The notes beneath the pieces were generated by a model, which had not been told where the DNA came from, made no database searches, and saw only the letters and a program-made list of their open reading frames with translations. Of a DNA stretch of 64,000 nucleotides, positions 1 through 64,000 are shown one piece after another; position 1 is the first letter of the stretch; each line of letters begins with the position of its first letter. The stretch comes from Euryarchaeota archaeon Ods02 (GTDB lineage: Archaea > Halobacteriota > Halobacteria > Halobacteriales > Halorutilaceae). Location: contig JAQZDA010000003.1 in assembly GCA_028751075.1 (NCBI GenBank), positions 1 through 64,000 on the forward strand, given 5' to 3'. The position numbers were made by a program, and so were the translations under genes.

Positions 1-1
1 C

Positions 2-232
2 CCCGAACGCAGCGAGCTGATATCCGAGATACTCGCTATACCCCGTGTGGTCTCCGTGCAGGAGCTGGTCACCGGCGACGAGAACCTCCTCGTCACCGCG
101 GTAGGTGAGAGCGACGACGACATAACCCCGGTGGCGAAGGAGTTGCTCGACGTCGGCGTCAAGGTCTCCGACGAGGTGCTGGTCCGGAGCCACGAGACCA
201 CTCCGTTCCAGGGTTTCAAGGAAGACGGATGA
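2..232 (+). CDS. Lrp/AsnC-family transcriptional regulator, C-terminal part (5' truncated)
   Basis: The frame is open from the window edge to the TGA at 230-232 and gives 76 residues. The visible part reads like the ligand-binding RAM domain of Lrp/AsnC regulators: a beta strand around VVSVQELVTGDENLLVTAVG, an acidic helix, and a final strand ending in a Thr-Pro-Phe-Gln-Gly-Phe tail typical of halobacterial Lrp proteins. The DNA-binding winged helix would lie upstream of the window. It stands 270 bp before dabBA on the same strand, so control of those genes is possible, but this is inference from position only. Family assignment rests on pattern recognition of a short fragment. Confidence 0.6.
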   Translation, partial: PERSELISEILAIPRVVSVQELVTGDENLLVTAVGESDDDITPVAKELLDVGVKVSDEVLVRSHETTPFQGFKEDG

Positions 233-287
233 CCTGCGTTGGATTCACGGCGACTTCCGACACGAGAACCCTCCTCTGATGCGCTGT

Positions 288-325
288 CTACCCAGTCATG
301 AGAAGCCTACCCAGTCATGAGAAGC
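288..325. repeat. 19-bp perfect tandem direct repeat (2 copies)
   Basis: The unit CTACCCAGTCATGAGAAGC occurs twice back to back (288-306 and 307-325). It lies about 50 bp upstream of the likely TATA box of dabB, where an archaeal activator would bind. Nothing else in the 233-503 gap looks coding. A regulatory (iteron-like) role is inference; it could also be a simple duplication. Confidence 0.7.
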
Positions 326-370
326 AGTAGACTCCATATCTGGCTCTAGATGCCGGACGGGCCTGGTTTG

Positions 371-377
371 TTTTTAT
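371..377 (+). promoter_or_regulatory. Probable TATA box for dabBA
   Basis: TTTTATA within an AT-rich patch, the best archaeal TATA match in the gap. It predicts transcription starting near 400 and a leader of about 100 nt before the ATG at 504, long for this window where leaderless starts dominate. A weaker box (GTATTAAC, about 399-406) would shorten the leader. Confidence 0.4.
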
Positions 378-503
378 ACACTTCACGACAATCCGAAGGT
401 ATTAACTACCGGTTCGTGCAAGAGCAACCAAATCACGGACGGAACGTGACGAGCACGCAGGAGAGGTAACAATCCGTTCCCCAACATCCATATAGAAGAA
501 CAG

Positions 504-1985
504 ATGAACAGCCACGACCAGGTCGAAGGGGTGGATGACCAGGATACACCAGAGGACGACCTCACGCTACCCCAGACCTTCACCTACGTCGTCTGGCTGC
601 TGTTCTCCGCAAGCGCCTTACTCTTAGCGACTACGTTCACCGGAGTCTACCAGCCAGAAGCACCACAGCCCTTCACCTTCGACGGCCTCACAGCCGTCAT
701 CTGGGGTATCGTCACGTTCCTCAGCGGCATCGTACACAGCTACAGCCTCCGGTATATGAAGTCCAACCGGAGGGTGGAAGCGTTCTACGTCAGGATATTC
801 GCCTTCACCCTCGTGGTGATGTCGCTGGTAGCCGTCGACCACGTCGCCCTGTTCGCCGCCGCCTGGCTTGCGATGAGCATGCTGATGGCGTCGCTGATAG
901 GTCACGTACGAAGCTGGAGCCAGGCTCGAGAGGCGGCGAAGCTCGCGCGCAGGTACTTCCTCGCCAGCACCGCCGCCCTCACCACAGCATTAGCCGTCAC
1001 CTGGTGGTACACAGGAAGCACCTCCATCTCCGGAGTCCTCGCGAACCTCGACGCGTTACCACGTAACGCAGTGTTCGCAGCCTCCGCCCTCCTCCTGCTT
1101 GCCGCGATGCTGCAGTCCGCGCTCTATCCCTTCCACACATGGCTGCTGTCCTCCATGACCGCACCCACTCCCGCCTCGGCGCTCATGCACGCCGGCTTCG
1201 TCAACGCCGGCGGAATCCTGCTCACCCGGTTCGCCCCCGTCATCTCCCTCGAGATAACGGTTATGTCCGCGGTAGCCGTCGCAGGAGCGTTCAGCGCCTT
1301 GCTCGGACAGATGCTTATGTCCGTGCAAGCCGACGTCAAAGGCAAGCTCGGCGGCTCCACCGTCGCACAGATGGGGTTCATGGTCCTCCAGTGCGGACTC
1401 GGGTTCTTCTCCGCCGCCATAGCGCACCTTATACTCCACGGACTCTACAAAGCCTATCTATTCCTCTCGAACGGCGCGGCAGTACACCGAGGTAAACCCA
1501 AGGAACCCCGGAAGACTAGCGGACCGCTTCTGCTCGCGACCTCCCTCGTCACCGCTGCAGCGGGAGGCGTCGTCTTCGCAGTGCTGACAGGGAAGACCAC
1601 GTTAGCCCTCAACACCAGGATGCTGCTGATAGTCGTCGTCGTGCTCACGACGCTGCACGCAGCCAGAGACGTCCTCGGACGCAGCAACCTCTACATGAGC
1701 GTACGCGTCGCCACCCTGCCCGTGCTCGTCATGATAGCGTTGACGGCGTACGCGGTGCTGTTCAACTTCATCTCCACGATGCTGAACGACCTCCCGGGGA
1801 CCTACGCCCCCACCGAACTTACTCCGGCGCATCTAGCCATAGCCCTCGCCTTCGCAGTCGCCTACGTAGCTATGGAAGCCGGCTGGCACACCAGAAGCCG
1901 GAGACTGTACGTGGCGCTCACGAACCAGGCGCATCCAAACGCCGCCACCGTGCTGACGGATAGAGGTGGGTACGATGACGAATGA
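504..1985 (+). CDS. dabB: DabB-type proton-conducting membrane subunit (NuoL/MrpA-like)
   Basis: 493-residue polytopic membrane protein of the Proton_antipo_M family (NADH dehydrogenase subunit 5 / MrpA-like), with about 13 hydrophobic segments. The family signature LYPFHTWLLSSMTAPTPASA is followed by LMHAGFVNAGG, which carries the charged and His residues of the proton path. It lies directly before, and overlaps by 11 bp, a DUF2309 gene, which is the diagnostic context of DabB, the membrane partner of DabA in energy-coupled CO2/bicarbonate accumulation. No other complex I or Mrp genes surround it, which argues against a respiratory complex. The N-terminal ~25 residues are acidic and cytosolic. 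Confidence 0.88.
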   Translation: MNSHDQVEGVDDQDTPEDDLTLPQTFTYVVWLLFSASALLLATTFTGVYQPEAPQPFTFDGLTAVIWGIVTFLSGIVHSYSLRYMKSNRRVEAFYVRIFAFTLVVMSLVAVDHVALFAAAWLAMSMLMASLIGHVRSWSQAREAAKLARRYFLASTAALTTALAVTWWYTGSTSISGVLANLDALPRNAVFAASALLLLAAMLQSALYPFHTWLLSSMTAPTPASALMHAGFVNAGGILLTRFAPVISLEITVMSAVAVAGAFSALLGQMLMSVQADVKGKLGGSTVAQMGFMVLQCGLGFFSAAIAHLILHGLYKAYLFLSNGAAVHRGKPKEPRKTSGPLLLATSLVTAAAGGVVFAVLTGKTTLALNTRMLLIVVVVLTTLHAARDVLGRSNLYMSVRVATLPVLVMIALTAYAVLFNFISTMLNDLPGTYAPTELTPAHLAIALAFAVAYVAMEAGWHTRSRRLYVALTNQAHPNAATVLTDRGGYDDE

Positions 1986-4395
1986 GAATGTAGACGTCGA
2001 CGACGTAGTAGAGGAAGCCGCGGAAACCCTCGCACCGGTCTGGCCCCTGCACTCCTTCGTAGCCGCCAACCCCCTTGTAGGCCACGAACACCAGGGCTTC
2101 CACGAAGCCCTCGAAGAGAAACGCAGAACCAGGGGATGCCAGCCATACCCCGACGTGGAGACCCTCGAGAGAGCGTGGAGGCAGGGCGAGATAGAAGGAG
2201 AGAAACTGGAGAACAGGCTCGACGAACACGGAGCAGACGCCGCAGCCGAGGCATCGCTGGAGAACCTGCGTGACCAGATCGACTCCGGAACTCCGCAGAC
2301 CTCATCCTCCGACGCCGTCGACCGGGTGACCGCGAAGTGGCTGGCGGCGCATCTCGACGAAGGACAGGCTTCCTGGACGATGCCCGACCGAGAGAAGGGG
2401 TTCTACCGCGCATGGATGCAGCTGGCTCCTTACGACCGGATGATACCAAGAGTCACAGAAGCCGATGAACTTCCGGAGTCCCCCGAAGAAGCCGTAGCCG
2501 AAGCGCTGGAGGACGTCGACGGCGGAAGACGCGTCGAAGTCTGCCGCCGTCACCTCGAATCGCTCTCCGGCTGGACGGGCTACATCAAACGCAGACACCA
2601 GGACCCCCACGACCCCTGGAACGAGGAAGCCCCTGTGTCCCTGAAGGACTACCTCGCCGTCAGGTTCACCGTAGCCGACGCGCTGGACGAAACCCTGGAA
2701 CCCCGTGACTTCGAGCGGGAACCTGAGTCCCACGATATAGAACGTGCCTGGCTAGAGGCCTGGGAGGACAGCTACCGGAGGGAGCTGCTGTCCAAGCTGA
2801 ACTCCACGGAGACCCGTGACAGGGAAGACCCGGCGAAGGCGAAGCTCGTGTTCTGCATCGACACCCGCTCCGAGGTCATCCGACGGAAGATAGAACGCCA
2901 GGGACCATGGGAGACCCATGGCTACGCAGGGTTCTTCGGCGTACCCATGCTGTACCAACCCCGAGACAAGGACCACCCGTACACGGCGTGTCCACCTATC
3001 GTGGAACCCGTGCACCACGTCGAAAGCCAGATCAGGCTGTCCGAGAGCCAGACCGTGAGGTTGAACCGACACTACAACGCCGCCATGAACGCGTCGCAGA
3101 AACACCTGAAGTCGATGAAGGAGAACGTAGTGGCGGCGTTCCCCTTCGTCGAAGGCGCCGGAACCGCGTACGGAGCCGCGATGTTCATCCGCACGCTCAC
3201 CCCGCGTCTGCTGCACACCGCCTACGACCGGGTGAAGGACGTCGTCGGCCGACCCGAGATCTTCACCGAACCCGGAGTGAAACCCGTCGAGGACTACGAT
3301 ACCACTGCCGGAAACAGCGGATCAGATAGAGGCATCCCGCTGGAGTCGAGGGTGGAGATAGCGGAGGACGCATTCGACCTCATGGGCTGGAAGGAGATAC
3401 CCGAGGTTGTAGCGTTCGTCGGACACGCAGCCGAGACCACGAACAACGCCTTCGACAGCAGCCTCGACTGCGGAGCCTGCGCCGGCCAGCCCGGCGGACC
3501 GAACGCCAAGGTGTTCGCGAAGATATTCAACGACGTCAAGGTCCAGAAGAAGCTACGTGAACGAGGTCACGAGATACCCGAGGACACGGTGTTCGTCGCC
3601 GGCGAACACAACACCACCACCGACGAGGTAACCCTCTACACGGAGGAAGCACCGCCTGGACAGGACGACGTCCTCCGGAAGCTGGAGGACGACCTCGACG
3701 AAGCGAGGGAGGAGGCGGCGGAGGAGCGCAGAAACCGTCTCGTGAGGACGACCCAGGAGGACGGCGTCGAGGAGACGGAGAGAAGGGCTTTCGACTGGGC
3801 GGAGACCCAGCCGGAGTGGGGTTTAGCCGGTAACGCAGCCTTCGTCGTCGCACCCCGAAAGTTCACCCGAAACGTCGACCTCGAAGGACGTGTGTTCCTC
3901 CACAGCTACGACTACGAGACCGACCCCGACGCAGAAGCGTTGAAGGGGATAATAGACGGTCCCGCGGTGGTTACGCAGATGATAAACAACCACTACTACT
4001 TCGCCACCGTCGACGACTCCCTCTATGGAAGCGGCTCCAAGACCACTCAGAACCCCGTCGGAAACGCCATGGTCTACCAGGGGACCGCCGGCGACATAAT
4101 GACGGGTCTTCCCCGCGAGAGCCTGCGGAGGACCGACGACGTCACGGAACATGACCCCATCAGGCTCACGGTCGTCATCCGCGCGCCGAGGGACCAAGTG
4201 GAGACCGCGCTCGAGGACAGCGATAAAGCGAGACAGCTTCTCGACAACGGATGGATACATCTCGCGGTCGTCGACCCCAGCGACGACGACACCGTCTTGA
4301 GGTACAGAGCAGGCGGCAGCTGGACCACGGTAGAGGTAGAGGGGGCAACTCCGGAAGAGGAAGCCGCTGCACCGAAGAGCGGTTCCATGGACTGA
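1975..4395 (+). CDS. dabA: Inorganic carbon transporter subunit DabA (DUF2309/UPF0753)
   Basis: 806-residue soluble subunit of the Dab system, which uses an ion gradient through DabB to drive CO2 hydration and bicarbonate accumulation. The beta-carbonic-anhydrase-like zinc site is complete: Cys294 and Asp296 in FCIDTRSE, His484 in GHAAETTNN and Cys499 in LDCGACAG; the 15-residue His-to-Cys spacing matches that of characterised DabA. I chose the ATG at 1975 because GAGGTG stands 6 bases upstream; a GTG at 1966 is also in frame. The start lies inside dabB, so the two are translationally coupled. A Glu/Arg-rich helical insertion (about residues 565-595) looks like halophilic adaptation. Confidence 0.93.
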   Translation: MTNENVDVDDVVEEAAETLAPVWPLHSFVAANPLVGHEHQGFHEALEEKRRTRGCQPYPDVETLERAWRQGEIEGEKLENRLDEHGADAAAEASLENLRDQIDSGTPQTSSSDAVDRVTAKWLAAHLDEGQASWTMPDREKGFYRAWMQLAPYDRMIPRVTEADELPESPEEAVAEALEDVDGGRRVEVCRRHLESLSGWTGYIKRRHQDPHDPWNEEAPVSLKDYLAVRFTVADALDETLEPRDFEREPESHDIERAWLEAWEDSYRRELLSKLNSTETRDREDPAKAKLVFCIDTRSEVIRRKIERQGPWETHGYAGFFGVPMLYQPRDKDHPYTACPPIVEPVHHVESQIRLSESQTVRLNRHYNAAMNASQKHLKSMKENVVAAFPFVEGAGTAYGAAMFIRTLTPRLLHTAYDRVKDVVGRPEIFTEPGVKPVEDYDTTAGNSGSDRGIPLESRVEIAEDAFDLMGWKEIPEVVAFVGHAAETTNNAFDSSLDCGACAGQPGGPNAKVFAKIFNDVKVQKKLRERGHEIPEDTVFVAGEHNTTTDEVTLYTEEAPPGQDDVLRKLEDDLDEAREEAAEERRNRLVRTTQEDGVEETERRAFDWAETQPEWGLAGNAAFVVAPRKFTRNVDLEGRVFLHSYDYETDPDAEALKGIIDGPAVVTQMINNHYYFATVDDSLYGSGSKTTQNPVGNAMVYQGTAGDIMTGLPRESLRRTDDVTEHDPIRLTVVIRAPRDQVETALEDSDKARQLLDNGWIHLAVVDPSDDDTVLRYRAGGSWTTVEVEGATPEEEAAAPKSGSMD

Positions 4396-4465
4396 CTCTC
4401 CCGGGGAATCATCCACGCTCTCTCCCCCCGAACATCTAACTGACGCGGCATCGACACCGAACTCT

Positions 4466-4873
4466 ATGAAGGAGTACGAGGTGGTGTCAACGGAGGACGT
4501 GTCGAAGACGGATCTCAGCGACGTCGACGCGTTGCCGCCGGAGAGCGACGTAAGGGATATAGACGCCGCATTAGGTGCCGAGGACGTATTGGTGAAGCTA
4601 TGGTACTTCGAACCCGGTGAGGAGATACAGTACCACGCCCACAGCGAGCAGGAGGAGATATTCTACGTCCTCGAAGGCAGGTTCTCGCTGAAGCTAGGGA
4701 GAAGCGGCGACACAGAGGTAGTCGAGGTAAGCGAGGGAGACTGGTGGCGCGCCGCAGCAATGGTAGGCCACGGCCACCGCTATCTCGGCGACGAAACCGG
4801 GGTAGTGCTCGCCATCGGGGCGCCGAAGGTCGACGACCCGGGGCTGGATCCACACAGCCTGCCGGAAGAATAA
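4466..4873 (+). CDS. Small single-domain cupin protein
   Basis: 135 residues with one cupin_2 barrel (about residues 45-120). Motif 1 is visible as YHAHSEQEEIFYVLEGRFSL (two His and a Glu as metal ligands) and motif 2 as GHGHRYLGDETGVVLAIGAP. Such proteins bind a divalent metal and act as sugar isomerases, dioxygenases or sensors; the substrate cannot be told from sequence. A weak TATA-like stretch near 4431-4440 is spaced for a leaderless start at the ATG. It is a single gene between dabA and the redox pair. Confidence 0.8.
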   Translation: MKEYEVVSTEDVSKTDLSDVDALPPESDVRDIDAALGAEDVLVKLWYFEPGEEIQYHAHSEQEEIFYVLEGRFSLKLGRSGDTEVVEVSEGDWWRAAAMVGHGHRYLGDETGVVLAIGAPKVDDPGLDPHSLPEE

Positions 4874-4930
4874 TGAGTCCGAAGAATACTGATATCGAGG
4901 ACGTCTGCCGTCGACCGTGCTCCGCGCGCT

Positions 4931-5170
4931 TCAGCCGTAGCTCTCGTCTAGGTACTCGACGACGTTGTAGCTCTGATGTACGGCGGCGCCGGTGGAGTCG
5001 TCGACCAACACGGGGACCTGACGCTGCCCGCTCACCCTCTTGACCTCGTCCCTCCGACTGTGAAGCCCCTCCACCCAGACGCTTTCGAACTCCAGCTCGA
5101 GCTCCTCGAGCTTGTCGACGACGAACTCACAGTACGGACAACCCTCCAACCTGTAGAGCGTCAACGACAC
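4931..5170 (-). CDS. Glutaredoxin-like protein
   Basis: 79-residue thioredoxin-fold protein beginning MSLTLYRLEGCPYCEF, with a Cys-Pro-Tyr-Cys redox centre, the cis-Pro segment RQVPVLVDD and the C-terminal helix YNVVEYLDESYG. It would reduce disulfides or glutathione-like (gamma-glutamylcysteine) mixed disulfides in the cytoplasm. I chose the GTG start at 5170 because a TATA-like TTTATC lies about 25 bp upstream (5191-5196, minus strand), fitting a leaderless mRNA; an upstream ATG at 5203 would add residues lacking family resemblance. It is divergent from the peroxiredoxin gene. Confidence 0.85.
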   Translation of the reverse strand: MSLTLYRLEGCPYCEFVVDKLEELELEFESVWVEGLHSRRDEVKRVSGQRQVPVLVDDSTGAAVHQSYNVVEYLDESYG

Positions 5171-5207
5171 GGTAACCGTTAAACGACCTCGGGGCTGATA
5201 AACCATC
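5171..5207. promoter_or_regulatory. Interlocked divergent promoters of glutaredoxin and peroxiredoxin genes
   Basis: Only 37 bp separate the two start codons. The minus-strand box TTTATC (5191-5196) is about 25 bp from the glutaredoxin GTG, and the plus-strand box CGTTAAAC (about 5177-5184) about 27 bp from the peroxiredoxin ATG. Each promoter therefore overlaps the start region of the other gene, so polymerase occupancy should be mutually exclusive. Confidence 0.5.
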
Positions 5208-5723
5208 ATGTCAGAGGACTCCGGCGCCGCATCGGACGTCGAGGACACCGCGCTCGAGGAGGGAGAGAAGCTACCCGACGTCGAAGCCCTGCTGTGTGAC
5301 GGCGAGGTCTTCACTCCCCGTCGACTCGACGAATGCCTCGGCGACCGCGGTCTCCTGCTGTCGTTCTACGGCTTCTGCTTCAGCGCACCAGCGACGAACT
5401 GGTGGCGGAGGTACGAACGGTACGGCTGGCAGGAGTTCCCCGGTGTCCCCGTCGTCGGCGTCTGCCGCGACGGCCCCTACGCAGTCAACGCCTTCCTACG
5501 CGAGCTCGACAGTCCGTTCCATGTGTACAACGACGTCGACGCAGAAATCGCTGAGGCCTTCGGCCTTCTACGGCAGCGTGACGACATGCCGAACGCGTCG
5601 ACGGCGAACCGCGCAGTCTACGTCTTCGACAGCTCCGGCGAAGCGAGATACCGGTGGCTGGCGGATGACGATATCTCGCCGCAGGATGTCGACGCCGTCG
5701 AAGCCGCGGTTGAAGAGCTTTAG
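5208..5723 (+). CDS. Peroxiredoxin/redoxin-family protein
   Basis: 171 residues with an AhpC/TSA-like thioredoxin fold: the acidic N-terminal arm, LLSFYGFCFSAPATNWWRRY at the position of the peroxidatic loop, then VPVVGVCRDGPYAVNAFLRE and the C-terminal strand AVYVFDSSGEARYRWLADD. The expected Cys lies in GFCFS rather than the canonical PxxxTxxC, so the peroxidase mechanism is not assured; a second Cys is in GVCRD. It probably reduces peroxides using the divergently transcribed glutaredoxin, which is inference from adjacency. Confidence 0.75.
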   Translation: MSEDSGAASDVEDTALEEGEKLPDVEALLCDGEVFTPRRLDECLGDRGLLLSFYGFCFSAPATNWWRRYERYGWQEFPGVPVVGVCRDGPYAVNAFLRELDSPFHVYNDVDAEIAEAFGLLRQRDDMPNASTANRAVYVFDSSGEARYRWLADDDISPQDVDAVEAAVEEL

Positions 5724-5728
5724 CTGTT

Positions 5729-6238
5729 CTATATCGGTGTCTCGACCTCTATCTCGACCTCTCGCGTACCGGCTTCCTCCGCAGTGGAGAGACCGAAGTA
5801 GATGGTGAACTGATGTCCGGTTCCGACGTCGACGTTCGCGGTGCCCAGGTAGAGGTCGTCGTCGACCTTACGTAGCTCGTCACGTATCTGTCTGATGCCA
5901 GGGGGGTTCTCCGGCTGGTCGTAGTCGAGGACGAGCACTTCTCCGTCGTCGCTGATGCTGTCGTCGACATAGGTCTCGAACTCGAACAACGTGTGGTCGA
6001 TGGGTCCGACCTCGAACCGGTTGCTGCCGCGGTATCCGTCGACCTTCTTGCCTTTCCACGGCAGGAGGGGGTTGTTGACGACCTGACGCACGGGCTCCAG
6101 CCGGAGGGCGCCGCGGCCGGCGAGAACCCTGCCGGTCGTAGCTCCCTGTACCTCGTCTTCGTCGGGCACCGTGCCTTCTCTGAAGAGTTCGTCTAGCTCG
6201 GACTTCGACTTCTCCACGAGTTCGTCTAACGAAGTCAT
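5729..6238 (-). CDS. Conserved uncharacterised protein, paralogue A of a tandem pair
   Basis: 169 residues, no signal peptide or membrane segment. Architecture: an N-terminal helix (SLDELVEKSKSELDELFREG), the segment GRVLAGRGALRLEPVR, then NNPLLPWKGKKVDG, and a beta-rich C-terminal half with DYDQPENPPGIRQIRDELRK and DDLYLGTANV. About half the positions match the gene at 6353-6862. The order (glycine-rich entry strand, NP.LPWKGK motif, DYD..ENP motif, GxA strand) recalls small lipocalin-like or DUF4334-like folds, but I do not recognise a named family. A TATA-like TTAATTAA lies about 25 bp upstream (minus strand). Confidence 0.75.
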   Translation of the reverse strand: MTSLDELVEKSKSELDELFREGTVPDEDEVQGATTGRVLAGRGALRLEPVRQVVNNPLLPWKGKKVDGYRGSNRFEVGPIDHTLFEFETYVDDSISDDGEVLVLDYDQPENPPGIRQIRDELRKVDDDLYLGTANVDVGTGHQFTIYFGLSTAEEAGTREVEIEVETPI

Positions 6239-6352
6239 ATACGACCAGTTGCGGAGGACTTAATTAACCTTGTTGCCGGACGAGTCCCGCAGCAGAGTTA
6301 AACACGGGCTCCGGTTCGGACTTCAGAAGGGTTGTACTATAGTTAGCAGGCT

Positions 6353-6862
6353 TCAGCTGACATCTATCTCGACCTCTTCCTCGGCTTCGGCTTCGGTGTC
6401 CCCTGCTTCCAGCGCGAAGTAGATCAGGAACCGGTAGCCGTCGCCGACACGGACGTTCGAGGTTCCGAGGAACAGACCGTCGTCGACCTCCTTCAGGTCG
6501 TCACGGATGCGGCGGATTCCCGGAGGGTTCTCGGGAGTGTCGTAGTCGAATATCAGTACCTCGTCGTCCTCGTCCACCAGAGACCTGGTGACGTACATGT
6601 CGAACTCGAACCCCTTACGCTCCAGCGGCCCGACCTCGAACCGGTTGCTTCCATGCCTGCCTTCCACGTGCTTACCCTTCCAAGGAAGCAAGGGGTTGTT
6701 CACGAGCTCCCTGACCGGCTCCGCACGGAGGACGCCACGGCCGGCGAGAACACGGCCTTCGGAGACACCCTCCAGACCTTCGGGGTCTGGTGTCTCGCCT
6801 TCTCTGAAAAGCGCGTCTAACTCTGCTTTCGACATGTTCACGAGTTCGTCTAGCTCCACCAT
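6353..6862 (-). CDS. Conserved uncharacterised protein, paralogue B of a tandem pair
   Basis: 169 residues, the same length as its downstream paralogue, with the shared motifs GRVLAGRGVLR, NNPLLPWKGKHVEG, GSNRFEVGPL, DYDTPENPPGIRRIRDDLK and LFLGTSNVRVG. The C-terminal tail is more acidic. It has its own promoter (TTAATC about 26 bp upstream on the minus strand), so the pair is not a simple operon; 114 bp separate the two genes. The fixed spacing of all motifs suggests a recent duplication with both copies under selection. Function unknown. Confidence 0.75.
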   Translation of the reverse strand: MVELDELVNMSKAELDALFREGETPDPEGLEGVSEGRVLAGRGVLRAEPVRELVNNPLLPWKGKHVEGRHGSNRFEVGPLERKGFEFDMYVTRSLVDEDDEVLIFDYDTPENPPGIRRIRDDLKEVDDGLFLGTSNVRVGDGYRFLIYFALEAGDTEAEAEEEVEIDVS

Positions 6863-6996
6863 ATCCGTCCAGATGCAGACGACACGATTAACTGTGGTGC
6901 CGCGTATACACGGGGGAACTCATTTAACCGATGAGCTAGCCATCTCTCGTAATCCTGCCCTACAGTTAAGACGGTGCAGCCACCACGACAGAGCAG

Positions 6997-8382
6997 ATGA
7001 CCGACTTTGACTTCCTCACCGACGTCGTAGACAGCAGCAAGGTCGACTACGGGGAAGGACCCCGGGAGGAACACAGCGCGGACTGGGCGAGCGAGCTCAT
7101 CGGCGCTGGCGTCACACCAGACGCAGTCGTCACACCCACGTCGACGGAGGACGTCAGCCGCGTCCTCGAAGCCTGCGACAGCCGAGGCGTACCCGTGACG
7201 CCGTACGCCGCCGGCACCGCGCTCGAAGGCCACGTCGTACCCGTCGAACGCGGCGTCAGCCTCGACACCACCGAGATGGACAGCGTCGTCGACGTAAGAC
7301 CCGACGACTTCCAGGTCGACGTCCAGCCGGGAGTCATCGGCACCGACGTCGACGACGCCGTAGAACGCCACGGCCTGTTCTACCCCCCGCTTCCATCCAG
7401 CGGCGGCATCAGCACCATCGGCGGAATGATAGCGACCGACGCCGGCGGTATGCAGACGGTGAAGTACGGGAAGATAGGGGACTGGGTCGTCGGCCTCGAA
7501 TGCGTGCTCGCCGACGGCAGCGTCGTACGGTGCGGCGGCCGCGCCGAGAAATCCAGCAGCGGCTACAACCTCAAGGACATGGTCGTCGGCAGCGAAGGCA
7601 CGCTCGCCGTCGTCACCGAAGCCACGCTCCGCTTGAAGGGCATCCCCGACGAGATACGTGGCGCCCGCGCCCTATTCCCCGACATCGACAGCGCCGCCGA
7701 CGCAGTCAGCGACGCCGTCCGCAGCGAAGTCGACGTCGCGAAGATAGAGCTCATCGACGACGTCGCCGCCAGGATGGCGAACGAGTACCTCGGCACCGAC
7801 CTCCCCGACACACCCATGGTGTTCCTCGAGTTCCACGCCAACCACGGCGTCGAACGTGAGGTCGAGTTCGCGGAAGCAGTGTTCAGACAGCACGACGTCG
7901 ACGAGTTCAAGACCGCATCCCGTGAACGCATGGAAGACCTCTGGGAGATACGGAGCGAGCTAGGGTTCGCCGTCAGAAGCTACGACCCCAGCCTCCATCC
8001 CGTACAAGCAGGCGACGTCGCCGTCCCCATCAGCAGGTACCCCGAGATGGTGAAGGAGATAAAGCGACTGGGAGACGAGTACGACGTCCTCGTCCCGGTC
8101 TTCGGCCACGCGGGCGACGGCAACGTACACTACGCGCCGATGGCGGACCCCGACGACCAGGACCAGTACCAGCGCGCAGTCGAGGTGTACGAACGAGCCG
8201 TCGAACGCGCGCTCGACCTCGGCGGCACCGCCACCGCGGAACACGGCATCGGCCGCGGCAAACGACACTACCTCGAACGAGAACACGGCGCCGAAGCCGT
8301 CGACGTCATGCGCCGCATCAAAGACGCTCTCGACCCCAACGGTACGTTGAACCCCGGGAAGGTCCTGCCGGACGAGGACTGA
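6997..8382 (+). CDS. FAD-binding 2-hydroxyacid dehydrogenase (GlcD/D-lactate dehydrogenase family)
   Basis: 461 residues: FAD_binding_4 domain (about 40-180) with PLPSSGGISTIGGMIATDAGG and VKYGKIGDWVVGLE, then FAD-oxidase C-terminal domain (about 210-455) with GHAGDGNVHY (metal/substrate His residues) and the terminal EHGIGRGKRHYLEREHG signature. Members oxidise glycolate, D-lactate, D-2-hydroxyglutarate or D-mandelate to the 2-oxo acid. No GlcE/GlcF partners are present, so it is a stand-alone dehydrogenase. It converges on a benzoylformate-decarboxylase-like gene, which could take its 2-oxo acid product. The ATG is supported by a TATA-like box near 6965. Confidence 0.85.
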   Translation: MTDFDFLTDVVDSSKVDYGEGPREEHSADWASELIGAGVTPDAVVTPTSTEDVSRVLEACDSRGVPVTPYAAGTALEGHVVPVERGVSLDTTEMDSVVDVRPDDFQVDVQPGVIGTDVDDAVERHGLFYPPLPSSGGISTIGGMIATDAGGMQTVKYGKIGDWVVGLECVLADGSVVRCGGRAEKSSSGYNLKDMVVGSEGTLAVVTEATLRLKGIPDEIRGARALFPDIDSAADAVSDAVRSEVDVAKIELIDDVAARMANEYLGTDLPDTPMVFLEFHANHGVEREVEFAEAVFRQHDVDEFKTASRERMEDLWEIRSELGFAVRSYDPSLHPVQAGDVAVPISRYPEMVKEIKRLGDEYDVLVPVFGHAGDGNVHYAPMADPDDQDQYQRAVEVYERAVERALDLGGTATAEHGIGRGKRHYLEREHGAEAVDVMRRIKDALDPNGTLNPGKVLPDED

Positions 8383-8407
8383 CCCAGCCGACGATCAGGA
8401 ACTCCGG

Positions 8408-10066
8408 CTACTTCCCCGGAATCTGAACGTCCAGCACCCCGACCTCGTCGCTCTCCACCAGCTCCTCCAGCGCAGGCTCCACCTCTCCGACGTCGTCGAC
8501 GCGTTCCGCCTCCGCACCATAGCTCCGCGCGGACTCCTCTATACGGATGTCCGGTAGATCCATGCCGGGGAACTCGTAGTCCTCCTCGTCGCCGCCGAAG
8601 AGATCCAGGGTGTTGTCCTTGAGGATGCGGTAGCTCCGGTTGTCCGGCACCACGACCGTGAGGTCCAGGCCCTCGCGCACCGCCGTGTATATCGACTGCG
8701 GGTAGTAGAGGTAGCTGCCGTCGCCGACGAAACCCAGGACCCGTCGGTCTAGGTCGAGATCCTGATGGGCGACTGCGGCACCGACCGCGGCCGGCAGTCC
8801 GTAGCCGAGGCCGCCGCCTTTGCTGCCGATGTAGCTCTCCGGCTCGATGTCGTACTGCGTCAACAACGCGTACTTCGACGTCACGCCTTCGTCGACGACG
8901 AACGCATCCGGCGCAACCGAGTTCAGCGCCTCCACGACGTCGTACTTCGTCGGCAGCTCCACGTTGCCCTCCGTGTGATCCATCTCCTTGATCTTCGCCT
9001 CCACCATCTGTTTCGCACTGTTGATGGTGTTCAACCGGTTTTCACGGGTGTCGTCGTCGACGCGGCTCTCTAGCTCCTCCGCCAGCTGTCCGGCGACGCG
9101 GCCGGGGTCTCCGAGCACGGAGACGTCGGCGCTCATGTTCTTCCCTATCTGCCAGCCGTCGTTCGACACCTCGACGCAGGTGGTGCGGTCTCCCACGAGA
9201 TCTTGGTTCTCCTTCCACAGGGTGGAGTTCGTCGAACACCCGAGGAACACCGCGGTGTCGACGTCGAGCAGGGTCGACGTCAGTCGGGCGCGCGGCGGCA
9301 GAAAAGACACCCACTGTGGATGAGATGTCGGATAGTTCCCCTCTCCCGTGAATATCTCGCCGTGCACCCGTGCACCCGTAGCCTCCGCCAACGCCACCGC
9401 GTCGTCGACGCCGTCGCCGCGGGCTACGCCGTCACCGACGACCAGGACGAGGCTGTCGGCGTTTGCCACGGCTTCCACCGCTTCCTCGACGTCGCCGTCA
9501 GCTCCGTCTCCTGGTTCGGGTACGCTGCCGAGGGGTTCGACGTCGTGGTCGGCTTCCTCGGTGGTCACGTCCATCGGTAACGCGAGGAACACCGGACCCG
9601 TCGGCGGCGTGAGGGCGACGCGGAACGCCCGCCGGAGCATCCCCGGGAGTGCGTCGACGCTCTTGACCTCCGCGCTCCACTTCGTGAAGTCCTCCGTCAT
9701 CTTCACCATGTCGCCGGCGAGGATGGGTTCCTCGTGCTCGAAGTCCGTGGCGTGGTTGCCCGCCGTCACCACGAGCGGGACACCCGAGTACTTGCTTCCG
9801 TGGATGTTACCCAGGCCGTGCGCTAACCCGGGGGCGACGTGGAGGTTCGCGAAACCCACGACGTCTTCCCTGTGGTACCGCATCGTAGAGGCGTAACCCG
9901 CCGCCGCACCCACTGCGACGTCCTCGTGGAGACACATCGTGTACTCGACGTCGCTGTCGGGTATAGCGTTCACCAATGGTAGCTCCGTCGTACCCGGGTT
10001 GCCGAACACGCGTTCGACACCGTACTCCTCGAGGACCTCTACGATGAACTCGGCGCCCGACTTCAT
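8408..10066 (-). CDS. Thiamine-diphosphate 2-oxoacid decarboxylase, benzoylformate-decarboxylase-like
   Basis: 552 residues in three domains: Pyr (about 1-165), central (190-320) and PP (360-540). The cofactor-activating Glu48 is in CLHEDVAVG. FGNPGTTELP has Thr26 where benzoylformate decarboxylase has Ser26, and His76 in FANLHVAPG matches its catalytic His70. The Mg/ThDP motif runs from FVGDGSYLYY to VVVPDN. The N-terminal sequence is closer to benzoylformate decarboxylase than to acetolactate synthase, and Glu48 excludes glyoxylate carboligase, which lacks it. Predicted reaction: decarboxylation of a 2-oxo acid to an aldehyde. Its start overlaps the SDR stop by 4 bp (ATGA), so the two are coupled. 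Confidence 0.82.
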   Translation of the reverse strand: MKSGAEFIVEVLEEYGVERVFGNPGTTELPLVNAIPDSDVEYTMCLHEDVAVGAAAGYASTMRYHREDVVGFANLHVAPGLAHGLGNIHGSKYSGVPLVVTAGNHATDFEHEEPILAGDMVKMTEDFTKWSAEVKSVDALPGMLRRAFRVALTPPTGPVFLALPMDVTTEEADHDVEPLGSVPEPGDGADGDVEEAVEAVANADSLVLVVGDGVARGDGVDDAVALAEATGARVHGEIFTGEGNYPTSHPQWVSFLPPRARLTSTLLDVDTAVFLGCSTNSTLWKENQDLVGDRTTCVEVSNDGWQIGKNMSADVSVLGDPGRVAGQLAEELESRVDDDTRENRLNTINSAKQMVEAKIKEMDHTEGNVELPTKYDVVEALNSVAPDAFVVDEGVTSKYALLTQYDIEPESYIGSKGGGLGYGLPAAVGAAVAHQDLDLDRRVLGFVGDGSYLYYPQSIYTAVREGLDLTVVVPDNRSYRILKDNTLDLFGGDEEDYEFPGMDLPDIRIEESARSYGAEAERVDDVGEVEPALEELVESDEVGVLDVQIPGK

Positions 10067-10827
10067 ACTTCAGGTGTCTCCATTATGTCGGGTACACCGC
10101 TCATCTCGACTGTCTCCCCCACTATGAACGACGACGCCGGAGACGCGAGGAACAGTATCACGTCGGCGGCCTCCTCCACCGTCCCGATCTTACGTTTGAC
10201 CTCGCTACGTTCGACCTCGTCGGCGCTGACACCCATCTGCTGCTCCACGCCTTTCGTCGCGACGTACCCTGGTGCGAGGCAGTTGACGCGGACGTCGTGC
10301 TTGCTCCACTCGTACGCTAACGACGACGTGAGGTTGACGACTCCGGCTTTCGCGGCGCCGTAATGGCTCATCATCGGCGCGCCCTGTATACCGGCGACAG
10401 AGGCGAGGTTGACGACTACGCCGCCGTCGTCCTGCAGGTAGTCGGCGGCGGCGTGACAGCAGTTGTAGGTGCCCTTGAGGTTGATCTCTACGATGCTGTC
10501 CCATCCGTTCGGAGACAAGCCGTCGAAGTTACACATGAACGACGCTCCGGCGTTGTTGACGAGGACGTCGACTCCGTCGAACTCCGCTGCTACGTTGTCG
10601 ACGAACCCCTCCACGCCCTCGGTGTCGCGGACGTCGACGCTTTCTCCGTAGACTTCACCGTGTTCCCCGAGGTCGTCGACGGCTTCCTCTACGTTCTCGG
10701 GGTCGCGGCTGCAGACGGCGACGCGGCAGCCGGCGTCGAGGAACTCCCGCGCAGCTGCTTTCCCGATGCCCTTCGTTCCACCCGTCACTATAACGTCCCC
10801 GGATACGGTGAACCTGTCGAACGCCAT
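10063..10827 (-). CDS. Short-chain dehydrogenase/reductase (classical SDR)
   Basis: 254 residues with the Rossmann motif TGGTKGIG (residues 15-22), the NNAG structural motif, catalytic Ser in LASVAG and the Tyr-x3-Lys dyad in YGAAKAG. Substrate unknown. The stop overlaps the ThDP decarboxylase start by 4 bp, so it is likely to act on the aldehyde or the hydroxy acid of that route. The ATG lies about 26 bp below a TATA-like GCTTTACC on the minus strand, which makes it first in the operon. Confidence 0.85.
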   Translation of the reverse strand: MAFDRFTVSGDVIVTGGTKGIGKAAAREFLDAGCRVAVCSRDPENVEEAVDDLGEHGEVYGESVDVRDTEGVEGFVDNVAAEFDGVDVLVNNAGASFMCNFDGLSPNGWDSIVEINLKGTYNCCHAAADYLQDDGGVVVNLASVAGIQGAPMMSHYGAAKAGVVNLTSSLAYEWSKHDVRVNCLAPGYVATKGVEQQMGVSADEVERSEVKRKIGTVEEAADVILFLASPASSFIVGETVEMSGVPDIMETPEV

Positions 10828-10862
10828 ACCTCATGGTTGACCGCCAGGGTGGTAAAGCTTCA

Positions 10863-10878
10863 GCCGCGCTAACGCGGC
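10863..10878. other. GC-rich perfect hairpin between divergent units
   Basis: GCCGCG (10863-10868), loop CTAA, CGCGGC (10873-10878). It lies just upstream of the SDR promoter on one side and downstream of the thioesterase stop on the other. It could end transcription of the thioesterase group or act as an operator; there is no U-run. Confidence 0.4.
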
Positions 10879-10927
10879 GGCCGACAGCCGACGAAGACAT
10901 CATCGTCGAGGCAGGACGTCCCTGCAC

Positions 10928-11359
10928 CTAGCTCTGGTACTCGCCTCTGTTCCAGTCGTGCGGTGTACCGGACTCCACCTCGCCTGCCTTGTAGACGCCG
11001 CGCGCCAGCGCTATCTCGCTGTCCTCCTGCAGGACGACGGCGTCGACTACGGCGGTGGACTGCCCGAGCCGCGTGACTTCGGCCTCTGCCCGCGCGTCCC
11101 CGGTCATCGGCTCCAGGTAGTCGATACGCATGTCCACAGTCGGCGAAGGCCCGTGAGTCAGGGAGACGACTGCTGCGCCGCCGGCGGTGTCCGCGAGCGC
11201 GTACGGAACCGCGCCGTGCGCGACGTGACGCGTGGGGTTCGACGAGAACTCGTCCTTCATCTCCACCGCCACCTCGGCGTAGCCGTCCTCCGCCTCCACG
11301 ACCTCCATACCCATCATCTCCACGTAGGGGAGGCGGCTGAACAGGTCAGCTAGATCCAT
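10928..11359 (-). CDS. PaaI-like hotdog thioesterase
   Basis: 143 residues from the ATG at 11359. The single hotdog domain shows the helix motif SSNPTRHVAHGAVPYALADT, with His-Gly and Asp at the positions used for catalysis in PaaI/YdiI thioesterases, then AAVVSLTHGPSPTVDMRIDY and the strand AEAEVTRLGQSTAVVDAVV. It probably hydrolyses an acyl- or aryl-CoA thioester. The gene follows the lactone-oxidase-like gene by 50 bp on the same strand, so it is likely co-transcribed. Longer in-frame starts upstream would run into the neighbouring gene and add Arg-rich sequence unlike this proteome. Confidence 0.85.
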   Translation of the reverse strand: MDLADLFSRLPYVEMMGMEVVEAEDGYAEVAVEMKDEFSSNPTRHVAHGAVPYALADTAGGAAVVSLTHGPSPTVDMRIDYLEPMTGDARAEAEVTRLGQSTAVVDAVVLQEDSEIALARGVYKAGEVESGTPHDWNRGEYQS

Positions 11360-11409
11360 GAGGTACCACGTGTGGCCGTCGAAGGTAACCGCTTCGGAAG
11401 ACCGTCGAT

Positions 11410-12675
11410 TCAACCACTGTATCTTCCGCCGCCCCGGACACCGAACAGCCGCTGTAGATACGGGTTCAGGAACACGCCGTCGGGGTCGAACTCCTCGCGG
11501 TAGCTGAGGAACTCCCGCCATCCAGGGTACAGCTGCTGTAGCTCCGTCGGCGACAGCGAATGCATCTTGCCCCAGTGTGGGCGGCCGTCGTAACGCCTGA
11601 ACACGTCCTCACATTCGCGGAAGACGTCTTCGTAGCTTCGTTCGTGGTACCTGTGGACGGCGATGAACGCGGAGTCGCGGCCGTACGCCGGCGACAGCGG
11701 TAGAGAGTCTGCCTCTACGAAACGAACCTCGACGGGATACAGGGTGTCGTGGCGTTCCACGATCTCCTGTATCTCCCGGAAGCACTCCGGTAGCTCGTCT
11801 ACGGGAACGCCGTACTCCGTCTCGTTGAAACGGACGTCCCGGGGTTCCGGGTAGACGTACCGCGCCCTACCCGTCTTGGTCTTACCTCTTACGGCAGTCG
11901 ACGCCAGCTTAGCAAGCGGTGCGGCATCGACGTGCTCCGTAAGCTTGCAGAGCTGTCTCCAGACGTGGTTCTCAAGCCATCCGGTTTCGCGGCGGCCGCC
12001 GGAGACGTCGGCCTCCACAGTCGCCTTAGTCAACGCGGTTTCCGTGTAGGGGAACCAGAAGAACTCGTAGTTCCTGTGGCGGCGGACGTTCTCCCGGAAG
12101 CCCTCCAGCGCTTCGTCGAGGGAGCGCCTGCGTCTCTCCATCCGTAAGCCGTAGTCCTCGACGACGTCGAACTCGAGCTTCGTCACCACGCCTAACGCGC
12201 CGAGCGACAGACGGTGGTAGTCGAACCCAGGGTCGCCTTCCTCCAGAGGTTCGACGTCTCCCTCCGGGGTCACGACCTCCATCGACGTCACGTAGTTCGA
12301 CAGAACGGGGAACTCACCGGTTCCATGCGTCCCCGTCGCAACCGCACCCGCCACCGTCTGCCGGTCGACGTCACCGAGGTTCACCGGCGCCAGTCCCTCG
12401 TCACCCGAGGCCTCCGTCATCTCCCCCAGCGTTACACCGGCCCCGACAGTGATGGACTCATCGCCCCGGTCTACGTCGATGGAGTTCATCCGATCCGGCT
12501 GGACGAGGGTGTCGTCCGTGGCGACCAGCGGTGAGAACGAGTGCCCGCTGCCCGCCACCCGTAGCTCGTCTGCGTCCTCGACTACCTCGACGACGTCGTC
12601 GACGTTTCTCGGTCTACGTACCGTGGGGTTGCATTCCACGCTTCCGCTCCAGTTCCTCCAGGTCACATGAAACAC
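11410..12675 (-). CDS. FAD-dependent sugar-lactone/alditol oxidase (ALO family)
   Basis: 421 residues. The N-terminal FAD_binding_4 domain carries RVAGSGHSFSPLVATDD, whose His is the usual covalent flavin attachment residue, and GAVATGTHGTGEFPVLSNYV. The C-terminal ALO domain ends with the diagnostic RPHWGKMHSL and a closing FDPDGVFLNPYLQRLFG. The family includes D-arabinono-1,4-lactone oxidase, gulonolactone oxidase and alditol/xylitol oxidase; the substrate is not determinable. Its start overlaps the end of the upstream PLP-protein gene by 13 bp. The same gene pair is common in actinobacteria, suggesting a conserved two-step pathway. Confidence 0.85.
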   Translation of the reverse strand: MFHVTWRNWSGSVECNPTVRRPRNVDDVVEVVEDADELRVAGSGHSFSPLVATDDTLVQPDRMNSIDVDRGDESITVGAGVTLGEMTEASGDEGLAPVNLGDVDRQTVAGAVATGTHGTGEFPVLSNYVTSMEVVTPEGDVEPLEEGDPGFDYHRLSLGALGVVTKLEFDVVEDYGLRMERRRRSLDEALEGFRENVRRHRNYEFFWFPYTETALTKATVEADVSGGRRETGWLENHVWRQLCKLTEHVDAAPLAKLASTAVRGKTKTGRARYVYPEPRDVRFNETEYGVPVDELPECFREIQEIVERHDTLYPVEVRFVEADSLPLSPAYGRDSAFIAVHRYHERSYEDVFRECEDVFRRYDGRPHWGKMHSLSPTELQQLYPGWREFLSYREEFDPDGVFLNPYLQRLFGVRGGGRYSG

Positions 12676-13808
12676 CGTCCTTCACCACGGTAGGTGTCCA
12701 CGGACTGAACTTCGTCTCCGTCGACGAGATACAGCTCTCTGAATCGTTCACATAGCTCACCGGCTTTCGCATGTCTGAAGACGACTGGGTCACCGAGCTC
12801 GAGGTCCACGTCGGTCTCCACCGGCGTCTGAACTTCACCGGCTCCCTCCCTCGAAAGCGTCATCTCTTCCGGGAGGTGGGGCTGCGGTTCCTTGTCCGGA
12901 CCCACGGGGCCGCTCGCCGTGTACCCGCCGCCGCGGACTGTGTAGACGTCTGGCTCAGGCTGTCTGGTGACCTCGAGACAGTACGCGGCCGCCGGCTCTA
13001 GCTCGACGGTGTCGTGGTAGCTGAACAACGCTGGGTAGTAGAACGCGCTGCCGACCGCGGCCTCCGTCAACGCGGGGTCGCCGCTGCATAGATGCAGGCT
13101 TCCGGTGCCGCCTCCGTTGTAGAACAGCTCCCTGAAACCCGCGTCCTCCAGGTAACTTCTGACGGCTTCTCTCTTCTCCACCACCGTCTGCCACGAACGG
13201 TTCTTCAACGCTTCAACGACGACGTCCCCGAGCTTCGACCGGTTGGGTGTCCTGTCCGTCAACCCCGCTATCTGGGCGTCGTACCCCATGACTCCACGGA
13301 CCTCTAGCCCTCGTTCGTCCGCGTCGACCGCGAGGTCACGGGCTTCCTCCGGAGTCAACGACGATCTCAGGGCGCCGACCCGTTGCCCAGCGACGTAGCT
13401 GGAGACGTCGAGATCTATGCAGACGCCGGCGTCCGCAGCCACGTCCTCTATCAGCTCAAGGTGCTCGATGGAGTCCACCATGAGTGTGGCGTCGGCGTCC
13501 GCCGCCGCCTCTATCTCATCCGGATTCGCGATCGGGTAGGCGACGAGGGCGTCGTCGACGACTCCGGAGTTCAGCAGCCACGCCGCCTCGTACCCCGAGT
13601 AACACATCACGTCTTCGAAGCTGTCACGCTCCAGCAACCTTTCGATCAACCTCCTGCACCGCAGGGACTTCGTCACGACACGGACCTCGAGGTCGTCGCT
13701 GGCTTCAGCTACCGCGTCCGCGTTGCCTTCGAAGGCAGCGAGGTCGACGAACGCGAGAGGCATGTCGGAGCCCGTGAACTCCTCCTTAACCCTGCCGTAC
13801 TCTATCAT
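12663..13808 (-). CDS. D-threonine aldolase / D-serine dehydratase-like PLP protein
   Basis: 381 residues: alanine-racemase-like N-terminal PLP barrel (about 15-260) with the Schiff-base lysine in VRVVTKSLRC (Lys47) and the glycine-rich phosphate loop in YNGGGTGSLH, followed by the DSD-like C-terminal domain with a His/Cys metal-site region. Members are annotated as amino-acid deaminase/aldolase. The gene heads the operon with the lactone oxidase and thioesterase; a TATA-like CTTATCGG lies about 27 bp upstream. Cleavage of a 3-hydroxy amino acid is family knowledge; a link to the alditol oxidase is inference. Confidence 0.82.
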   Translation of the reverse strand: MIEYGRVKEEFTGSDMPLAFVDLAAFEGNADAVAEASDDLEVRVVTKSLRCRRLIERLLERDSFEDVMCYSGYEAAWLLNSGVVDDALVAYPIANPDEIEAAADADATLMVDSIEHLELIEDVAADAGVCIDLDVSSYVAGQRVGALRSSLTPEEARDLAVDADERGLEVRGVMGYDAQIAGLTDRTPNRSKLGDVVVEALKNRSWQTVVEKREAVRSYLEDAGFRELFYNGGGTGSLHLCSGDPALTEAAVGSAFYYPALFSYHDTVELEPAAAYCLEVTRQPEPDVYTVRGGGYTASGPVGPDKEPQPHLPEEMTLSREGAGEVQTPVETDVDLELGDPVVFRHAKAGELCERFRELYLVDGDEVQSVDTYRGEGRCFM

Positions 13809-13884
13809 CAGGGTTAGGTTACGTGGTGTCTCCGATAAGTTCTGGGGGATGTACAGGTTGAAAGCCCGACAGTGGCGGGTAAGG

Positions 13885-13891
13885 TTTTATA
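13885..13891 (+). promoter_or_regulatory. TATA box of the 40-residue ORF and hisA operon
   Basis: TTTTATA lies about 26 bp upstream of the ATG at 13915, so the operon's first translated codon is the small acidic ORF rather than hisA. Confidence 0.6.
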
Positions 13892-13914
13892 CCCGAGAGG
13901 TTGTAGATGACATC

Positions 13915-14037
13915 ATGTCGGAGGAATCCGAGGAGAAGATCGAGAACGTGGACGAGTTCTACGAGGGCGACGACCAGTGGTACGACATCGACGAGTTCGT
14001 CGAGGGCGACGAAGACCAAGACGACGTCGAAGAGTAA
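13915..14037 (+). CDS. Small acidic protein (40 aa) at the head of the hisA operon
   Basis: 40 residues, about half Asp/Glu, with an internal near-repeat (NVDEFYEGDDQWYDI / DEFVEGDEDQ). The ATG is at the predicted transcription start. The TAA is followed by one base, then the hisA ATG, so translation is probably coupled. It has no His codon, so it is not a classical attenuation leader. I recognise no family; it could be a small intrinsically disordered protein or simply a translated leader that feeds ribosomes to hisA. Confidence 0.6.
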   Translation: MSEESEEKIENVDEFYEGDDQWYDIDEFVEGDEDQDDVEE

Positions 14038-14038
14038 G

Positions 14039-14740
14039 ATGAAGGTCATCCCCGCTGTAGACGTCAAGGACGGAGAGTGCGTGCAGCTAGTTCAGGGTGA
14101 AGAAGGCACGGGGGAGAGCTACGGCGACCCACTGGACTCCGCCCGTCACTGGCTCGACGAAGGCGCGGAAGCCCTGCATCTAGTCGACCTCGACGGCGCG
14201 ATAGACGGTGAAAGAGCGAACGCGGATGTCATCGAGGAGATAGCAGGCTGGGACGTCGAGGTAGAGGTCGGAGGCGGGGTACGCTCCGCGGAAGACGCGG
14301 CAGAGCTGTTCGAGATAGGTGTCGACCGCGTGATCATGGGGACGGCGGCCCAGGAGAACCCCGAAATCGTCGAGGAAGCCTCCCGGTACGGCGATGTCAT
14401 GGTGTCGCTCGACAGCCGCGACGGCGAGGTCGTAGTGGAAGGCTGGAAGGAGGGCACGGGATCGTCGGCGGTCGAGGTAGCCGGCAGGTTCGAACGACTG
14501 GGTGCGGACTCCATCCTGTTCACCAACGTCGACGACGAAGGACTGCTGGACGGTGTCGACGTCGAACCCGTGAGGGAGCTGGTCGACAGCGTCTCCATCC
14601 CCGTGGTGGCTTCCGGCGGCGTCACCACGGAGGACGACGTCGCCGCGCTGGCGGACGCCGGCGCCTGGGGTGTGGTCATCGGAACTGCTTTCTACGAAGG
14701 ACACTTGACTTTGAAACAAGCTATGGAGGCAGCCAGATGA
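14039..14740 (+). CDS. hisA: Phosphoribosylformimino-5-aminoimidazole carboxamide ribotide isomerase
   Basis: 233 residues, a full-length HisA barrel of histidine biosynthesis (ProFAR to PRFAR). Visible signatures: MKVIPAVDVKDGECVQLVQG with catalytic Asp8, the phosphate loops EVGGGVRS and VVASGGVTTEDD, and Asp in FTNVDDEGLLDGV. The halves show the two-fold (beta-alpha)4 repeat of the HisA/HisF family. The start sits one base after the upstream small ORF; hisB follows after 28 bp on the same strand. Confidence 0.95.
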   Translation: MKVIPAVDVKDGECVQLVQGEEGTGESYGDPLDSARHWLDEGAEALHLVDLDGAIDGERANADVIEEIAGWDVEVEVGGGVRSAEDAAELFEIGVDRVIMGTAAQENPEIVEEASRYGDVMVSLDSRDGEVVVEGWKEGTGSSAVEVAGRFERLGADSILFTNVDDEGLLDGVDVEPVRELVDSVSIPVVASGGVTTEDDVAALADAGAWGVVIGTAFYEGHLTLKQAMEAAR

Positions 14741-14768
14741 CCATGTACGGCGCAAGGGAGGCTGGAGG

Positions 14769-15359
14769 TTGACCGATAGAACCGCGGACGTCGAACGCAC
14801 GACAGGTGAGACATCGGTAGAGGTGATCTTGGACCTCGACGGAGAAGGCGACGTCGACGCGGACACCGGCGTCGGATTCCTCGACCACATGTTGGAAGCG
14901 CTCGGGAAACACGGCTTGTTCGACCTCACCGTGGACGCGGACGGCGACGTCGACGACACCGGCGAACACCACACGGTGGAGGACGTCGCCATCGTCCTCG
15001 GGACGGCGTTCGACGAAGCGCTCGACAGCCGCGATGGAATCCGTCGGTTCGGAGACAGCCGCGCCCCCCTCGACGAAGCCGTGGCGTCCGTCGTCGTCGA
15101 CCTCAGCGGCCGCAGCCACACCAGGGAGGACTTCACCTTCAACAGGGAGAAGGTCGCGGACATGTCGACGGAGATGGTGCCGCACTTCTACACCAGCTGG
15201 GCGGCGAACGCCGGCGCAACCCTGCACGTGGAGTCCACCGGCGACAACGACCACCACGTGGTCGAAGCGTCTTTCAAGGCGTTCGCGTTAGCGCTCGACG
15301 AAGCTACCTCAGTGGACGACCGCCGTGGCGGCGTACCCAGCACGAAGGGCAAGCTGTAG
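14769..15359 (+). CDS. hisB: Imidazoleglycerol-phosphate dehydratase
   Basis: 196 residues with the two Mn-binding His/Glu motifs, GEHHTVEDVAIVLG and GDNDHHVVEASFKAFA, plus FLDHMLEALGKHG. It performs the dehydration step of histidine synthesis. The start is a TTG at 14769: GGGAGG lies about 8 bases upstream, the encoded N terminus TDRTADVERTTGET matches archaeal HisB, and the nearer ATG codons are out of frame. Likely co-transcribed with hisA. Confidence 0.93.
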   Translation: MTDRTADVERTTGETSVEVILDLDGEGDVDADTGVGFLDHMLEALGKHGLFDLTVDADGDVDDTGEHHTVEDVAIVLGTAFDEALDSRDGIRRFGDSRAPLDEAVASVVVDLSGRSHTREDFTFNREKVADMSTEMVPHFYTSWAANAGATLHVESTGDNDHHVVEASFKAFALALDEATSVDDRRGGVPSTKGKL

Positions 15360-15418
15360 AGACCGACCTCCAGGTAACATGAGAGGAAGCAGGGAACCGT
15401 AGAAGAAAGAAAGTACGT

Positions 15419-15568
15419 CTATCCTGTCTGTCGTTCGCGGTTCTTCGGTCGGAGCTTCTTGTGTCCGCATTTACGGCAGCTCACCGCGTCCTTCGGATTC
15501 CGTGCGTTACACCTCATGCAGATCTGCTTCTCCAGCAGTCGTTCTTCAGCCTCGGGGAAACGTGCCAT
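15419..15568 (-). CDS. rpl40e: 50S ribosomal protein L40e
   Basis: 49 residues with a single zinc ribbon, ICMRCNARN...[14 protein letters not shown] (CxxC x10-11 CxxC), typical of archaeal L40e. The ATG at 15568 gives the usual length, and a TATA-like TTAAAC about 27 bp upstream on the minus strand fits a leaderless transcript. A longer ORF upstream is out of keeping with the family. Confidence 0.92.
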
Positions 15569-15689
15569 ACATGGGTATCGCAGACACCGGAGTTTAACGT
15601 TTGCCATATACAGGCCGTGTATCCACCGCTGTAGACTCCCGTTCAGCCGCGGCGGAAGCTATTTCATAGCCGTCGACAACGCTGTAGCT

Positions 15690-16472
15690 ATGTCGAAAGT
15701 AGAGGTTTCAGAGGACGGCGACGTCACGACGTTGACGATAAACCGACCCGACGTGAAGAACGCCCTCGACCACGACACCATGAAGGCGCTCGCGGAGGAG
15801 CTACGGGAGATAAAACGCGGAGACAGCCGATGCGTCGTACTCGAAGGCGCCGGCGGAACCTTCTGCGCCGGCGCAGACGTCAACGAGCTGATGAAGTTCG
15901 GCGCGACGAAGCCACCGGAGATAGTCGAAATAATCGAGAACGACCTCCACGACATCATCCGTGAACTCTTTCGGATGAAGAAACCCACCCTGGCGAAGGT
16001 CGAAGGCCACGCCGTCGGCGCCGGCTGCAACCTCGCGCTCGCCTGCGACCTCACCGTCGCGGAGGAATCTGCGACGTTCGCCGAACTCTTCACCCGTATC
16101 GGCCTGAGCCAGGACAGCGGCGGCAGCTACATCCTCCCCAGGCTCGTCGGCATGAAGAAAGCGAAGGAGCTGGTGTTCACCGGGCGTGACGTACCCGCAC
16201 CCGAGGCAGAGGAGATGGGACTCATCAACTACGCCTACCCCGACGGTAGCTTCCACGAGGAAGCCGACAACCTGATACAGGATCTCGCGTCGGGGCCGAC
16301 GAAAGCCATCGGCGCGAGCAAATCCCTCCTGAATTACGGCGCCGACCACGACCTCGACTCTACGCTCGAACGCGAAGCCTGGGTGCAGAGCTCCATAAGC
16401 CAGAGCGACGACGTCGAAGAAGGAGTGATGGCGTTCGCGCAGGGACGCGACCCCGATTTCCAGGGTGAGTGA
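15690..16472 (+). CDS. Enoyl-CoA hydratase/isomerase family protein
   Basis: 260 residues, crotonase fold. The oxyanion-hole strand is GAGGTFCAGADVNEL, and the second signature AVGAGCNLALACDLTVAEES is complete. At the catalytic positions LFTRIGLSQDSGGSYILPRL retains the Asp seen in isomerase/hydratase subgroups. It acts in fatty acid, branched-chain or aromatic acid beta-oxidation; the substrate is unclear. I placed the start at the ATG 15690; the longer frame upstream has basic, unrelated residues. Confidence 0.9.
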   Translation: MSKVEVSEDGDVTTLTINRPDVKNALDHDTMKALAEELREIKRGDSRCVVLEGAGGTFCAGADVNELMKFGATKPPEIVEIIENDLHDIIRELFRMKKPTLAKVEGHAVGAGCNLALACDLTVAEESATFAELFTRIGLSQDSGGSYILPRLVGMKKAKELVFTGRDVPAPEAEEMGLINYAYPDGSFHEEADNLIQDLASGPTKAIGASKSLLNYGADHDLDSTLEREAWVQSSISQSDDVEEGVMAFAQGRDPDFQGE

Positions 16473-16495
16473 CGGCCAGGCTCCTGTATCCCGGA

Positions 16496-16753
16496 TTACC
16501 TCCTCACTGCGTAGAGGTCGTAGAAGTCGCCCTCCACCTTCACCAAGCCCTCCGTGTACCCTTCCACGAGCGCTCTCGGCGGGTTCAGTCGATGGAGTTC
16601 GTCTTCCACTGCAGATTCAACCTCCTCCTGAACCAGTGGACCGAGGTCGTCTACATCGTACAGGGCTGCGTCCTCGACCACGTCGTCTACGTCGACCTGA
16701 CGGGCTTCGACGGTGTAAGGAGGGCCGGGGTCGTCGACCTCTACGGATACCTC
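16496..16753 (-). other. 85-codon in-frame continuation after the stop of the Tat lipoprotein
   Basis: Directly after the TAA at 16754-16756 the same frame stays open for 85 codons, to a TGA at 16496-16498. The translation is acidic and domain-like: it begins EVSVEVDD, contains PPYTVEARQVDVDD and ends GLVKVEGDFYDLYAVRR. PPYTVEARQVD resembles PRYYVEAREVDGEPDD in the upstream protein, suggesting a second copy of the same domain. No ATG/GTG/TTG occurs until a GTG at 16681. It ends 24 bp from the converging crotonase gene, so the full reading would fill the gap neatly. I read this as the C-terminus of the lipoprotein, lost by a nonsense change or reached by readthrough. Confidence 0.55.
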
Positions 16754-17782
16754 TTAGTACCGGAGACTGTCCCCGACATCGTACGCCATGTGGTCGTAAC
16801 TCTCCATGTACTCCTCCACCCCTTCAGGTAGAACCAGTGCTTGGAATCCCTCTCGTCCTCTACCGTTCGTCGCCGTCCGTGCCGAGTACTCGAAAGCCTG
16901 CCGCGCCTCCGGATAGCTGTCACGGAGGTCGTCGACGTAGAAGAAGTCATCTGGCTCCCCGTCGACCTCCCTTGCTTCGACGTAATAACGGGGGACTTCG
17001 TAGTGGAGTTCGTGGAGCCCGCTGTCTTCGACGTAGGAGTATTCCTCGAGGAAGACCCGTAGTTCTTCATCGACCTCATCGGACTCGTAAACGGAGTCCA
17101 GTGCCTCCTGAATCCTCGCACGGAGAGGTTCATCGATTCCGTCGTAGGAGGCTACGTCGTAGCTCTGTCTAAGCCCGTCGACCGCGTCCTCAGCCACGAG
17201 CTCGTAGCTGTTTGAGAAAACTCCGTCGTATCCTTCGTCTTCGTCGAACGACACCACGAGTTCTTCGGGTTTATTGGAAGAGTAAGATACGGTTGCGGCG
17301 TCGTGGTCGAAGTACGGGGCAGCTCCACAGCTTACGTCTTCCGCTCGAAACATCGAAACCACGGTTTCGACTGAACCGTTCTCCAGCGAACGTTCCTCGA
17401 ACTCCACCCTGTGACAGAACGTTCCACCCGTCGCCCCGAACACCGCAACCACCTCTTCGTCGTAATCCACGGCGTCCGGAATCGATATCTCCAGGTTCTC
17501 GTCAAGGTAGTCTGCGTACTCGCGGGAACCCACGAGCACGGGTGCGGCAGAGGTACTGGTCGTCCAGAAAGCCTCCATCCTCTCCTCCGATAGGTCGAGC
17601 TCCTGATCCCGGTCTTCGCCGGACTCTCCTTCGACCTCTCCCCCGTCGTCTTCTCCATCGTCTACCTCATCGCTCGCTTCGTCCACACGGTCTCCATCGT
17701 CTTCGAGATGCAGACATCCTGTGACGGCGGCTGCCCCCGACGCTGCCAGAGCCCTGAGCACTCTTCTCCTACCTCGGTTCAT
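16754..17782 (-). CDS. Tat-exported lipoprotein, uncharacterised
   Basis: 342 residues from the ATG at 17782. The N terminus MNRGRRRVLRALAASGAAA carries a twin-arginine motif and a lipobox (VTGC), so the mature protein begins at that Cys and is anchored outside the membrane. It is followed by an Asp/Glu-rich linker (about residues 28-65) and extracellular beta-rich domains with Cys pairs (GTFCHRVEF, VSCGAAP). The repeated element Y(Y/T)VEAR(E/Q)VD suggests tandem small domains. The frame continues beyond the stop (see the adjoining entry). Function unknown; a substrate-binding or surface role is plausible. Confidence 0.75.
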   Translation of the reverse strand: MNRGRRRVLRALAASGAAAVTGCLHLEDDGDRVDEASDEVDDGEDDGGEVEGESGEDRDQELDLSEERMEAFWTTSTSAAPVLVGSREYADYLDENLEISIPDAVDYDEEVVAVFGATGGTFCHRVEFEERSLENGSVETVVSMFRAEDVSCGAAPYFDHDAATVSYSSNKPEELVVSFDEDEGYDGVFSNSYELVAEDAVDGLRQSYDVASYDGIDEPLRARIQEALDSVYESDEVDEELRVFLEEYSYVEDSGLHELHYEVPRYYVEAREVDGEPDDFFYVDDLRDSYPEARQAFEYSARTATNGRGREGFQALVLPEGVEEYMESYDHMAYDVGDSLRY

Positions 17783-17850
17783 ATCCCGTACACAGTCTTT
17801 TTCAGTAAAATCCTTTCCCACAGCAACCTTCAGTCAGCTCTAAACCCCGG

Positions 17851-18375
17851 TTAACTTTCATCGTCTGCGAGGTAGTCCTCCTGAACTCTGACGACGTCCT
17901 TGCTGTCCCTGCAGTCGGAGTACCGCTCAAGGGGCTCCCGGTTCAACGTGAGGAAGGTGTCGCCGTAGTCGACGGCGTCCGCGACCTCCCGGGCGGCGTC
18001 CGGTTCGCCGAGTATATACAGGGCTGCGATGCAGGCTTCCGCGGTGTTCAGCTGGTACGCGTGTCCGTAGTTCACGGGGTTGGCGGCGACGAGGAACGGA
18101 AGCGCCCTTCGGCGGCCGTCTACTCGTTCGAACACCTCCTCCGCGTTCTCCCACGACGCGTCGACCGCGACCACGGGCAGGGGGTCGGCGGGCGACAGTG
18201 CCTGCTCGGCGTACGGGTCGAGCACGGTACCCGTCGGCAGCGACTCGACGGAGCTGTGCACTACCGCGACCTCCATCCGCTGGAGCCGGAGGGCGCTGCA
18301 TTTCTCGGGGTCGTCGTCGCCCTCACGGTAGATGTGTACGAGGTCGGCTACGTTCTCCCGTGGTTCGTCTTCCAC
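17851..18375 (-). CDS. tsr3: Tsr3-type rRNA aminocarboxypropyltransferase
   Basis: 174 residues, full length for archaeal Tsr3 (DUF367). Recognisable segments: SALRLQRMEVAVV, VLDPYAEQALSPAD (typically LSP.D), VVAVDASWENAE, LPFLVAANPVNYG and LNTAEACIAALYILG. Tsr3 transfers the 3-amino-3-carboxypropyl group of S-adenosylmethionine to a pseudouridine of 16S/18S rRNA late in small-subunit maturation. TTTATC about 25 bp upstream (minus strand, near 18400) supports a leaderless ATG. Confidence 0.92.
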   Translation of the reverse strand: MEDEPRENVADLVHIYREGDDDPEKCSALRLQRMEVAVVHSSVESLPTGTVLDPYAEQALSPADPLPVVAVDASWENAEEVFERVDGRRRALPFLVAANPVNYGHAYQLNTAEACIAALYILGEPDAAREVADAVDYGDTFLTLNREPLERYSDCRDSKDVVRVQEDYLADDES

Positions 18376-18447
18376 GATGTGTCTAAGACGTCGCTAGGAT
18401 AAATGGTTTCGAACGGTTTTTGACGGTGTGGCTCCACCTCAGTTTAG

Positions 18448-19527
18448 ATGACCGAGATGGACGCGTACCTGGCGCTCGAGGACGGCACCGTCGTCGAAGG
18501 CCAGGGCCACGGCGTCGCCGGCGAGGTCCAGGGCGAGCTCGTCTTCACCACCCAGTACACGGGTTACGAGGAGAGCCTCACCGACCCCAGCTACGAGTTC
18601 CAGCTCCTGATGTTCACCTACCCCCTCATCGGGAACTACGGCGTCGACCCCGAGGTATTCCAAAGCGACGGCATCAAAGCGGAAGCCTGCATCGCCCGGG
18701 AGTTCAGCACCGACCCCGACGACGTCCTCCAGTGGTTCAGGGACGAGGAGATACCTGCGATGAGCGGCGTCGACACCCGCGCGCTCACCATCAAGACACG
18801 TGAACACGGCGCGATGAACGCCGGCTTGGTCGTCGGTGAAGACGTGTCGGAGGAACGCGCAGTCGAGCTCGCGGAGGACTGCCCACCCATCAGCAGCAAG
18901 GACCTCGGCGCGAGAGTCACCGTCAGCGAACGCCAGAGGCTCGAAGGCTACGGAGGCAGCGACGTCGAGGTCGCACTCATCGACTGCGGCTGCAAGAAGA
19001 ACATCATAGAGAGCCTCCGCCAGCGCTCTATCGACGTCGTCCGAATGCCATACGACTCCACCTCAGGAGACGTCCGCGACGTCGACCCCGACGCCGTCTT
19101 CGTTTCGAACGGACCCGGCGACCCAGCGCAGTACACGGACGCCGTCGACGTCGTCGACGAGTTCACCGGTGAGCTACCGGTCGCCGGCGTCTGCCTCGGC
19201 GCACAGGTGGTCGGCCGCGCCTTCGACGCCGAAACCTACAAGCTGAAGTTCGGACACAGGGGAGCGAACCAGCCGGTGAAGGATCTCGAGGACGACGTCG
19301 TCCACATCACCGCGCAGAACCACGGCTTCGCCGTCGACGAAGACACCCTCGGAAGCGACCTCGAGGTCACCGAGATCAACGCCAACGACGGCACCAGCGA
19401 AGCCGTCCGCAGCGACTACCTCAAGGTCGAAGCCCGCCAGTACCACCCCGAAGCCCACAGCGGGCCAAGGGACACCGAGGAAGAGTTCTTCGACGGCGTC
19501 AAAGAGGACTTCGTGGAAGGGCTGTAG
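18448..19527 (+). CDS. carA: Carbamoyl-phosphate synthase small (glutamine amidotransferase) subunit
   Basis: 359 residues: CPSase_sm_chain domain (about 5-140, LVFTTQYTGYEESLTDPSY, LMFTYPLIGNYGV) and class I amidotransferase domain (about 175-355). The nucleophile is in VAGVCLGAQVVG, where Ala follows Gly instead of the usual His; RQYHPEAHSGP supplies the His-Glu of the triad. It feeds ammonia to CarB for arginine and pyrimidine synthesis. carB does not follow within the window, and the next gene is unrelated. Confidence 0.93.
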   Translation: MTEMDAYLALEDGTVVEGQGHGVAGEVQGELVFTTQYTGYEESLTDPSYEFQLLMFTYPLIGNYGVDPEVFQSDGIKAEACIAREFSTDPDDVLQWFRDEEIPAMSGVDTRALTIKTREHGAMNAGLVVGEDVSEERAVELAEDCPPISSKDLGARVTVSERQRLEGYGGSDVEVALIDCGCKKNIIESLRQRSIDVVRMPYDSTSGDVRDVDPDAVFVSNGPGDPAQYTDAVDVVDEFTGELPVAGVCLGAQVVGRAFDAETYKLKFGHRGANQPVKDLEDDVVHITAQNHGFAVDEDTLGSDLEVTEINANDGTSEAVRSDYLKVEARQYHPEAHSGPRDTEEEFFDGVKEDFVEGL

Positions 19528-19551
19528 GTAAGAGAGCTCTTTGCCTTCTCT

Positions 19552-19582
19552 GGAGCTTCTATTCGTTTATAGGAGAAGCTCC
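19552..19582. promoter_or_regulatory. 9-bp inverted repeat enclosing a TATA-like core
   Basis: GGAGCTTCT (19552-19560) and AGAAGCTCC (19574-19582) enclose a 13-nt loop containing CGTTTATAG. It lies 24 bp after the carA stop. It may be a transcription terminator hairpin for carA or an operator around a TATA box for the next unit; no U-tract follows, which weakens the terminator reading. Confidence 0.45.
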
Positions 19583-19641
19583 ACCAGATTTACGCATCTT
19601 GCCCGGCATAAGTTATTTCTGAACAGTTGGTCTGCGTGAAG

Positions 19642-20303
19642 ATGGGTGGTTCCGCCGTGGACGACGGGGATACAGGGAAATACAGGGAGTCCATCAGAGC
19701 GAGCGAGTCATCGATAGACAGATTTCCGCGATAGACGACATGGATCAGAAGGCTTCACGGCTGCTGCAGCTCAACTTAGTAGTCGTCGGAGTGTTGTTGA
19801 GCGTGGTGTCTCTCGTGGTCGGTGACGTAGTCGAACAGACGGGGGTTATCGGTTCGGTGGTGAACGTGTACTCGCTGGCGGGGGTTCTATCGCTTTTCCT
19901 TTCCATGGTCTGTGCAGGTCTAACCTACACCATGTCGGACATGGTGGCGGGTGCAGACCCGAACAGGTTCAGGAAGACGGTGGATGAATCCGGGTTGGAG
20001 GAACTGTACGAGACCATCCTCGACGACTACGGACGAGCCATCGAGTTCAACGACGAGACCAACGACAGGAACAGACCGCTGGTCACCCTAACCATCCTGT
20101 TCACTCTCTACGGTATAGGACTGTTCATAATCGCAGTCGCAGATGCTGCTCTGACGGGTTACTTCGTCCCCGGGACCAAGGTCGTTATCGTAACTCTGTT
20201 CGTCGTAGTCACCTGGAGATCCGGTGTTCACGGTCAGGCGCTCGACTGGGCTCAACACAACGATAGGCTCTGGAGGGTTCTGAAAGATTGGGCGGAAGAT
20301 TGA
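19642..20303 (+). CDS. Four-helix-type haloarchaeal membrane protein with a -1 frameshift near the N terminus
   Basis: From the ATG at 19642, which lies about 26 bp below the TATA-like AGTTATTT, the frame encodes MGGSAVDDGDTGKYRESIRA and then SESSIDR before reaching a stop at 19732. The -1 frame from about 19722 continues ISAIDDMDQKASRLLQLN and the membrane body (188 residues if started at the ATG 19740). Joined, they make the usual architecture: an acidic helix, two hydrophobic segments, a central soluble helix pair and two more hydrophobic segments. So the gene is either frameshifted, carries a sequencing indel, or restarts at 19740. The family resembles unnamed halobacterial membrane proteins; function unknown. 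Confidence 0.6.
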
Positions 20304-20332
20304 TACACGGGAAACTGCAATATCGGAAAGAG

Positions 20333-20434
20333 ATGGGGATAAGAGATAGATTGAAAGACAGAATACGCGAACGGGACTCTGAAGACGAAGACTCCCTGGT
20401 TCGTGTCTCCAAGGGCAAGAAAAGGAAGGAGTAG
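20333..20434 (+). CDS. Small charged ORF (33 aa), hypothetical
   Basis: ATG to TAG encoding a highly charged helix (MGIRDRLKDRIRERDSEDED, tail KGKKRKE). It begins 29 bp after the membrane protein gene on the same strand. No family recognised; expression as the last gene of that unit is possible. Confidence 0.3.
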   Translation: MGIRDRLKDRIRERDSEDEDSLVRVSKGKKRKE

Positions 20435-20457
20435 ACTATTCAGGACGTCGCGCGTAG

Positions 20458-21408
20458 CTACTCCGCTATCTTCTCTCTACCGTGCGGTTCCTCCCACCTT
20501 GGCGTAGGCCCCCGCGCCACCAGCTTCTTAGGATTCACATCAGGGTGTGTGGTGTAGTAGTGTTCCTTGATGTGGTCTAGGTCCACGGTCTCCGCGACAC
20601 CGGGGGTCTGATACAGGTCGCGCAGGTACGGCCAGAGGTTGTCGTAGTCCCGTATCATCCGGACGTTGCATTTGAAGTGAGTGTGGTAGACGTGGTCGAA
20701 CCGGATCAGCGTCGTGAACATCGCGACGTCCGCCTCCGTCAACCGGCTGCCGCAGAGGTACCGCTGGTCGGCGAGCACCTGGTCCCAATGGTCGAGCGCC
20801 GTGAACAGGTCGTCTATCGCGCGGTCGTAGGCCTCCTGACTGTCGGCGAACCCCGCGCGGTAGACGCCGTCGTTTATCGGCGCGTAGATCTCGTCTAACA
20901 CGCGGTCGACGTCGTCCTCCATGCCCTCCGGCAGCAGCGACGGACCGCTGGCGTACTCCTCGAACTCGGTGTCGAGCATCCGCATCACCTCCCGCGACTC
21001 GTTGTTCACGATTGTGTCCTCCTCCTCCTTGTCCCAGAGAACGGGTACTGTGACCCTGCCGGTGACCTCGGGGTCGGCTTCGAGATACAGCTCGCGGAGG
21101 AGGTCCGCGTCGTTCACCGAGTCCCTGGTGCATCCTTCTTTCTCCGGCGTGAACCGCCAGCCGTCTTCGCCGCGCCAGGGGTCGACGACGTCCACCGTGA
21201 CGTGGTCTTCGAGTCCGCGGAGCTTCCGCGTCACCAGGGTGCGGTGCGCCCAGGGACACGCGAGAGAGACGTAGAGATGGTACCGGCCGGTCTCCGCTGG
21301 GTGGTCGTCGCCGATCCATCCGCGGAACTGCGTATCGTCACGCTGCCACGCGCCGTCTTCGTCCGTCGCCTCGTACGTCGTCCATTCGCCGTCGACGAAA
21401 GCCTTCAT
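20458..21408 (-). CDS. Glutathionyl-hydroquinone reductase-like (Xi-class GST) protein
   Basis: 316 residues. N-terminal thioredoxin domain with SLACPWAHRTLV (catalytic Cys51 of Xi-class GSTs), VDPWRGEDGWRFT, and TVPVLWDKEEEDTIVNNES; C-terminal helical GST domain with YAPINDGVYRAGFADSQEAY, LCGSRLTEADVAMFTTLIRF and DHIKEHYY. The family reductively removes thiols from quinol conjugates; haloarchaea would use gamma-glutamylcysteine or another thiol. I chose the ATG at 21408 (MKAFVDGEW); in-frame upstream Met codons add residues with no family match. Confidence 0.88.
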   Translation of the reverse strand: MKAFVDGEWTTYEATDEDGAWQRDDTQFRGWIGDDHPAETGRYHLYVSLACPWAHRTLVTRKLRGLEDHVTVDVVDPWRGEDGWRFTPEKEGCTRDSVNDADLLRELYLEADPEVTGRVTVPVLWDKEEEDTIVNNESREVMRMLDTEFEEYASGPSLLPEGMEDDVDRVLDEIYAPINDGVYRAGFADSQEAYDRAIDDLFTALDHWDQVLADQRYLCGSRLTEADVAMFTTLIRFDHVYHTHFKCNVRMIRDYDNLWPYLRDLYQTPGVAETVDLDHIKEHYYTTHPDVNPKKLVARGPTPRWEEPHGREKIAE

Positions 21409-21508
21409 AGGTTTGCTTGGGTGGCCGCGTGCAAAAGGGTTGTCTGACGCACGCATGACATCTGTCCCGCAACACCCTTGACACCCCGGCGTGTACCCCT
21501 GTGTAACC

Positions 21509-23875
21509 GTGTCTTCACAGGAGAAACTAACCGAAGACCAGGGGATAGAGGCCGACGTCGCCGAGGAGCTCGCCGCCGAGCAACGCGAGATATCGGTCGC
21601 GGAGTTCTTCGAGAAGAACAAGCAGATGCTCGGGTTCGACAGCGCAGCCCGAGCCGTCGTCACCGCCGTCAAAGAAGGCGTCGACAACAGCTTAGACGCC
21701 GCCGAAGAAGCCGAGATCCTTCCCGACATACACGTCGAGATAGAGGACAACGGTGACACCTACACAGTAGTCATCGAGGACAACGGCCCAGGCATCGTGA
21801 AACGTCAGATAGACAAGATATTCGGCAAGCTCCTGTACGGCAGCAGGTTTGGCAAACGGGTGCAGAGCCGCGGACAACAGGGAATCGGCATCAGCGCCGC
21901 CGTGCTCTACAGCCAGCTGACCAGCGGGAAACCCGCGCGCATCACCTCGAAGACGCGTTCCGGTGAAGCCCACAGGTTCGACGTCATCATCGACACCGAC
22001 ACCAACGAACCCGAGATAGTCGACGAAGAGACCGTGGACTGGGACCGCACACACGGCACACGTATCGAGCTGGAGATGGAGGCGAACATGCGCGCGAGGC
22101 AGCAGCTCCACCGGTACATCAAACACACAGCGGTCGTCAACCCACACGCACGCGTCCACCTGAAGGAGCCGAAGGGCGAGTGGAGCTTCGAACGCGCAAC
22201 CGACGAGCTACCCGACGAGACCGAGGAGATCAAACCACATCCCCACGGCGTCGAGCTCGGCAACCTCATGAGGTTGATGGCCGCCAGCGACAGCTACAGC
22301 GTGAAAGGCTTCGTCCAGAACGAGTTCACCCGAGTCGGCGGCAAGACCGCGGACTCCATCGAAGACGGGTTCCGCGACAGACACCTCGGGCGTGAACCCA
22401 GCTGGAACGTACCGTCCGGAGTGGAGCAGGAGATACGTAACGCGGTCGCGAACAAAGGTCAGCAGGCGACCGCGGAGTTCGCCCGCCTCACCAGGGAGAA
22501 CATGGGCGGGAAGGCGACCTACAGCTACGTCGAAGACGCCGTCGACGACGCCGCAGAACGCGTGGAAGAGGAGTTCGACAAACGGTTCGGGGACAAGGTC
22601 CGCGAGGACGCCGTTGAAGCCGCGTGGAGACACGTCACCGAGACACGCGCCGAAACCGTTCTCGAACACCTGGAAGCCGCGACCAGCGACCGGAAGGACC
22701 CCGAAGCCCTGGAGGAGCTGTCGGAGCGCATCGCCGCGAAGTTCGACAGCGACGAAGACCCACGCGACAGGTTCACTCTGAAGGAGCTGCGGAAAGCCGT
22801 GAGAGACAGCGCCGCCAGCGTCGAGGAGGTCACTGAGGAGTCGTTCGGCGACACAGCGGTGGAGAACATCGTGGAGGAGCTCTGGACGATGATGCAGACG
22901 GTGGACGACGACACCCCGAACGTCCAGGACATCGCCGGCGACCGCAACCAGTCGCGCGCCCTCCTTGAGGCGATGCGCGCCGCCGACGTGATGGCGCCGC
23001 CGACGGACTGCCTCGCACCCATCGGGGCCGACCTCCTGGAGGCCGGCGTCCGGAAGGAGTTCGACGCCGAGTTCTATAGCGCGGTGACCAGGGATGCGTC
23101 GGTGCACGGCGGCGACCCCTTCGTCGTCGAAGCCGCGATAGCGTACGGCGGCAGCCTGGAGGCCGAGAGCCCCGGCGACCTTCTGAGGTTCGCGAACCGC
23201 GTCCCCCTCGTGTATCAGGAGGGCGCCTGCGCTATCACGCAGACGGTGAAGGACATCGGCTGGAAGAACTACCAGTTAGACGACGAAGGCCTGCCTCGCG
23301 GCCCCGTCGTTCTCGCAGTCCACCTCGCCTCCACCAACGTACCGTTCACCAGCGAGAGCAAGGACGCCGTCGCCAACGTGCCGGAGATAGAGAAGGAGGT
23401 CGAACGCGCCGTCCGCGACGTCGCACGCGACATGAAGAGCCACATCAAGTCGGCGGAGAGCCGCCGCAAGCGGAGGGAGAAGGAACGCGTCATCAGCGAG
23501 GTGGTGCCGCAGATAGCGGAGAAGATAGGCGAGGTAACCGGTAGAGGCACTCCGCCGGTCGAGGGTTCGATGGCGAAGATACTGAACAAGCTCTACGTAG
23601 ACACAGAGGTCGACGGCGACGAGGTCGTCCTGGAGGCCGCGAACTACAGCAACTCCAACAAATCCTTCGAGCTGCACTGCTTCGTCGACAGCGAACCCAC
23701 ACTCGTGGACGGAGACGACCTGGATGTCGACGTCGTCGACATGGACGATGAGTTCGACGTCGTCTGGCGGGCGGAGGTCTCCAAAGGCGAGAAGGAGACC
23801 CTGCGTTACATGGGTGAGGAGGGTATGGTGTCAGTGGATGGAGTGGAGGACGACCTCGTGGAGGTGAGAAGCTGA
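21509..23875 (+). CDS. top6B: Type II DNA topoisomerase VI subunit B
   Basis: 788 residues from the GTG at 21509. GHKL ATPase domain with [16 protein letters not shown] (Mg-binding Asn), VIEDNGPGI and [11 protein letters not shown]; the transducer domain includes the switch lysine region. A C-terminal Ig-like extension (after about residue 690) is seen in methanogen and haloarchaeal Top6B. The subunit binds ATP to drive strand passage, relaxing supercoils and decatenating DNA. Its partner follows after a 46-bp gap. Gyrase genes, often near in haloarchaea, are not in the window. Confidence 0.96.
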
Positions 23876-23921
23876 TGACCCATACCTGCTTCATCGATAA
23901 ATCGCTGGAGGTGAAGGAGTG

Positions 23922-25031
23922 ATGGCGGCCGACGACGTCGAGATGACGAAGGAGGAGCTCGACGACCGCACCATGGGTCAGCTGCTGGACATCGGGGAGG
24001 AGTTCTACCGGCAGTTCGAACGCGGAGAGATACCCCGGCTGGAGATTCCGACGCGGAGCAAGAGCAACGTGGTGTTCGACGAGGACAGCGGCGTCTGGGT
24101 TTACGGCGACAAGGTGAGCAGCCGGACGGCGAACAGCGTCGGCGGCGCGCGGAAGCTACTCCGGATGGCTTACACCCTGGAGTTCATGCGGAACCAGATC
24201 GAGGAGAACAGGTCGTCGACCCTCAGAGAGCTCTACTACCTGTCTGAGAGCTGGGGAGACGCCCAGTTCACGGGTCAAGGCGAGAGCGACCGCTTGATCG
24301 AGGACCTCGAGATCGTCGGCGACCTCCGGCGCGAACGCCTGCACATGCGGCCGGAGGAGGACGGAGCCACCGTCATCGGACCGCTGTACCTCCGGGAGCA
24401 GACGCGTCGGGGTGAACGTGAGATACACTGTCAGGAGGACGTCGGCGAAGGCGGATACCAGATTCCGTCGGACGTCGATCAGGTGGAGTTCCTGGACGCC
24501 GACGCGGAGTTCGTGATGTGCGTGGAGACCGGTGGTATGCGCGACCGGCTGGTGGAGAACGGCTTCGACGAGGAGTACGACTGCATCGTCGTCCACCTGA
24601 AGGGTCAGCCTGCGAGGTCGACGCGTCGACTGGTGAAACGCTTGCACGACGAAGAGAGCCTCCCGATAGTGGTGTTCACCGACGCCGACCCCTGGAGCTA
24701 CCGTATCTTCGGCAGCGTCGCCTACGGCAGCATCAAATCCGCGCATCTGTCGAAGCATCTGGCGACGCCGGAGGCGGAGTTCGTCGGCGTGCAGCCGCAG
24801 GACATCGTCGACTACGACCTGCCGACGGACCCGCTGTCGGACAACGACGTCAACGCCTTGGAGAACGAGCTAGAGGACCCCCGGTTCGAGGACGGCTACT
24901 GGAAGGAGCAGATCGAGCTGCAGCTCGACATCGAGAAGAAATCCGAGCAGCAGTCGCTTGCATCGTATGGTCTGGACTTCGTCACCGACACCTACCTGCC
25001 GGAGCGGCTGGACGAGATGGGTGTCGCCTGA
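23922..25031 (+). CDS. top6A: Type II DNA topoisomerase VI subunit A (Spo11-like)
   Basis: 369 residues from the ATG at 23922, preceded at 8 bases by GGAGGTG; a GTG one codon earlier is also in frame. The 5Y-CAP domain has [13 protein letters not shown] (catalytic Tyr is one of Tyr105/106), and the Toprim domain carries [10 protein letters not shown] (Glu) and [12 protein letters not shown] (DxD metal site). It cuts DNA with two-base 5' overhangs in the Top6 A2B2 complex. The C-terminal region [11 protein letters not shown] is family-typical. Confidence 0.96.
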
Positions 25032-25097
25032 GAGCAGGCGCCTGCTTCTACAGCGATATAACGGGAGAGTTTAGTCCCGTCGCGTCTACCTGCATCC

Positions 25098-27704
25098 ATG
25101 GAGCTACCTAAGTCGTACGAACCCTCCGAGGTCGAGGACAGGTGGAGGGACGCGTGGGACGACTCTCTCTACAGGTACGAGGACACCGGGTCGGAGGACT
25201 ACATCATAGATACGCCGCCGCCGTATCCGACGGGGAACCTACATATCGGTAACGCGCTCGGCTGGTGCTACATGGACTACGCCGCACGGTACAAGCGCCT
25301 GCAGGGTTTCGACGTCTCGTTCCCTCAGGGCTGGGACTGTCACGGCCTGCCGACGGAGGTGAAGGTCGAGGAGAACGAGGATGTACACCGTAGCGAGGTA
25401 CCCCGGGAGGAGTTCCGGGAGATGTGCGTGGAACACACGTACGAGATGATAGAGGAGATGAAGTCGACGATGGAGACCCTGGGGTTCAGTCAGGACTGGA
25501 CGCAGGAGTACGTGACGATGGAGCCCGAGTACTGGGGGAAGACCCAGCGGTCGTTCGTCGAGATGGTGGAGAGCGGGTACGCCTACCGCGACCACCACCC
25601 CGTCAACTGGTGTCCGCGGTGCGAGACCGCTATCGCGGACGCCGAGGTCGAACGCGAGGAACGCGACGGCGTCCTAGTCTACCTCACCTTCCCCGGCGTC
25701 GACGGTAGCGAGGACATAGAGATCGCGACCACGCGCCCCGAGCTGCTGGCGGCGTGCGGCGCCGTCGCCGTCGAACCCGATGGCGAATGGAGCAGCCACG
25801 TCGGCGACACCGTCAGGGTGCCGTTGTTCGGACAGGAGGTCGAGGTTATCGAAGACGAAGAGGTCGACAGCGAGTTCGGAACCGGTGCAGTGATGATCTG
25901 TACCTTCGGCGACAAGCAGGACGTCGACTGGTGGCTGGAGTACGACCTTGAGCTCCGGGAGGCGTTCACCCGACAGGGCACCCTCACCGCGCTCGCCGAC
26001 GGGTACGAGGGCATGGAGATAGAGGAAGCGAAGGAAGCCATCACCGCGGACCTCCGCGACGAAGGCTATCTGTACGACGAGGAACCCGTCGACCAGGCGG
26101 TCGGCACCTGCTGGCGCTGCGACACAGCTATCGAGATACTGGCGGAGGAGCAGTGGTTCATCGAGGTCCGCGAAGACGAGGTCCTGGAGAAAGCACGGGA
26201 GGTCGACTGGATACCCGACCACGCCTACACCCGCTTGGAGGACTGGACCCAGGGAATGGAGTGGGACTGGGTCATAAGTCGACAGCGGGTGTTCGCCACG
26301 CCGTTCCCCGTCTGGTACTGCGGCAGCTGCGGTGAACCCTACGTCGCGGACGTCGAAGACCTCCCGGTGGATCCCGAGGAGGAGACGCCGGAGGGAGACT
26401 GCGGTGAATGCGGTTCAGGTGACTGGGTATCGGAGTCCGACGTCATGGACACCTGGATGGACTCGTCGATAAGCGCCCTCCACGTCGGCGGCTGGCCGGA
26501 GGAGGAGTTCCAGTCCACGGGATTGAGGGAGCAGGGACACGACATAATCAGGACGTGGGCGTTCTACACCATCCTCCGGACCGCCGCATTGGAGGACGAA
26601 CGACCGTGGGACGACGCCCTCGTCAACGGCATGGTGTTCGGAGACGACGGCCACAAGATGTCGAAGTCCCGAGGTAACTTCGTGCAGCCGGAGGAGGTCG
26701 TCGACGAGTACGGCGCGGACGCGTTCCGGCAGGCGATGGCGTCTGCCGGCCGCCCCGGAAGCGACATACAGTTCCAGTGGAAGGAGGTTGAACGCGCTTC
26801 GAAGTTCCAGACGAAGACCTGGAACGTCTACAGGTTCGCCAGCGATCACGTCGCCAGAGACAGCTACAGCTACCCAGGCGTCGACAGCCCGCCGGAGCTG
26901 CGTCTCGCCGACAGATGGATACTGTCACGGCTGACGGAGGTGACGGAAGAGGTGGAGGAGCTGATGGACGGTTACAGGTTCGACCTCGCGTTGCAGGAGG
27001 TCAGGGAGTTCCTCTGGAACGACGTAGCCGACGACTACGTGGAGCTAGTGAAAGGCCGGCTCTACGAGGAAGAAGGTGAAGGCTACGAAGCCGTCCGTTG
27101 GACGCTTCGGACGCTGCTGGAGAGCGTCGTCGTGATGGTGTCGCCGTTCGCTCCGTACTTCGCGGAGGAGGTCTACAGCGGCCTCCGTGAGGGAAGCGTC
27201 CACGAAACCTCGTGGCCGGAGGTCGACCTCAGGGACGAGGAAGCCGAGAGAGCGGGTGATGTGCTCGCCGACGTCGTGTCCTCGGTGCGTAGGTGGAAGA
27301 GCGACATGGGTATGGCGTTGAACGAGGAGATGGGTGACGTCGAAGTCTACGCCGACGTAGAGCTCGATGTAGAAGATGCGTCTAACGCTCTCGCCGCCGA
27401 CGTCTCCGCATACACAGGTGAACCCGACCTCGAACGCGTGCCCTCTGGAGTTGACGCCGACATGAGCGTCCTCGGACCCGAGTTCAAGGGTGCGGCCGGA
27501 GACGTCGTCAGCGCGTTAGAGTCGATGGATCCCGACGTGTTAGCGGACGCCGAAGACTGCGTAACCGTCGACGTCGCGGGTAGCGAGGAGGAGGTGTCCA
27601 CGGATGCGTTCGAACCGACTTTCGACCTCAGGAGCGGTGGACGGGAGGTCACTGTAGTAGATACGGAAGCGGAGGACGTCTCAGTTATCGTCTACACCGA
27701 CTGA
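25098..27704 (+). CDS. valS: Valyl-tRNA synthetase
   Basis: 868 residues, class I synthetase. HIGH motif TGNLHIGNALGW, KMSKS motif GHKMSKSRGN, editing CP1 domain with TTRPELLAACGAVAV, and two zinc-knuckle-like Cys sets (WCPRCETAIADAEVE, CWRCDTAIEIL). DYIIDTPPPYPTGNLH and PQGWDCHGLPTEVKVEE identify ValRS rather than IleRS. The C terminus ends in a short acidic domain without the long bacterial coiled coil, as in archaeal forms. It follows top6A by 66 bp. Confidence 0.95.
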   Translation: MELPKSYEPSEVEDRWRDAWDDSLYRYEDTGSEDYIIDTPPPYPTGNLHIGNALGWCYMDYAARYKRLQGFDVSFPQGWDCHGLPTEVKVEENEDVHRSEVPREEFREMCVEHTYEMIEEMKSTMETLGFSQDWTQEYVTMEPEYWGKTQRSFVEMVESGYAYRDHHPVNWCPRCETAIADAEVEREERDGVLVYLTFPGVDGSEDIEIATTRPELLAACGAVAVEPDGEWSSHVGDTVRVPLFGQEVEVIEDEEVDSEFGTGAVMICTFGDKQDVDWWLEYDLELREAFTRQGTLTALADGYEGMEIEEAKEAITADLRDEGYLYDEEPVDQAVGTCWRCDTAIEILAEEQWFIEVREDEVLEKAREVDWIPDHAYTRLEDWTQGMEWDWVISRQRVFATPFPVWYCGSCGEPYVADVEDLPVDPEEETPEGDCGECGSGDWVSESDVMDTWMDSSISALHVGGWPEEEFQSTGLREQGHDIIRTWAFYTILRTAALEDERPWDDALVNGMVFGDDGHKMSKSRGNFVQPEEVVDEYGADAFRQAMASAGRPGSDIQFQWKEVERASKFQTKTWNVYRFASDHVARDSYSYPGVDSPPELRLADRWILSRLTEVTEEVEELMDGYRFDLALQEVREFLWNDVADDYVELVKGRLYEEEGEGYEAVRWTLRTLLESVVVMVSPFAPYFAEEVYSGLREGSVHETSWPEVDLRDEEAERAGDVLADVVSSVRRWKSDMGMALNEEMGDVEVYADVELDVEDASNALAADVSAYTGEPDLERVPSGVDADMSVLGPEFKGAAGDVVSALESMDPDVLADAEDCVTVDVAGSEEEVSTDAFEPTFDLRSGGREVTVVDTEAEDVSVIVYTD

Positions 27705-27730
27705 CTTAGCCGGTGCTGTTGTAGAGTTGT

Positions 27731-28081
27731 TCACCGGTTTGCTTTACCGTGCCGTCGCAAGAGGTAGTAGACTCCGACGACGGCGCCCAGAACGGGCACG
27801 CTGGCGGCCGCTATGGTCTTGAACCCCGGGCTCCAGAGGTATCCCTCTCTCTCGAGTATCTCGGCCTCACGGTAGACTCCATAAGGCGTCAGGAACCAGC
27901 CGATAGCGACGGGCAGGACTCCGTAGACCGGCTGGTCAGCGGTCAAGAACACCGCGACTCCGGCAGCTGTGAAAAGCACGCCGAAGACTACCGCGGTCAA
28001 AGCCCAAGCCTCCTCCTCAACGTAGGGGCAGACGGTTGCTTCGACGTCTCCCTCCACCTCTATACCGCGTTTCCTGCTCAT
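27731..28081 (-). CDS. Small membrane protein, uncharacterised
   Basis: 116 residues with three hydrophobic stretches (ALTAVVFGVLFTAAGVAVFL, VYGVLPVAIGWFLTPYGVY, TIAAASVPVLGAVVGVYYLL) and a basic C-terminal tail RRHGKANR facing the cytoplasm. The N-terminal 25 residues are acidic with one Cys. It resembles many unnamed halobacterial membrane proteins. It converges on valS. Confidence 0.7.
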   Translation of the reverse strand: MSRKRGIEVEGDVEATVCPYVEEEAWALTAVVFGVLFTAAGVAVFLTADQPVYGVLPVAIGWFLTPYGVYREAEILEREGYLWSPGFKTIAAASVPVLGAVVGVYYLLRRHGKANR

Positions 28082-28220
28082 ACCTATACCTGATTCACCC
28101 GTGGTACAAAAACGTACGTTGAAACCGGTCGATATAGCTCCGACGCTGAAGCAGGGAAGAACGTGACCACGTACTGGATACGAAGGGTTTATGTCTCGTT
28201 TCGGACAAGTGAAGGACAGA

Positions 28221-28295
28221 GGGACCGTGGGGTAGCTTGGCCCATCCTCGGCCGCTGGGGGCGGTCGGACTTGAGTTCGAATCTCAACGGTCCCA
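28221..28295 (+). tRNA. tRNA-Pro (GGG)
   Basis: Acceptor stem GGGACCG/CGGTCCC, D-arm GGGTAGCTTGG, anticodon stem GGCCG/CGGTC with loop CTGGGGG (U33, anticodon GGG), T-arm TTGAGTTCGAATCTCAA, discriminator A. No intron and no encoded CCA. A TATA-like GGTTTATG lies about 28 bp upstream. Unlike the Ser and Asp tRNA genes of this window, no repeat element follows; a short T-run (ATCTTTACC) does. Confidence 0.95.
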
Positions 28296-28405
28296 TCTTT
28301 ACCCGAGTTCTTTCCTGTTCAACTTCGGATGTCTTCTTCGACGTATGGTTATATCTCACCTGGAACCGGCACAGCGTTTAATACATAAGCTCGTTACCAG
28401 TATCC

Positions 28406-28687
28406 ATGAGGCTTCCTGAGACCCGTGAGGTGCTTGTGAAGGAGCTGGAGTTTCCGGCGTCTGTGGAGGAGGTGGTTGAAGCGGTCGGTGAACTCTGTAT
28501 CGAGACTCCGTTAGGTGGTGAGGAAGATCTTTCGTCGACGTTGGAACGCTGTGGTGAGGCGGAGTTCAACTCCGTCGACGAGCTCTACGACTCCATCGTA
28601 GGCAGCGTCGGCAGAGAACACGTTGGAAGACAGAGGTACGACGACCGCGGACCCAGCCTCGGCGACGACGAGGAGGTGTCTTTCTGA
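28406..28687 (+). CDS. DUF5789-like small halobacterial protein
   Basis: 93 residues: begins MRLPETREVLVKELEFPASV, includes EVVEAVGELCIETPLGGEE and the conserved tail VGREHVGRQRYDDRGP ending GDDEEVSF. This pattern (RLxET start, VGRxxYxDR, SF end) matches halobacterial DUF5789/DUF2795-type proteins. The TGA overlaps the next ATG (TGATG), so it is coupled with the AdkA-like gene. Function unknown. Confidence 0.75.
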   Translation: MRLPETREVLVKELEFPASVEEVVEAVGELCIETPLGGEEDLSSTLERCGEAEFNSVDELYDSIVGSVGREHVGRQRYDDRGPSLGDDEEVSF

Positions 28688-29244
28688 TGGACGTGACCCT
28701 GGTGTCGGGTGTCCCGGGCGCCGGTGTGTCTAGCGTCGTCTCGGCTGCTACGAAGGAGCTCGACGACGTCCGGTTGTTCAACTTCGGAGACGTCATGCTG
28801 GAGCAGGCGATGGCGCGTCGGGTTGCGGAGTCACGCGACGACCTCGGAGACATCCCGGCGTACGAACGCGAGTACCTGCAGCGCGCCGCCGCCGAGTACG
28901 TTCGAGACCAATCCACGGGAACCGACCTGCTGGTGAACGCCCGGTTCGTCGTCGCTACCTCACAGGGATACGTCCACGGTCTACCGGAGGACGTCCTCTG
29001 GGAGATCAATCCCGACAGGTTCGTGGTCGTGGAAGCGCCTCCATCCGCGGTATCCCGACGTCGAGACGCGGACGAATACCGTATCTATCCAGAGGCGACG
29101 GAGGAAAGCCTGGAGTTCCATCAGGAGCTCAACCGACAGGCTGCCCTCCTGTACTCCGCCCGAGTCGGTGGTTCGATCCACCACGTCAGCAACGAGGACA
29201 CAGTCGAGTCAGCGAAAGACCGGTTGATCGAAGTGATCAGCTGA
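28687..29244 (+). CDS. Archaeal adenylate kinase (AdkA) homologue with altered P-loop
   Basis: 185 residues, co-linear with archaeal AdkA: VRLFNFGDVMLEQAMAR, DLLVNARFVVATSQGYVHGL (AdkA DTHA..TPSGYLPGL segment), LWEINPDRFVVVEAPP and SRRRDADEYR (lid). But the P-loop reads GVPGAGVSS where AdkA has GxPGxGKST: Lys is Val (codon GTG). The rest of the fold looks intact and the gene is coupled to its upstream neighbour, so it does not look like decay. It may have lost phosphoryl transfer, or use another residue. Whether a second adenylate kinase exists elsewhere in the genome is unknown. Confidence 0.82.
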   Translation: MDVTLVSGVPGAGVSSVVSAATKELDDVRLFNFGDVMLEQAMARRVAESRDDLGDIPAYEREYLQRAAAEYVRDQSTGTDLLVNARFVVATSQGYVHGLPEDVLWEINPDRFVVVEAPPSAVSRRRDADEYRIYPEATEESLEFHQELNRQAALLYSARVGGSIHHVSNEDTVESAKDRLIEVIS

Positions 29245-29701
29245 GTTTCGAGGATTCCGGGTTGATAGAGTTAGGGGGTTCAGAGGCAGAAGACCTACTT
29301 GACCAGCTTTCCCCCGGCGACTTAGCCCGCGCGGCCACCGCGCAGACCGACCTCTATGTACGTCGTGAGCCGTCGTGCGAAAACCGGTTTGCCTTGAAGC
29401 CACCGACCTATGATTGCGGAGGCGGTAAAACCACCAGATTGCGTCGGACCCTTTACGCGTGAAAACACTGTAAAAACTCCTAAGCGTCACGTCGTTTGAT
29501 AACCCTGCACCCCTTAACTGAAACCGCTCCTGCATTACGCACGGAGCTACCCCCCAACTAACGGCGGAGACCCCGATTACCCGTCGAGGACTACCCCGTC
29601 CTCGACATCTTTCTCGCTGCCACCAAATCCATTAGAGCAACAACAGTTCGGGTTTCGGGAAAGGTTCGAGTAGATTCTGAGTTTGTTCAGCAGGACAGTA
29701 T
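29245..29701. other. 457-bp gap: hairpins but no convincing gene
   Basis: No ORF with haloarchaeal composition. A 66-codon TTG-start frame (29262-29462) is Arg/Thr rich, and an opposing frame (29209-29535) is basic. Visible structures: GCGCGG (29329-29334) / CCGCGC (29338-29343) and a perfect 9-bp stem GTCGAGGAC (29583-29591) / GTCCTCGAC (29598-29606) followed by ATCTTTCTC. The second could end transcription of the converging DUF3054 gene's opposite strand or belong to an unannotated RNA. I could not match the gap to 7S RNA, RNase P RNA or a tRNA. Confidence 0.4.
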
Positions 29702-30127
29702 CTACCTGTCGACGTAGACTACAGATAACCGCCAGGGCAAGATCACTAGAAGACCGAAACCGACCATGACGACGGTGAACTCCAGGGCGATAGAGAGATC
29801 TACTTCTGCCCCCGAGATGTAACGAGGACTGTACCTTAGGACAGCGCCGAGCAAGGCACCCGCAACCCAAGCCGATGCTGCAGAGACTGCTGCGTACCTG
29901 TAGCTAGAGCGAGCACGGGCTCCCTGGGCATTCAAAGCAGCCGAGGCGGCCAGCCATCCTATGACGAACGGTGCAGCCGTCTGCAGCCAGTGCACGGGGT
30001 TCGCTAACGCATTCACGTCGTGGGTGTACAGTCCGAAGGCGACGAACCCCATCAACACAGCTACGTCCCCTCCCACTACCCAGGGGGAAGGGGAGATATC
30101 CGGACGCAAGTCCCTGAGTCTGGACAT
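29702..30127 (-). CDS. DUF3054 membrane protein
   Basis: 141 residues with four predicted membrane helices: VAVLMGFVAFGLYTHDVNAL, WLQTAAPFVIGWLAASAAL, AVSAASAWVAGALLGAVLRY and LEFTVVMVGFGLLVILPWRL. TAAPFVIGWL and the 4-helix layout match DUF3054, common in haloarchaea and actinobacteria and of unknown function. A TATA-like CTTTAGC lies about 25 bp upstream of the ATG on the minus strand. Confidence 0.82.
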   Translation of the reverse strand: MSRLRDLRPDISPSPWVVGGDVAVLMGFVAFGLYTHDVNALANPVHWLQTAAPFVIGWLAASAALNAQGARARSSYRYAAVSAASAWVAGALLGAVLRYSPRYISGAEVDLSIALEFTVVMVGFGLLVILPWRLSVVYVDR

Positions 30128-30220
30128 ACCTAGAGTTAGATTGGTGGAGAGCTAAAGTCACTCGAAACTATCCCGAGCGAACCCGACCTCCTCCGCCGTC
30201 GTCGACCCCGATCCTACCGT

Positions 30221-30835
30221 TCAGTAGACGTCCTCCAGCTCACCCTTCACCTGCGTCAATGCTTCCGTCTCAGCGGCCCTGAACGCCCTGATGGATTCAC
30301 GGGTGTACTCGTACTCGTTCCGGGTCAGAGGTATCTTGACCGCAAGAACTATTTCGTCCTCGAACCTGCGAGCGGCCTCGTGAGCGCCGAACAGCGACTC
30401 AAACGCCGACACAGCCTCCTCGAGCGTGCAGTTTTCGGGGAAAGCCCGCCAGAACCCTTGGGAGTCGGAGGACACCGCGGGTTCCAGCTGGCGGCAGACC
30501 GAGCGGTATCTGTCTTCGACGGCGTCTTCGAAGGCCTCTCTGTCGTCCCCCCGGTACTTCCGGAGGTATATCTCCCCGTCCAGGAACTCCGAGGCGTGTT
30601 CGTCTACGTCTCCCAGGCAACCGTCCAGAACGGCAGTGTACTGTCGCGTCAGAAGCTTCGTCTGACCGGATTTGAGGTCGTCAAGAACGCCAGAGATCCG
30701 TCTCTTCGCCCTTCTCTCGCTCACCAAGGGAAGGTTTACGACGTTGCTGGGTTTGAACTCGTAGGCAGCGGTCTCCGCCACGTACTCCGCGTAACCATCC
30801 ATAACCTCACGCGCTCTATCTACGTCCACAGACAC
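30221..30835 (-). CDS. Uncharacterised helical cytoplasmic protein
   Basis: 204 residues, no signal or membrane segment, mostly predicted alpha-helix, with three Cys (CLGDVDEH, CRQLEPAV, ENCTLEEA). It begins at a GTG; GTTTATC lies about 20 bp upstream. I do not recognise a domain. It stands alone between DUF3054 and the permease gene. Confidence 0.65.
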   Translation of the reverse strand: MSVDVDRAREVMDGYAEYVAETAAYEFKPSNVVNLPLVSERRAKRRISGVLDDLKSGQTKLLTRQYTAVLDGCLGDVDEHASEFLDGEIYLRKYRGDDREAFEDAVEDRYRSVCRQLEPAVSSDSQGFWRAFPENCTLEEAVSAFESLFGAHEAARRFEDEIVLAVKIPLTRNEYEYTRESIRAFRAAETEALTQVKGELEDVY

Positions 30836-30942
30836 CTCTGGATGCCGGACAAGATAAACCCAACCCCGAGCTACGGAGACACCGCTATGAGGTCACTGCA
30901 GAAGCCAGGGGAAACCGAGGTTCACACCACATCTGTGTTCCG

Positions 30943-32760
30943 TCAGACACCCCAGATTACGGCGATACCCACTGTGGTCACGACCGCTAACAGGAACTGC
31001 AGAGGTGCGCCGACGCGGAGGAAGTCGCTGAACCGGTAGCCGCCGGGGCCGTACACCATGAGGTTCGTCTGATACCCCACCGGTGTCATGAACGACGTCG
31101 CCGCGGCGAACATCACCGCGAGAAGGAAGCTGAACTCGTCCGCCCCCATCCTCTGTGCGCCGTCGACGGCGACGGGTATCATCAGCACCACGGTGGCGAC
31201 CGGGGTGATGACGTTGCTGAACAACCCTGTGAGGATGTAGAACAGGAACATCACCGCCAACACCGGTAGATACGCCTCCGTCGACACCACGAGGTCGGCG
31301 ATGAACGCAGCACCGCCGGTGGCCTCCATCGCGAGTCCGAGCGGGATGACGCCGGCGAGGAGGAAGATGATGTTCCAGCTGACGGCGTCGTAGGCGTCGG
31401 ACGACGACAGCACGCCGGTGACCAGCATCACGAACACTCCGCCGAGCGCGGCGATGACGACGCTCAACCACCCCATCGCTGCGACGAAGACCACCGCTGC
31501 CATCGTCGCCACCGCGACCGGAGTCCTGGGGTCTAGTTCGACGTCCTCCTCGACATCAACGGTCAACGTCGACTCCACGAGGAACAGGTCCCCTGTCTCG
31601 CTGAACTGCACGAGCGCGGTTTCGTCGCTCTGCACCAGAAGTGTGTCACCGGGCTCCAGCGTGAGGTCGTCGAACGCCGACCGAATCAGCGTGTCGCCGC
31701 GGCGCACCGCCAGCAGGGTGGTGTCGTACCGCTCCTGCAGCGCAGCCTCCGCCAGCGACTCACGGGTGAACGCGGAGTCCTCCGGCAGGACGAGCTTCGC
31801 CAGGGTGACGTCGTCGGTGAGGAACCCTTCCTCGGTTATCTCCGCGCGCTGCAGCAGCCGGACCTCGTGGCGTTCGCGGAACCGCTGTATCTCGTCTTCC
31901 GCGCCGTGCAGCGTCAGTCGGTCACCGTCCTCGATGACGACGTCGGTGTTCGGCGCGCTGTACTTGAGGTCGCCGCGTATCACCTGCAGCACCTCGACGT
32001 CTGCCTTTATGCGTTCTTGGACGTCGTCGACGTCGAGGCCGACGAGAGGGCTATCGGCGGTGACGCGGACGCGGGCGAGGTGGTCTTCAAGCTCGAACTC
32101 CTCGACGAGGTCGACGTCGGCGGGGATGCGCGCCGGAACCAGCCAGCGACCCACCGTGAGGAGGTACAGGGTGCCGACAGCCAGGATTACGACGCCGAGC
32201 GCGGTGAACTCGAACATCCCGATGGCGGCGCGGTCCTCGATCAACTGGCCGGCGAGGTTGCTGGCTAAGAGGTTGGTGGAGGTTCCGATGAGGGTGAGGG
32301 TGCCGCCGAGGATGGCGGCGTAGCTCAGGGGTAGGAGGAGCTTCGACGGCGAGATACCTGCTTTCTTCGCGAGATCCGTTATCATGGGGATGAAGACGGC
32401 GACGACGGGTGTGTTGTTGATGAAGCCGGCGATGGGTCCCGTGGTTCCCACCGTGGCGGCGAGCGCGCGGCGTTCGTCTCCACGGGTCCAGTCCGCTAGC
32501 TTGACGCCGAGCAGCTGCACGAGACCGGTTTTCTGCACGCCCGCTGACAGCATGTACATCGCTACGATGGTGATGGTGGCGGTGTTCGAGAACCCGCTGA
32601 TGGCGTCCGTGCGCTCGATACCTATGAAGGGCGCCATAGCGCCGAGCGCGAAGATAACTCCGATGGCGGTGACGTCGTTCGGGATGACCTCGCTGACGAA
32701 CAGCACGAGCGCGACCGCGATCAACCCGAAGACAAGCAGAGCTTCGAAAGGAGGAAGCAT
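30943..32760 (-). CDS. SLC13-family permease with two TrkA-C (RCK-C) domains
   Basis: 605 residues: CitMHS/SLC13 membrane half (about 1-185), two cytoplasmic TrkA_C domains (about 200-285 with DVDDVQERIKADVEVLQVIR, and 290-370 with RRGDTLIRSAFDDLTLEPGD), then the second membrane half. Hairpin motifs GFINNTPVVAVFIP, IGTSTNLLASN and NVITPVATVVLM, with SFMTPVGYQTNLMVYGPGGY at the end, are typical of sodium-coupled anion (sulfate/dicarboxylate) carriers. Substrate unknown. The ATG at 32760 is preferred; the longer frame upstream is Ser-rich and overlaps the divergent TFS-like promoter. Confidence 0.88.
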   Translation of the reverse strand: MLPPFEALLVFGLIAVALVLFVSEVIPNDVTAIGVIFALGAMAPFIGIERTDAISGFSNTATITIVAMYMLSAGVQKTGLVQLLGVKLADWTRGDERRALAATVGTTGPIAGFINNTPVVAVFIPMITDLAKKAGISPSKLLLPLSYAAILGGTLTLIGTSTNLLASNLAGQLIEDRAAIGMFEFTALGVVILAVGTLYLLTVGRWLVPARIPADVDLVEEFELEDHLARVRVTADSPLVGLDVDDVQERIKADVEVLQVIRGDLKYSAPNTDVVIEDGDRLTLHGAEDEIQRFRERHEVRLLQRAEITEEGFLTDDVTLAKLVLPEDSAFTRESLAEAALQERYDTTLLAVRRGDTLIRSAFDDLTLEPGDTLLVQSDETALVQFSETGDLFLVESTLTVDVEEDVELDPRTPVAVATMAAVVFVAAMGWLSVVIAALGGVFVMLVTGVLSSSDAYDAVSWNIIFLLAGVIPLGLAMEATGGAAFIADLVVSTEAYLPVLAVMFLFYILTGLFSNVITPVATVVLMIPVAVDGAQRMGADEFSFLLAVMFAAATSFMTPVGYQTNLMVYGPGGYRFSDFLRVGAPLQFLLAVVTTVGIAVIWGV

Positions 32761-32875
32761 GGTTACTGCTTTACAACAAGTAGCTAACTGTTTAGGGGTT
32801 TCGGTGGTGGGGATACACGGTCGAGACGACCGGAAGCTAACGCATTTATCGGACGACCGTGTAAGGGTAGTTCGT

Positions 32876-33190
32876 ATGCAGTTCTGCGACGACTGTGGTT
32901 CGATGATGCACGCGGACGAGGACGCGTGGAGGTGTAGCTCCTGCGGCAACGAGGAGCCACGGGACATGGAGGCCGAAGAGGAGATGACGACGCAGAACGC
33001 ACAGCGAGACGACGGGAAGCCCGCCGTCGTCGACGCCACCCGGGACTCCGACGAGATAGTGGAGGAGCCGTGTCCCGCGGACGACTGCGACAGCGACCAA
33101 GCCGAGTACGAGATGATGCCGAAGCCCGGCGGCTCCTACGAGGTCCGGCTGTTCACATGCGTCGAATGCGGGCACAAATGGCGGGATTGA
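32876..33190 (+). CDS. TFS/RPB9-like two-zinc-ribbon protein without the acidic cleavage loop
   Basis: 104 residues. N-terminal ribbon MQFCDDCGSMMHADED...WRCSSCGNEEP and C-terminal ribbon CPADDC...FTCVECGHKWRD identify the RPA12/RPB9/TFS family of RNA polymerase-associated factors. In TFS/TFIIS the loop of the C-terminal ribbon carries the Asp-Glu pair that stimulates transcript cleavage; here it reads MMPKPGGSYEVR with no such pair. This agrees with a halobacterial TFS paralogue that should bind polymerase but not rescue it. A TATA-like ATTTATCG is about 29 bp upstream. Confidence 0.82.
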   Translation: MQFCDDCGSMMHADEDAWRCSSCGNEEPRDMEAEEEMTTQNAQRDDGKPAVVDATRDSDEIVEEPCPADDCDSDQAEYEMMPKPGGSYEVRLFTCVECGHKWRD

Positions 33191-33233
33191 GAGCGCATCT
33201 CACTGCATTAGAGTGTAACCGTATGTCGGCTGC

Positions 33234-34031
33234 TCAAGACGGCGTAGGTGGGAACGCCGGATATCTCCCGCCTCCTTCCGTGTGCCATCCGTCGAGCTCC
33301 ACCCAGACACCGTCCGAGCCTTGGACGCCATGGTCACCGCTTACTACGGTCTCGTAGTAGTTTCCGTTCCAGCCACCGGTCCACCAGTCGTTCCCTCCTC
33401 GATACCATACGCTTACCCCGAAGTCGACGTCTTGGTCTCCGCCGTGTTCTATGTATGCCGTACTGCTGGCATCGAAGTCACGGCGGTCCGGCCAGCGGGC
33501 GTGGATGGTCTCTTCGAGCTCACGCTCGACGAGCTCCAACGGTGAAACCATCGGTTCGTCTCCACGGGGATCTCGGGTGTCGATGGATTCGTCGACCTCG
33601 ATACGTGATGACACCCACAGGCTATGCCAGTGCGGTCCCTCCTCTATCTCATCTACCTCGATATTCAACATCGGGCCGTGTTCAGTGTCGACGACCGCGT
33701 AGTCGATTCCTGCGAACCGCTCGCTCTCCGTATAATGAACGTCGCCGAGGTGGTGTTCTCCGTTCTGGACCGGTAGAGGTACGAGGAACTCCGCGTCTTC
33801 GGCATCACCCTCGACGTATATGTCCACGTCGTACTCGTACGACGACGAGTAAGAGTCGTAGAAGAAGAACGTTCCAACCGCAAACAGCCCACCGAGAAGA
33901 ACCAGTGCGACGACGAGCAGAACCGATAGAGCGAGGACGGCTTTACCTGCAGCCCCCATATCGTCTACCTGGAGATTGCCGGGGACAAAGCCGAATAGTC
34001 CGCCACTGGAACGATCGCCAGAACTGGTCAT
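33234..34031 (-). CDS. Membrane-anchored extracytoplasmic protein, uncharacterised
   Basis: 265 residues. A Gly/Ser N terminus, one transmembrane helix (AVLALSVLLVVALVLLGGLF, about residues 31-55), then an acidic, Trp/Tyr/His-rich domain of about 205 residues that would face outside. Notable segments are YVEGDAEDAEFLVPLPVQNG and WYRGGNDWWTGGWNGNYYE. No domain recognised. A single gene converging on the TFS-like gene; the 200 bp upstream (34032-34227) shows nothing coding. Confidence 0.7.
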   Translation of the reverse strand: MTSSGDRSSGGLFGFVPGNLQVDDMGAAGKAVLALSVLLVVALVLLGGLFAVGTFFFYDSYSSSYEYDVDIYVEGDAEDAEFLVPLPVQNGEHHLGDVHYTESERFAGIDYAVVDTEHGPMLNIEVDEIEEGPHWHSLWVSSRIEVDESIDTRDPRGDEPMVSPLELVERELEETIHARWPDRRDFDASSTAYIEHGGDQDVDFGVSVWYRGGNDWWTGGWNGNYYETVVSGDHGVQGSDGVWVELDGWHTEGGGRYPAFPPTPS

Positions 34032-34227
34032 GTCGAGTTAACGCTCTACGTTTACATAAAGGACGATGGCTGTTCCCATTCGGAGTGCGTAGGGATTCGA
34101 CAAAAACAAGGCAAAATAAGGTCCATATCGTCAGACCTCCAACAGTTTCGACGTATGGAACCTATCTTAGTCTTCAGAAAACAGGGAAAGGGTTCTGACT
34201 GGCTCTGAAACCTCCTTGATTTCTGAA

Positions 34228-34333
34228 CGGTGAGGAGAGGATTTGAACTTGGTGTCACTTCGCTCCCTTCGGTCGCTCGTTCCTGCGTTCAAATCGCTCT
34301 CTCACCTCCGCTTCGTCGCTTCGCTCCTCGCTT
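34228..34333 (-). repeat. tRNA-trailing element behind tRNA-Ser
   Basis: Starting right after the discriminator base of tRNA-Ser, reading on the minus strand: a GCGA/GAAGCG-rich stretch, an inverted copy of the T-arm (GATTTGAAC; plus 34287-34295), a core containing GGAACGA and GAGCGAAGTGAC, and then a direct copy (plus 34228-34248) of the last 21 nt of the tRNA. The inverted and direct T-arm copies (plus 34240-34248) could pair as a 9-bp stem. The same order occurs behind tRNA-Asp. Confidence 0.8.
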
Positions 34334-34422
34334 CGGTGAGGAGAGGATTTGAACCCCTGGGGGCTTTGACGCCCCACCGGCTTTCAAGGCCGGCGCAATC
34401 GGCCAGACTCTGCCACCTCACC
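34334..34422 (-). tRNA. tRNA-Ser (TGA)
   Basis: Class II tRNA on the minus strand: acceptor GGTGAGG/CCTCACC, anticodon stem CCGGC/GCCGG with loop CTTGAAA (anticodon UGA), long variable arm TGGGGCGTCAAAGCCCC, T-arm AGGGGTTCAAATCCTCT and discriminator G, as expected for serine. No intron, no encoded CCA. Confidence 0.95.
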
Positions 34423-34522
34423 TGTACCGAGGTGTCGGTGGCGCGCCTATAGGGTTTACGCCAGAGTTTCATAGAGGTGCGTGCATCGTCGCCTTTTTGA
34501 CGTGTCGACACCCTTGTAACTT

Positions 34523-34984
34523 ATGGCAGTAGAAGAAGGCGACACCGTACGAGTGCACTACGTCGGCAGACACGAAACCGGAGAGGTCTTCGACACCTCA
34601 CGTGAAGACGTGGCGAAGGAGAACGACCTATACGACGAACGACGGGAGTACGAACCCCTGGAGTTCACCGCCGGCGCAGGCGAGGTCGTCGAAGGATTCG
34701 ACGAAGGCCTGCTGGGGATGGAGGAAGGCGAGGAAGACGACATAGAGGTTCCGCCGGAGAAAGGCTACGGCGAAGCCGACGACGAACGCCTCGTCGACTA
34801 CGACCGCGGCGAGTTCGAGGACGCCGTCGGCGAGGAACCCGAACGCGGCATGCACATCCACGCCGAGAACAGCCACGGCGACGTCGTCGAAGTCACCGAG
34901 GACTCCGTCACCGTCGACTTCAACCACGAACTCGCAGGCGACACCCTCGTCTTCGAGGTCGAGGTCGTCGAGGTCGAGAACTAG
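34523..34984 (+). CDS. FKBP-type peptidyl-prolyl cis-trans isomerase (SlyD-like)
   Basis: 153 residues: VRVHYVGRHETGEVFDTS and FTAGAGEVVEGFDEGLLGME form the split FKBP domain; DDIEVPPEKGYGEADDERLV and the chaperone insert-in-flap domain (about 85-130, RGMHIHAENSHGDVVEV) follow; the C-terminal strand is FEVEVVEVE. Cytoplasmic folding catalyst and chaperone. It has no His-rich metal tail. The start is at the ATG. Confidence 0.92.
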   Translation: MAVEEGDTVRVHYVGRHETGEVFDTSREDVAKENDLYDERREYEPLEFTAGAGEVVEGFDEGLLGMEEGEEDDIEVPPEKGYGEADDERLVDYDRGEFEDAVGEEPERGMHIHAENSHGDVVEVTEDSVTVDFNHELAGDTLVFEVEVVEVEN

Positions 34985-35043
34985 CTACGGAGTCAAAGTA
35001 GACTTACTACGCGGAGAACCAGCGGAAGAAGGAAAGAGAGCCC

Positions 35044-36087
35044 GTGAACGTCCAGAACCGTAACCTCGACGAAGCCAGACGAGGTGGGATAACCCTGGTT
35101 CCCGAGAACCTAGACGACCTCTGGCACCTCAAGTACCTCGTGGAACCCGGAGACACTGTCTCAACCGTCACCAGCCGCCGCGTCGAAGGCCCCGACGACC
35201 TCCAGAGGTCGACGGGCGGAGAACGCGAGACCATGGAGGTCGACCTCGAGGTGGAGGACGTCGAGTTCCACAGGTTCAGCAACCGACTCCGAGTCGCCGG
35301 CGTCATCCGCGGCTGCGGCCGCGAGACCGAGATAGGTGAACACCACACAGTCAACGTCGAAGTACACGACGAGCTCACCGTGTCCAAGCAGTGGGCGCCG
35401 GATCAGCTCGAACGCCTGAGGGAAGCCGAGGAAGCAAGAGAGTCAGAGGTAGTCGTCGTCACCGTGGAGGAAGGCGAAGGACATCTGCACTCCGTCGAGA
35501 GCCACGGCGTCGAAGAACGAGGGAGCTTCAGCTACCAGGGCGCGAAAGGCGAGCACGGAGACAGCGGAGCCAGGGAGGAGATGTTCAGGGAGATGGCGGA
35601 GGCCGTGGAACGCCTGAGCCCCGACGGCGTCGTCGTCGCCGGCCCAGGTTTCACGAAACAGGACCTCCACGAGGTGTTGATGGAGCATGTCGACGTCGAA
35701 CGCGTCAGCCTGGAGGACACCGCCTCAGTCGGGGGGCGTGGGGTGCACGAGGCGTTGAAACGCGGCGCCGTGGAGTCCGTCGCCGAGGAAGCGCGAGTCA
35801 GCCGTGAGAGCCGGCTGGTGGACGAGCTGATGGAACGTGTCAGCGACGACGGCGCCGCCGTCTACGGCGTCGAACCCGTGGAGCAGGCGGTGGAGTACGG
35901 CGCAGTAGAACGCCTTCTCGTGGTCGACGAGTTCCTCCGAACCAACAGAGACGACGTCGGAGATCTCGTGGAACGCGTGGAGCAGAAGGGTGGCGACGTC
36001 ACTGTTTTCTCCGGCGAGTTCGAGCCAGGGATGCGGCTCGAGAGCTTAGGCGGGATAGCTGCGTTGCTGAGGTACCGGATAGACTGA
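35044..36087 (+). CDS. pelA: Pelota (Dom34) mRNA surveillance factor
   Basis: 347 residues: SH3-like N-terminal domain (NRNLDEARRGGITLVPENLD, residues 5-125), eRF1_2 domain (about 130-250, VVVVTVEEGEGHLHSVESHG, GPGFTKQDL) and eRF1_3 domain (about 260-347, VEQAVEYGAVERLLVVDEFL). It lacks the GGQ motif, as Pelota does. With aEF1A it rescues stalled ribosomes. Start is a GTG at 35044. Confidence 0.95.
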   Translation: MNVQNRNLDEARRGGITLVPENLDDLWHLKYLVEPGDTVSTVTSRRVEGPDDLQRSTGGERETMEVDLEVEDVEFHRFSNRLRVAGVIRGCGRETEIGEHHTVNVEVHDELTVSKQWAPDQLERLREAEEARESEVVVVTVEEGEGHLHSVESHGVEERGSFSYQGAKGEHGDSGAREEMFREMAEAVERLSPDGVVVAGPGFTKQDLHEVLMEHVDVERVSLEDTASVGGRGVHEALKRGAVESVAEEARVSRESRLVDELMERVSDDGAAVYGVEPVEQAVEYGAVERLLVVDEFLRTNRDDVGDLVERVEQKGGDVTVFSGEFEPGMRLESLGGIAALLRYRID

Positions 36088-36284
36088 CAGCCTTTACCGT
36101 TCGCGCGCGGGGTCGCCGGTCAGACACAGCGTGTTCGACGCCTCCGACCTGCTGTCTCGACCCACTCCTGTGAAGGAGATGATAGTTCGTTACATTGACG
36201 GTTCGTGGGGGAACGACGCCGTCTTGTCTCTGTAACAGGTAGTTATCTGGACGAACGTACATCGGCTTCGGACGCACGTTGAAT

Positions 36285-36325
36285 CATGTAACATGAAGAA
36301 TGATGAGGAACATTTATCATGTTCC
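36285..36325. promoter_or_regulatory. Paired palindromes, one enclosing a TATA-like core
   Basis: CATGTAACATG (36285-36295) and GGAACATTTATCATGTTCC (36307-36325) lie 26-66 bp before the small ORF at 36351. The second centres on TTTATC, a TATA-like core, so a dimeric repressor would block the promoter. The preceding 36088-36284 gap after pelota shows no gene. Confidence 0.5.
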
Positions 36326-36350
36326 ACTCATTGTATAGAGATGAGCACCG

Positions 36351-36503
36351 ATGAGAGGAGAACTCGACGCACCACTCGTTCCCGACGCACGCCGCCGAAA
36401 CGGCGTCGTCGAGACACAGGCACAGGGCAACCCGCTCCAGGAGAGATACGACACAGAATCCGAAGCCCCCGTAGTGCCTGTAGTAGCGAAACGGCGAGCC
36501 TGA
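36351..36503 (+). CDS. Small hypothetical protein (50 aa)
   Basis: ATG at 36351 to TGA at 36503: begins MRGELDAPLVPDARRRNG, then VVETQAQGNPLQERYDTES and PVVPVVAKRRA. Mixed charge and third-position GC fit a real gene better than the overlapping Arg-rich frame (36293-36535). It has a palindromic promoter region just upstream. No family recognised. Confidence 0.4.
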   Translation: MRGELDAPLVPDARRRNGVVETQAQGNPLQERYDTESEAPVVPVVAKRRA

Positions 36504-36533
36504 ACGTTCTCCCACGTAGCCCAGTCGAACTCT

Positions 36534-36587
36534 AGCTTTACTTCGAACTTCAGCTTTACCTTGAACTCTTGCTTTACTTCGAACGCT
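36534..36587. repeat. Imperfect 18-bp tandem repeat (3 copies)
   Basis: Units AGCTTTACTTCGAACTTC, AGCTTTACCTTGAACTCT and TGCTTTACTTCGAACGCT run consecutively between the small ORF and the end of the flippase-like gene; a partial fourth (AGCTT) runs into that gene's last codons. Low GC for this genome. Possible terminator region or replication-slippage tract. Confidence 0.7.
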
Positions 36588-37683
36588 AGCTTCCAGGAGG
36601 TTCCCCGGTGAAGCCATCCACGGACACCATCAGGTAGGTCAACGAGAACCCGCCGACTACGACGGGTAGCCAGTAAGTGAGCAATCTGTAGAGCAGCATC
36701 ACGGCTGCGGCACCTCCTGCGTCCAGCGGCGTCAGGATCGCCGTCGCCCCCGCGAGCAGAACGTCGACGGTGCCGAGTCCGCCAGGCAGGGGGACGAAGA
36801 CGCCGAGCCGGCTGACGGCGACTATCAGGACGACTACAAAGACGCTGGTTGGTTCACCCGCCGCCAGTAGAAGGAAGTACAGAGGCAATGCCAGCAGGAA
36901 CCACGCGACGTGGGCATGAACTAACGCGACCGCCACGACCTCCCTGTCTGCGAGCACGGCGTCGACGGTACCGTAGAACCCCTCGACGTGGCTGCGTACG
37001 CTAGAGGGTTCCAGGAACGCCTGCAACCTGTTCAGGACGCCCTCCTTCTCCTCACCTCCTCCGCCACCCAGGTTGTCTATAGCTCCGGCGACGCGCTCCA
37101 GAACACCGGCTGACAGCTTCGCACCGTAGACTGCAGCGGACTCCACGGCACCCCTGGCCAGGAGGAGGACGAGCAGCGGAGCCACCATGACCACGAAGAA
37201 CAACGCCAGCGCGAGCGGCAGCCCGGCGAACTCCGACGGCACACCCGTCGCGAAAAGGTAGATCAACCCCAGGCTGCCGAACGATATCAACGGGATGGGG
37301 TAGTTGGATACGTCGATACCGAGGATGCCGGCGAAGCCGTCGTCGTAGCCGGCGCGGGAGTACTCCACCAGGAGGTATGTCATGATAGGTAGCGCCGACA
37401 CCTGTCCGTACGGCGTCACGAACTTCACGAAGGTGGAGGCGAGATACACCGTGAATATCCTGACGCGGGATACCCCGTGTTCGACGACGGACAGGACACG
37501 TGTCCAGACGAGGCCGCGGAAGACGAGACCGGCGGCCGCAGGCACTACCGCCACCGACGTCCAGATGACGTCGACTTCTGTGAGCGCGTCGAAGACGTCC
37601 TCCGCCCCGACCCATACGACGAAGGAGACTAAGACGGCGGCTCCGACGACGAAACCCACCGCCGTCCTGACGCGTCGACCCAT
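36586..37683 (-). CDS. UPF0104/flippase-like (MprF-type) membrane protein
   Basis: About 365 residues with 8-9 membrane helices. Segments FVKFVTPYGQVSALPIMTYL, PLPGGLGTVDVLLAGATAIL and LLYRLLTYWLPVVVGG match the lysylphosphatidylglycerol-synthase transmembrane (flippase-like) family. In archaea these are thought to move or modify membrane lipids or glycans; no synthetase domain is attached. I prefer the ATG at 37683 over a TTG two codons earlier; a TATA-like GTATTT lies about 28 bp upstream. Confidence 0.85.
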   Translation of the reverse strand: MGRRVRTAVGFVVGAAVLVSFVVWVGAEDVFDALTEVDVIWTSVAVVPAAAGLVFRGLVWTRVLSVVEHGVSRVRIFTVYLASTFVKFVTPYGQVSALPIMTYLLVEYSRAGYDDGFAGILGIDVSNYPIPLISFGSLGLIYLFATGVPSEFAGLPLALALFFVVMVAPLLVLLLARGAVESAAVYGAKLSAGVLERVAGAIDNLGGGGGEEKEGVLNRLQAFLEPSSVRSHVEGFYGTVDAVLADREVVAVALVHAHVAWFLLALPLYFLLLAAGEPTSVFVVVLIVAVSRLGVFVPLPGGLGTVDVLLAGATAILTPLDAGGAAAVMLLYRLLTYWLPVVVGGFSLTYLMVSVDGFTGEPPGS

Positions 37684-37765
37684 GGACAACTGATGGACGA
37701 GGCAGGTGAAATACCCTGTGTATGATTCAGTTGGCTGCTGAAGGAGACAGCAGGAACCTCTACGT

Positions 37766-38200
37766 CTAATCCAGCAGCAGGACCTCGTCGGCTACGCTGT
37801 CGAGCGCCGCCGAGAAACAGTCGTCGACCGCGACCACCGTGGTCTTCACGCCTTCGGCGTTAGCCGCCTCCAACGCGGGTTTGAAGTCCGCGTCACGTGT
37901 CGCAAGCACGACGTCGAAGCCCTCGCTCGCGTACAAGGCTGCGTCCACCGCCATCTTCACGTCTACGTCACCGGACGTCGTCACCGCCTCCATCCCGTTG
38001 GTCTCCACTGCTTCCAGCAACGCCGGCGGCGCATGGTGGTCGAGGTAGACGCGGGCTACGTCGAGCTTACGCGGCGACAGCTCGGTTCGCACTGATTCGA
38101 GGTCGAAAGCTAGCTCGCTCCGGAGTAGGTTGGGGCCGTCGACAAGGAGAGCTGTCTGACTGCTTCCGCGGAAAGGCAGCAAACCCAGCAATGCGTTCAT
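37766..38200 (-). CDS. NYN-domain (PIN-like) nuclease, TIGR00288 type
   Basis: 144 residues covering one NYN domain with conserved acidic residues: ALLVDGPNLLRSE, TSGDVDVKMAVDAALYAS and VLATRDADFKPALEAA, which together form a metal site. These proteins resemble LabA/TIGR00288 and are predicted RNases. It stands alone. Confidence 0.85.
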   Translation of the reverse strand: MNALLGLLPFRGSSQTALLVDGPNLLRSELAFDLESVRTELSPRKLDVARVYLDHHAPPALLEAVETNGMEAVTTSGDVDVKMAVDAALYASEGFDVVLATRDADFKPALEAANAEGVKTTVVAVDDCFSAALDSVADEVLLLD

Positions 38201-38344
38201 AGGAGAGGTAGGGGGTTTCAGCGTTTAAAACGTGTCTATGAACGTCGAAAACCCCCACTTGCTCCAGAGAGACCGAACAGCAAGCAACGGGACACAACGG
38301 CAATAATAAAATACACGGGGGCTGATACCAGTTACCAAGACAAG

Positions 38345-39139
38345 ATGACCGGAAAACAGCTACGTCTGAGGCGTATACGTGACGGGGACTCCGGGAACTA
38401 CGTCATCGTCCCCATGGACCACGGCGTCACCATCGGACCGGTGAAAGGACTCAGAGACATCGACGACACCATCCGCTCCATCGCAGACGGAGGCGGCGAC
38501 AGCGTCCTCGTGCACAAGGGGATCGCGGAACGCGGGTACCCCGAAGCCGACCGCGACATAGGTTTGATAGTCCACGTCAACGGCGCCACCACCGTAGGAC
38601 CCGACCCGAACTACAAGGTCACCGTCGCCAGCGTGAAGGAAGCCGTCCGGCTCGGCGCCGACGCAGTGAGCTTCCACATCAACGTCGGCAGCGACACCGA
38701 GGACCGGCAGCTACAGGAGCTCGGCAAGGTCGCCGACAGATGCAGCGAGTACGGCATGCCTCTCGTCGCTATGACCTACGTCCGCGGCCCCGACGTCGAC
38801 AGCAGCAGCCACGAGACCCTCGCCCACGCCACCCGGCTCGGAGCCGAGCTCGGAGCCGACGTCGTGAAGACCAGCTACACCGGCGACCCCGAAGGATACC
38901 GAGAGGTCGTCGAAGGCTGCCCCGTACCCGTCGTCATCGCAGGCGGCCCCAAAGCGGAGACCAAGAAGGAGGTGCTTCAGGACATACGTGACGCCATCGA
39001 CGTCGGCGCACGCGGGGTCGCGATGGGCAGGAACATCTTCCAGCAGGACGACGTCGAAGCGATGACCCGCGCCGTCAGCAAGGTCGTCCACGAAGGCGCA
39101 TCACCGGAGGAAGCCCTCGACGCCTCGGTGGTAAGATGA
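38345..39139 (+). CDS. aroA': 2-amino-3,7-dideoxy-D-threo-hept-6-ulosonate (ADH) synthase
   Basis: 264 residues, archaeal class I aldolase barrel. Signatures: VIVPMDHGVTIGPVKGL, VSFHINVGSDTED, the catalytic Tyr/Lys region MTYVRG and DVVKTSYTGD (Schiff-base Lys), and VIAGGPKAET. The immediate downstream overlap with dehydroquinate synthase II identifies it as ADH synthase of the archaeal shikimate route rather than a glycolytic aldolase. Promoter: AT-rich AATAATAAAATA near 38302-38313. Confidence 0.9.
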   Translation: MTGKQLRLRRIRDGDSGNYVIVPMDHGVTIGPVKGLRDIDDTIRSIADGGGDSVLVHKGIAERGYPEADRDIGLIVHVNGATTVGPDPNYKVTVASVKEAVRLGADAVSFHINVGSDTEDRQLQELGKVADRCSEYGMPLVAMTYVRGPDVDSSSHETLAHATRLGAELGADVVKTSYTGDPEGYREVVEGCPVPVVIAGGPKAETKKEVLQDIRDAIDVGARGVAMGRNIFQQDDVEAMTRAVSKVVHEGASPEEALDASVVR

Positions 39140-40281
39140 CGAAGGAGGTCTGGTACAAGGCCGACGAAGGAAGCTGGGACAGCCGACTACCCCTCGTAAC
39201 AGCAGCGATCGAGAGCGGCGTCGACTACGTCCTCGTCGACCACGACGAAGTCGAGAAGGTCCGCGAGCTCGGTGACGTCGGAGTCGCCGCATGGGTCGAC
39301 CCCGAAGACCCATCGAGCGCAGGTGACGCAGACGTCGCCGTCGTCGGAAGAGACGGGGAAGGCGACGGCACGAGGGAGCTACCGGATTCAGCCGAAGACG
39401 GCAGAGACGGTGAAGTACTCGACGAGCTAGACGGCAGATCGACTGCGGCTTACGTCCGCATCAGGGACAAGAGCTACGAGGAGTACGCCGCCGACCTCGG
39501 GGCGTACGCCGACAACGTCGTAGTCGTAGCGGAGAACTGGGAGATAATCCCGCTGGAGAACCTAATCGCCGACCTTCAGGGTGAGGACGCCGACATCGTC
39601 GCCGGCGTCGAGGACAGCGAGGACGCGCGGACGGCGTTCGAGACCCTGGAGCTAGGGAGCGACGCCGTCCTCCTCGACACCGAGGAACCCGGCGTGATCA
39701 AGGACACCGTGGAGGCTCGCGACGACCTCGAATCCGAGGAGCTAGAGCTCACGACGGGTGAGGTGACGCGAGTCGAGCAGGCGGAGATGGGGGACCGCGT
39801 CTGCGTCGACACCGCGTCATTGATGGAGCACGGTGAAGGCATGCTCGTGGGGTCGATGTCGAACGGCTTGTTCCTCGTGCACGCGGAGACCGCGGAGAGC
39901 CCCTACGTCGCCAGCCGGCCGTTCAGGGTGAACGCCGGCGCCGTCCACAGCTACATACGCTTCCCAGGCGGCGGCACCAACTACCTAAGCGAATTAGAAA
40001 GCGGGGACGAGGTATTGATCGTCGACGAAGACGGCGACACCCGTGAAGCCATCGTCGGCCGCTCTAAGATAGAGCGCAGGCCGATGATGCTGTTGGAGGC
40101 CGAGGTCGAAGGCGAACGGTACCGCGCGCTTCTGCAGAACGCCGAGACCATCAAGCTCGTGACACCCGAGGGACCGGTCGCAGTCACCGACCTCGAGACA
40201 GGGGACGAGGTCGTGATGTACGTGGAGGACGTCGGCCGTCACTTCGGCATGGAGGTGGAGGAGTCGGTGGTGGAGAAGTAG
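39136..40281 (+). CDS. aroB': 3-dehydroquinate synthase II
   Basis: 381 residues, the archaeal AroB' family, which converts ADH oxidatively to 3-dehydroquinate. Begins MTKEVWYKADEGSWDSR; conserved segments include VVVVAENWEIIPLENLIADL, DRVCVDTASLMEHGEGMLVG, RPFRVNAGAVHSY and LLQNAETIKLVTPEG. Its start overlaps the ADH synthase stop by 4 bp. An acidic insertion (about 65-90) looks lineage-specific. Confidence 0.94.
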   Translation: MTKEVWYKADEGSWDSRLPLVTAAIESGVDYVLVDHDEVEKVRELGDVGVAAWVDPEDPSSAGDADVAVVGRDGEGDGTRELPDSAEDGRDGEVLDELDGRSTAAYVRIRDKSYEEYAADLGAYADNVVVVAENWEIIPLENLIADLQGEDADIVAGVEDSEDARTAFETLELGSDAVLLDTEEPGVIKDTVEARDDLESEELELTTGEVTRVEQAEMGDRVCVDTASLMEHGEGMLVGSMSNGLFLVHAETAESPYVASRPFRVNAGAVHSYIRFPGGGTNYLSELESGDEVLIVDEDGDTREAIVGRSKIERRPMMLLEAEVEGERYRALLQNAETIKLVTPEGPVAVTDLETGDEVVMYVEDVGRHFGMEVEESVVEK

Positions 40282-40282
40282 G

Positions 40283-40945
40283 ATGCTCGACAGCAGCCGG
40301 AGCTACGTCGTAGCAAGCGTAACCGACGACCTCCAGGGTAAATGCGTGAGAGCGCGGCAGGAGGGCGCGGACGCCGTCGAGCTAAGGATGGACCTCTACA
40401 CAGGTGACCCACTGGCTGCCTTGGAGGACGCTGACCCCGACCTCCCGGTCATCGTCACCTGTCGACCAGATGGATACGACGACGGCGAACGCTCGACGCT
40501 GCTGTCGCGCGCCGTCGAACACGCCGACGCCGTCGACCTCGACCTGGATTCACCGGACGAGGTCTGGGAGAGCGTCTACGCAGCCGCCGACCTCCACAGC
40601 TCGACCAAGATCGCCAGCCACCACGACCACGGCTCCACACCTTCGACGGAGAAGATGTCAGCTATCGTCGACAGATGTCTGTCTCAAGCGGACTTCGCGA
40701 AGGTAGCGGTGACGCCGAGCGGACACACCGACGTCCACCGGCTCCTCGGGCTTACGTTAGAACGCAGGAACGAAGCAGTCGCCACCATCGCGATGGGTAA
40801 CGTCGGCAGCTACAGCCGGTTCCTCGCACCCGTCTACGGCAGCAACCTCACGTACGGCAGCCTCGGCGAACCAACGGCTCCTGGACAGCTACCCGTCGAC
40901 AGACTCAGCAGCTTGGTCGACGAGTTCGGAGGCGGCGTCAGATGA
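40283..40945 (+). CDS. aroD: 3-dehydroquinate dehydratase, type I
   Basis: 220 residues, type I dehydroquinase barrel with the general base His in KIASHHDHGSTP and the Schiff-base Lys in ADFAKVAVTPSG; the lid region carries GEPTAPGQLP. Third shikimate-pathway gene in a row, starting 1 bp after aroB'. Its end overlaps archease. Confidence 0.93.
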   Translation: MLDSSRSYVVASVTDDLQGKCVRARQEGADAVELRMDLYTGDPLAALEDADPDLPVIVTCRPDGYDDGERSTLLSRAVEHADAVDLDLDSPDEVWESVYAAADLHSSTKIASHHDHGSTPSTEKMSAIVDRCLSQADFAKVAVTPSGHTDVHRLLGLTLERRNEAVATIAMGNVGSYSRFLAPVYGSNLTYGSLGEPTAPGQLPVDRLSSLVDEFGGGVR

Positions 40946-41352
40946 CGTACACGGTGCTCGACCACGTCGCCGACGTGAAGTTCCGCGCCGAAGGCGACAC
41001 CCTCGCGGAAGCGCTGTCTTCCGTGGTGGAGGCGTTCGCGGAGATAACGGGTGCAGACGACATGGAGCCTACGGCGACCCACGATTTTTCCGTGGAGTCC
41101 GAGAACGTCGAAGCCCTGTTGTTCGACTTCCTCGACAGGCTCGTGCTCCTGCAGGACGTCGAGGACGCAGCAGTCGTCTCCGTCGAAGAGATCTCACTAC
41201 ACGACATGGGTGACGCGCTCGCCGTGAAAGCCACCGTGAACGTCGCGGACATCGGGGAACGTGGGTTGCTCGACATCAAAGCACCGACGTACAGCGACAT
41301 GGTGGTGGAGGAGGACGACGGATGGCTGCTGGAAGCAGTGCTCGACGTCTGA
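40942..41352 (+). CDS. Archease
   Basis: 136 residues. Family signatures: DHVADVKFRAEGDTLAEALS (metal-binding Asp), FDFLDRLVLLQDVED, and the end PTYSDMVVEEDDGW with a terminal Asp. Archease speeds guanylylation and turnover of the RNA ligase RtcB, whose gene follows 83 bp later. The start overlaps aroD by 4 bp, so archease is translated as part of the shikimate operon. Confidence 0.94.
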   Translation: MTYTVLDHVADVKFRAEGDTLAEALSSVVEAFAEITGADDMEPTATHDFSVESENVEALLFDFLDRLVLLQDVEDAAVVSVEEISLHDMGDALAVKATVNVADIGERGLLDIKAPTYSDMVVEEDDGWLLEAVLDV

Positions 41353-41435
41353 ATCCCTTTCGTGTCGACTGACCGAATCCGACGTCTGACATTGGTCCCA
41401 CAAACTGTTTTGATGGGGAGCCGTTAACTACCGTC

Positions 41436-42854
41436 ATGGAGCTAAACCAGGTGTCGGAGAACATCTACGAGATACCGAAGCAGGGTGATATGAGGGTTCC
41501 TGCGAGGGTTTACGCCAGCGAACCCCTACTGGACGAGATAAGCGGGGACAAGACCCTGGAGCAGATCCGGAACGTAGCCACGTTGCCGGGGATACAGAAG
41601 TACTCGATCGTACTGCCGGACGGACATCAGGGATACGGCTTCCCCATCGGCGGCGTAGCAGCCGTCGACGCACAGGACGGAGTCGTCTCACCCGGCGGTA
41701 TCGGATACGACATAAACTGCGGCGTCCGCCTTCTCGCGACCGACCTCAGCTACTCCGACGTACGCGGACACGAGGAGGAGATAGTGGAGACTCTGTACGA
41801 CAACATCCCCTGCGGCCTGGGGAAAGGAGGATACCTCGACGTCGACCGCAGCGACCTCGAAGAGATACTCTCCCGCGGCTGCGAGTGGATGTTGGAGAAC
41901 GACCACGCCGTCCAACGGGACCTCGACTGCTGCGAGGAGAACGGCCGACTACCCGGAGACCCCGGCAAGGTTCCCGATGACGCGAAGGAACGCGGCGTCG
42001 GACAGGTTGGTTCCCTCGGCAGCGGCAACCACTTCCTCGAGGTCCAGCGAGTCACCGACGTCTTCGACGGGGAGCGCGCCGACTACTACGGGTTACAGGA
42101 GGATCAGGTCGTGGTGATGATCCACTCTGGTTCACGTGGCCTCGGCCATCAGACCTGCACCGAGTACCTCCGGCGGTTCGAGAAACAGTACCCCGAGATA
42201 GTGGAGGGTATCGCGGACAAGGAGCTGATGTACGCACCCATCGGCGACGACCTCGCCCGCGACTACCTCGACGCGATGAACGCCGCCGCTAACTTCGCCT
42301 GGGTGAACCGACAGGCGATGACGGAGGGAGTGCGTGACTCCCTCACGCAGGTGTTCGGCGACGTACACGCGGACCTCGTCTACGATGTCTGCCACAACAT
42401 AGCGAAGGAGGAGAAACACGAGGTAGACGGCCGACGGAAGCAGCTTCTCGTCCACAGGAAAGGTGCTACGCGTGCTTTCCCCGCGGGTCGACGTGAGATA
42501 CCTGACGTGTACGAGGACGTCGGTCAACCCGTCCTCATTCCCGGTAGCATGGGTGCGCACTCATACGTTCTCGCGGGCGGAGACCGGTCGCTGGAGCTTT
42601 CGTGGGGGTCGACGGCTCACGGCGCCGGCAGGTTGATGTCTCGTACGCAGGCGAAGAAGGACTACTGGGGCGGCGACGTACAGGATGATCTCGAGGGTGA
42701 AGGCATCTACGTGAAGGCGAAGTCAGGTGCCACGGTGGCGGAGGAGGCGCCTGGAGTGTACAAGGACGTCGACGAGGTGATACGCGTCTCACACGACCTC
42801 GGTATCGGTGAAAGGGTTGCGAGGATGCTGCCGGTAGCTAACATCAAGGGATAG
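41436..42854 (+). CDS. rtcB: tRNA-splicing ligase RtcB
   Basis: 472 residues, full length with no intein. Mn/GMP-site segments: VLPDGHQGYGFPIGGVAA, GIGYDINCGVRLL (metal Cys), GSGNHFLEVQ, IHSGSRGLGHQ, HRKGATRAFPAGR and PGSMGAHSYVLAG. It joins 2',3'-cyclic phosphate and 5'-OH ends after tRNA intron removal. It has its own promoter region but sits next to its activator archease. Confidence 0.95.
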   Translation: MELNQVSENIYEIPKQGDMRVPARVYASEPLLDEISGDKTLEQIRNVATLPGIQKYSIVLPDGHQGYGFPIGGVAAVDAQDGVVSPGGIGYDINCGVRLLATDLSYSDVRGHEEEIVETLYDNIPCGLGKGGYLDVDRSDLEEILSRGCEWMLENDHAVQRDLDCCEENGRLPGDPGKVPDDAKERGVGQVGSLGSGNHFLEVQRVTDVFDGERADYYGLQEDQVVVMIHSGSRGLGHQTCTEYLRRFEKQYPEIVEGIADKELMYAPIGDDLARDYLDAMNAAANFAWVNRQAMTEGVRDSLTQVFGDVHADLVYDVCHNIAKEEKHEVDGRRKQLLVHRKGATRAFPAGRREIPDVYEDVGQPVLIPGSMGAHSYVLAGGDRSLELSWGSTAHGAGRLMSRTQAKKDYWGGDVQDDLEGEGIYVKAKSGATVAEEAPGVYKDVDEVIRVSHDLGIGERVARMLPVANIKG

Positions 42855-42868
42855 AGCTGTAGCGTTTC

Positions 42869-43690
42869 TCAGTTGACGGTTTCGAGGGTTCTCTCTACTA
42901 CTTCCTCGAGGCCGGCTTCCGCGAGCTCGTCGTCCTCGAACTTCAGCCTCAACCTCGGGCGACCGATGTCTATGGGGACGTTCTCGGTGTCGATCAAACC
43001 CAGGTCCTCTAGCTCGGTCTTCTTGCGAGAGAACGTGGCTTTCGATGCGACTCCAGCGTCTTCACCCCACTTGGATATGTCGTAGAGGAGTATCTCGTTG
43101 CGTGCGGCGGCGACCAATGCGAGGGTTATCTCGTCGAGGCCGTCGCCGTCGCCTCTGGCTTCGTCGAGGATGTCGAGCATCCTGCAGAAGTCCTCCTGGG
43201 TCTGCACACCTATCTCCTCCCGGAGGGTTTCGCGGACGGTGGACATCGGCGGCGTCCGTATCTTGAAGTCGTCGCCTTCGCTCCAGATCTCTTCGAAGAA
43301 ATCCAGTGATGCGTTGAGGAGCTCTGCTTCGTCGCTCCAGAGCGCGCCGACGGTGTCTCCGAAGTCGACGTAGCTGACGACGGCGGAGTCCCCTACGAGG
43401 ACGACGCTGCGTTCGACCTCGTCCTCCGTAGAGAGTAGCTCTACCTTGCCCTGGCTGACGAGGTCGCTGACCGCGCTGGCGATGAGGAAGTCGTCCATCA
43501 CCTCTTTGATGGTGTCCACGTGCGCTATTATCCGGATTCTATCGAGCTCTTCGTTCTCTTCGTCGGCTATCCTTACGTATCTGCTGAGGACACGGGGAGG
43601 AACCTGCAGGACGCTGAGCTCTCCGTCACCCTTCTGGATGGTGCTACGTATTATCTCGTCGCCGTCTATACCGGTGAGGTTCGTACTCAT
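42869..43690 (-). CDS. tbsP: Transcriptional regulator TbsP
   Basis: 273 residues. The C-terminal half is strongly conserved in halobacteria: RTPPMSTVRETLREEIG, DEITLALVAAARNEILLYDI, WGEDAGVASKATFSRKKTEL and LIDTENVPIDIGRPRLRLKF, which forms a winged helix. The N-terminal sensor-like domain (SVLQVPPRVLSRYVRIADEE) is more variable. Halobacterial TbsP is a TrmB-like regulator tied to sugar/glycerol gene control (family knowledge). It converges on rtcB. Confidence 0.88.
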   Translation of the reverse strand: MSTNLTGIDGDEIIRSTIQKGDGELSVLQVPPRVLSRYVRIADEENEELDRIRIIAHVDTIKEVMDDFLIASAVSDLVSQGKVELLSTEDEVERSVVLVGDSAVVSYVDFGDTVGALWSDEAELLNASLDFFEEIWSEGDDFKIRTPPMSTVRETLREEIGVQTQEDFCRMLDILDEARGDGDGLDEITLALVAAARNEILLYDISKWGEDAGVASKATFSRKKTELEDLGLIDTENVPIDIGRPRLRLKFEDDELAEAGLEEVVERTLETVN

Positions 43691-43773
43691 GGGAGCCTAC
43701 TAACTATAAGCTCTACCGGGTATTAAATTCGACGGATTCTCCCAGAAAAAGTTTCACTTCATGGAATAAGTCA

Positions 43774-44733
43774 TCAAGCTTGAACAGCCAACCTAGTTAC
43801 CAAGCTCTCCAGATGGACGCGGTCGTTGGCACCGTCCTCCAAGGCGACGTCCACCTCCGCCAGAGTCTTCACTACCTTCGCAGCTTCCCTGTCCCCGAGG
43901 CTCTCCGTCTCCTCCAGAACTAGGTTCAGTATCTCGTTTCCTTCCACTCCCTCCTCGACGAGCAGTCTATCCAGTATCTCGACAGCGTCGTCGAACTCAC
44001 CGTCGCGCGCGAGCCGCAGCAGCTCCGCGACGGAGTCCTCCGCCACCTGCTCCACTACCTCGTGCGCTGCCTCGATATCCACGACTCCGCGGGACGCCGC
44101 CGCCTGCAGCGAAAGTACACCCTCCCTCAGGTCGCCGTCGGCGGCGTTAGCCAGGTACTCGAGGCCGGCGTCGTCGTATTCGACGTCTTCCTCCTCCGCG
44201 ATACCACGGAGCACCTCCACGTGTTCGTCGACGGACGGCCCCCTAACCTGAACGGGGTAGCACCGGCTCTCGATAGCGGGGATCAACGCCGAAAGAGAGT
44301 TCGTCGAGAGGACGAACCGCGCGTCAGCGGTCTCCATAACCCGACGTAACGCCTGCTGGAAGTCCCTCCGCATCGCGTGCGCGTCGTCGACAAGGATGGT
44401 CTTACGGCCTTCGCCGACGTACTGCGCAGCCACCTCTTTTAGAACGTGGTTGATGAGGTCGGCTTTAGAGGACTCACGCTTACGTTTCGAGGAAATGAAC
44501 CCCCGGAACCGTGGGTCGTCCGCTATCTCGGCCTTCGTCAGTCCGAAGAAGTCGGAGGCGTTAAGTACGAAGTCGGGTTCCAGCAGGTCTGCGGCGGCGG
44601 ACTTACCCGCGCCTTCTGGTCCATAGAACACGACGTCGAAGCCCTCGTCCACGAGACTCGACATCCGCCTCCGGAGGTCGTCCTGAGGCAGGTCGGAGGG
44701 ATCCGCAGGCGCGTGTTTCTCCGTCCACAACAT
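43774..44733 (-). CDS. Clamp-loader-like AAA+ ATPase (RFC small-subunit paralogue)
   Basis: 319 residues from the ATG at 44733. Starts MLWTEKHAPADPSDLPQDD; Walker A GPEGAGKSAAADLL; Walker B ILVDDAHAM, with DDAH instead of the usual DExx; the sensor/SRC motif is AIESRCYPVQVRGP. C-terminal collar domain from about 230. It is an RFC small-subunit paralogue of the halobacterial RfcB/RfcC kind and would help load PCNA. A Ser/Lys-rich insertion (ISSKRKRESSKADLINHVLK) follows Walker A. TATA-like box about 26 bp upstream. Confidence 0.85.
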   Translation of the reverse strand: MLWTEKHAPADPSDLPQDDLRRRMSSLVDEGFDVVFYGPEGAGKSAAADLLEPDFVLNASDFFGLTKAEIADDPRFRGFISSKRKRESSKADLINHVLKEVAAQYVGEGRKTILVDDAHAMRRDFQQALRRVMETADARFVLSTNSLSALIPAIESRCYPVQVRGPSVDEHVEVLRGIAEEEDVEYDDAGLEYLANAADGDLREGVLSLQAAASRGVVDIEAAHEVVEQVAEDSVAELLRLARDGEFDDAVEILDRLLVEEGVEGNEILNLVLEETESLGDREAAKVVKTLAEVDVALEDGANDRVHLESLVTRLAVQA

Positions 44734-44862
44734 ACCGTGTCTGACGCCGTCTAGGGAGAAAAGACTACCGAGACAGACTACCGGTCTGTCAGGCAGCATC
44801 TAAAACCCATTCCGGCAATCCAAACGGAAACCTCTAATGTGGTTAACCTCAAACTGAACGGC

Positions 44863-45252
44863 ATGGCAACAGTCGAGTACCTGAACTACGAAGTGGTCGA
44901 AGACAACGGCTGGGACATGGACGACGAAGACATATTCGAGAAGGCATCTGAAGCCGGTCTCGACGAAGAGGACTACGGCGAACTAGAGGTCTTCGAAGGC
45001 GAGTACATCCTCGAGGCGGCGGAACGCGAAGGCTTCGACTGGCCGTTCAGCTGCCGTGCCGGAGCCTGCGCGAACTGCGCCGGCATCATCTACGACGGCG
45101 AGGTGGAGATGGACATGCAGCAGATCCTCAGCGACGAAGAGATAGATGACAAGAACGTCCGACTCACCTGTATCGCCACCCCCGAACAGGAGCACGTGCA
45201 GATAGTCTACAACGCGAAACACCTCGACTACCTCCAGAACCGCGTCATATAG
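44863..45252 (+). CDS. Halobacterial 2Fe-2S ferredoxin
   Basis: 129 residues from the ATG at 44863, the length of Halobacterium-type ferredoxins. N-terminal hyperacidic extension ([30 protein letters not shown]), then the plant-type core with three cluster Cys in [13 protein letters not shown] and the fourth in VRLTCIATP. Cytoplasmic electron carrier for 2-oxoacid:ferredoxin oxidoreductases. A frame extending 24 bases upstream is disfavoured by length and promoter position. Confidence 0.95.
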
Positions 45253-45345
45253 AGCCGAGGGAGACCGACCAGGCATCGAGCTTTTCTCTGAACCGTCCCC
45301 GTTCTAGGCCGTGGAACCACCTTAGCGCCGTTCCTGTCTGTGTCG

Positions 45346-46047
45346 CTACCGTTCGTCGTACAGGGTCGGTCCGACCGTAAGGAAGACTAGAAGGAAGAAC
45401 AGCAGTGCGTATGCGAACACCGAACCCAGTGCATCGGGGAAGACCGCAGCCAGAGCGACGAGCCCACCCATCACGATTGCGTGACCGCGTTCGAGCTCGG
45501 GATACTCTATCTCGACCAGCATAAGGTACGCGAGTAGTACCGATAGCATCACCAGCGCTACACCAGGGTCGAAGCCGACGGCGTCGTGTAGACCGGTAAG
45601 GTAGAACACCGATATCGAGACACCAGCCAACGTCGAAGGCACACCAGTGAAGCCACCGGATTCAGCGTCCTGTACGTTGTAGGCCGCAAGCCTCGTCAGG
45701 GCAGCGAGCATGAAGAAGATAGGTATCAAGCTCACCACCAGGGTTACGTCGTGTCCAGCGAGGACAAGGGTGGAGTCACGTGTCACGTAATGCGCGAGGA
45801 ACGCCGGCGCCAATCCGAACGAGACGGCGTCACCGAGGCTGTCGATATCGACGCCGATGGGGCCGCTCTCCGTGTACTCCGCCACCACGCCGTCGAGGCC
45901 GTCGGCGATGGCGGCGACGAGTATCAGGCTCGCCGCCATCGTGTGGTCGCCGTAAGCGACCGCGATGATCGAGATGAAGCCGATGCCGGCGTTCATCAAC
46001 GAGACGAAGTCCGGCGGTCGAAGTATCCTCAGCAACCCAGGTAACAT
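45346..46047 (-). CDS. pssA: CDP-archaeol serine (archaetidylserine) phosphatidyltransferase, PssA-like
   Basis: 233 residues, 7-8 membrane helices, CDP-alcohol phosphatidyltransferase family. The signature DG(x)2AR(x)8G(x)3D(x)3D is present as DGVVAEYTESGPIGVDIDSLGD: all Asp and Gly are in register, but the Arg is Glu. It makes archaetidylserine, precursor of archaetidylethanolamine and in haloarchaea linked to PGF-CTERM protein anchoring; such a substrate is encoded at 60594. TTTATATT about 25 bp upstream gives a strong promoter. Confidence 0.85.
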   Translation of the reverse strand: MLPGLLRILRPPDFVSLMNAGIGFISIIAVAYGDHTMAASLILVAAIADGLDGVVAEYTESGPIGVDIDSLGDAVSFGLAPAFLAHYVTRDSTLVLAGHDVTLVVSLIPIFFMLAALTRLAAYNVQDAESGGFTGVPSTLAGVSISVFYLTGLHDAVGFDPGVALVMLSVLLAYLMLVEIEYPELERGHAIVMGGLVALAAVFPDALGSVFAYALLFFLLVFLTVGPTLYDER

Positions 46048-46141
46048 GAGACTAGGGGGAATTGGATGGAATATAAACCCTGTCCTTTCGGGGGTTCAGG
46101 GGTTCGACAGATTTACCTTTCACCGTCGGGAAACGAAGAAC

Positions 46142-46225
46142 ATGGAAGGTCTGGAGTCCCGTGCATCCCCCGACAACTGCTACGGTGGCTCATCTCTCGT
46201 CCGTGAAAGAGGTGGAACCAGATAG
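46142..46225 (+). CDS. Upstream ORF (27 aa) abutting hemA
   Basis: MEGLESRASPDNCYGGSSLV plus RERGGTR, ATG at 46142, TAG at 46223-46225 immediately before the hemA ATG. A TATA-like GATTTACC (about 46109-46116) lies 26 bp upstream of this ATG, so transcripts should begin at the uORF, not at hemA. The GAGGTGG inside its last codons can serve as ribosome-binding site for hemA. Probable leader peptide or coupling ORF. Confidence 0.45.
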   Translation: MEGLESRASPDNCYGGSSLVRERGGTR

Positions 46226-47479
46226 ATGGAGGACATAAGAGGACTCCTGGTCACTCACAAACGCGCCGAGGTATGTGAGATCGAGGAGCTATGCAGGGAC
46301 TCGATGGAGGAAGTACGTGGGAAGCTACGGAGTCACGGAGCCGACGAAGCCTTCGTCATCCAGACCTGTAACCGCGCGGAGTTCTACGTATCCGGTGAAC
46401 CAGGGGAAGACGTCCTGGATGGGTTCGCGGAGGAGCACGGAGTCAGGGAAGGCGTCGCCCGCAGGGTAGAAGGCTCCACCGCCGTCCGCCATCTCATGCG
46501 GCTGGCGTCGGGGCTCGAAAGCATGGTGATCGGCGAGGACGAGATACTCGGGCAGCTACGTGAAGCCTACCACGACGCCTGCGACGTGGGAGACCTGGAC
46601 GACACACTGGACACCGCGGTGCTGAAGGCGATACACATCGGCGAGAAAGCGAGGGACGAGACGTCGGTGAACGAGGGTAACGCGTCGATGGGTAGCGCCG
46701 CTGTCGAGCTCGCCCGCCGGCACCTCGGCGGACTGGACGACCTCCAGGTGGTGGTAGTCGGAGCCGGCGAGATGGGTGAGCTCGTCGCGAGAGCTCTCGT
46801 GGAGCGCGACGCCAGCTACGAAGACATCCTCGTAGCGAACCGGACCTTCGACACCGCGGAGAGGCTCGCCCGAGAGGTAGGTGGGTCACCGGTGAAGTTC
46901 AACGAGCTATCGCGGCATCTCGAGGAAGCCGACGTCGTAGTATCCGCGACCGGTGCACCACATCTGGTGTTCGACGGCGGAGACATCGAAGGCAGCGACG
47001 TCCTCGTCATGGATCTCGCGAACCCCAGGGACGTCGACCCCGAAGCAGGGGAGGAACCCGGAGTCGACCTCGTCGACATAGACGACCTCTCAGAGGTCAG
47101 CGAAGGCTCCATCCAGCGGCGGCGGGAAGCCGCGGAGGAGGTGGAGGAGCTGATAGACGAGGAGATCACCCAGCTCGAGGAGCAGCTGAAGCAGGAGCGG
47201 GCGATGGAGATGCTGGCGGAGATATACAGTCGCGCCGAGGAGATACGTGTCAAGGAGACGCAGGAGGCACTGCGTAAGCTCGAGACCAACGGCGGACTCA
47301 GCCAGAAGGAACGTGAGATAGTCGACGACCTCACGCAGTCCATCGTCAACCAGTTGCTTTCGACGCCGACGGACGCACTGAAGAACGCCGCAGTCAGCGA
47401 GGACTACGAGACCCTTCGGTCGGCGAGCGAGATATTCAGGTTAGCGGAACAGGAAGCCGAAGGCTCCGCAGAACCCTGA
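46226..47479 (+). CDS. hemA: Glutamyl-tRNA reductase
   Basis: 417 residues: catalytic domain with nucleophile in VIQTCNRAEFYV, LMRLASGLESMVIGEDEILG and KAIHIGEKARDETSVNEG; NADPH domain VVVVGAGEMGELVARALVER; C-terminal dimerisation helices. It makes glutamate-1-semialdehyde, the first step of tetrapyrrole synthesis. Halobacterial hemA is often preceded by a siroheme-synthase-like gene; here only a 27-codon ORF precedes it. Confidence 0.95.
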   Translation: MEDIRGLLVTHKRAEVCEIEELCRDSMEEVRGKLRSHGADEAFVIQTCNRAEFYVSGEPGEDVLDGFAEEHGVREGVARRVEGSTAVRHLMRLASGLESMVIGEDEILGQLREAYHDACDVGDLDDTLDTAVLKAIHIGEKARDETSVNEGNASMGSAAVELARRHLGGLDDLQVVVVGAGEMGELVARALVERDASYEDILVANRTFDTAERLAREVGGSPVKFNELSRHLEEADVVVSATGAPHLVFDGGDIEGSDVLVMDLANPRDVDPEAGEEPGVDLVDIDDLSEVSEGSIQRRREAAEEVEELIDEEITQLEEQLKQERAMEMLAEIYSRAEEIRVKETQEALRKLETNGGLSQKEREIVDDLTQSIVNQLLSTPTDALKNAAVSEDYETLRSASEIFRLAEQEAEGSAEP

Positions 47480-47512
47480 CCACCTCGAAAAGACATCAAC
47501 TTGCTTTTTACT

Positions 47513-47692
47513 TCACTCTGCGTCGTCTAGCTGGCTCTCACCCAGGCCGGCGACTCGTGTGTCGTGGACCTCGATGGTGTAGCTTTCGTCGCCGAACATC
47601 GTCTCGCTCACCTCTACTATCTCTCCTTCCTCGCCGTCTTTGTCGTGGTACTCGTCCCGGAGTATGACCCTGTCGCCTTTCTCGTAAGCCAT
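47513..47692 (-). CDS. Small SH3-like (KOW/DUF1918-like) acidic protein
   Basis: 59 residues: MAYEKGDRVILRDEYHDKDG begins a small beta-barrel pattern (GDRVILR...GEEGEIVEV...YTIEV). Seen as a single small domain in haloarchaea; function unknown, nucleic-acid or protein binding possible. Start ATG 47692 with GTTATATG about 27 bp upstream on the minus strand. Converges on hemA. Confidence 0.7.
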   Translation of the reverse strand: MAYEKGDRVILRDEYHDKDGEEGEIVEVSETMFGDESYTIEVHDTRVAGLGESQLDDAE

Positions 47693-47772
47693 GTAACTCC
47701 GTCGAATGGCCGAATGCATATAACTCACGTTTCTATCCTGAGCGGCGATTCCTTGAAGGAGCCATAGGATGC

Positions 47773-48288
47773 TTAGTCTTCCACTCTCGCCGCCCACCGG
47801 AAGTTCAACACCAAACCCCAGAGAAGCATAGGGAGACCTACGACGGACATCACGATGGTCCGTGTTCTGATGGAGTCAGCGTCCACGTCTACGAGATAGG
47901 AGGTTTCGGGGTCGTCGGGGTCGACGAACCCTACAGCTACTTCACCTGGATGGAACCGTTCTATCTCTGCTTCCGCCGCGGACCGCGTGCTATGTCTCCT
48001 GGTTATACCGGCGGGATACACGGTGTCGTCCACGTAGCTCTCTCCGTCTACCTCGTACTGGTACTCGACCTGTGGAACGTATCTGTACCGGCTTCCGCTG
48101 TCGCTGCCGGATCTTCTTACACGGTCAACCTCTTTGTCAAGGACGACGACGTCGACGGGTTCCGCGGCCTCCACCGCCTCGGTCTGCGCGACGTGAGAGT
48201 AGGAGCCGAAGGTGACGAAGCCGAAGCCGAAAGCCAGCGGCACCACCAGAACCATCGCCTTAGCCAGATCCATGTCCATCACCTGCAT
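47773..48288 (-). CDS. DUF3592 membrane protein
   Basis: About 171 residues with an N-terminal membrane helix (AMVLVVPLAFGFGFVTFGSY), an external beta-rich domain with YVPQVEYQYEVDGESYVDDT and FHPGEVAVGFVDPDDPETSY, and a C-terminal helix (TIVMSVVGLPMLLWGLVLNF). The PxVxYxYxVxGxxY and P.DP..S motifs are those of DUF3592. Three closely spaced Met codons (48288, 48279, 48273) make the exact start uncertain. Confidence 0.82.
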   Translation of the reverse strand: MQVMDMDLAKAMVLVVPLAFGFGFVTFGSYSHVAQTEAVEAAEPVDVVVLDKEVDRVRRSGSDSGSRYRYVPQVEYQYEVDGESYVDDTVYPAGITRRHSTRSAAEAEIERFHPGEVAVGFVDPDDPETSYLVDVDADSIRTRTIVMSVVGLPMLLWGLVLNFRWAARVED

Positions 48289-48347
48289 CCCCCGTTGTTT
48301 ATCGTTTTCCCGAAAGATTAACACCGGTTCCTGAATACCAACTCGGC

Positions 48348-49336
48348 GTGGAATCCCGAAAGTCGACGCAGGGCGTTTACTACGACTCACCTGTCAAAGC
48401 AGTTCTGCCGACGGCGTTCGCGAGAGCCGTCGTACTAGGTGGTACACTCGCTGTACTATCCTCGTCTACCTCTTCATCTTCCCCGAGCAGATAACTGCGT
48501 TCTACAGGAACCTGGGTTTCACCGCGGTCTCCACACCTCACGCTCTCGCGGCGTCAGTGTTCGCCGTCACCGTAGTCACCGTGCTCGTTCTCTCGACTCT
48601 GGGTTACCGGAACCGTGGATACGAGGTGACGGAAGACGCCGTAGTCGAACGACGAGGCCTCCTCGGCAACAGTCGAACGCTGCCACACGACGAAGTAGAA
48701 GACGTACATCTCACGCAGACGAGATACCAGGGAGCTGCAGGCGTCGGAACCATACGCGTCAACGAAGACGTAGACAAGGAGGAAGGAGTCACCGAGGACA
48801 TGCGCCTCAGGTACGTCGAGAACCCCAGGGAGGTGTACGAGGAGCTTATCGAGAGATCCGGTGGCCTGACGTCCGGAGCACCTAGGTCTGTGGCTGAACC
48901 GATGCCCGGGGCCGCCCTCCAGGGCCTGAAGCTGTTCTTCGCGTTAGCAGCCGTCTTCCTCGTGCTTCCCGCCGCGTTAGCTGCAGTGCTCGCCACCATA
49001 CTGCTCGAGCTCTCGCTACCCGGAGCAGTACTGGTGTTCGCAGTCGCCTTGATCGGTCCGCCTCTCCTCTGGACAGCTTACGTCTACATGAAGTACGACG
49101 GAACAAGCTACGAGATCTACCACGGCCACGTCGAGAAGAACACCGGGAGCGGTCACTCCGCAGTAGCCTTCGACGACGTAGAAGACGTGAAACACGACGG
49201 ACATGATGGCTTCGGCCACGTGGGACTCTTCGACGACGAAGGAGACGTCCTTCTCTCGATGAAGTACCTATCTAACTCTGAACACGTCTACGACCTCGTG
49301 TCTCAGTCCGTCGAAGACGAAGAAAGTTTCACATAG
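48348..49336 (+). CDS. bPH2 (DUF304) membrane protein interrupted by a -1 frameshift
   Basis: From the GTG at 48348, 26 bp below a TATA-like GATTAAC, the frame gives [20 protein letters not shown] and ends the first helix with [12 protein letters not shown]; from 48455 the -1 frame continues [19 protein letters not shown] and runs to the stop at 49336. The joined protein has the DUF304 layout: two N-terminal helices, PH domain ([35 protein letters not shown]), two helices, second PH-like domain. The remaining frame alone starts at a GTG at 48557 and would lose one membrane helix. Frameshift, sequencing indel or recoding cannot be told apart here. The end overlaps purL by 8 bp. Confidence 0.65.
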
Positions 49337-51350
49337 CGTCTTCTAACGCGGCACGTGCTTCCTCTATCTCCTCCTGCGAAAGCTCCAGGGTGTCCGCGTC
49401 GACGTGGATCTCTAGATCTCTCTCCGTGACCTCTCCGACGACCGTGGATTCGTAGCCTCCGTCGAACTCGTCTGGGTCACCGGCGACGACTACCCGGCCA
49501 GGAGAGGAGTCGTAGAGCTCGTCTCCATCGACGGTGGCTCTTACGCCGCGTTCCCCACACATCTCAGCTAAAGCGACAGCTAAGCCGCCGGTGGAGACGT
49601 CGTGACTGGCTTCCGCGTGGGATGCGACGTCCTCCGCCACCTCTTCCAACACCGAGGGGTCGTCGGAAGCGTCTAACAACACCAGGGGTGTGCCGACGTC
49701 GCAGGAGACCTCCATCCGTGGTGCGTCCGCATCGGGTGCTACGCCGACGGCTGCGACGGTGGGCGTGGGGTTCACGGCGCTGCCGAACTCCTCGCTCTCG
49801 TTGTACAGGGAGACGTTCCCACCTACGACGGGGACGCCGACGTCGCCTGCGGCGTCAGCCATCCCCTCGACTGCGTCGCGGAACTCCCCGTATATATCCG
49901 GGCGTTCGGGGTTGCCGAAGTTCAGGCAGTTCACGAACGCCGTCGCCCGCGCGCCCTTAGCCGCGAGGTTCGAGACGTTCTCCACCACGGTCTCGTATCC
50001 ACCTCGGTAGGGATGCGCTTCGACTCGTCTGCTGTCGCAGCCCGCCGACAGCGCGACTCCGACGCCGTCGACGGCGAGGACTGCGCTGTCGTCGCCGGGC
50101 TTCACCGCGGTCCGCGTCTGGACCTCGTGGTCGTACTGCCGGTACACCCATTCCTTCGAAGCGTCGTTCGGATCCGACAGCGCCTCCAGCAAGCCTTCTC
50201 GGGAGACGTCGTATGGTGAGGGATGGGTCTTCTCCTGGGGTTCCTCCCTGTCGAGGTCGTGGACGGGTGCGCCGTCAGCAAGGAACTCCGCCGGAAGATC
50301 CACCACGGTCTCGCCGTCGTACGAAGCCTTGTATCGACCGCTGTCGGTGACCTCGCCGACCCTGCTGAACCCGAGGTCATACTTCTCCGTTATCTCCCGT
50401 ACAGCGTCTACTTCGTCGGGTCTGACCTCGTACAGCATCCGTTCCTGGCTCTCGCTCAAGAGTATCTCCCACGGCTGCATGTCTTCCTCCCGGAGGTGGA
50501 CGTCGTCGAGTCGGACATGTGCTCCATAGCCGCTCTTCGCCGCCATCTCGCTAGACGCCCCCGACAGTCCGGCGGCGCCGAGGTCTCGGGCCGCCTCTAC
50601 GTGTTCGCGTATCTCGCGTGTTGCGTCTATCAAGAGCTTCTCGGTGTAGGGGTCGCCGACCTGCACCGCCGGCCGGTCCTCGCTTTCGGCTTCTTCACCG
50701 AGGTCTTCGCTGGCGAACGACGCTCCACCCATGCCGTCGCGGCCTGTGGACGCTCCGACTAACACGAGCTCGTTACCTGGTTCCTTGAGGTCGGCGGTAA
50801 GGAGGCTGTCTCGGTCGACCAAGCCGACGCACATGACGTTGACGAGGGGGTTGCCGTCGTAGCTCTCGTCGAAGTACGTCTGACCGCCGACGGTGGGGAC
50901 GCCGATGCTGTTGCCGTAGTCGCTGATTCCGTCGACGACGCCTTCGAAGAGATAACGGGCTTTCTCACGTTCGAAGTCTCCGAAGTAGATGCAGTCCTGC
51001 AACGCGATGGGGTCGGCACCCATCGAGAGTATGTCGCGGACGATGCCGCCGACTCCCGTCGCCGCTCCGTCGTATGGGTCGACGTAGCTCGGGTGGTTGT
51101 GGCTCTCGATGCCGAGCGCGAGCAAGGTGTCGCCGTCGCCGGTGGGGTCGAGCTCTATGACGGCGGCGTCGTCGCCCGGTGGTACGACGACGTGTTCGCC
51201 TTCAGTGGGGAGGTCGGCGAGCGCGGGTCGGCTGCTGCGGTAGGCGCAGTGTTCGCTCCAGAGGTTGACGAAGAGGGCTTCCTCGGCGGCGTTCGGCGGT
51301 CTACCGAGCTCCTCCTCCACGAGGGCGTAGTCGTCGGGAGATAGCTCCAT
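49329..51350 (-). CDS. purL: Phosphoribosylformylglycinamidine synthase subunit PurL
   Basis: 673 residues, the small (archaeal/Gram-positive) PurL. Signatures: [70 protein letters not shown] and [13 protein letters not shown]. It forms FGAM in purine synthesis with PurS and PurQ, neither of which is adjacent. Start ATG 51350; the frame remains open upstream but the added sequence is Arg/Thr-rich and unlike the family. Confidence 0.95.
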
Positions 51351-51453
51351 ACGCAGGGTTGGCGGGGCCCTCCTATTGGTTTTCTGAATCACGGTCGCCG
51401 TTTGAGTGTTGACGGAGGCTGTGGTGTCTTCGGGGAAGCCGTGAAAGAGGGTC

Positions 51454-51651
51454 TCAGCTGGTCTCTTCCTCGTGTTCGACGTCCAGTAGCTCGTGTTCTC
51501 CTTCTTCGTCGTCTTCGAGCAGCTCCTCGGGTTCGTCGTCGACGTCCTCGTCGCCGCGCTGCCGGCCGACGTCCTTCTTCGCGTCGTGCATCGTGTCGTC
51601 CTCCAGCCTCCGGCGGTCCTTGTCACGTTTCTTACGCTCTTTCTTACCCAT
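51454..51651 (-). CDS. Small highly charged protein, hypothetical
   Basis: 65 residues: basic first half ([20 protein letters not shown]) and acidic second half ([17 protein letters not shown]). Likely disordered. Bipolar charged proteins of this size occur in haloarchaea; no function assigned. It lies 103 bp upstream of purL on the same strand. Confidence 0.55.
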
Positions 51652-51778
51652 GATGAATCTCTACGGAGGCGAGACGGGTAACACTGTCGCCGCCACCCAC
51701 CCTGTGATGACTTGACTCCAGTCCGTCGGCGGGTTTGGTAAGACTTATGCACGGCCTCGCCATACCACGATACGCGTA

Positions 51779-51851
51779 GCCCGGATGGTGTAGGGGCCCA
51801 TCATACAACCCTGTCACGGTTGTGACGCGGGTTCAAATCCCGCTCCGGGCG
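51779..51851 (+). tRNA. tRNA-Asp (GTC)
   Basis: 73 nt: acceptor GCCCGGA/TCCGGGC, D-arm GGTGTAGGGGCCCATCA, anticodon stem CAACC/GGTTG with loop CTGTCAC (anticodon GUC), T-arm GCGGGTTCAAATCCCGC, discriminator G. TATA-like ACTTATG about 32 bp upstream. No intron. Confidence 0.96.
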
Positions 51852-51959
51852 AACGGAACGAGCTTTTTGCGAGTGGAGTGAGCACGGAAGGGATTTGAAC
51901 GATGGAACGAAGCGAGCTTAGCGAGCGGAGTGACTGGTGTTCAAATCCCGCTCCTAACG
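51852..51959 (+). repeat. tRNA-trailing element behind tRNA-Asp
   Basis: Immediately after the tRNA: GGAACGAGC and GCGAGTGGAGTGAGC, then the inverted T-arm GATTTGAAC (51892-51900), a core with GGAACGAAGCGAGC and GCGAGCGGAGTGAC, and a direct T-arm copy (51939-51954, GTTCAAATCCCGCTCC) identical to 16 nt of the tRNA and placed 108 bp after it. The element matches that behind tRNA-Ser in order, length and core sequence. Confidence 0.8.
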
Positions 51960-52055
51960 TTCGTAAATCGGAGATCTACGGGCAGGTCAGAACGCAGCGC
52001 GTTCAGACGACGAACCGAGGGAGTTCTACTGGATCCAGATGCATTCAAAAGCTGT

Positions 52056-53405
52056 CTACACGGACTCCATACTCTTTTCTCCATCCCTCAACCCGCTTCC
52101 CTTCGGCGGCTTCAGCGCTAATGCGGCGACTCCGGCGGCAGCTGCGGCGGCTCCGCCGACTACGAAGGTGAAGTTCCATCCCACGAGGACGATGAGGTAG
52201 CCTGCGACGGAGCCGGCGAAGACTCCGCCGGCTATCTTCGCGGTGTAGAGCACTCCGTAGTTGGCGCTGCTGTATCGAGCGCCGTAGTAGTCCGTCAGGA
52301 GGCTGGGGAAGTAGACGTAGAGGGGTGCGCTGAAGAACATCGACGCCAGCACCATGGCTACGAACAGTACGGCGTGGTCGCCGACGCCGGCGTAGACGAG
52401 GATGAACCTGAAAGCTCCGGCGAGGATGAACGACGCCGCCATCACGTGTTTCCGCTGATATCGGTCGAAGACCTCGCCGAGTACGATGCGTGAGCCGCCG
52501 GCGGCGAGCGGCAGCAACGTCGCGGACGCCGTCGCGACCAGGGCGGCGAAGCCGAACTGTTCGGCGTAGCCGACGACGTTCGCGATGACGAGGAGGTCTG
52601 CGCCGGCGACGGCGACGAACATCAGGTACATCAGCCAGAACTGCCAGGTAGCGAGGACCTCGCGGGTGGTGTACGCCTTCCCCTGCAGCGACCGTACACC
52701 GTCTCTGGTTCTCGACTTCATCGAACCGGTGTCTTCCCCGGACTCCCCGTTACCGTCGTCCAGCCAGTGTTCCGGTGGATCCCTCAGGAGGATGCTGCCG
52801 ACGACGAGGACCGCGAGCATCGCGACTCCGACGTTCCGGACGGCGGTGCTGTAGCTTCCTGCTGCGTCGAAGTACCGGACGTAGGGTACGACGAGGAAGC
52901 TTCCGGCGCTGAACGCCATCGTGCTGACTCCCGTGGTGAGGCCCGAGCGGTCGGGGAACCACTTCAACGCGGTGTTGACGGCGACGGTGTACACTATTCC
53001 GACGCCGACGGCTCCTAGAGAGTAGATGATGTAGAGCTGCCATAGCTCGGTGACGTACGCGACTCCTACGTATCCTAATCCGGCTAATGCTGCGGCGAGG
53101 AAGGTGACACCGGTGGGGCCCTGTCGGTCCCTCCACCAGCCGGCGGGGAACTGCGACACCGACTGGAACACGACGTACAGGGAGAACACCGCTGCGACGG
53201 CGGGCAAGGCTACGTCGAGGTCGCTTGCGAGCGGTCCCTCTACCGACGACCAGACGTACTGGTAGGGGCTGACGGCCGCCATCATACCCGCGGCGACGGC
53301 GAGCTGCCACCAGCGGCTGAAACCCAGGACGCTGTAGGCGCGGGACCCGAGGCTGTCGTCGACTGAGTCTGCGTCGTCGTTTGCTTCTGCGTCTTCTTTT
53401 TCCAT
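52056..53405 (-). CDS. MFS transporter, OFA (oxalate/formate antiporter-like) type
   Basis: 449 residues from the ATG at 53405 (MEKEDAEANDDADSVDD), 12 predicted helices. The helix 1 segment SPYQYVWSSVEGPLASDLDV, FPAGWWRDRQGPTGVTFLAA between helices 2 and 3, and SLGAVGVGIVYTVAVNTALKWFPDRSGL are typical of OFA/monocarboxylate MFS. A long acidic loop separates the halves. Substrate likely a small organic acid. An in-frame ATG at 53483 is also possible. The downstream end follows the tRNA-Asp trailing element. Confidence 0.82.
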   Translation of the reverse strand: MEKEDAEANDDADSVDDSLGSRAYSVLGFSRWWQLAVAAGMMAAVSPYQYVWSSVEGPLASDLDVALPAVAAVFSLYVVFQSVSQFPAGWWRDRQGPTGVTFLAAALAGLGYVGVAYVTELWQLYIIYSLGAVGVGIVYTVAVNTALKWFPDRSGLTTGVSTMAFSAGSFLVVPYVRYFDAAGSYSTAVRNVGVAMLAVLVVGSILLRDPPEHWLDDGNGESGEDTGSMKSRTRDGVRSLQGKAYTTREVLATWQFWLMYLMFVAVAGADLLVIANVVGYAEQFGFAALVATASATLLPLAAGGSRIVLGEVFDRYQRKHVMAASFILAGAFRFILVYAGVGDHAVLFVAMVLASMFFSAPLYVYFPSLLTDYYGARYSSANYGVLYTAKIAGGVFAGSVAGYLIVLVGWNFTFVVGGAAAAAAGVAALALKPPKGSGLRDGEKSMESV

Positions 53406-53712
53406 CGTCAGCTTTGCCGGCGTTGTCGTCGAACACCGGTCTTCGTCTTTGAAGTGGGTTGTGGCGTCGGCTCTTAGTATCACGCGGTTCGACCTGAGCT
53501 CGTGGGATGTAGGTGCTGGAGCAGCAAGTTCGACGTAGATACACCTCCATTTAGAGTCAGAGTTGGGGGTGGTGTTCCTACGATACGATTCGAACTACTG
53601 GAGACCTGTACAATCATGTTAAGACAGATGTATATAGTAATCGGTGGGTGTAGCCCGGATGACCACTTAAAGAGCTTTGGCGCATACAAAACCTTGATTA
53701 TCCTCCGGGGTG
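53406..53712. other. Gap of about 300 bp without a recognised gene
   Basis: It holds AT-rich promoter-like sequence (GTATATAGTAA near 53630-53641 and TTGATTATCC near 53694-53703). A 90-codon frame (53502-53774) has Cys/Arg-rich composition unlike this proteome and I reject it. A 12-bp match to the 5' end of tRNA-Asp (GTAGCCCGGATG, near 53650) lacks the other tRNA arms. Confidence 0.35.
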
Positions 53713-53854
53713 AACTTCCTGCATCGGAGCAGATACACAGGGGGAAGGAGACGCGGGAACCTCCGGCGACGTAACGTACGGAGTCACCTACTGGGAGCCG
53801 AGGGGCTTCGTCGACGGCGCTCTAGTCGAGCTCTGTAGACAGCTGAGAAGCCAC

Positions 53855-54679
53855 GTGAAGCTGTTGGCCGCCCTCGCGGTCGTAGTGGTCTTGCTTCATA
53901 CGTTCTCTCTCGCTGTACTTTCTCTCGTCCTGCATCCTCTCGTCGGTGTGTTCGCGCTCGCTTCAGTGGTTCCTGCGGCCTTCGTAGCTATCTACCTCTG
54001 GCACTCAGACCCTCTCGCGCGACGTCCCGCCCTCGTCCTCGTGACGGCTTTCGTCCTAGGTCACGTGACGGTGGCTTTCGCGTACATCGCTAACACGTCG
54101 GCGCAGCCGTGGTTCGAAGCCCTGCCCTATCTCTCGATGGTGTTCTTCTTCCTCCTGTTCGTGGCGCCGGTGGAGGAGGCTCTCAAGCTCGTTACCGTCT
54201 ACGTTCATCCTCTCCGTAACGCCTTGCTGCGGACGCCTATGGATGGGATGGTGTTCGGCGCGTTCACCGGACTGGGTTTCGCTACGGCGGAGAACGCCGT
54301 CTACGTCGTCACCGGCGGCTTCCTCGGCGCAGGAGGGTTCGAGACAGTGGTCGGTAGAGCGGGTGTGGCGCCTGCGCATGTGATGTGGACGGCGATAGCC
54401 GGTTACTATCTCGGGCTCGCGTTAGCTAACCGTCGTTACGTCGCACCCATCGTGCTGAAAGGCCTTCTGGCTGTAACCCTCCTCCACGGCGTCTACAACG
54501 TCTCGATCTCGTACCTCCCTGCAGCGGTGGGTGCAGCTGTGGAGCCCGAACAGGTCACCGTGGAGGTCGTGACCCTGGTGTTCTTGGTCGCGTTCTACGG
54601 AGTGTTATGGTACTTCATGGAGTCTCTCGTCAAGAAGTACCGACGGGCGGTCGAGGAAGGTGGTGTCCGTGGAGTCTGA
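53855..54679 (+). CDS. PrsW-family intramembrane metalloprotease
   Basis: 274 residues from a GTG, 8 or so helices. Active-site motifs of the M82 family are all present: APVEEALKLV (Glu-Glu...Lys), DGMVFGAFTGLGFATAENAV (Glu), PAHVMWTAIAGYYLG (His) and TLLHGVYNVSI (His). The frame stays open and protein-like for 47 codons upstream (to a stop at 53711-53713, including GDVTYGVTYWEPRGFVDGAL), where family members have a cytoplasmic N terminus, but no ATG/GTG/TTG is found there, so the true start is uncertain. Confidence 0.85.
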   Translation: MKLLAALAVVVVLLHTFSLAVLSLVLHPLVGVFALASVVPAAFVAIYLWHSDPLARRPALVLVTAFVLGHVTVAFAYIANTSAQPWFEALPYLSMVFFFLLFVAPVEEALKLVTVYVHPLRNALLRTPMDGMVFGAFTGLGFATAENAVYVVTGGFLGAGGFETVVGRAGVAPAHVMWTAIAGYYLGLALANRRYVAPIVLKGLLAVTLLHGVYNVSISYLPAAVGAAVEPEQVTVEVVTLVFLVAFYGVLWYFMESLVKKYRRAVEEGGVRGV

Positions 54680-56048
54680 CTCCCCCGACGCCGTCGACGC
54701 AGCCGACGCCTCGTCCGACAGGGAGTCCTGGCGGCTTCGCGCCGGATTCGTGTTAGCGGCCGCCGGCACGGCGGTAGGTCTCGGGAACTTCTGGAGGTTC
54801 CCTTTCAAAGCAGGTGAAGAAGGCGGCGCGGCCTTCGTCTTGATCTACCTCGTCTTCATAGCCGTTGTCGGAGTTCCCCTCGTCCTTCTGGAGTTCTCGA
54901 TAGGAAGGAGGACCGGAAGGAGCCCCGTCGCAGCTTTCGACAGATTCGCCTCCGGAGCCGCCCGACACTTGGGTTGGCCGCTCGTCGCCGCGGCTTTCCT
55001 CATCCTCTCCTACTACACCGTCGTCGCAGGATGGATGCTTCGTTACACCGTGATGGCGGTCTCCGACGGATACCCCTCCGACGTCGCAACCGCGCAGACT
55101 TGGTTCGACGAGGTAGCGACTGGGTTGGACGCGGTAGCGTTCCACGCGGTCTTCCTCGTGTTGACGGCTGCCGTGGTGGCGTTCGGAGTGAAACGAGGTA
55201 TCGAGGTCGTGAGCCTGACGTTGTTTCCCCTCGCTCTCGCGTTGCTCGGGGTCCTCGTGGTTATGGCGTACCGTCTCCCGGGGAACCAGGGAGCGTACGC
55301 GTACTACCTCAAACCCGACCTAGGGGTAGTCGCCGACAACTGGCACACCATACTTCCATCCGCAGCCGGACAGGCGTTCTTCACCCTGTCGATCGGAGTC
55401 GGTGTACTGTTGACGTACGCTTCCTACGTCGACGAAGACCGCGGTTTAGTCGGGGATGGGGCCGCCGTCGCTGGCTTGGACACCGTAGTCGCCGTAGCCG
55501 TCGGCCTCGTGGTCTTCCCCGTCCTGTTCGCGGCGGGAGCACCTCCCGGGGACACAGGACACAGCGCGGTGTTCGTCACGCTGTCTTCGTCTTTCGGAGC
55601 CATCGACGGAGGGTTAGCTATGGGGTTCTTCTTCTTCGGAACGCTGTCGCTCGCGGGTCTGCTCACCAGCGTCGCTCTCCTGGAGGTCGTGGTTTCACAT
55701 CTGATGGATGAAGAGGGTTTCCTCCGACAGGAGGTGCTCGTCTCCATCGTCGTCGTGTTGTTCCTGTTCGGCGTTCCACCTGCGTTGGACCTCCGGTACC
55801 TCGACGTCGTCGACGTCTTCGTCACCGAGATAATGCTGGTGGCTACGATGCTAGCGGTGACGGCGTACGTCAGCTGGAGGCACGGTGAAGAGATGAAGTC
55901 AGAGGTGTTCGGAGACCTGGACGACGGATGGTTCGCCTCCAGCTGGCTCTGGCTCCTGAGAGCCCCTGTGCTCGTCGTCCTGACGGTGACGCTCGCCGCA
56001 GGGTTAGTGAAGTACGGACACCTCCTGACTGAGCTAACCGGTGGATGA
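54660..56048 (+). CDS. Sodium-dependent neurotransmitter-symporter-family (SNF/LeuT-like) transporter
   Basis: 462 residues, 11-12 helices. Helix 1 has the hallmark AAAGTAVGLGNFWRFPFKAG (unwound Na+ and substrate site), and helix 6 has AFFTLSIGVGVLLTYASY. Likely imports an amino acid or related osmolyte with Na+. The start overlaps prsW by 20 bp at the first GTG; a GTG at 54669 is an alternative. The pair is probably one transcript. Confidence 0.9.
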   Translation: MVSVESDSPDAVDAADASSDRESWRLRAGFVLAAAGTAVGLGNFWRFPFKAGEEGGAAFVLIYLVFIAVVGVPLVLLEFSIGRRTGRSPVAAFDRFASGAARHLGWPLVAAAFLILSYYTVVAGWMLRYTVMAVSDGYPSDVATAQTWFDEVATGLDAVAFHAVFLVLTAAVVAFGVKRGIEVVSLTLFPLALALLGVLVVMAYRLPGNQGAYAYYLKPDLGVVADNWHTILPSAAGQAFFTLSIGVGVLLTYASYVDEDRGLVGDGAAVAGLDTVVAVAVGLVVFPVLFAAGAPPGDTGHSAVFVTLSSSFGAIDGGLAMGFFFFGTLSLAGLLTSVALLEVVVSHLMDEEGFLRQEVLVSIVVVLFLFGVPPALDLRYLDVVDVFVTEIMLVATMLAVTAYVSWRHGEEMKSEVFGDLDDGWFASSWLWLLRAPVLVVLTVTLAAGLVKYGHLLTELTGG

Positions 56049-56127
56049 ACGAAGGCTTCTTCGACGACCTACCTTGCATCTACACGGCAGCAGCCTTATC
56101 TATCGAGAGAGTTAGGCACCAACCACG

Positions 56128-58398
56128 ATGGCGGACGACGACGGGGACTCAGATGAAGACGGTCTCACGGCAGGGGCTTGCGAGCTCGACGTCACCCCCG
56201 AAGTCGGGCGTCAGATGAAGGGCTACGTTCGACCGGACATCAAGGCCGACGGCGTCCACTCACGTGTCTACGTTCGAGCGGTCGTCGTCGAAGACGGCTC
56301 CGGCAGCAAGCTCGCCCTCGTGTCCACGGATCAGTTAACTGGATTCGACAAGGACGACGTCCTGGAGCAGGTCAACGACCTGGGGTTAGGGTCGGACGAC
56401 GTAGTCATCTGCGGCAGCCATACGCACGCAGCCCCCGACCGAACCACGTGGACGAACGCACGGGTCGCGGAATGCATCCGCCGCGCCGACATCGACAGAG
56501 AGCCGGCGGAGGCAGCCTGGGGAGTGGCGGAGGTCGACGACGTCAACCGGAACCGCTCCCTCGAAGCACATCTCGCCAACCACGGCTTCAGCCTCGACCC
56601 AGGTGAAGGAGACGCGGACTTGGATCCCGAGGGAAGAGACCATCCACGCGACCGCGGGCTACAGGTGCTACGAGTGGAGTCGAGGGAGGGCGAGCCGATA
56701 GCGGCTCTGTGTCGGTTCTCAGTGCATCCGACGGCGCTCCCACCCTCGAACACCCTTTACTCCTCCGACGTCGTCGGAGCAGCCGTCCACCGTTTCACCG
56801 CGGAGTTCCTCGACCAGAGGGGTCGAACTAGGTACGTCGAAGACGGAGAGGTGGAGGAGGCTCCGGTGGCGGTGTTCCTCAACGGCGGAGTAGGCGACCA
56901 GATCACCGTCTACGACAGCTACAACGAACACGGCCTCGTCGACAGCCTGGGAAGACGGCTTGCCGGAGCTCTGAAGGCGGCGTGGAGGGAAGCCGGAACC
57001 GCGCTGTCGGGTGACGTCACCGTAGCAGCGAGCTCACGCAAGGTGGAGTACCGGGGTCAAGAGGTGGAACCCGGGGTCCGCGTAGCAAGGAAAGCCTTCT
57101 TCGGAGCGCCGTTCCTCGGCGGCGCGGAGAACGGCCCCTCACCCCTGCACGGCCTCGGCCTGGAAGGCAGACGTCGACCTCAGTTGCTCGCCGACGAAGT
57201 CCACGGGAGGAAGATACCCGTCGCTCCCGCGCCCTGGGGGCCAGAGATAGAGGTTCAGGTGGCGTGTATCGACGAGGTCGCCCTTCTCTGTGTGCCAGGG
57301 GAGCCTACGGTCGAGATGGGACGTAGATGCAGCCGGGAAGCGCTGGAGGAGCTTCCGGAGAACGTCTCCGAAGCCCGGGTAGTCGGGCTCGCGAACGGAT
57401 ACAACGGTTACTTCACGACGCCGGAGGAGTACGACCGCCAGCACTACGAAGGCGGTCACACGGTGTTCGGTAGGCACACGGAGGCGCTGGTGAGGAAAAC
57501 CCACATCGACCTGGCGAGAGAGATCGCTGCCGAAGACCACGGAGAACCTGCAGATGAATACCATGGTGCATCTGCAGTCGAAGACCATGGAGAACCTGCA
57601 GACGAAGACTATAGAGCTCTGGAGGGGATGGCTGAGGATGCTTACAGGGGAGCTAAAGCCGTTTCCTCGGGAGCCTCAGCCCCCGTGGCTTCGGGGGATG
57701 CTGAGGGAGCGATAGTCAGATCTCCGGAGGACACCGTCGAGCGGTACTCAGTGGTATCGATGGAGTGGAGGGGCGGAAGGAAGGGGCGTGACCGCCCTGT
57801 CGACTCATCTTTCATCCGGCTCGAGGTAGAGGAAGACGACGGCTGGAGGACGGTAGCCTCGGATCTCTCCCCTGGATTCGTCTGGCGCGTCGACGGACGC
57901 AGATACACGGCAGAGTACGAGGTACCATGTGACGCAGCCGTCGGCCGACACAGGTTCGTCGTATCCAGTCCATCCTACCGTCTGGAGACATCCCCGTTCG
58001 AGATCGAACCGTCGCATTCTCTACAGCTCCAGGGAGCATCGGTCGACGAAGACGGACACCCTGTGTTCCACGGTCAGAACCCTTCGCCGGACCCCGGCAC
58101 CAGCCTACGTAGCCGTCCACGGAGACCAGAGGGTGGAACGGTCGAGTTCGAGCTCGACGGCGACGACTACGAGGCGGACTTGTGCGACTACGCCGGAGCA
58201 TGGACCGCGGAGACACCGATGGTGGAGGACGGTGACGTTCTGGAGTCCTGTCTCTTGACCGACGGAGACGGTAACAGCTCGGGAGAACCAGCCGATCTCA
58301 CGGTAGGTGAGGTCGAAGCAGTCGGCTGGCCTGACGACATGGAGACGGGTGGCGGGAAGCCTCCGGGGCCGTTCGGCGTCGGTAGCTGGCCGATATGA
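56128..58398 (+). CDS. Neutral/alkaline ceramidase-like protein
   Basis: 756 residues. The N-terminal ~470 residues match the neutral ceramidase domain with its zinc site: His98/His100 in GSHTHAAPD, His200 in FSVHPTALP, Glu392 in VPGEPTVEMGR and Tyr425 in NGYNGYFTTPEEYDRQHYEGG. At the nucleophile loop the sequence is NGGVGDQITVYD (residues 252-263), so the expected Ser is not there. A repetitive acidic linker (about 470-530) precedes a C-terminal beta domain of the ceramidase kind. No signal peptide is seen. Known members hydrolyse ceramide amides, not a known archaeal lipid; the true substrate is open. Confidence 0.85.
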   Translation: MADDDGDSDEDGLTAGACELDVTPEVGRQMKGYVRPDIKADGVHSRVYVRAVVVEDGSGSKLALVSTDQLTGFDKDDVLEQVNDLGLGSDDVVICGSHTHAAPDRTTWTNARVAECIRRADIDREPAEAAWGVAEVDDVNRNRSLEAHLANHGFSLDPGEGDADLDPEGRDHPRDRGLQVLRVESREGEPIAALCRFSVHPTALPPSNTLYSSDVVGAAVHRFTAEFLDQRGRTRYVEDGEVEEAPVAVFLNGGVGDQITVYDSYNEHGLVDSLGRRLAGALKAAWREAGTALSGDVTVAASSRKVEYRGQEVEPGVRVARKAFFGAPFLGGAENGPSPLHGLGLEGRRRPQLLADEVHGRKIPVAPAPWGPEIEVQVACIDEVALLCVPGEPTVEMGRRCSREALEELPENVSEARVVGLANGYNGYFTTPEEYDRQHYEGGHTVFGRHTEALVRKTHIDLAREIAAEDHGEPADEYHGASAVEDHGEPADEDYRALEGMAEDAYRGAKAVSSGASAPVASGDAEGAIVRSPEDTVERYSVVSMEWRGGRKGRDRPVDSSFIRLEVEEDDGWRTVASDLSPGFVWRVDGRRYTAEYEVPCDAAVGRHRFVVSSPSYRLETSPFEIEPSHSLQLQGASVDEDGHPVFHGQNPSPDPGTSLRSRPRRPEGGTVEFELDGDDYEADLCDYAGAWTAETPMVEDGDVLESCLLTDGDGNSSGEPADLTVGEVEAVGWPDDMETGGGKPPGPFGVGSWPI
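57659..57712 (+). repeat. Strong nested hairpin inside the ceramidase-like gene (possible IS200/IS605-like end)
   Basis: Outer stem CCTCAGC (57674-57680) / GCTGAGG (57700-57706) and inner stem CCCCG / CGGGG around a TGGCTT loop, within the linker-coding region. The flanking linker also holds a near-duplicate of about 24 bp (57533-57606, GAAGACCA and GGAGAACCTGCAGA shared). GC-rich imperfect hairpins like this occur at the ends of halobacterial IS200/IS605 elements; that origin is inference. Confidence 0.45.
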
Positions 58399-58512
58399 CG
58401 AGAGGTCTCTGAAGCTTGCAGTCGAGCTAGCTACCCCCGTGCGTCCAACGGGGACCCGACTTCCTTGATGGAAAAAGCCCTTGTCCATCCGTCTCGAACC
58501 CTGGGTCACCGG

Positions 58513-59211
58513 ATGACTCACGTACCCCCTCCCGAGCCTTCGGAAGACGTCCTGGGTGGTCGCTGGCGGAAGGTCGAGGAACGCCGCGGCACCACCCGTA
58601 AGGACCTCCTGGGACTGGCTCGCGTCACCGCCCTCCACCACACCGACGTCTACGGCAACAAGGCTCTCCGGGAGGAGGTAAGGGAGAAGACCCTGGGGCG
58701 TGTCGACCGCGAGCTCATGGTCTTCTTCGTCAACCGCACCACCGTGGTGCCGAGCTTCGAGAACCTGCTCGGCAGCGTAAGCCGCCGCCAGCTGACTCCC
58801 GCCGTCAGAACGCTCGCGCGGACGAAGCTCGAGGACGAGCTACGAAAAAGAGGTGTCTACGACCTCCGTATCAACGGCTCCCACGACGTACACGGGGAGA
58901 CCGGACGTAAGGTCGAGCTACAGCGTCTCGAAGCTGTATACCGTTTACCGGACACCGAGGTCGAGATAGACGACGACCGCTCTGTGGAGTTCGAAGGCGG
59001 TGATATCGAGGTCAACGGATGGCTCGGAGCATGGATAAAGAGAGGTGAGGTCTACGTGGTCGGTGGAGTATACCCTGCCGACGACCTCATGCGTCAGAAA
59101 CACGTGGAGCTCACGGACGCAGTCGAGCTCGACATCGACATAGACCTCGACATCTGGCCGCGGCCCTACCGACACGAGGTCTTCGACCTGGCGGAGTCCG
59201 TCGTAGAGTGA
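58513..59211 (+). CDS. Uncharacterised protein
   Basis: 232 residues from the ATG at 58513 (MTHVPPPEPSEDVLGGRWRK); a frame start at 58465 is possible. Middle section FENLLGSVSRRQLTPAVRTL is helical; the C-terminal half is beta-rich and very acidic (VELDIDIDLDIWPRPYRHEV). No Cys, membrane segment or known motif. It resembles halobacterial hypothetical proteins but I cannot name a family. Confidence 0.65.
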   Translation: MTHVPPPEPSEDVLGGRWRKVEERRGTTRKDLLGLARVTALHHTDVYGNKALREEVREKTLGRVDRELMVFFVNRTTVVPSFENLLGSVSRRQLTPAVRTLARTKLEDELRKRGVYDLRINGSHDVHGETGRKVELQRLEAVYRLPDTEVEIDDDRSVEFEGGDIEVNGWLGAWIKRGEVYVVGGVYPADDLMRQKHVELTDAVELDIDIDLDIWPRPYRHEVFDLAESVVE

Positions 59212-59331
59212 ATCAGAGGGTCTCGCCTGGTTCTACGGTATAACGTTGGAGGTATACGCCGTGTGCATGGATACCTCACCCCGATTGGACCGTTACGTAT
59301 ATATGTGACCGTGTCCTCCTGTTAGTTGCAA

Positions 59332-59532
59332 ATGGCAGAAGGTACGGTAAGCTTCTTCCACGACAGGAAGGGCTACGGTTTCATCGAAACGGACGATTCC
59401 GAGGACGGCGAAGACGTTTTCTTCCACATGGAGGACGTCGGCGGACCCGATCTTGAGGAAGGCGAAGAAGTAGAGTTCGACATAGTCCCTGGAGACAAGG
59501 GACCACGCGCCGACAACCTCACGCGTCAGTAG
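59332..59532 (+). CDS. Cold-shock (CspA-type) protein
   Basis: 66 residues: MAEGTVSFFHDRKGYGFIET contains RNP-1 (KGYGFI), and VFFHMEDV is RNP-2-like (usually VFFH). Single OB-fold RNA/ssDNA binding protein and RNA chaperone. The ATG at 59332 is chosen; a strong TATA box TATATATG lies about 30 bp upstream. Confidence 0.93.
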   Translation: MAEGTVSFFHDRKGYGFIETDDSEDGEDVFFHMEDVGGPDLEEGEEVEFDIVPGDKGPRADNLTRQ

Positions 59533-59562
59533 GAACGAGATAACGAACCGATTCTCAGAGAC

Positions 59563-59592
59563 GCTCTATCGGATAGAGCTGTCTCTACAGCT
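59563..59592. promoter_or_regulatory. Overlapping palindromes downstream of cspA
   Basis: GCTCTATCGGATAGAGC (59563-59579, 8-bp arms) overlaps AGCTGT/ACAGCT (59577-59582 and 59587-59592); AAAATAACAG follows. Could form alternative hairpins ending cspA transcription, or an operator for the DUF2797 gene 120 bp further on. Confidence 0.4.
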
Positions 59593-59713
59593 AAAATAAC
59601 AGTTTCCCGAACTGAGACGGCGAGAAACCTCGTCTACCGATATCACTGGGCAGATTCAGGCCTCAGCCGAAGCAGATTAAATCCACGGCATCCAACGACC
59701 CGTAGGTGCTAGT

Positions 59714-60517
59714 TTGAAGGAGGAGACCTCCGACGACCCGTTAGACGTCGCAGATCACGCAGCCGTGAAGGTTACCTGGCGGCACGATGACGGCGGCTGG
59801 ATGGCATCCTTGCTAGCTGTCGACGAAGAAGGATTCACGAGGACATCGCTCGATCAGGGAGTAGAGTTCGATCTAGAGCTATCCTCCCAACGCAGATGCG
59901 TGGGATACCACGCTGACGTGTCGGATAGAGAGCCCTGTCCCGGCTTCAGGAGCATAGACGGAGGCTCCCAGTGCAGTTCCTGTCGGAGACTCGACGTGTT
60001 CAGCGGCTACGTCGAAGGACGGACCGAAGCGGCTGTCTCCGGCGACGTGGAGTTCAGCGTCTACATCGCTCGCATAGCATCCGAGTTCAAGGTCGGTGTC
60101 ACACGTTCCGGAAAACTGGTTCGAAGGTGGGTGGAGCAGGGCGCCGACGAAGCCGTCGAGGTCGAGTGTTCCCTGTCGTCCACCGAGGCACTGGAGCTCG
60201 AGAACAAGATATCCAGCGAAAGAGACATATGCCAGCGGGTTCGCAAGGAAGATAAGTTCAGGGGTCGGTCAGAAGCTACCCTGAAAGAGAAGCTCGACGG
60301 TTTGGAAGTGGAAGTCGAAGGAAGCGTCGTCGACGTATCCAGTCAGACGGCGTACCCTGAGCCGAGATGTACCGCTTTCGACCGTGAAGGACGGTTCACA
60401 GGAGAGATACGGTCAGTGAAAGGTCAGGTAGTCTGTTTCGAGACCGGTCGATGCGTCGCAGTCGGCTCGGGTAGAGTGTTCAGACGCGTCCAGCAGCAGG
60501 GTCTCTCCGACTACTGA
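59714..60517 (+). CDS. DUF2797 protein
   Basis: 267 residues from a TTG. A zinc-binding-like Cys cluster (QRRCVGYH, REPCPGFRSI, QCSSCRRLD) is followed by EFSVYIARIASEFKVGVTRS, a GIY-YIG-like strand pair seen in DUF2797, then a helical region and a C-terminal beta domain (TGEIRSVKGQVVCFETGRCV). Function unknown; nucleic-acid processing suspected. TATA-like GATTAAAT near 59675-59682; the spacing leaves the start slightly uncertain. Confidence 0.8.
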   Translation: MKEETSDDPLDVADHAAVKVTWRHDDGGWMASLLAVDEEGFTRTSLDQGVEFDLELSSQRRCVGYHADVSDREPCPGFRSIDGGSQCSSCRRLDVFSGYVEGRTEAAVSGDVEFSVYIARIASEFKVGVTRSGKLVRRWVEQGADEAVEVECSLSSTEALELENKISSERDICQRVRKEDKFRGRSEATLKEKLDGLEVEVEGSVVDVSSQTAYPEPRCTAFDREGRFTGEIRSVKGQVVCFETGRCVAVGSGRVFRRVQQQGLSDY

Positions 60518-60593
60518 GGAAGCGCAGGCGACCGACTGGAGGATCGGTCTGTCAACGACAGACATAACATACGATGGAGTGCAAGGACCCCTC

Positions 60594-61820
60594 ATGGAGA
60601 CACACAGGACGTTGTTCGTAACTGTAGTGATGGCGTTCGTTCTCTCGGTAGGTTTCACAGCTACTGCCTCGGGTGACGCAGTAGACTGCGGGGAAGTCGA
60701 GTTCGACGGAGGCGACGGAGAGGAGTCACCGTACGAGATCTCGTCTGTGGAGCATCTCCAGTGTATGGAGGAGGATCACCAGGCTGACTACCGGCTGGTC
60801 GACGACGTAGACGCCTCCGACACCGCGGACTGGAACGAAGGAGCCGGCTTCAGACCCGTGGGCGGCGACCCCGAAGCCGGTGAACCAGTGTTCGAGGAGA
60901 CGTTCGACGGTGAAGGACACTCAATATACAACCTAACGATAGACCGACCGACGGAGGAGTACGTAGGCCTGTTCACCGCGACGGCACCGGGCGCTAAGGT
61001 CAGAGATGTCGAGCTACACGACGTGGACGTCGAAGGCGGGACCTTCGTCGGCTCACTCGTCGGCTTCAACGAAGGAGGGCTGAACGAGACGTACTCCTCC
61101 GGCGAGGTCACCGGCATCGACGTCGTCGGCGGCCTGGTCGGAAGCAACGACCGCGACACGGTCTCATACTCGCGTTCCTCGGCAACCGTCTCCGGAATAA
61201 GGGAGATCGGAGGGCTGGCGGGACAGAACTTCGAAGCCAGAGTGGAGCGTTCGAAAGCAACGGGTGACGTGGAGGCAGAGGACATCGCCGGAGGTCTCGT
61301 AGGCGACAACCCCGGATGGATCGACGACAGCTACGCTACCGGAGACGTCACAGCTGACACCGCAGCCGGCGGCCTCGTGGGACAGAACATCTTCCCGTTC
61401 GCCGACGACTTCTACCGTGGAGAGATAAGGCGTTCCTACTCCACAGGATACGTTGACGGCGCCGAAACAGAGACCACCGGGGGACTCGTAGGCGTTAACC
61501 GACTCGAGTTCCAGGAGGTCGAAGAGCAGGCCGAGGCGACGGTTGAAGAAAGCTACTGGGACGTCGAAGCCAGCGGAGTCGAAACCTCCGACGGCGGAAC
61601 ACCGCTGAACACGGATGAGATGACGGGTGAAGCCTCGACAGACAACATGGAGGGCCTTAACTTCGACGACGTGTGGACGACCACAGAAAGCTACCCCGAG
61701 ATCCAGGGGTTCCAGGACACCGAAGCCGAAACTGACGAGGAAGAAGGACTTCCTGGATTCGGAGCGTTGGCGTTCCTCGCTGCTTTAACGGGGTTGGCGG
61801 CCGCAAGACTACATCGGTAG
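60594..61820 (+). CDS. Secreted GLUG-repeat surface protein with PGF-CTERM anchor
   Basis: 408 residues. Sec signal peptide (METHRTLFVTVVMAFVLSVG, cleavage after about residue 27), then repeats of the GLUG type in the middle: GGLVGSN, GGLAGQN, GGLVGDN, GGLVGQN, GGLVGVN, each followed by a S-Y-S/T-x-G turn, forming a beta-helix. The end is an acidic linker, LPGFGALAFLAALTGLAAA and a basic tail: a PGF-CTERM signal for archaeosortase. ACATAACA about 28 bp upstream supports this ATG. Likely adhesin or S-layer-associated. Confidence 0.9.
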   Translation: METHRTLFVTVVMAFVLSVGFTATASGDAVDCGEVEFDGGDGEESPYEISSVEHLQCMEEDHQADYRLVDDVDASDTADWNEGAGFRPVGGDPEAGEPVFEETFDGEGHSIYNLTIDRPTEEYVGLFTATAPGAKVRDVELHDVDVEGGTFVGSLVGFNEGGLNETYSSGEVTGIDVVGGLVGSNDRDTVSYSRSSATVSGIREIGGLAGQNFEARVERSKATGDVEAEDIAGGLVGDNPGWIDDSYATGDVTADTAAGGLVGQNIFPFADDFYRGEIRRSYSTGYVDGAETETTGGLVGVNRLEFQEVEEQAEATVEESYWDVEASGVETSDGGTPLNTDEMTGEASTDNMEGLNFDDVWTTTESYPEIQGFQDTEAETDEEEGLPGFGALAFLAALTGLAAARLHR

Positions 61821-61854
61821 AATCAGTTTAGAGTGGTTCGAAGCCGGTAAGTTA

Positions 61855-62811
61855 TCAGGAGAGCCTGTTCTTCAGCTGCCTGAACGACACCTGATGGAAG
61901 GTCGTCTCCTCACCCACGGTGCAGATGGTGCCCGGGTCCACGTCGACCACCATCGCCCGTGCGTCTCGTTCTCCTCCGTTCAGATCTATAGATCTCTCGA
62001 GGCTTCGGTAGACTACCTCACCCTCGAAGAAACCGGATAGCTTCTGCGTCTCCAGTATCTCGTGCGTGCAGACAACCTGTATACGGTTCGCTACCTCTGC
62101 GTCCACACGGTCGAACCTCACTGTTCCATCGTCCCCGACGTCACCGTTGTATCTTCGGTCGAGCGTCACTCCCTCGCGTTTCAAGGACAGTAAACCCCGG
62201 CGTTCGACGGACACAGGTGTTCCGCCGCAGTCGAGTAGCTCGAGGACATCTCCGTCCCGGATGCTGAGGTCCTCCGCGAGGTCGCGGCCGACGAGCGCGC
62301 GGCCTTCGCCGACGTCTCCGTAGTCGACTGGGGCTTCGGAGACCTCGCCGGCGGTTCGGTAGCCGCTGCGTGTCGAACGAAGTATCCAGCGGAACAGCGG
62401 CCAGTGGTATCTACGGCCGACCACGAAGTCGGCGAGGGCCTGGATGTCCAGAAGGTCAACGCCGCGGGCGTTGGCTTCGTCGACGCAGTCGTCCGCTGGT
62501 CTACGGGTTATCAGTACAGTGTCGTTCACGTTGCCGAACTCCTCCGCAACCCTCGCGGTCTCTCGGGTCTCGACGGTGGTGGCGCGGTCGACGACGCGAA
62601 CTACGGAGCGGACGGGTACGGGTGTGTGCTTTGTGGCGACGAGGTCGAGCGCCTTACCCTCCACGCGTTCCACGTTGTCGAAGCCCTCCAGACGCCATAG
62701 CTCGGCGACGAGGTTCTCGAGCTGCTCCCCGTCCATCGACTCAAGGTAGCTCTGCGCCAGACCCCTCCAGTCCTGGGTAGAAGGTCGCTCACCGGCTTCA
62801 GCTATACCCAT
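61855..62811 (-). CDS. Mrr-like restriction-endonuclease-fold protein with degenerate active site
   Basis: 318 residues from the ATG at 62811. The N-terminal half follows the Mrr_cat pattern: LENLVAELWRLEGFDNVERV, KALDLVATKHTP (Asp), the strand where QxK is expected reads VPVRSVVRV, then NDTVLITRRPADDCVDEANARG and VDLLDIQALADFV. So the Asp is kept but Gln and Lys are lost. The C-terminal half (about 150-318) is a beta-rich domain that I do not recognise. It is divergent from a DUF4011 helicase; a joint defence role is inference. Confidence 0.72.
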   Translation of the reverse strand: MGIAEAGERPSTQDWRGLAQSYLESMDGEQLENLVAELWRLEGFDNVERVEGKALDLVATKHTPVPVRSVVRVVDRATTVETRETARVAEEFGNVNDTVLITRRPADDCVDEANARGVDLLDIQALADFVVGRRYHWPLFRWILRSTRSGYRTAGEVSEAPVDYGDVGEGRALVGRDLAEDLSIRDGDVLELLDCGGTPVSVERRGLLSLKREGVTLDRRYNGDVGDDGTVRFDRVDAEVANRIQVVCTHEILETQKLSGFFEGEVVYRSLERSIDLNGGERDARAMVVDVDPGTICTVGEETTFHQVSFRQLKNRLS

Positions 62812-63070
62812 GGAATCCCTCCATCCAGATAGAGGGCCGATGCCCATGCAGTCGAAGTACCGTGTATATCTTTCATCGAAGTTCGGTACGTGTGCACTCC
62901 CTTTGAATCTACGTCAGACGTCCGTGTTGCGTCTGTACGCGGGCGTACTCCATGGATTCTTTCTCCGGGTTCGTTGCCCCGGATAACAGGTACCGGGCCG
63001 TCTGACACGCGCAAGACACAGGTCAGCGTAGATTTATACTCGCATTCAACGTCGTATACAGTAGAAACTG
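62812..63070. promoter_or_regulatory. Divergent promoter region between nuclease-like and DUF4011 genes
   Basis: 259 bp, lower in GC than its neighbours. Plus-strand TATA box ATTTATAC (63032-63039) precedes the helicase ATG by about 35 bp, giving a short leader. A minus-strand box GATATACA near 62862-62870 could serve the nuclease-like gene. No ORF of convincing composition. Confidence 0.5.
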
Positions 63071-64000
63071 ATGGCAGACGTAGAGAAACAGCTCGAGGAA
63101 GCACGGCAGAGCCTTCTCGACATGTCGATGCGGAACAAGCTTCTGAACTTCAAGGAACACAAACGAAGCACCGCACGTGTCGTCGACGAAGTACCCGGGG
63201 AGGTCTACAGACGCCTCGTCGTCGAAGGCCACACCATGTACTTCAAACCCGGGGAAGGCGAGGACGATGATCTCGAGGTACTGGAGCGCGAGGAAGCCGT
63301 AGAGACCACCGAGGAAGGTATCTGGCGCTGTCTACTCTGCACCGACGAAAGGGAGCAGGAGGAAGACGGAGCCGATGCGGACACAGCCTCCGACCAGGTA
63401 GACCAGGAGACCCCGGACCTATCTGGCGACGCCGACATCGATGTAGATGAACTTCAGGATACAGAAGCTGAGGAGGACTCAGCTGAAGAACAGGTAGAAC
63501 CCGTATCCACGCCATCGGCCGCTGTTTACACCGGAGAGGACGCCTTCGTCGACCACCTGGAGACCGAGCACGGCTCGACGCTGGAGGAGCACGACGACAG
63601 CCCCGGCAACCTATGGCAGCTACCCGCCGCTGAAGAAGGCGACCGCGAGAGCTACCGCGACAAGAACCTCAGGACACCGCACACCGAGGAGGATCTCCAG
63701 AAGCGGCTCTACAACGTCTCGAAGAAGGCGGAAGCGTTGATCCAGGACGCGGGTTACAACGCGCTCTACCTCGCCGTCGGCTTCCTCGAATGGACGCATC
63801 CCCGACGTGGTGACGACAGCTACAGAGCACCATTGATCCTGATACCTGTCTCCATCGAACGTGAGAGCGCGCGTAGCGCGTTCAAGATAAAGTGGACGGA
63901 GGACGAAGTCGTAGGCAACCAGTCGCTGGAGCTGAAGCTCCAGGAGTACGGATTCGAACTACCTGTGTTCGAACGCCCCGACGAAGCCGAAGGCATACGC
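63071..64000 (+). CDS. DUF4011 superfamily 1 helicase/nuclease, N-terminal part (cut by window end)
   Basis: 310 codons open to the edge. The DUF4011 start is clear: EEARQSLLDMSMRNKLLNFK, ARVVDEVPGEVYRRLVVEGH and MYFKP, continuing after an insertion with DLQKRLYNVSKKAEALIQDA, NALYLAVGFLEWTHPRRGDD and RAPLILIPVSIER. Full members carry a UvrD/AAA_11-AAA_12 helicase and often a C-terminal REase-like domain, and are common in defence islands. The insertion contains WRCLLCTDE and, 69 residues after the second Cys, VDHLETEHG, the two halves of a C2H2 finger separated by an acidic stretch. Confidence 0.82.
   Translation, partial: MADVEKQLEEARQSLLDMSMRNKLLNFKEHKRSTARVVDEVPGEVYRRLVVEGHTMYFKPGEGEDDDLEVLEREEAVETTEEGIWRCLLCTDEREQEEDGADADTASDQVDQETPDLSGDADIDVDELQDTEAEEDSAEEQVEPVSTPSAAVYTGEDAFVDHLETEHGSTLEEHDDSPGNLWQLPAAEEGDRESYRDKNLRTPHTEEDLQKRLYNVSKKAEALIQDAGYNALYLAVGFLEWTHPRRGDDSYRAPLILIPVSIERESARSAFKIKWTEDEVVGNQSLELKLQEYGFELPVFERPDEAEGIR

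Follow-up and report, generated by a model that had tools for sequence, protein, structure and literature searches.

The best comparison for the elements described here comes from Escherichia coli, where the tyrT/tyrV repeats known as RtT (rttR, Rfam RF00391) form a transcribed RNA family whose anatomy we re-derived from MG1655. Three tandem units of 178 bp lie behind tyrV in this strain, and one RtT copy is found between the tRNAs. Each tyrV unit terminates with a copy of the 19 nt at the 3' end of the tRNA (bases 58-76). This direct copy is preceded by an inverted copy, GGGGAAGGAT, with which it is paired in the Rfam consensus, and the core of the unit contains the tip CTC-GA-GC-GCCA-GC-GA-GAG or a one-base variant of it. 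Tandem arrays are also formed by the attC sites of integrons, i.e., imperfect hairpins in which inverted outer boxes (..AAC / GTT..) enclose an internal loop and an inner stem whose tip varies greatly. Furthermore, integrases that target tRNA genes, in archaea as well as bacteria, usually leave a direct repeat of the tRNA 3' end that starts in the T-arm (PMC8371274).

We analyzed a 64-kb stretch of haloarchaeal DNA (hereafter the window) for which an original prediction had pointed out two matching elements, one behind tRNA-Asp and one behind tRNA-Ser(TGA). Both are present where it had placed them, and the copy lengths and distances that it gave were confirmed, with 21 of 21 nt at 106 bp for Ser and an identical first 16 nt at 108 bp from the original for Asp. 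The two units are built from the following parts:

51779..51851, plus strand: tRNA-Asp(GTC), host of the first unit (ARAGORN; Rfam tRNA 58.9 bits)
51831-51851, plus strand: tail of tRNA-Asp from G53 to N73, GTTCAAATCCCGCTCCGGGCG
51852..51889, plus strand: left arm of the Asp unit, placed by homology to other units
51890..51900, plus strand: inverted T-arm copy of the Asp unit, GGGATTTGAAC
51901..51938, plus strand: core of the Asp unit, with GA-RC-NNN-GY-GA tip strings at 51905-51915, 51914-51924, and 51923-51933
51939..51959, plus strand: direct tail copy of the Asp unit, GTTCAAATCCCGCTCCTAACG, 18/21 with the first 16 nt identical
34334..34422, minus strand: tRNA-Ser(TGA), host of the second unit (ARAGORN; Rfam tRNA 52.2 bits)
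34334-34354, minus strand: tail of tRNA-Ser(TGA)
34296..34333, minus strand: left arm of the Ser unit, whose end, GGTGAGAGAGC, is imperfectly complementary to the acceptor/T-stem of tRNA-Ser
34287..34295, minus strand: inverted T-arm copy of the Ser unit, GATTTGAAC
34249..34286, minus strand: core of the Ser unit, with a GA-GC-GAA-GT-GA tip string at 34255-34265
34228..34248, minus strand: direct tail copy of the Ser unit, 21/21

An own-tail element was also looked for behind the third tRNA gene of the window, Pro(GGG) at 28221, and none was found there. The tRNA-Ser(TGA) unit of another metagenome-assembled genome, Euryarchaeota archaeon Ods04 (locus L142), is almost identical to that of the window, so the two organisms are probably closely related.

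We read both elements of the window as members of a family of RtT-like repeats of tRNA tails that occurs across the haloarchaeal class, an explanation that, taken as a whole, we give an even chance of being right. By analogy with RtT, the units would probably constitute an archaeal RtT-like family and encode a structured tRNA-trailer RNA.

Host-matched tail copies across genomes and lineages

The window belongs to a 2.27-Mb draft genome (56 contigs, 89.85% complete), from which we took the tRNAs together with the DNA downstream of them. Units follow one order, i.e., the tRNA end, a left hairpin, an inverted T-arm copy, a core hairpin, and a direct copy of the last 21 nt of the tRNA (G53-N73). 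Absence of the arrangement behind other tRNA genes had been named at the outset as the observation that would overturn the original prediction. The search gave the opposite result: 23 of the 41 tRNAs other than Ser(TGA) are followed by a copy of their own tail (at least 15 of 21 nt, within about 220 nt), which amounts to about 24 unit-bearing tRNA genes out of 42 once Ser(TGA) is added. For 21 of these 23 copies, no other tail among the 39-40 tested matches as well, the exceptions being Ala-CGC and Ser-CGA. Full surveys in which both the inverted and the direct copy had to be present found them behind 29 of 41 tRNAs in genome G168 and 21 of 39 in genome G142, while the figure for foreign tails was 2-5%, part of which reflects likeness between tails. 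About half to 70% of the tRNA genes carry a unit in the fully surveyed genomes.

The direct copy matches its host tRNA at ~0.97 inside and near background on both sides. Where the copy is strong (219 tRNAs), it agrees with its host at 0.90-1.00 from base 57 to base 73; shuffled partners reach 0.31-0.49 where positions vary most and higher values where they are conserved. Agreement is near background at base 52 and upstream and again from base 74 on. Nearly all tRNAs share GTTC at bases 53-56, which leaves the true 5' border anywhere between bases 52 and 57. The inverted copy tracks T-loop variants of the host as well (His, Asn, Pro-GGG, Val, and Lys), and odd T-loops are mirrored in both copies (His, GTTCGATTC; Asn, GTTCGAGTC; Pro-GGG, GTTCAATTC). 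The 16 nt that precede the inverted copy are more complementary to their own acceptor/T-stem than to others (mean rank 0.30 with a null of 0.5; per-tail p = 5e-9). In the window's genome, the inverted copy often extends to the acceptor end; elsewhere it mostly comprises the T-stem only.

These data support the view that the element is not a plain transposon copy, given that the direct and the inverted copy both follow the host tRNA. The earlier wording that it was formed or corrected against the host tRNA is a fair description because the copies follow the host while different tRNAs of one genome can be followed by the same type of core. Similarity of GC-rich repeats by chance, which had been considered as well, is excluded by the host match at bases 57-73 (0.90-1.00, against 0.31-0.49 for shuffled partners) and by the reversed-pattern control described below (0/244).

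The pattern GATTTGAAC-N28..58-GTTCAAATC is present in 186 of 244 Halobacteria genomes, and its reversed-pattern control gave no match in the same 244. Loci fetched by the hairpin pattern lie directly behind a tRNA in 28 of 30 cases, and units have the same orientation as their tRNA. A stricter three-part pattern occurs in 45 of 394 Halobacteriota, with all matches among the roughly 80 Halobacteria sampled and none in the roughly 310 Halobacteriota outside this class. Scanning 84,980 species yielded at least 80 loci, and among the matches listed almost all are from Halobacteria. The remainder of the matches listed include one Woesearchaeota and one Nanoarchaeia genome (DPANN), in which several further tRNAs are followed by own-tail copies (6 of 15 and 8 of 19 examined, before removal of matches to neighboring tRNA genes); some of the DPANN copies begin at base 58 and carry GA-GC-NNN-GC-GA tips. 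A bacterial match in Rhodospirillaceae (L196) is isolated, with a unit behind none of the 10 other tRNAs checked.

We rejected a viral origin, as all 33 matches on viral contigs turned out to be unrelated palindromes or chance. Several of these contigs (L113, L119, L126, L128, L133, and L134) share recurring near-perfect palindromes without an adjacent tRNA; the tRNA that ARAGORN called in L134 is spurious. Their form, CATG-GATTTGAACC..TGG..CTCTGG-loop-CCAGAG..CCA..GGTTCAAATC-CATG, is distinct from the tail units.

Hairpins on the tRNA-sense strand

The left arm forms a hairpin with a stem of 4-10 bp, tandem GA/GA, AC..GT or GC..GC, and a short loop. This motif is found in 119 of 190 left arms compared with 4.3% of shuffles, and it is a property of the family that is less clear in the left arm of the Asp unit. 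The second, imperfect hairpin has a 9-10-bp T-arm stem, in which the inverted T-arm copy pairs with the direct copy of the host's last 21 nt, beyond which come a small internal loop, the inner stem, and the tip. Covariation is seen in the left stem as well as in the inner stem and tip, whose pairing exceeds that of all 300 partner shuffles and involves several base-pair types. The tip reads GA-RC-N3/4-GY-GA in 146 of 242 cores (1.1% in shuffles), in most of them with a GNA triloop. Only 4 cores carry this motif on the opposite strand, and the near confinement to the sense strand shows that it is the tRNA-sense strand that is structured. Both tandem GA and GNA triloops occur in RNA and also as unusually stable DNA mini-hairpins, so strandedness alone cannot separate RNA from single-stranded DNA. 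Interior stem mismatches in the units comprise 29 G.T, 15 A.C, and 36 others out of 883, while the acceptor stems of tRNAs, taken for comparison, have 48 G.T, 0 A.C, and 4 others out of 1658. The mismatches of the unit stems are thus only weakly RNA-like.

Left arms start T-rich, with a T fraction of 0.48 in the first six bases, so transcription may end before the unit. Together with the position of the unit directly after N73 and its co-orientation with the tRNA, these T-rich first bases would suit a structure for 3'-end processing or transcription termination that is required by the tRNA itself, which the original prediction had listed among its options. We nevertheless regard this explanation as very unlikely: many orthologous and paralogous tRNAs have no unit, and tRNAs without the second hairpin are also followed by the T-rich start of a left arm. 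The many orthologous tRNAs without the element in particular argue against a pure terminator.

The GA-RC-GNA-GY-GA motif has 79 matches across the window's genome compared with 22 for the reversed pattern, and two of its tRNA-Gly genes have such strings immediately upstream (G000:C31:13621-13741 and G000:C45:4111-4152). Some core tips are greatly enlarged by nested hairpins as if these had been inserted into the loop, i.e., at four tRNA-Ser(GGA) loci (L408, L418, L420, and L435) and in the second unit behind a tRNA-His (L330). Behind a tRNA-Phe of genome G002 (L073), the core between the two copies is inverted relative to all similar cores. The motif recognized by the splicing endonuclease (BHB) consists of a 3-nt bulge, a 4-bp helix, and another 3-nt bulge (PMC7714728), and we rejected it by eye as the small internal loop and tandem GA of the units do not fit.

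Gain, loss, and exchange of units

Unit spacing is mostly 90-150 bp, with one to three units in tandem. Within 1.5 kb, we found no long version with cargo or an integrase except for an ordinary insertion of ~1.29 kb in the tRNA-Gly(TCC) gene of genome G016 (G016:C15, L064), whose duplication reaches into the anticodon arm. This insertion is an ordinary integrated element that has displaced the hairpin tail unit from its tRNA. The case bears on the suggestion that the units are integration-site remnants, i.e., scars of integrated viruses or plasmids that left att duplications after deletion. Tail duplication is indeed the usual mark of tRNA-targeting integrases (PMC8371274), but the real insertion in G016 has a different and longer duplication, and the units are of constant size, have a conserved interior of two hairpins, and sit behind half or more of all tRNAs. 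As constant size, absence of cargo, conserved two-hairpin anatomy, and presence at about half to 70% of tRNA genes leave this part of the original prediction without support, we consider scars the least probable of all explanations and highly improbable in absolute terms.

Orthologous sites differ in their number of units. Behind tRNA-Gly(TCC), about 30 genomes of one genus have zero, one, or two units with differing core types, and genome G085 has a clean empty site at which the flank matches the flank after the last copy in a relative. Similarly, tRNA-Ser(GGA) is followed by zero to two or more units in the genus around G027 (queried from a Halorubrum), where G154 lacks a unit and has flanks about 92-95% identical to those of the one-unit genome G590. 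The left arm in G154 is chimeric, with the first half of one known arm and the second half of another, which is the product that recombination between repeats would be expected to leave. Two neighboring tRNA-Asp genes, each with a nearly identical tail unit, are found at loci L091 and L096; this near identity suggests a joint duplication of the tRNA and its unit.

Between species, types of left arm and core have been reshuffled in the manner seen in G154. In G168, near-identical cores follow tRNAs for Gly, Arg, and Pro, where the local tails are three different ones; elsewhere, such cores lie behind Phe, Trp, and Ser tRNAs, each again with the local tail. Since near-identical cores always occur with the local tail, the donor tail is not carried along. 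Core similarity is 0.327 for the same genome and different tRNAs, 0.335 for different genomes and the same tRNA, and 0.292 for neither, and the signals for vertical descent and for movement are thus both small.

The strongest rival to the trailer-RNA reading builds on these exchanges and holds that the units are a small, non-autonomous mobile DNA element (cassette- or MITE-like, with an attC-like hairpin) that can land in any tRNA gene at its T-loop. The enzyme moving it would be a recombinase, encoded by the host or by a mobile element, that acts on the sense strand in its folded form. This rival would account for presence and absence at orthologous sites, for tandem units with different cores, for the same cores behind different tRNAs, and for the sharp borders of the host match. 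The hairpin is similar to attC in that its arms are inverted T-loop sequences, an internal loop precedes the inner stem, and the tip varies and can be greatly enlarged. Its stems tolerate A.C as well as G.T. However, classical att recombination would bring in the donor tail and create a chimeric tRNA, whereas tail and inverted copy are local; there is no cargo- or integrase-bearing long version within 1.5 kb; and at least one loss (G154) is explained by repeat recombination. Altogether, we hold this rival to be possible, if rather doubtful.

Repeat recombination also figures in another account in which the units are a functionless by-product of replication, with slippage and template switching at the T-arm palindrome making and pruning both inverted and direct tail copies and strand-specific mutation shaping the hairpins. 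Direct-repeat and quasi-palindrome correction would indeed yield host-matched direct and inverted copies, and recombination alters array size. Yet a by-product would not be expected to keep tandem-GA/GNA tips, covarying stems, and left arms conserved throughout a class, nor to be absent from the roughly 310 other Halobacteriota sampled, which have the same tRNA T-loops; this leaves the account unlikely. In the favored trailer-RNA explanation, both copies would stay matched to the tRNA in front of them through recombination or slippage between the direct tail copies together with fold-back repair of the imperfect palindrome.

Comparison with known systems

The haloarchaeal units share with RtT that they are tandem, non-coding, located directly behind a tRNA, and terminated by a copy of its 3' end with which an inverted copy pairs; a core tip of the GA-GC..GC-GA kind is a further point of likeness. 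They differ in that the RtT copy starts at base 58 and not in GTTC, in their left part, and in their distribution: the units of E. coli measure 178 bp and are confined to a single tRNA species, whereas in haloarchaea dozens of different tRNAs have them. The RF00391 covariance model gave no match above its gathering cut-off (45 bits) in 98 Halobacteria, with a best score of 23.7 bits, and none of ten weak matches that we inspected lies at a tRNA. Membership in RF00391 is therefore rejected, and the haloarchaeal units are built like RtT yet stand outside its sequence family. In the literature searched, which left older tyrT work and most subscription papers out of reach, we found no prior description of the haloarchaeal family.

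Analogy with E. coli RtT makes the "tRNA-derived small-RNA gene" of the original prediction our leading guess at a function. The promoter of the tRNA would read through into the unit, where the folded tail copy would mimic the acceptor/T half of a tRNA. RNase Z (tRNase Z) could then cut at N73 of the tRNA and again at N73 of the copy, and this cleavage would release an RtT-like trailer RNA of ~105-125 nt. Several points speak against the favored explanation, i.e., the only weakly RNA-like mismatches, the T-rich starts of the left arms, the many tRNAs without a unit, and the blindness of the RF00391 model to the units.

With attC sites, the haloarchaeal units share the imperfect hairpin, inverted boxes, internal loop, inner stem, variable tip, and tandem arrays, but the part of the outer boxes is taken by the T-loop of the tRNA and the tail of the host, and the tips contain tandem GA. 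Integron cassettes would have open reading frames between the sites, whereas these units are spaced 90-150 bp apart and have no cargo. REP and REPIN elements are likewise short, hairpin-forming, non-coding, repeated, and strand-specific, but the haloarchaeal units sit behind tRNAs and carry the sequence of their host tRNA. Like att duplications, they show a direct repeat of the tRNA tail from the T-arm (PMC8371274); unlike these, they have an interval of ~110 bp, an inverted copy, conserved hairpins, and no integrated element, and they occur at most tRNAs of a genome. Attachment remnants would leave mobile-element genes or variable remnants between the tail copies, where we found constant size and conserved hairpins.

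Going further, we tentatively propose, as a possibility with the odds against it, that RtT and the haloarchaeal and DPANN units form one cross-domain class of elements at tRNA 3' ends. The universal T-loop would serve as a landing pad and the ends would be rewritten from the host so that any tRNA could be a host, and in haloarchaea such units would make up a genome-wide layer behind most tRNAs that releases tRNA-specific trailer RNA. If this is right, tandem-GA/GNA hairpin tips account for at least part of the GAACGAAGTGAG / GAGCGAAGCGAG strings in haloarchaeal DNA. It would also provide many natural replicates, with hundreds of units, dozens of host tRNAs, and both empty and filled sites, which make it possible to ask how a repeat gains the sequence of its host tRNA and whether trailers generally yield small RNAs. 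E. coli RtT would then cease to be an isolated curiosity and become one example of a type of element found throughout an archaeal class and in some DPANN.
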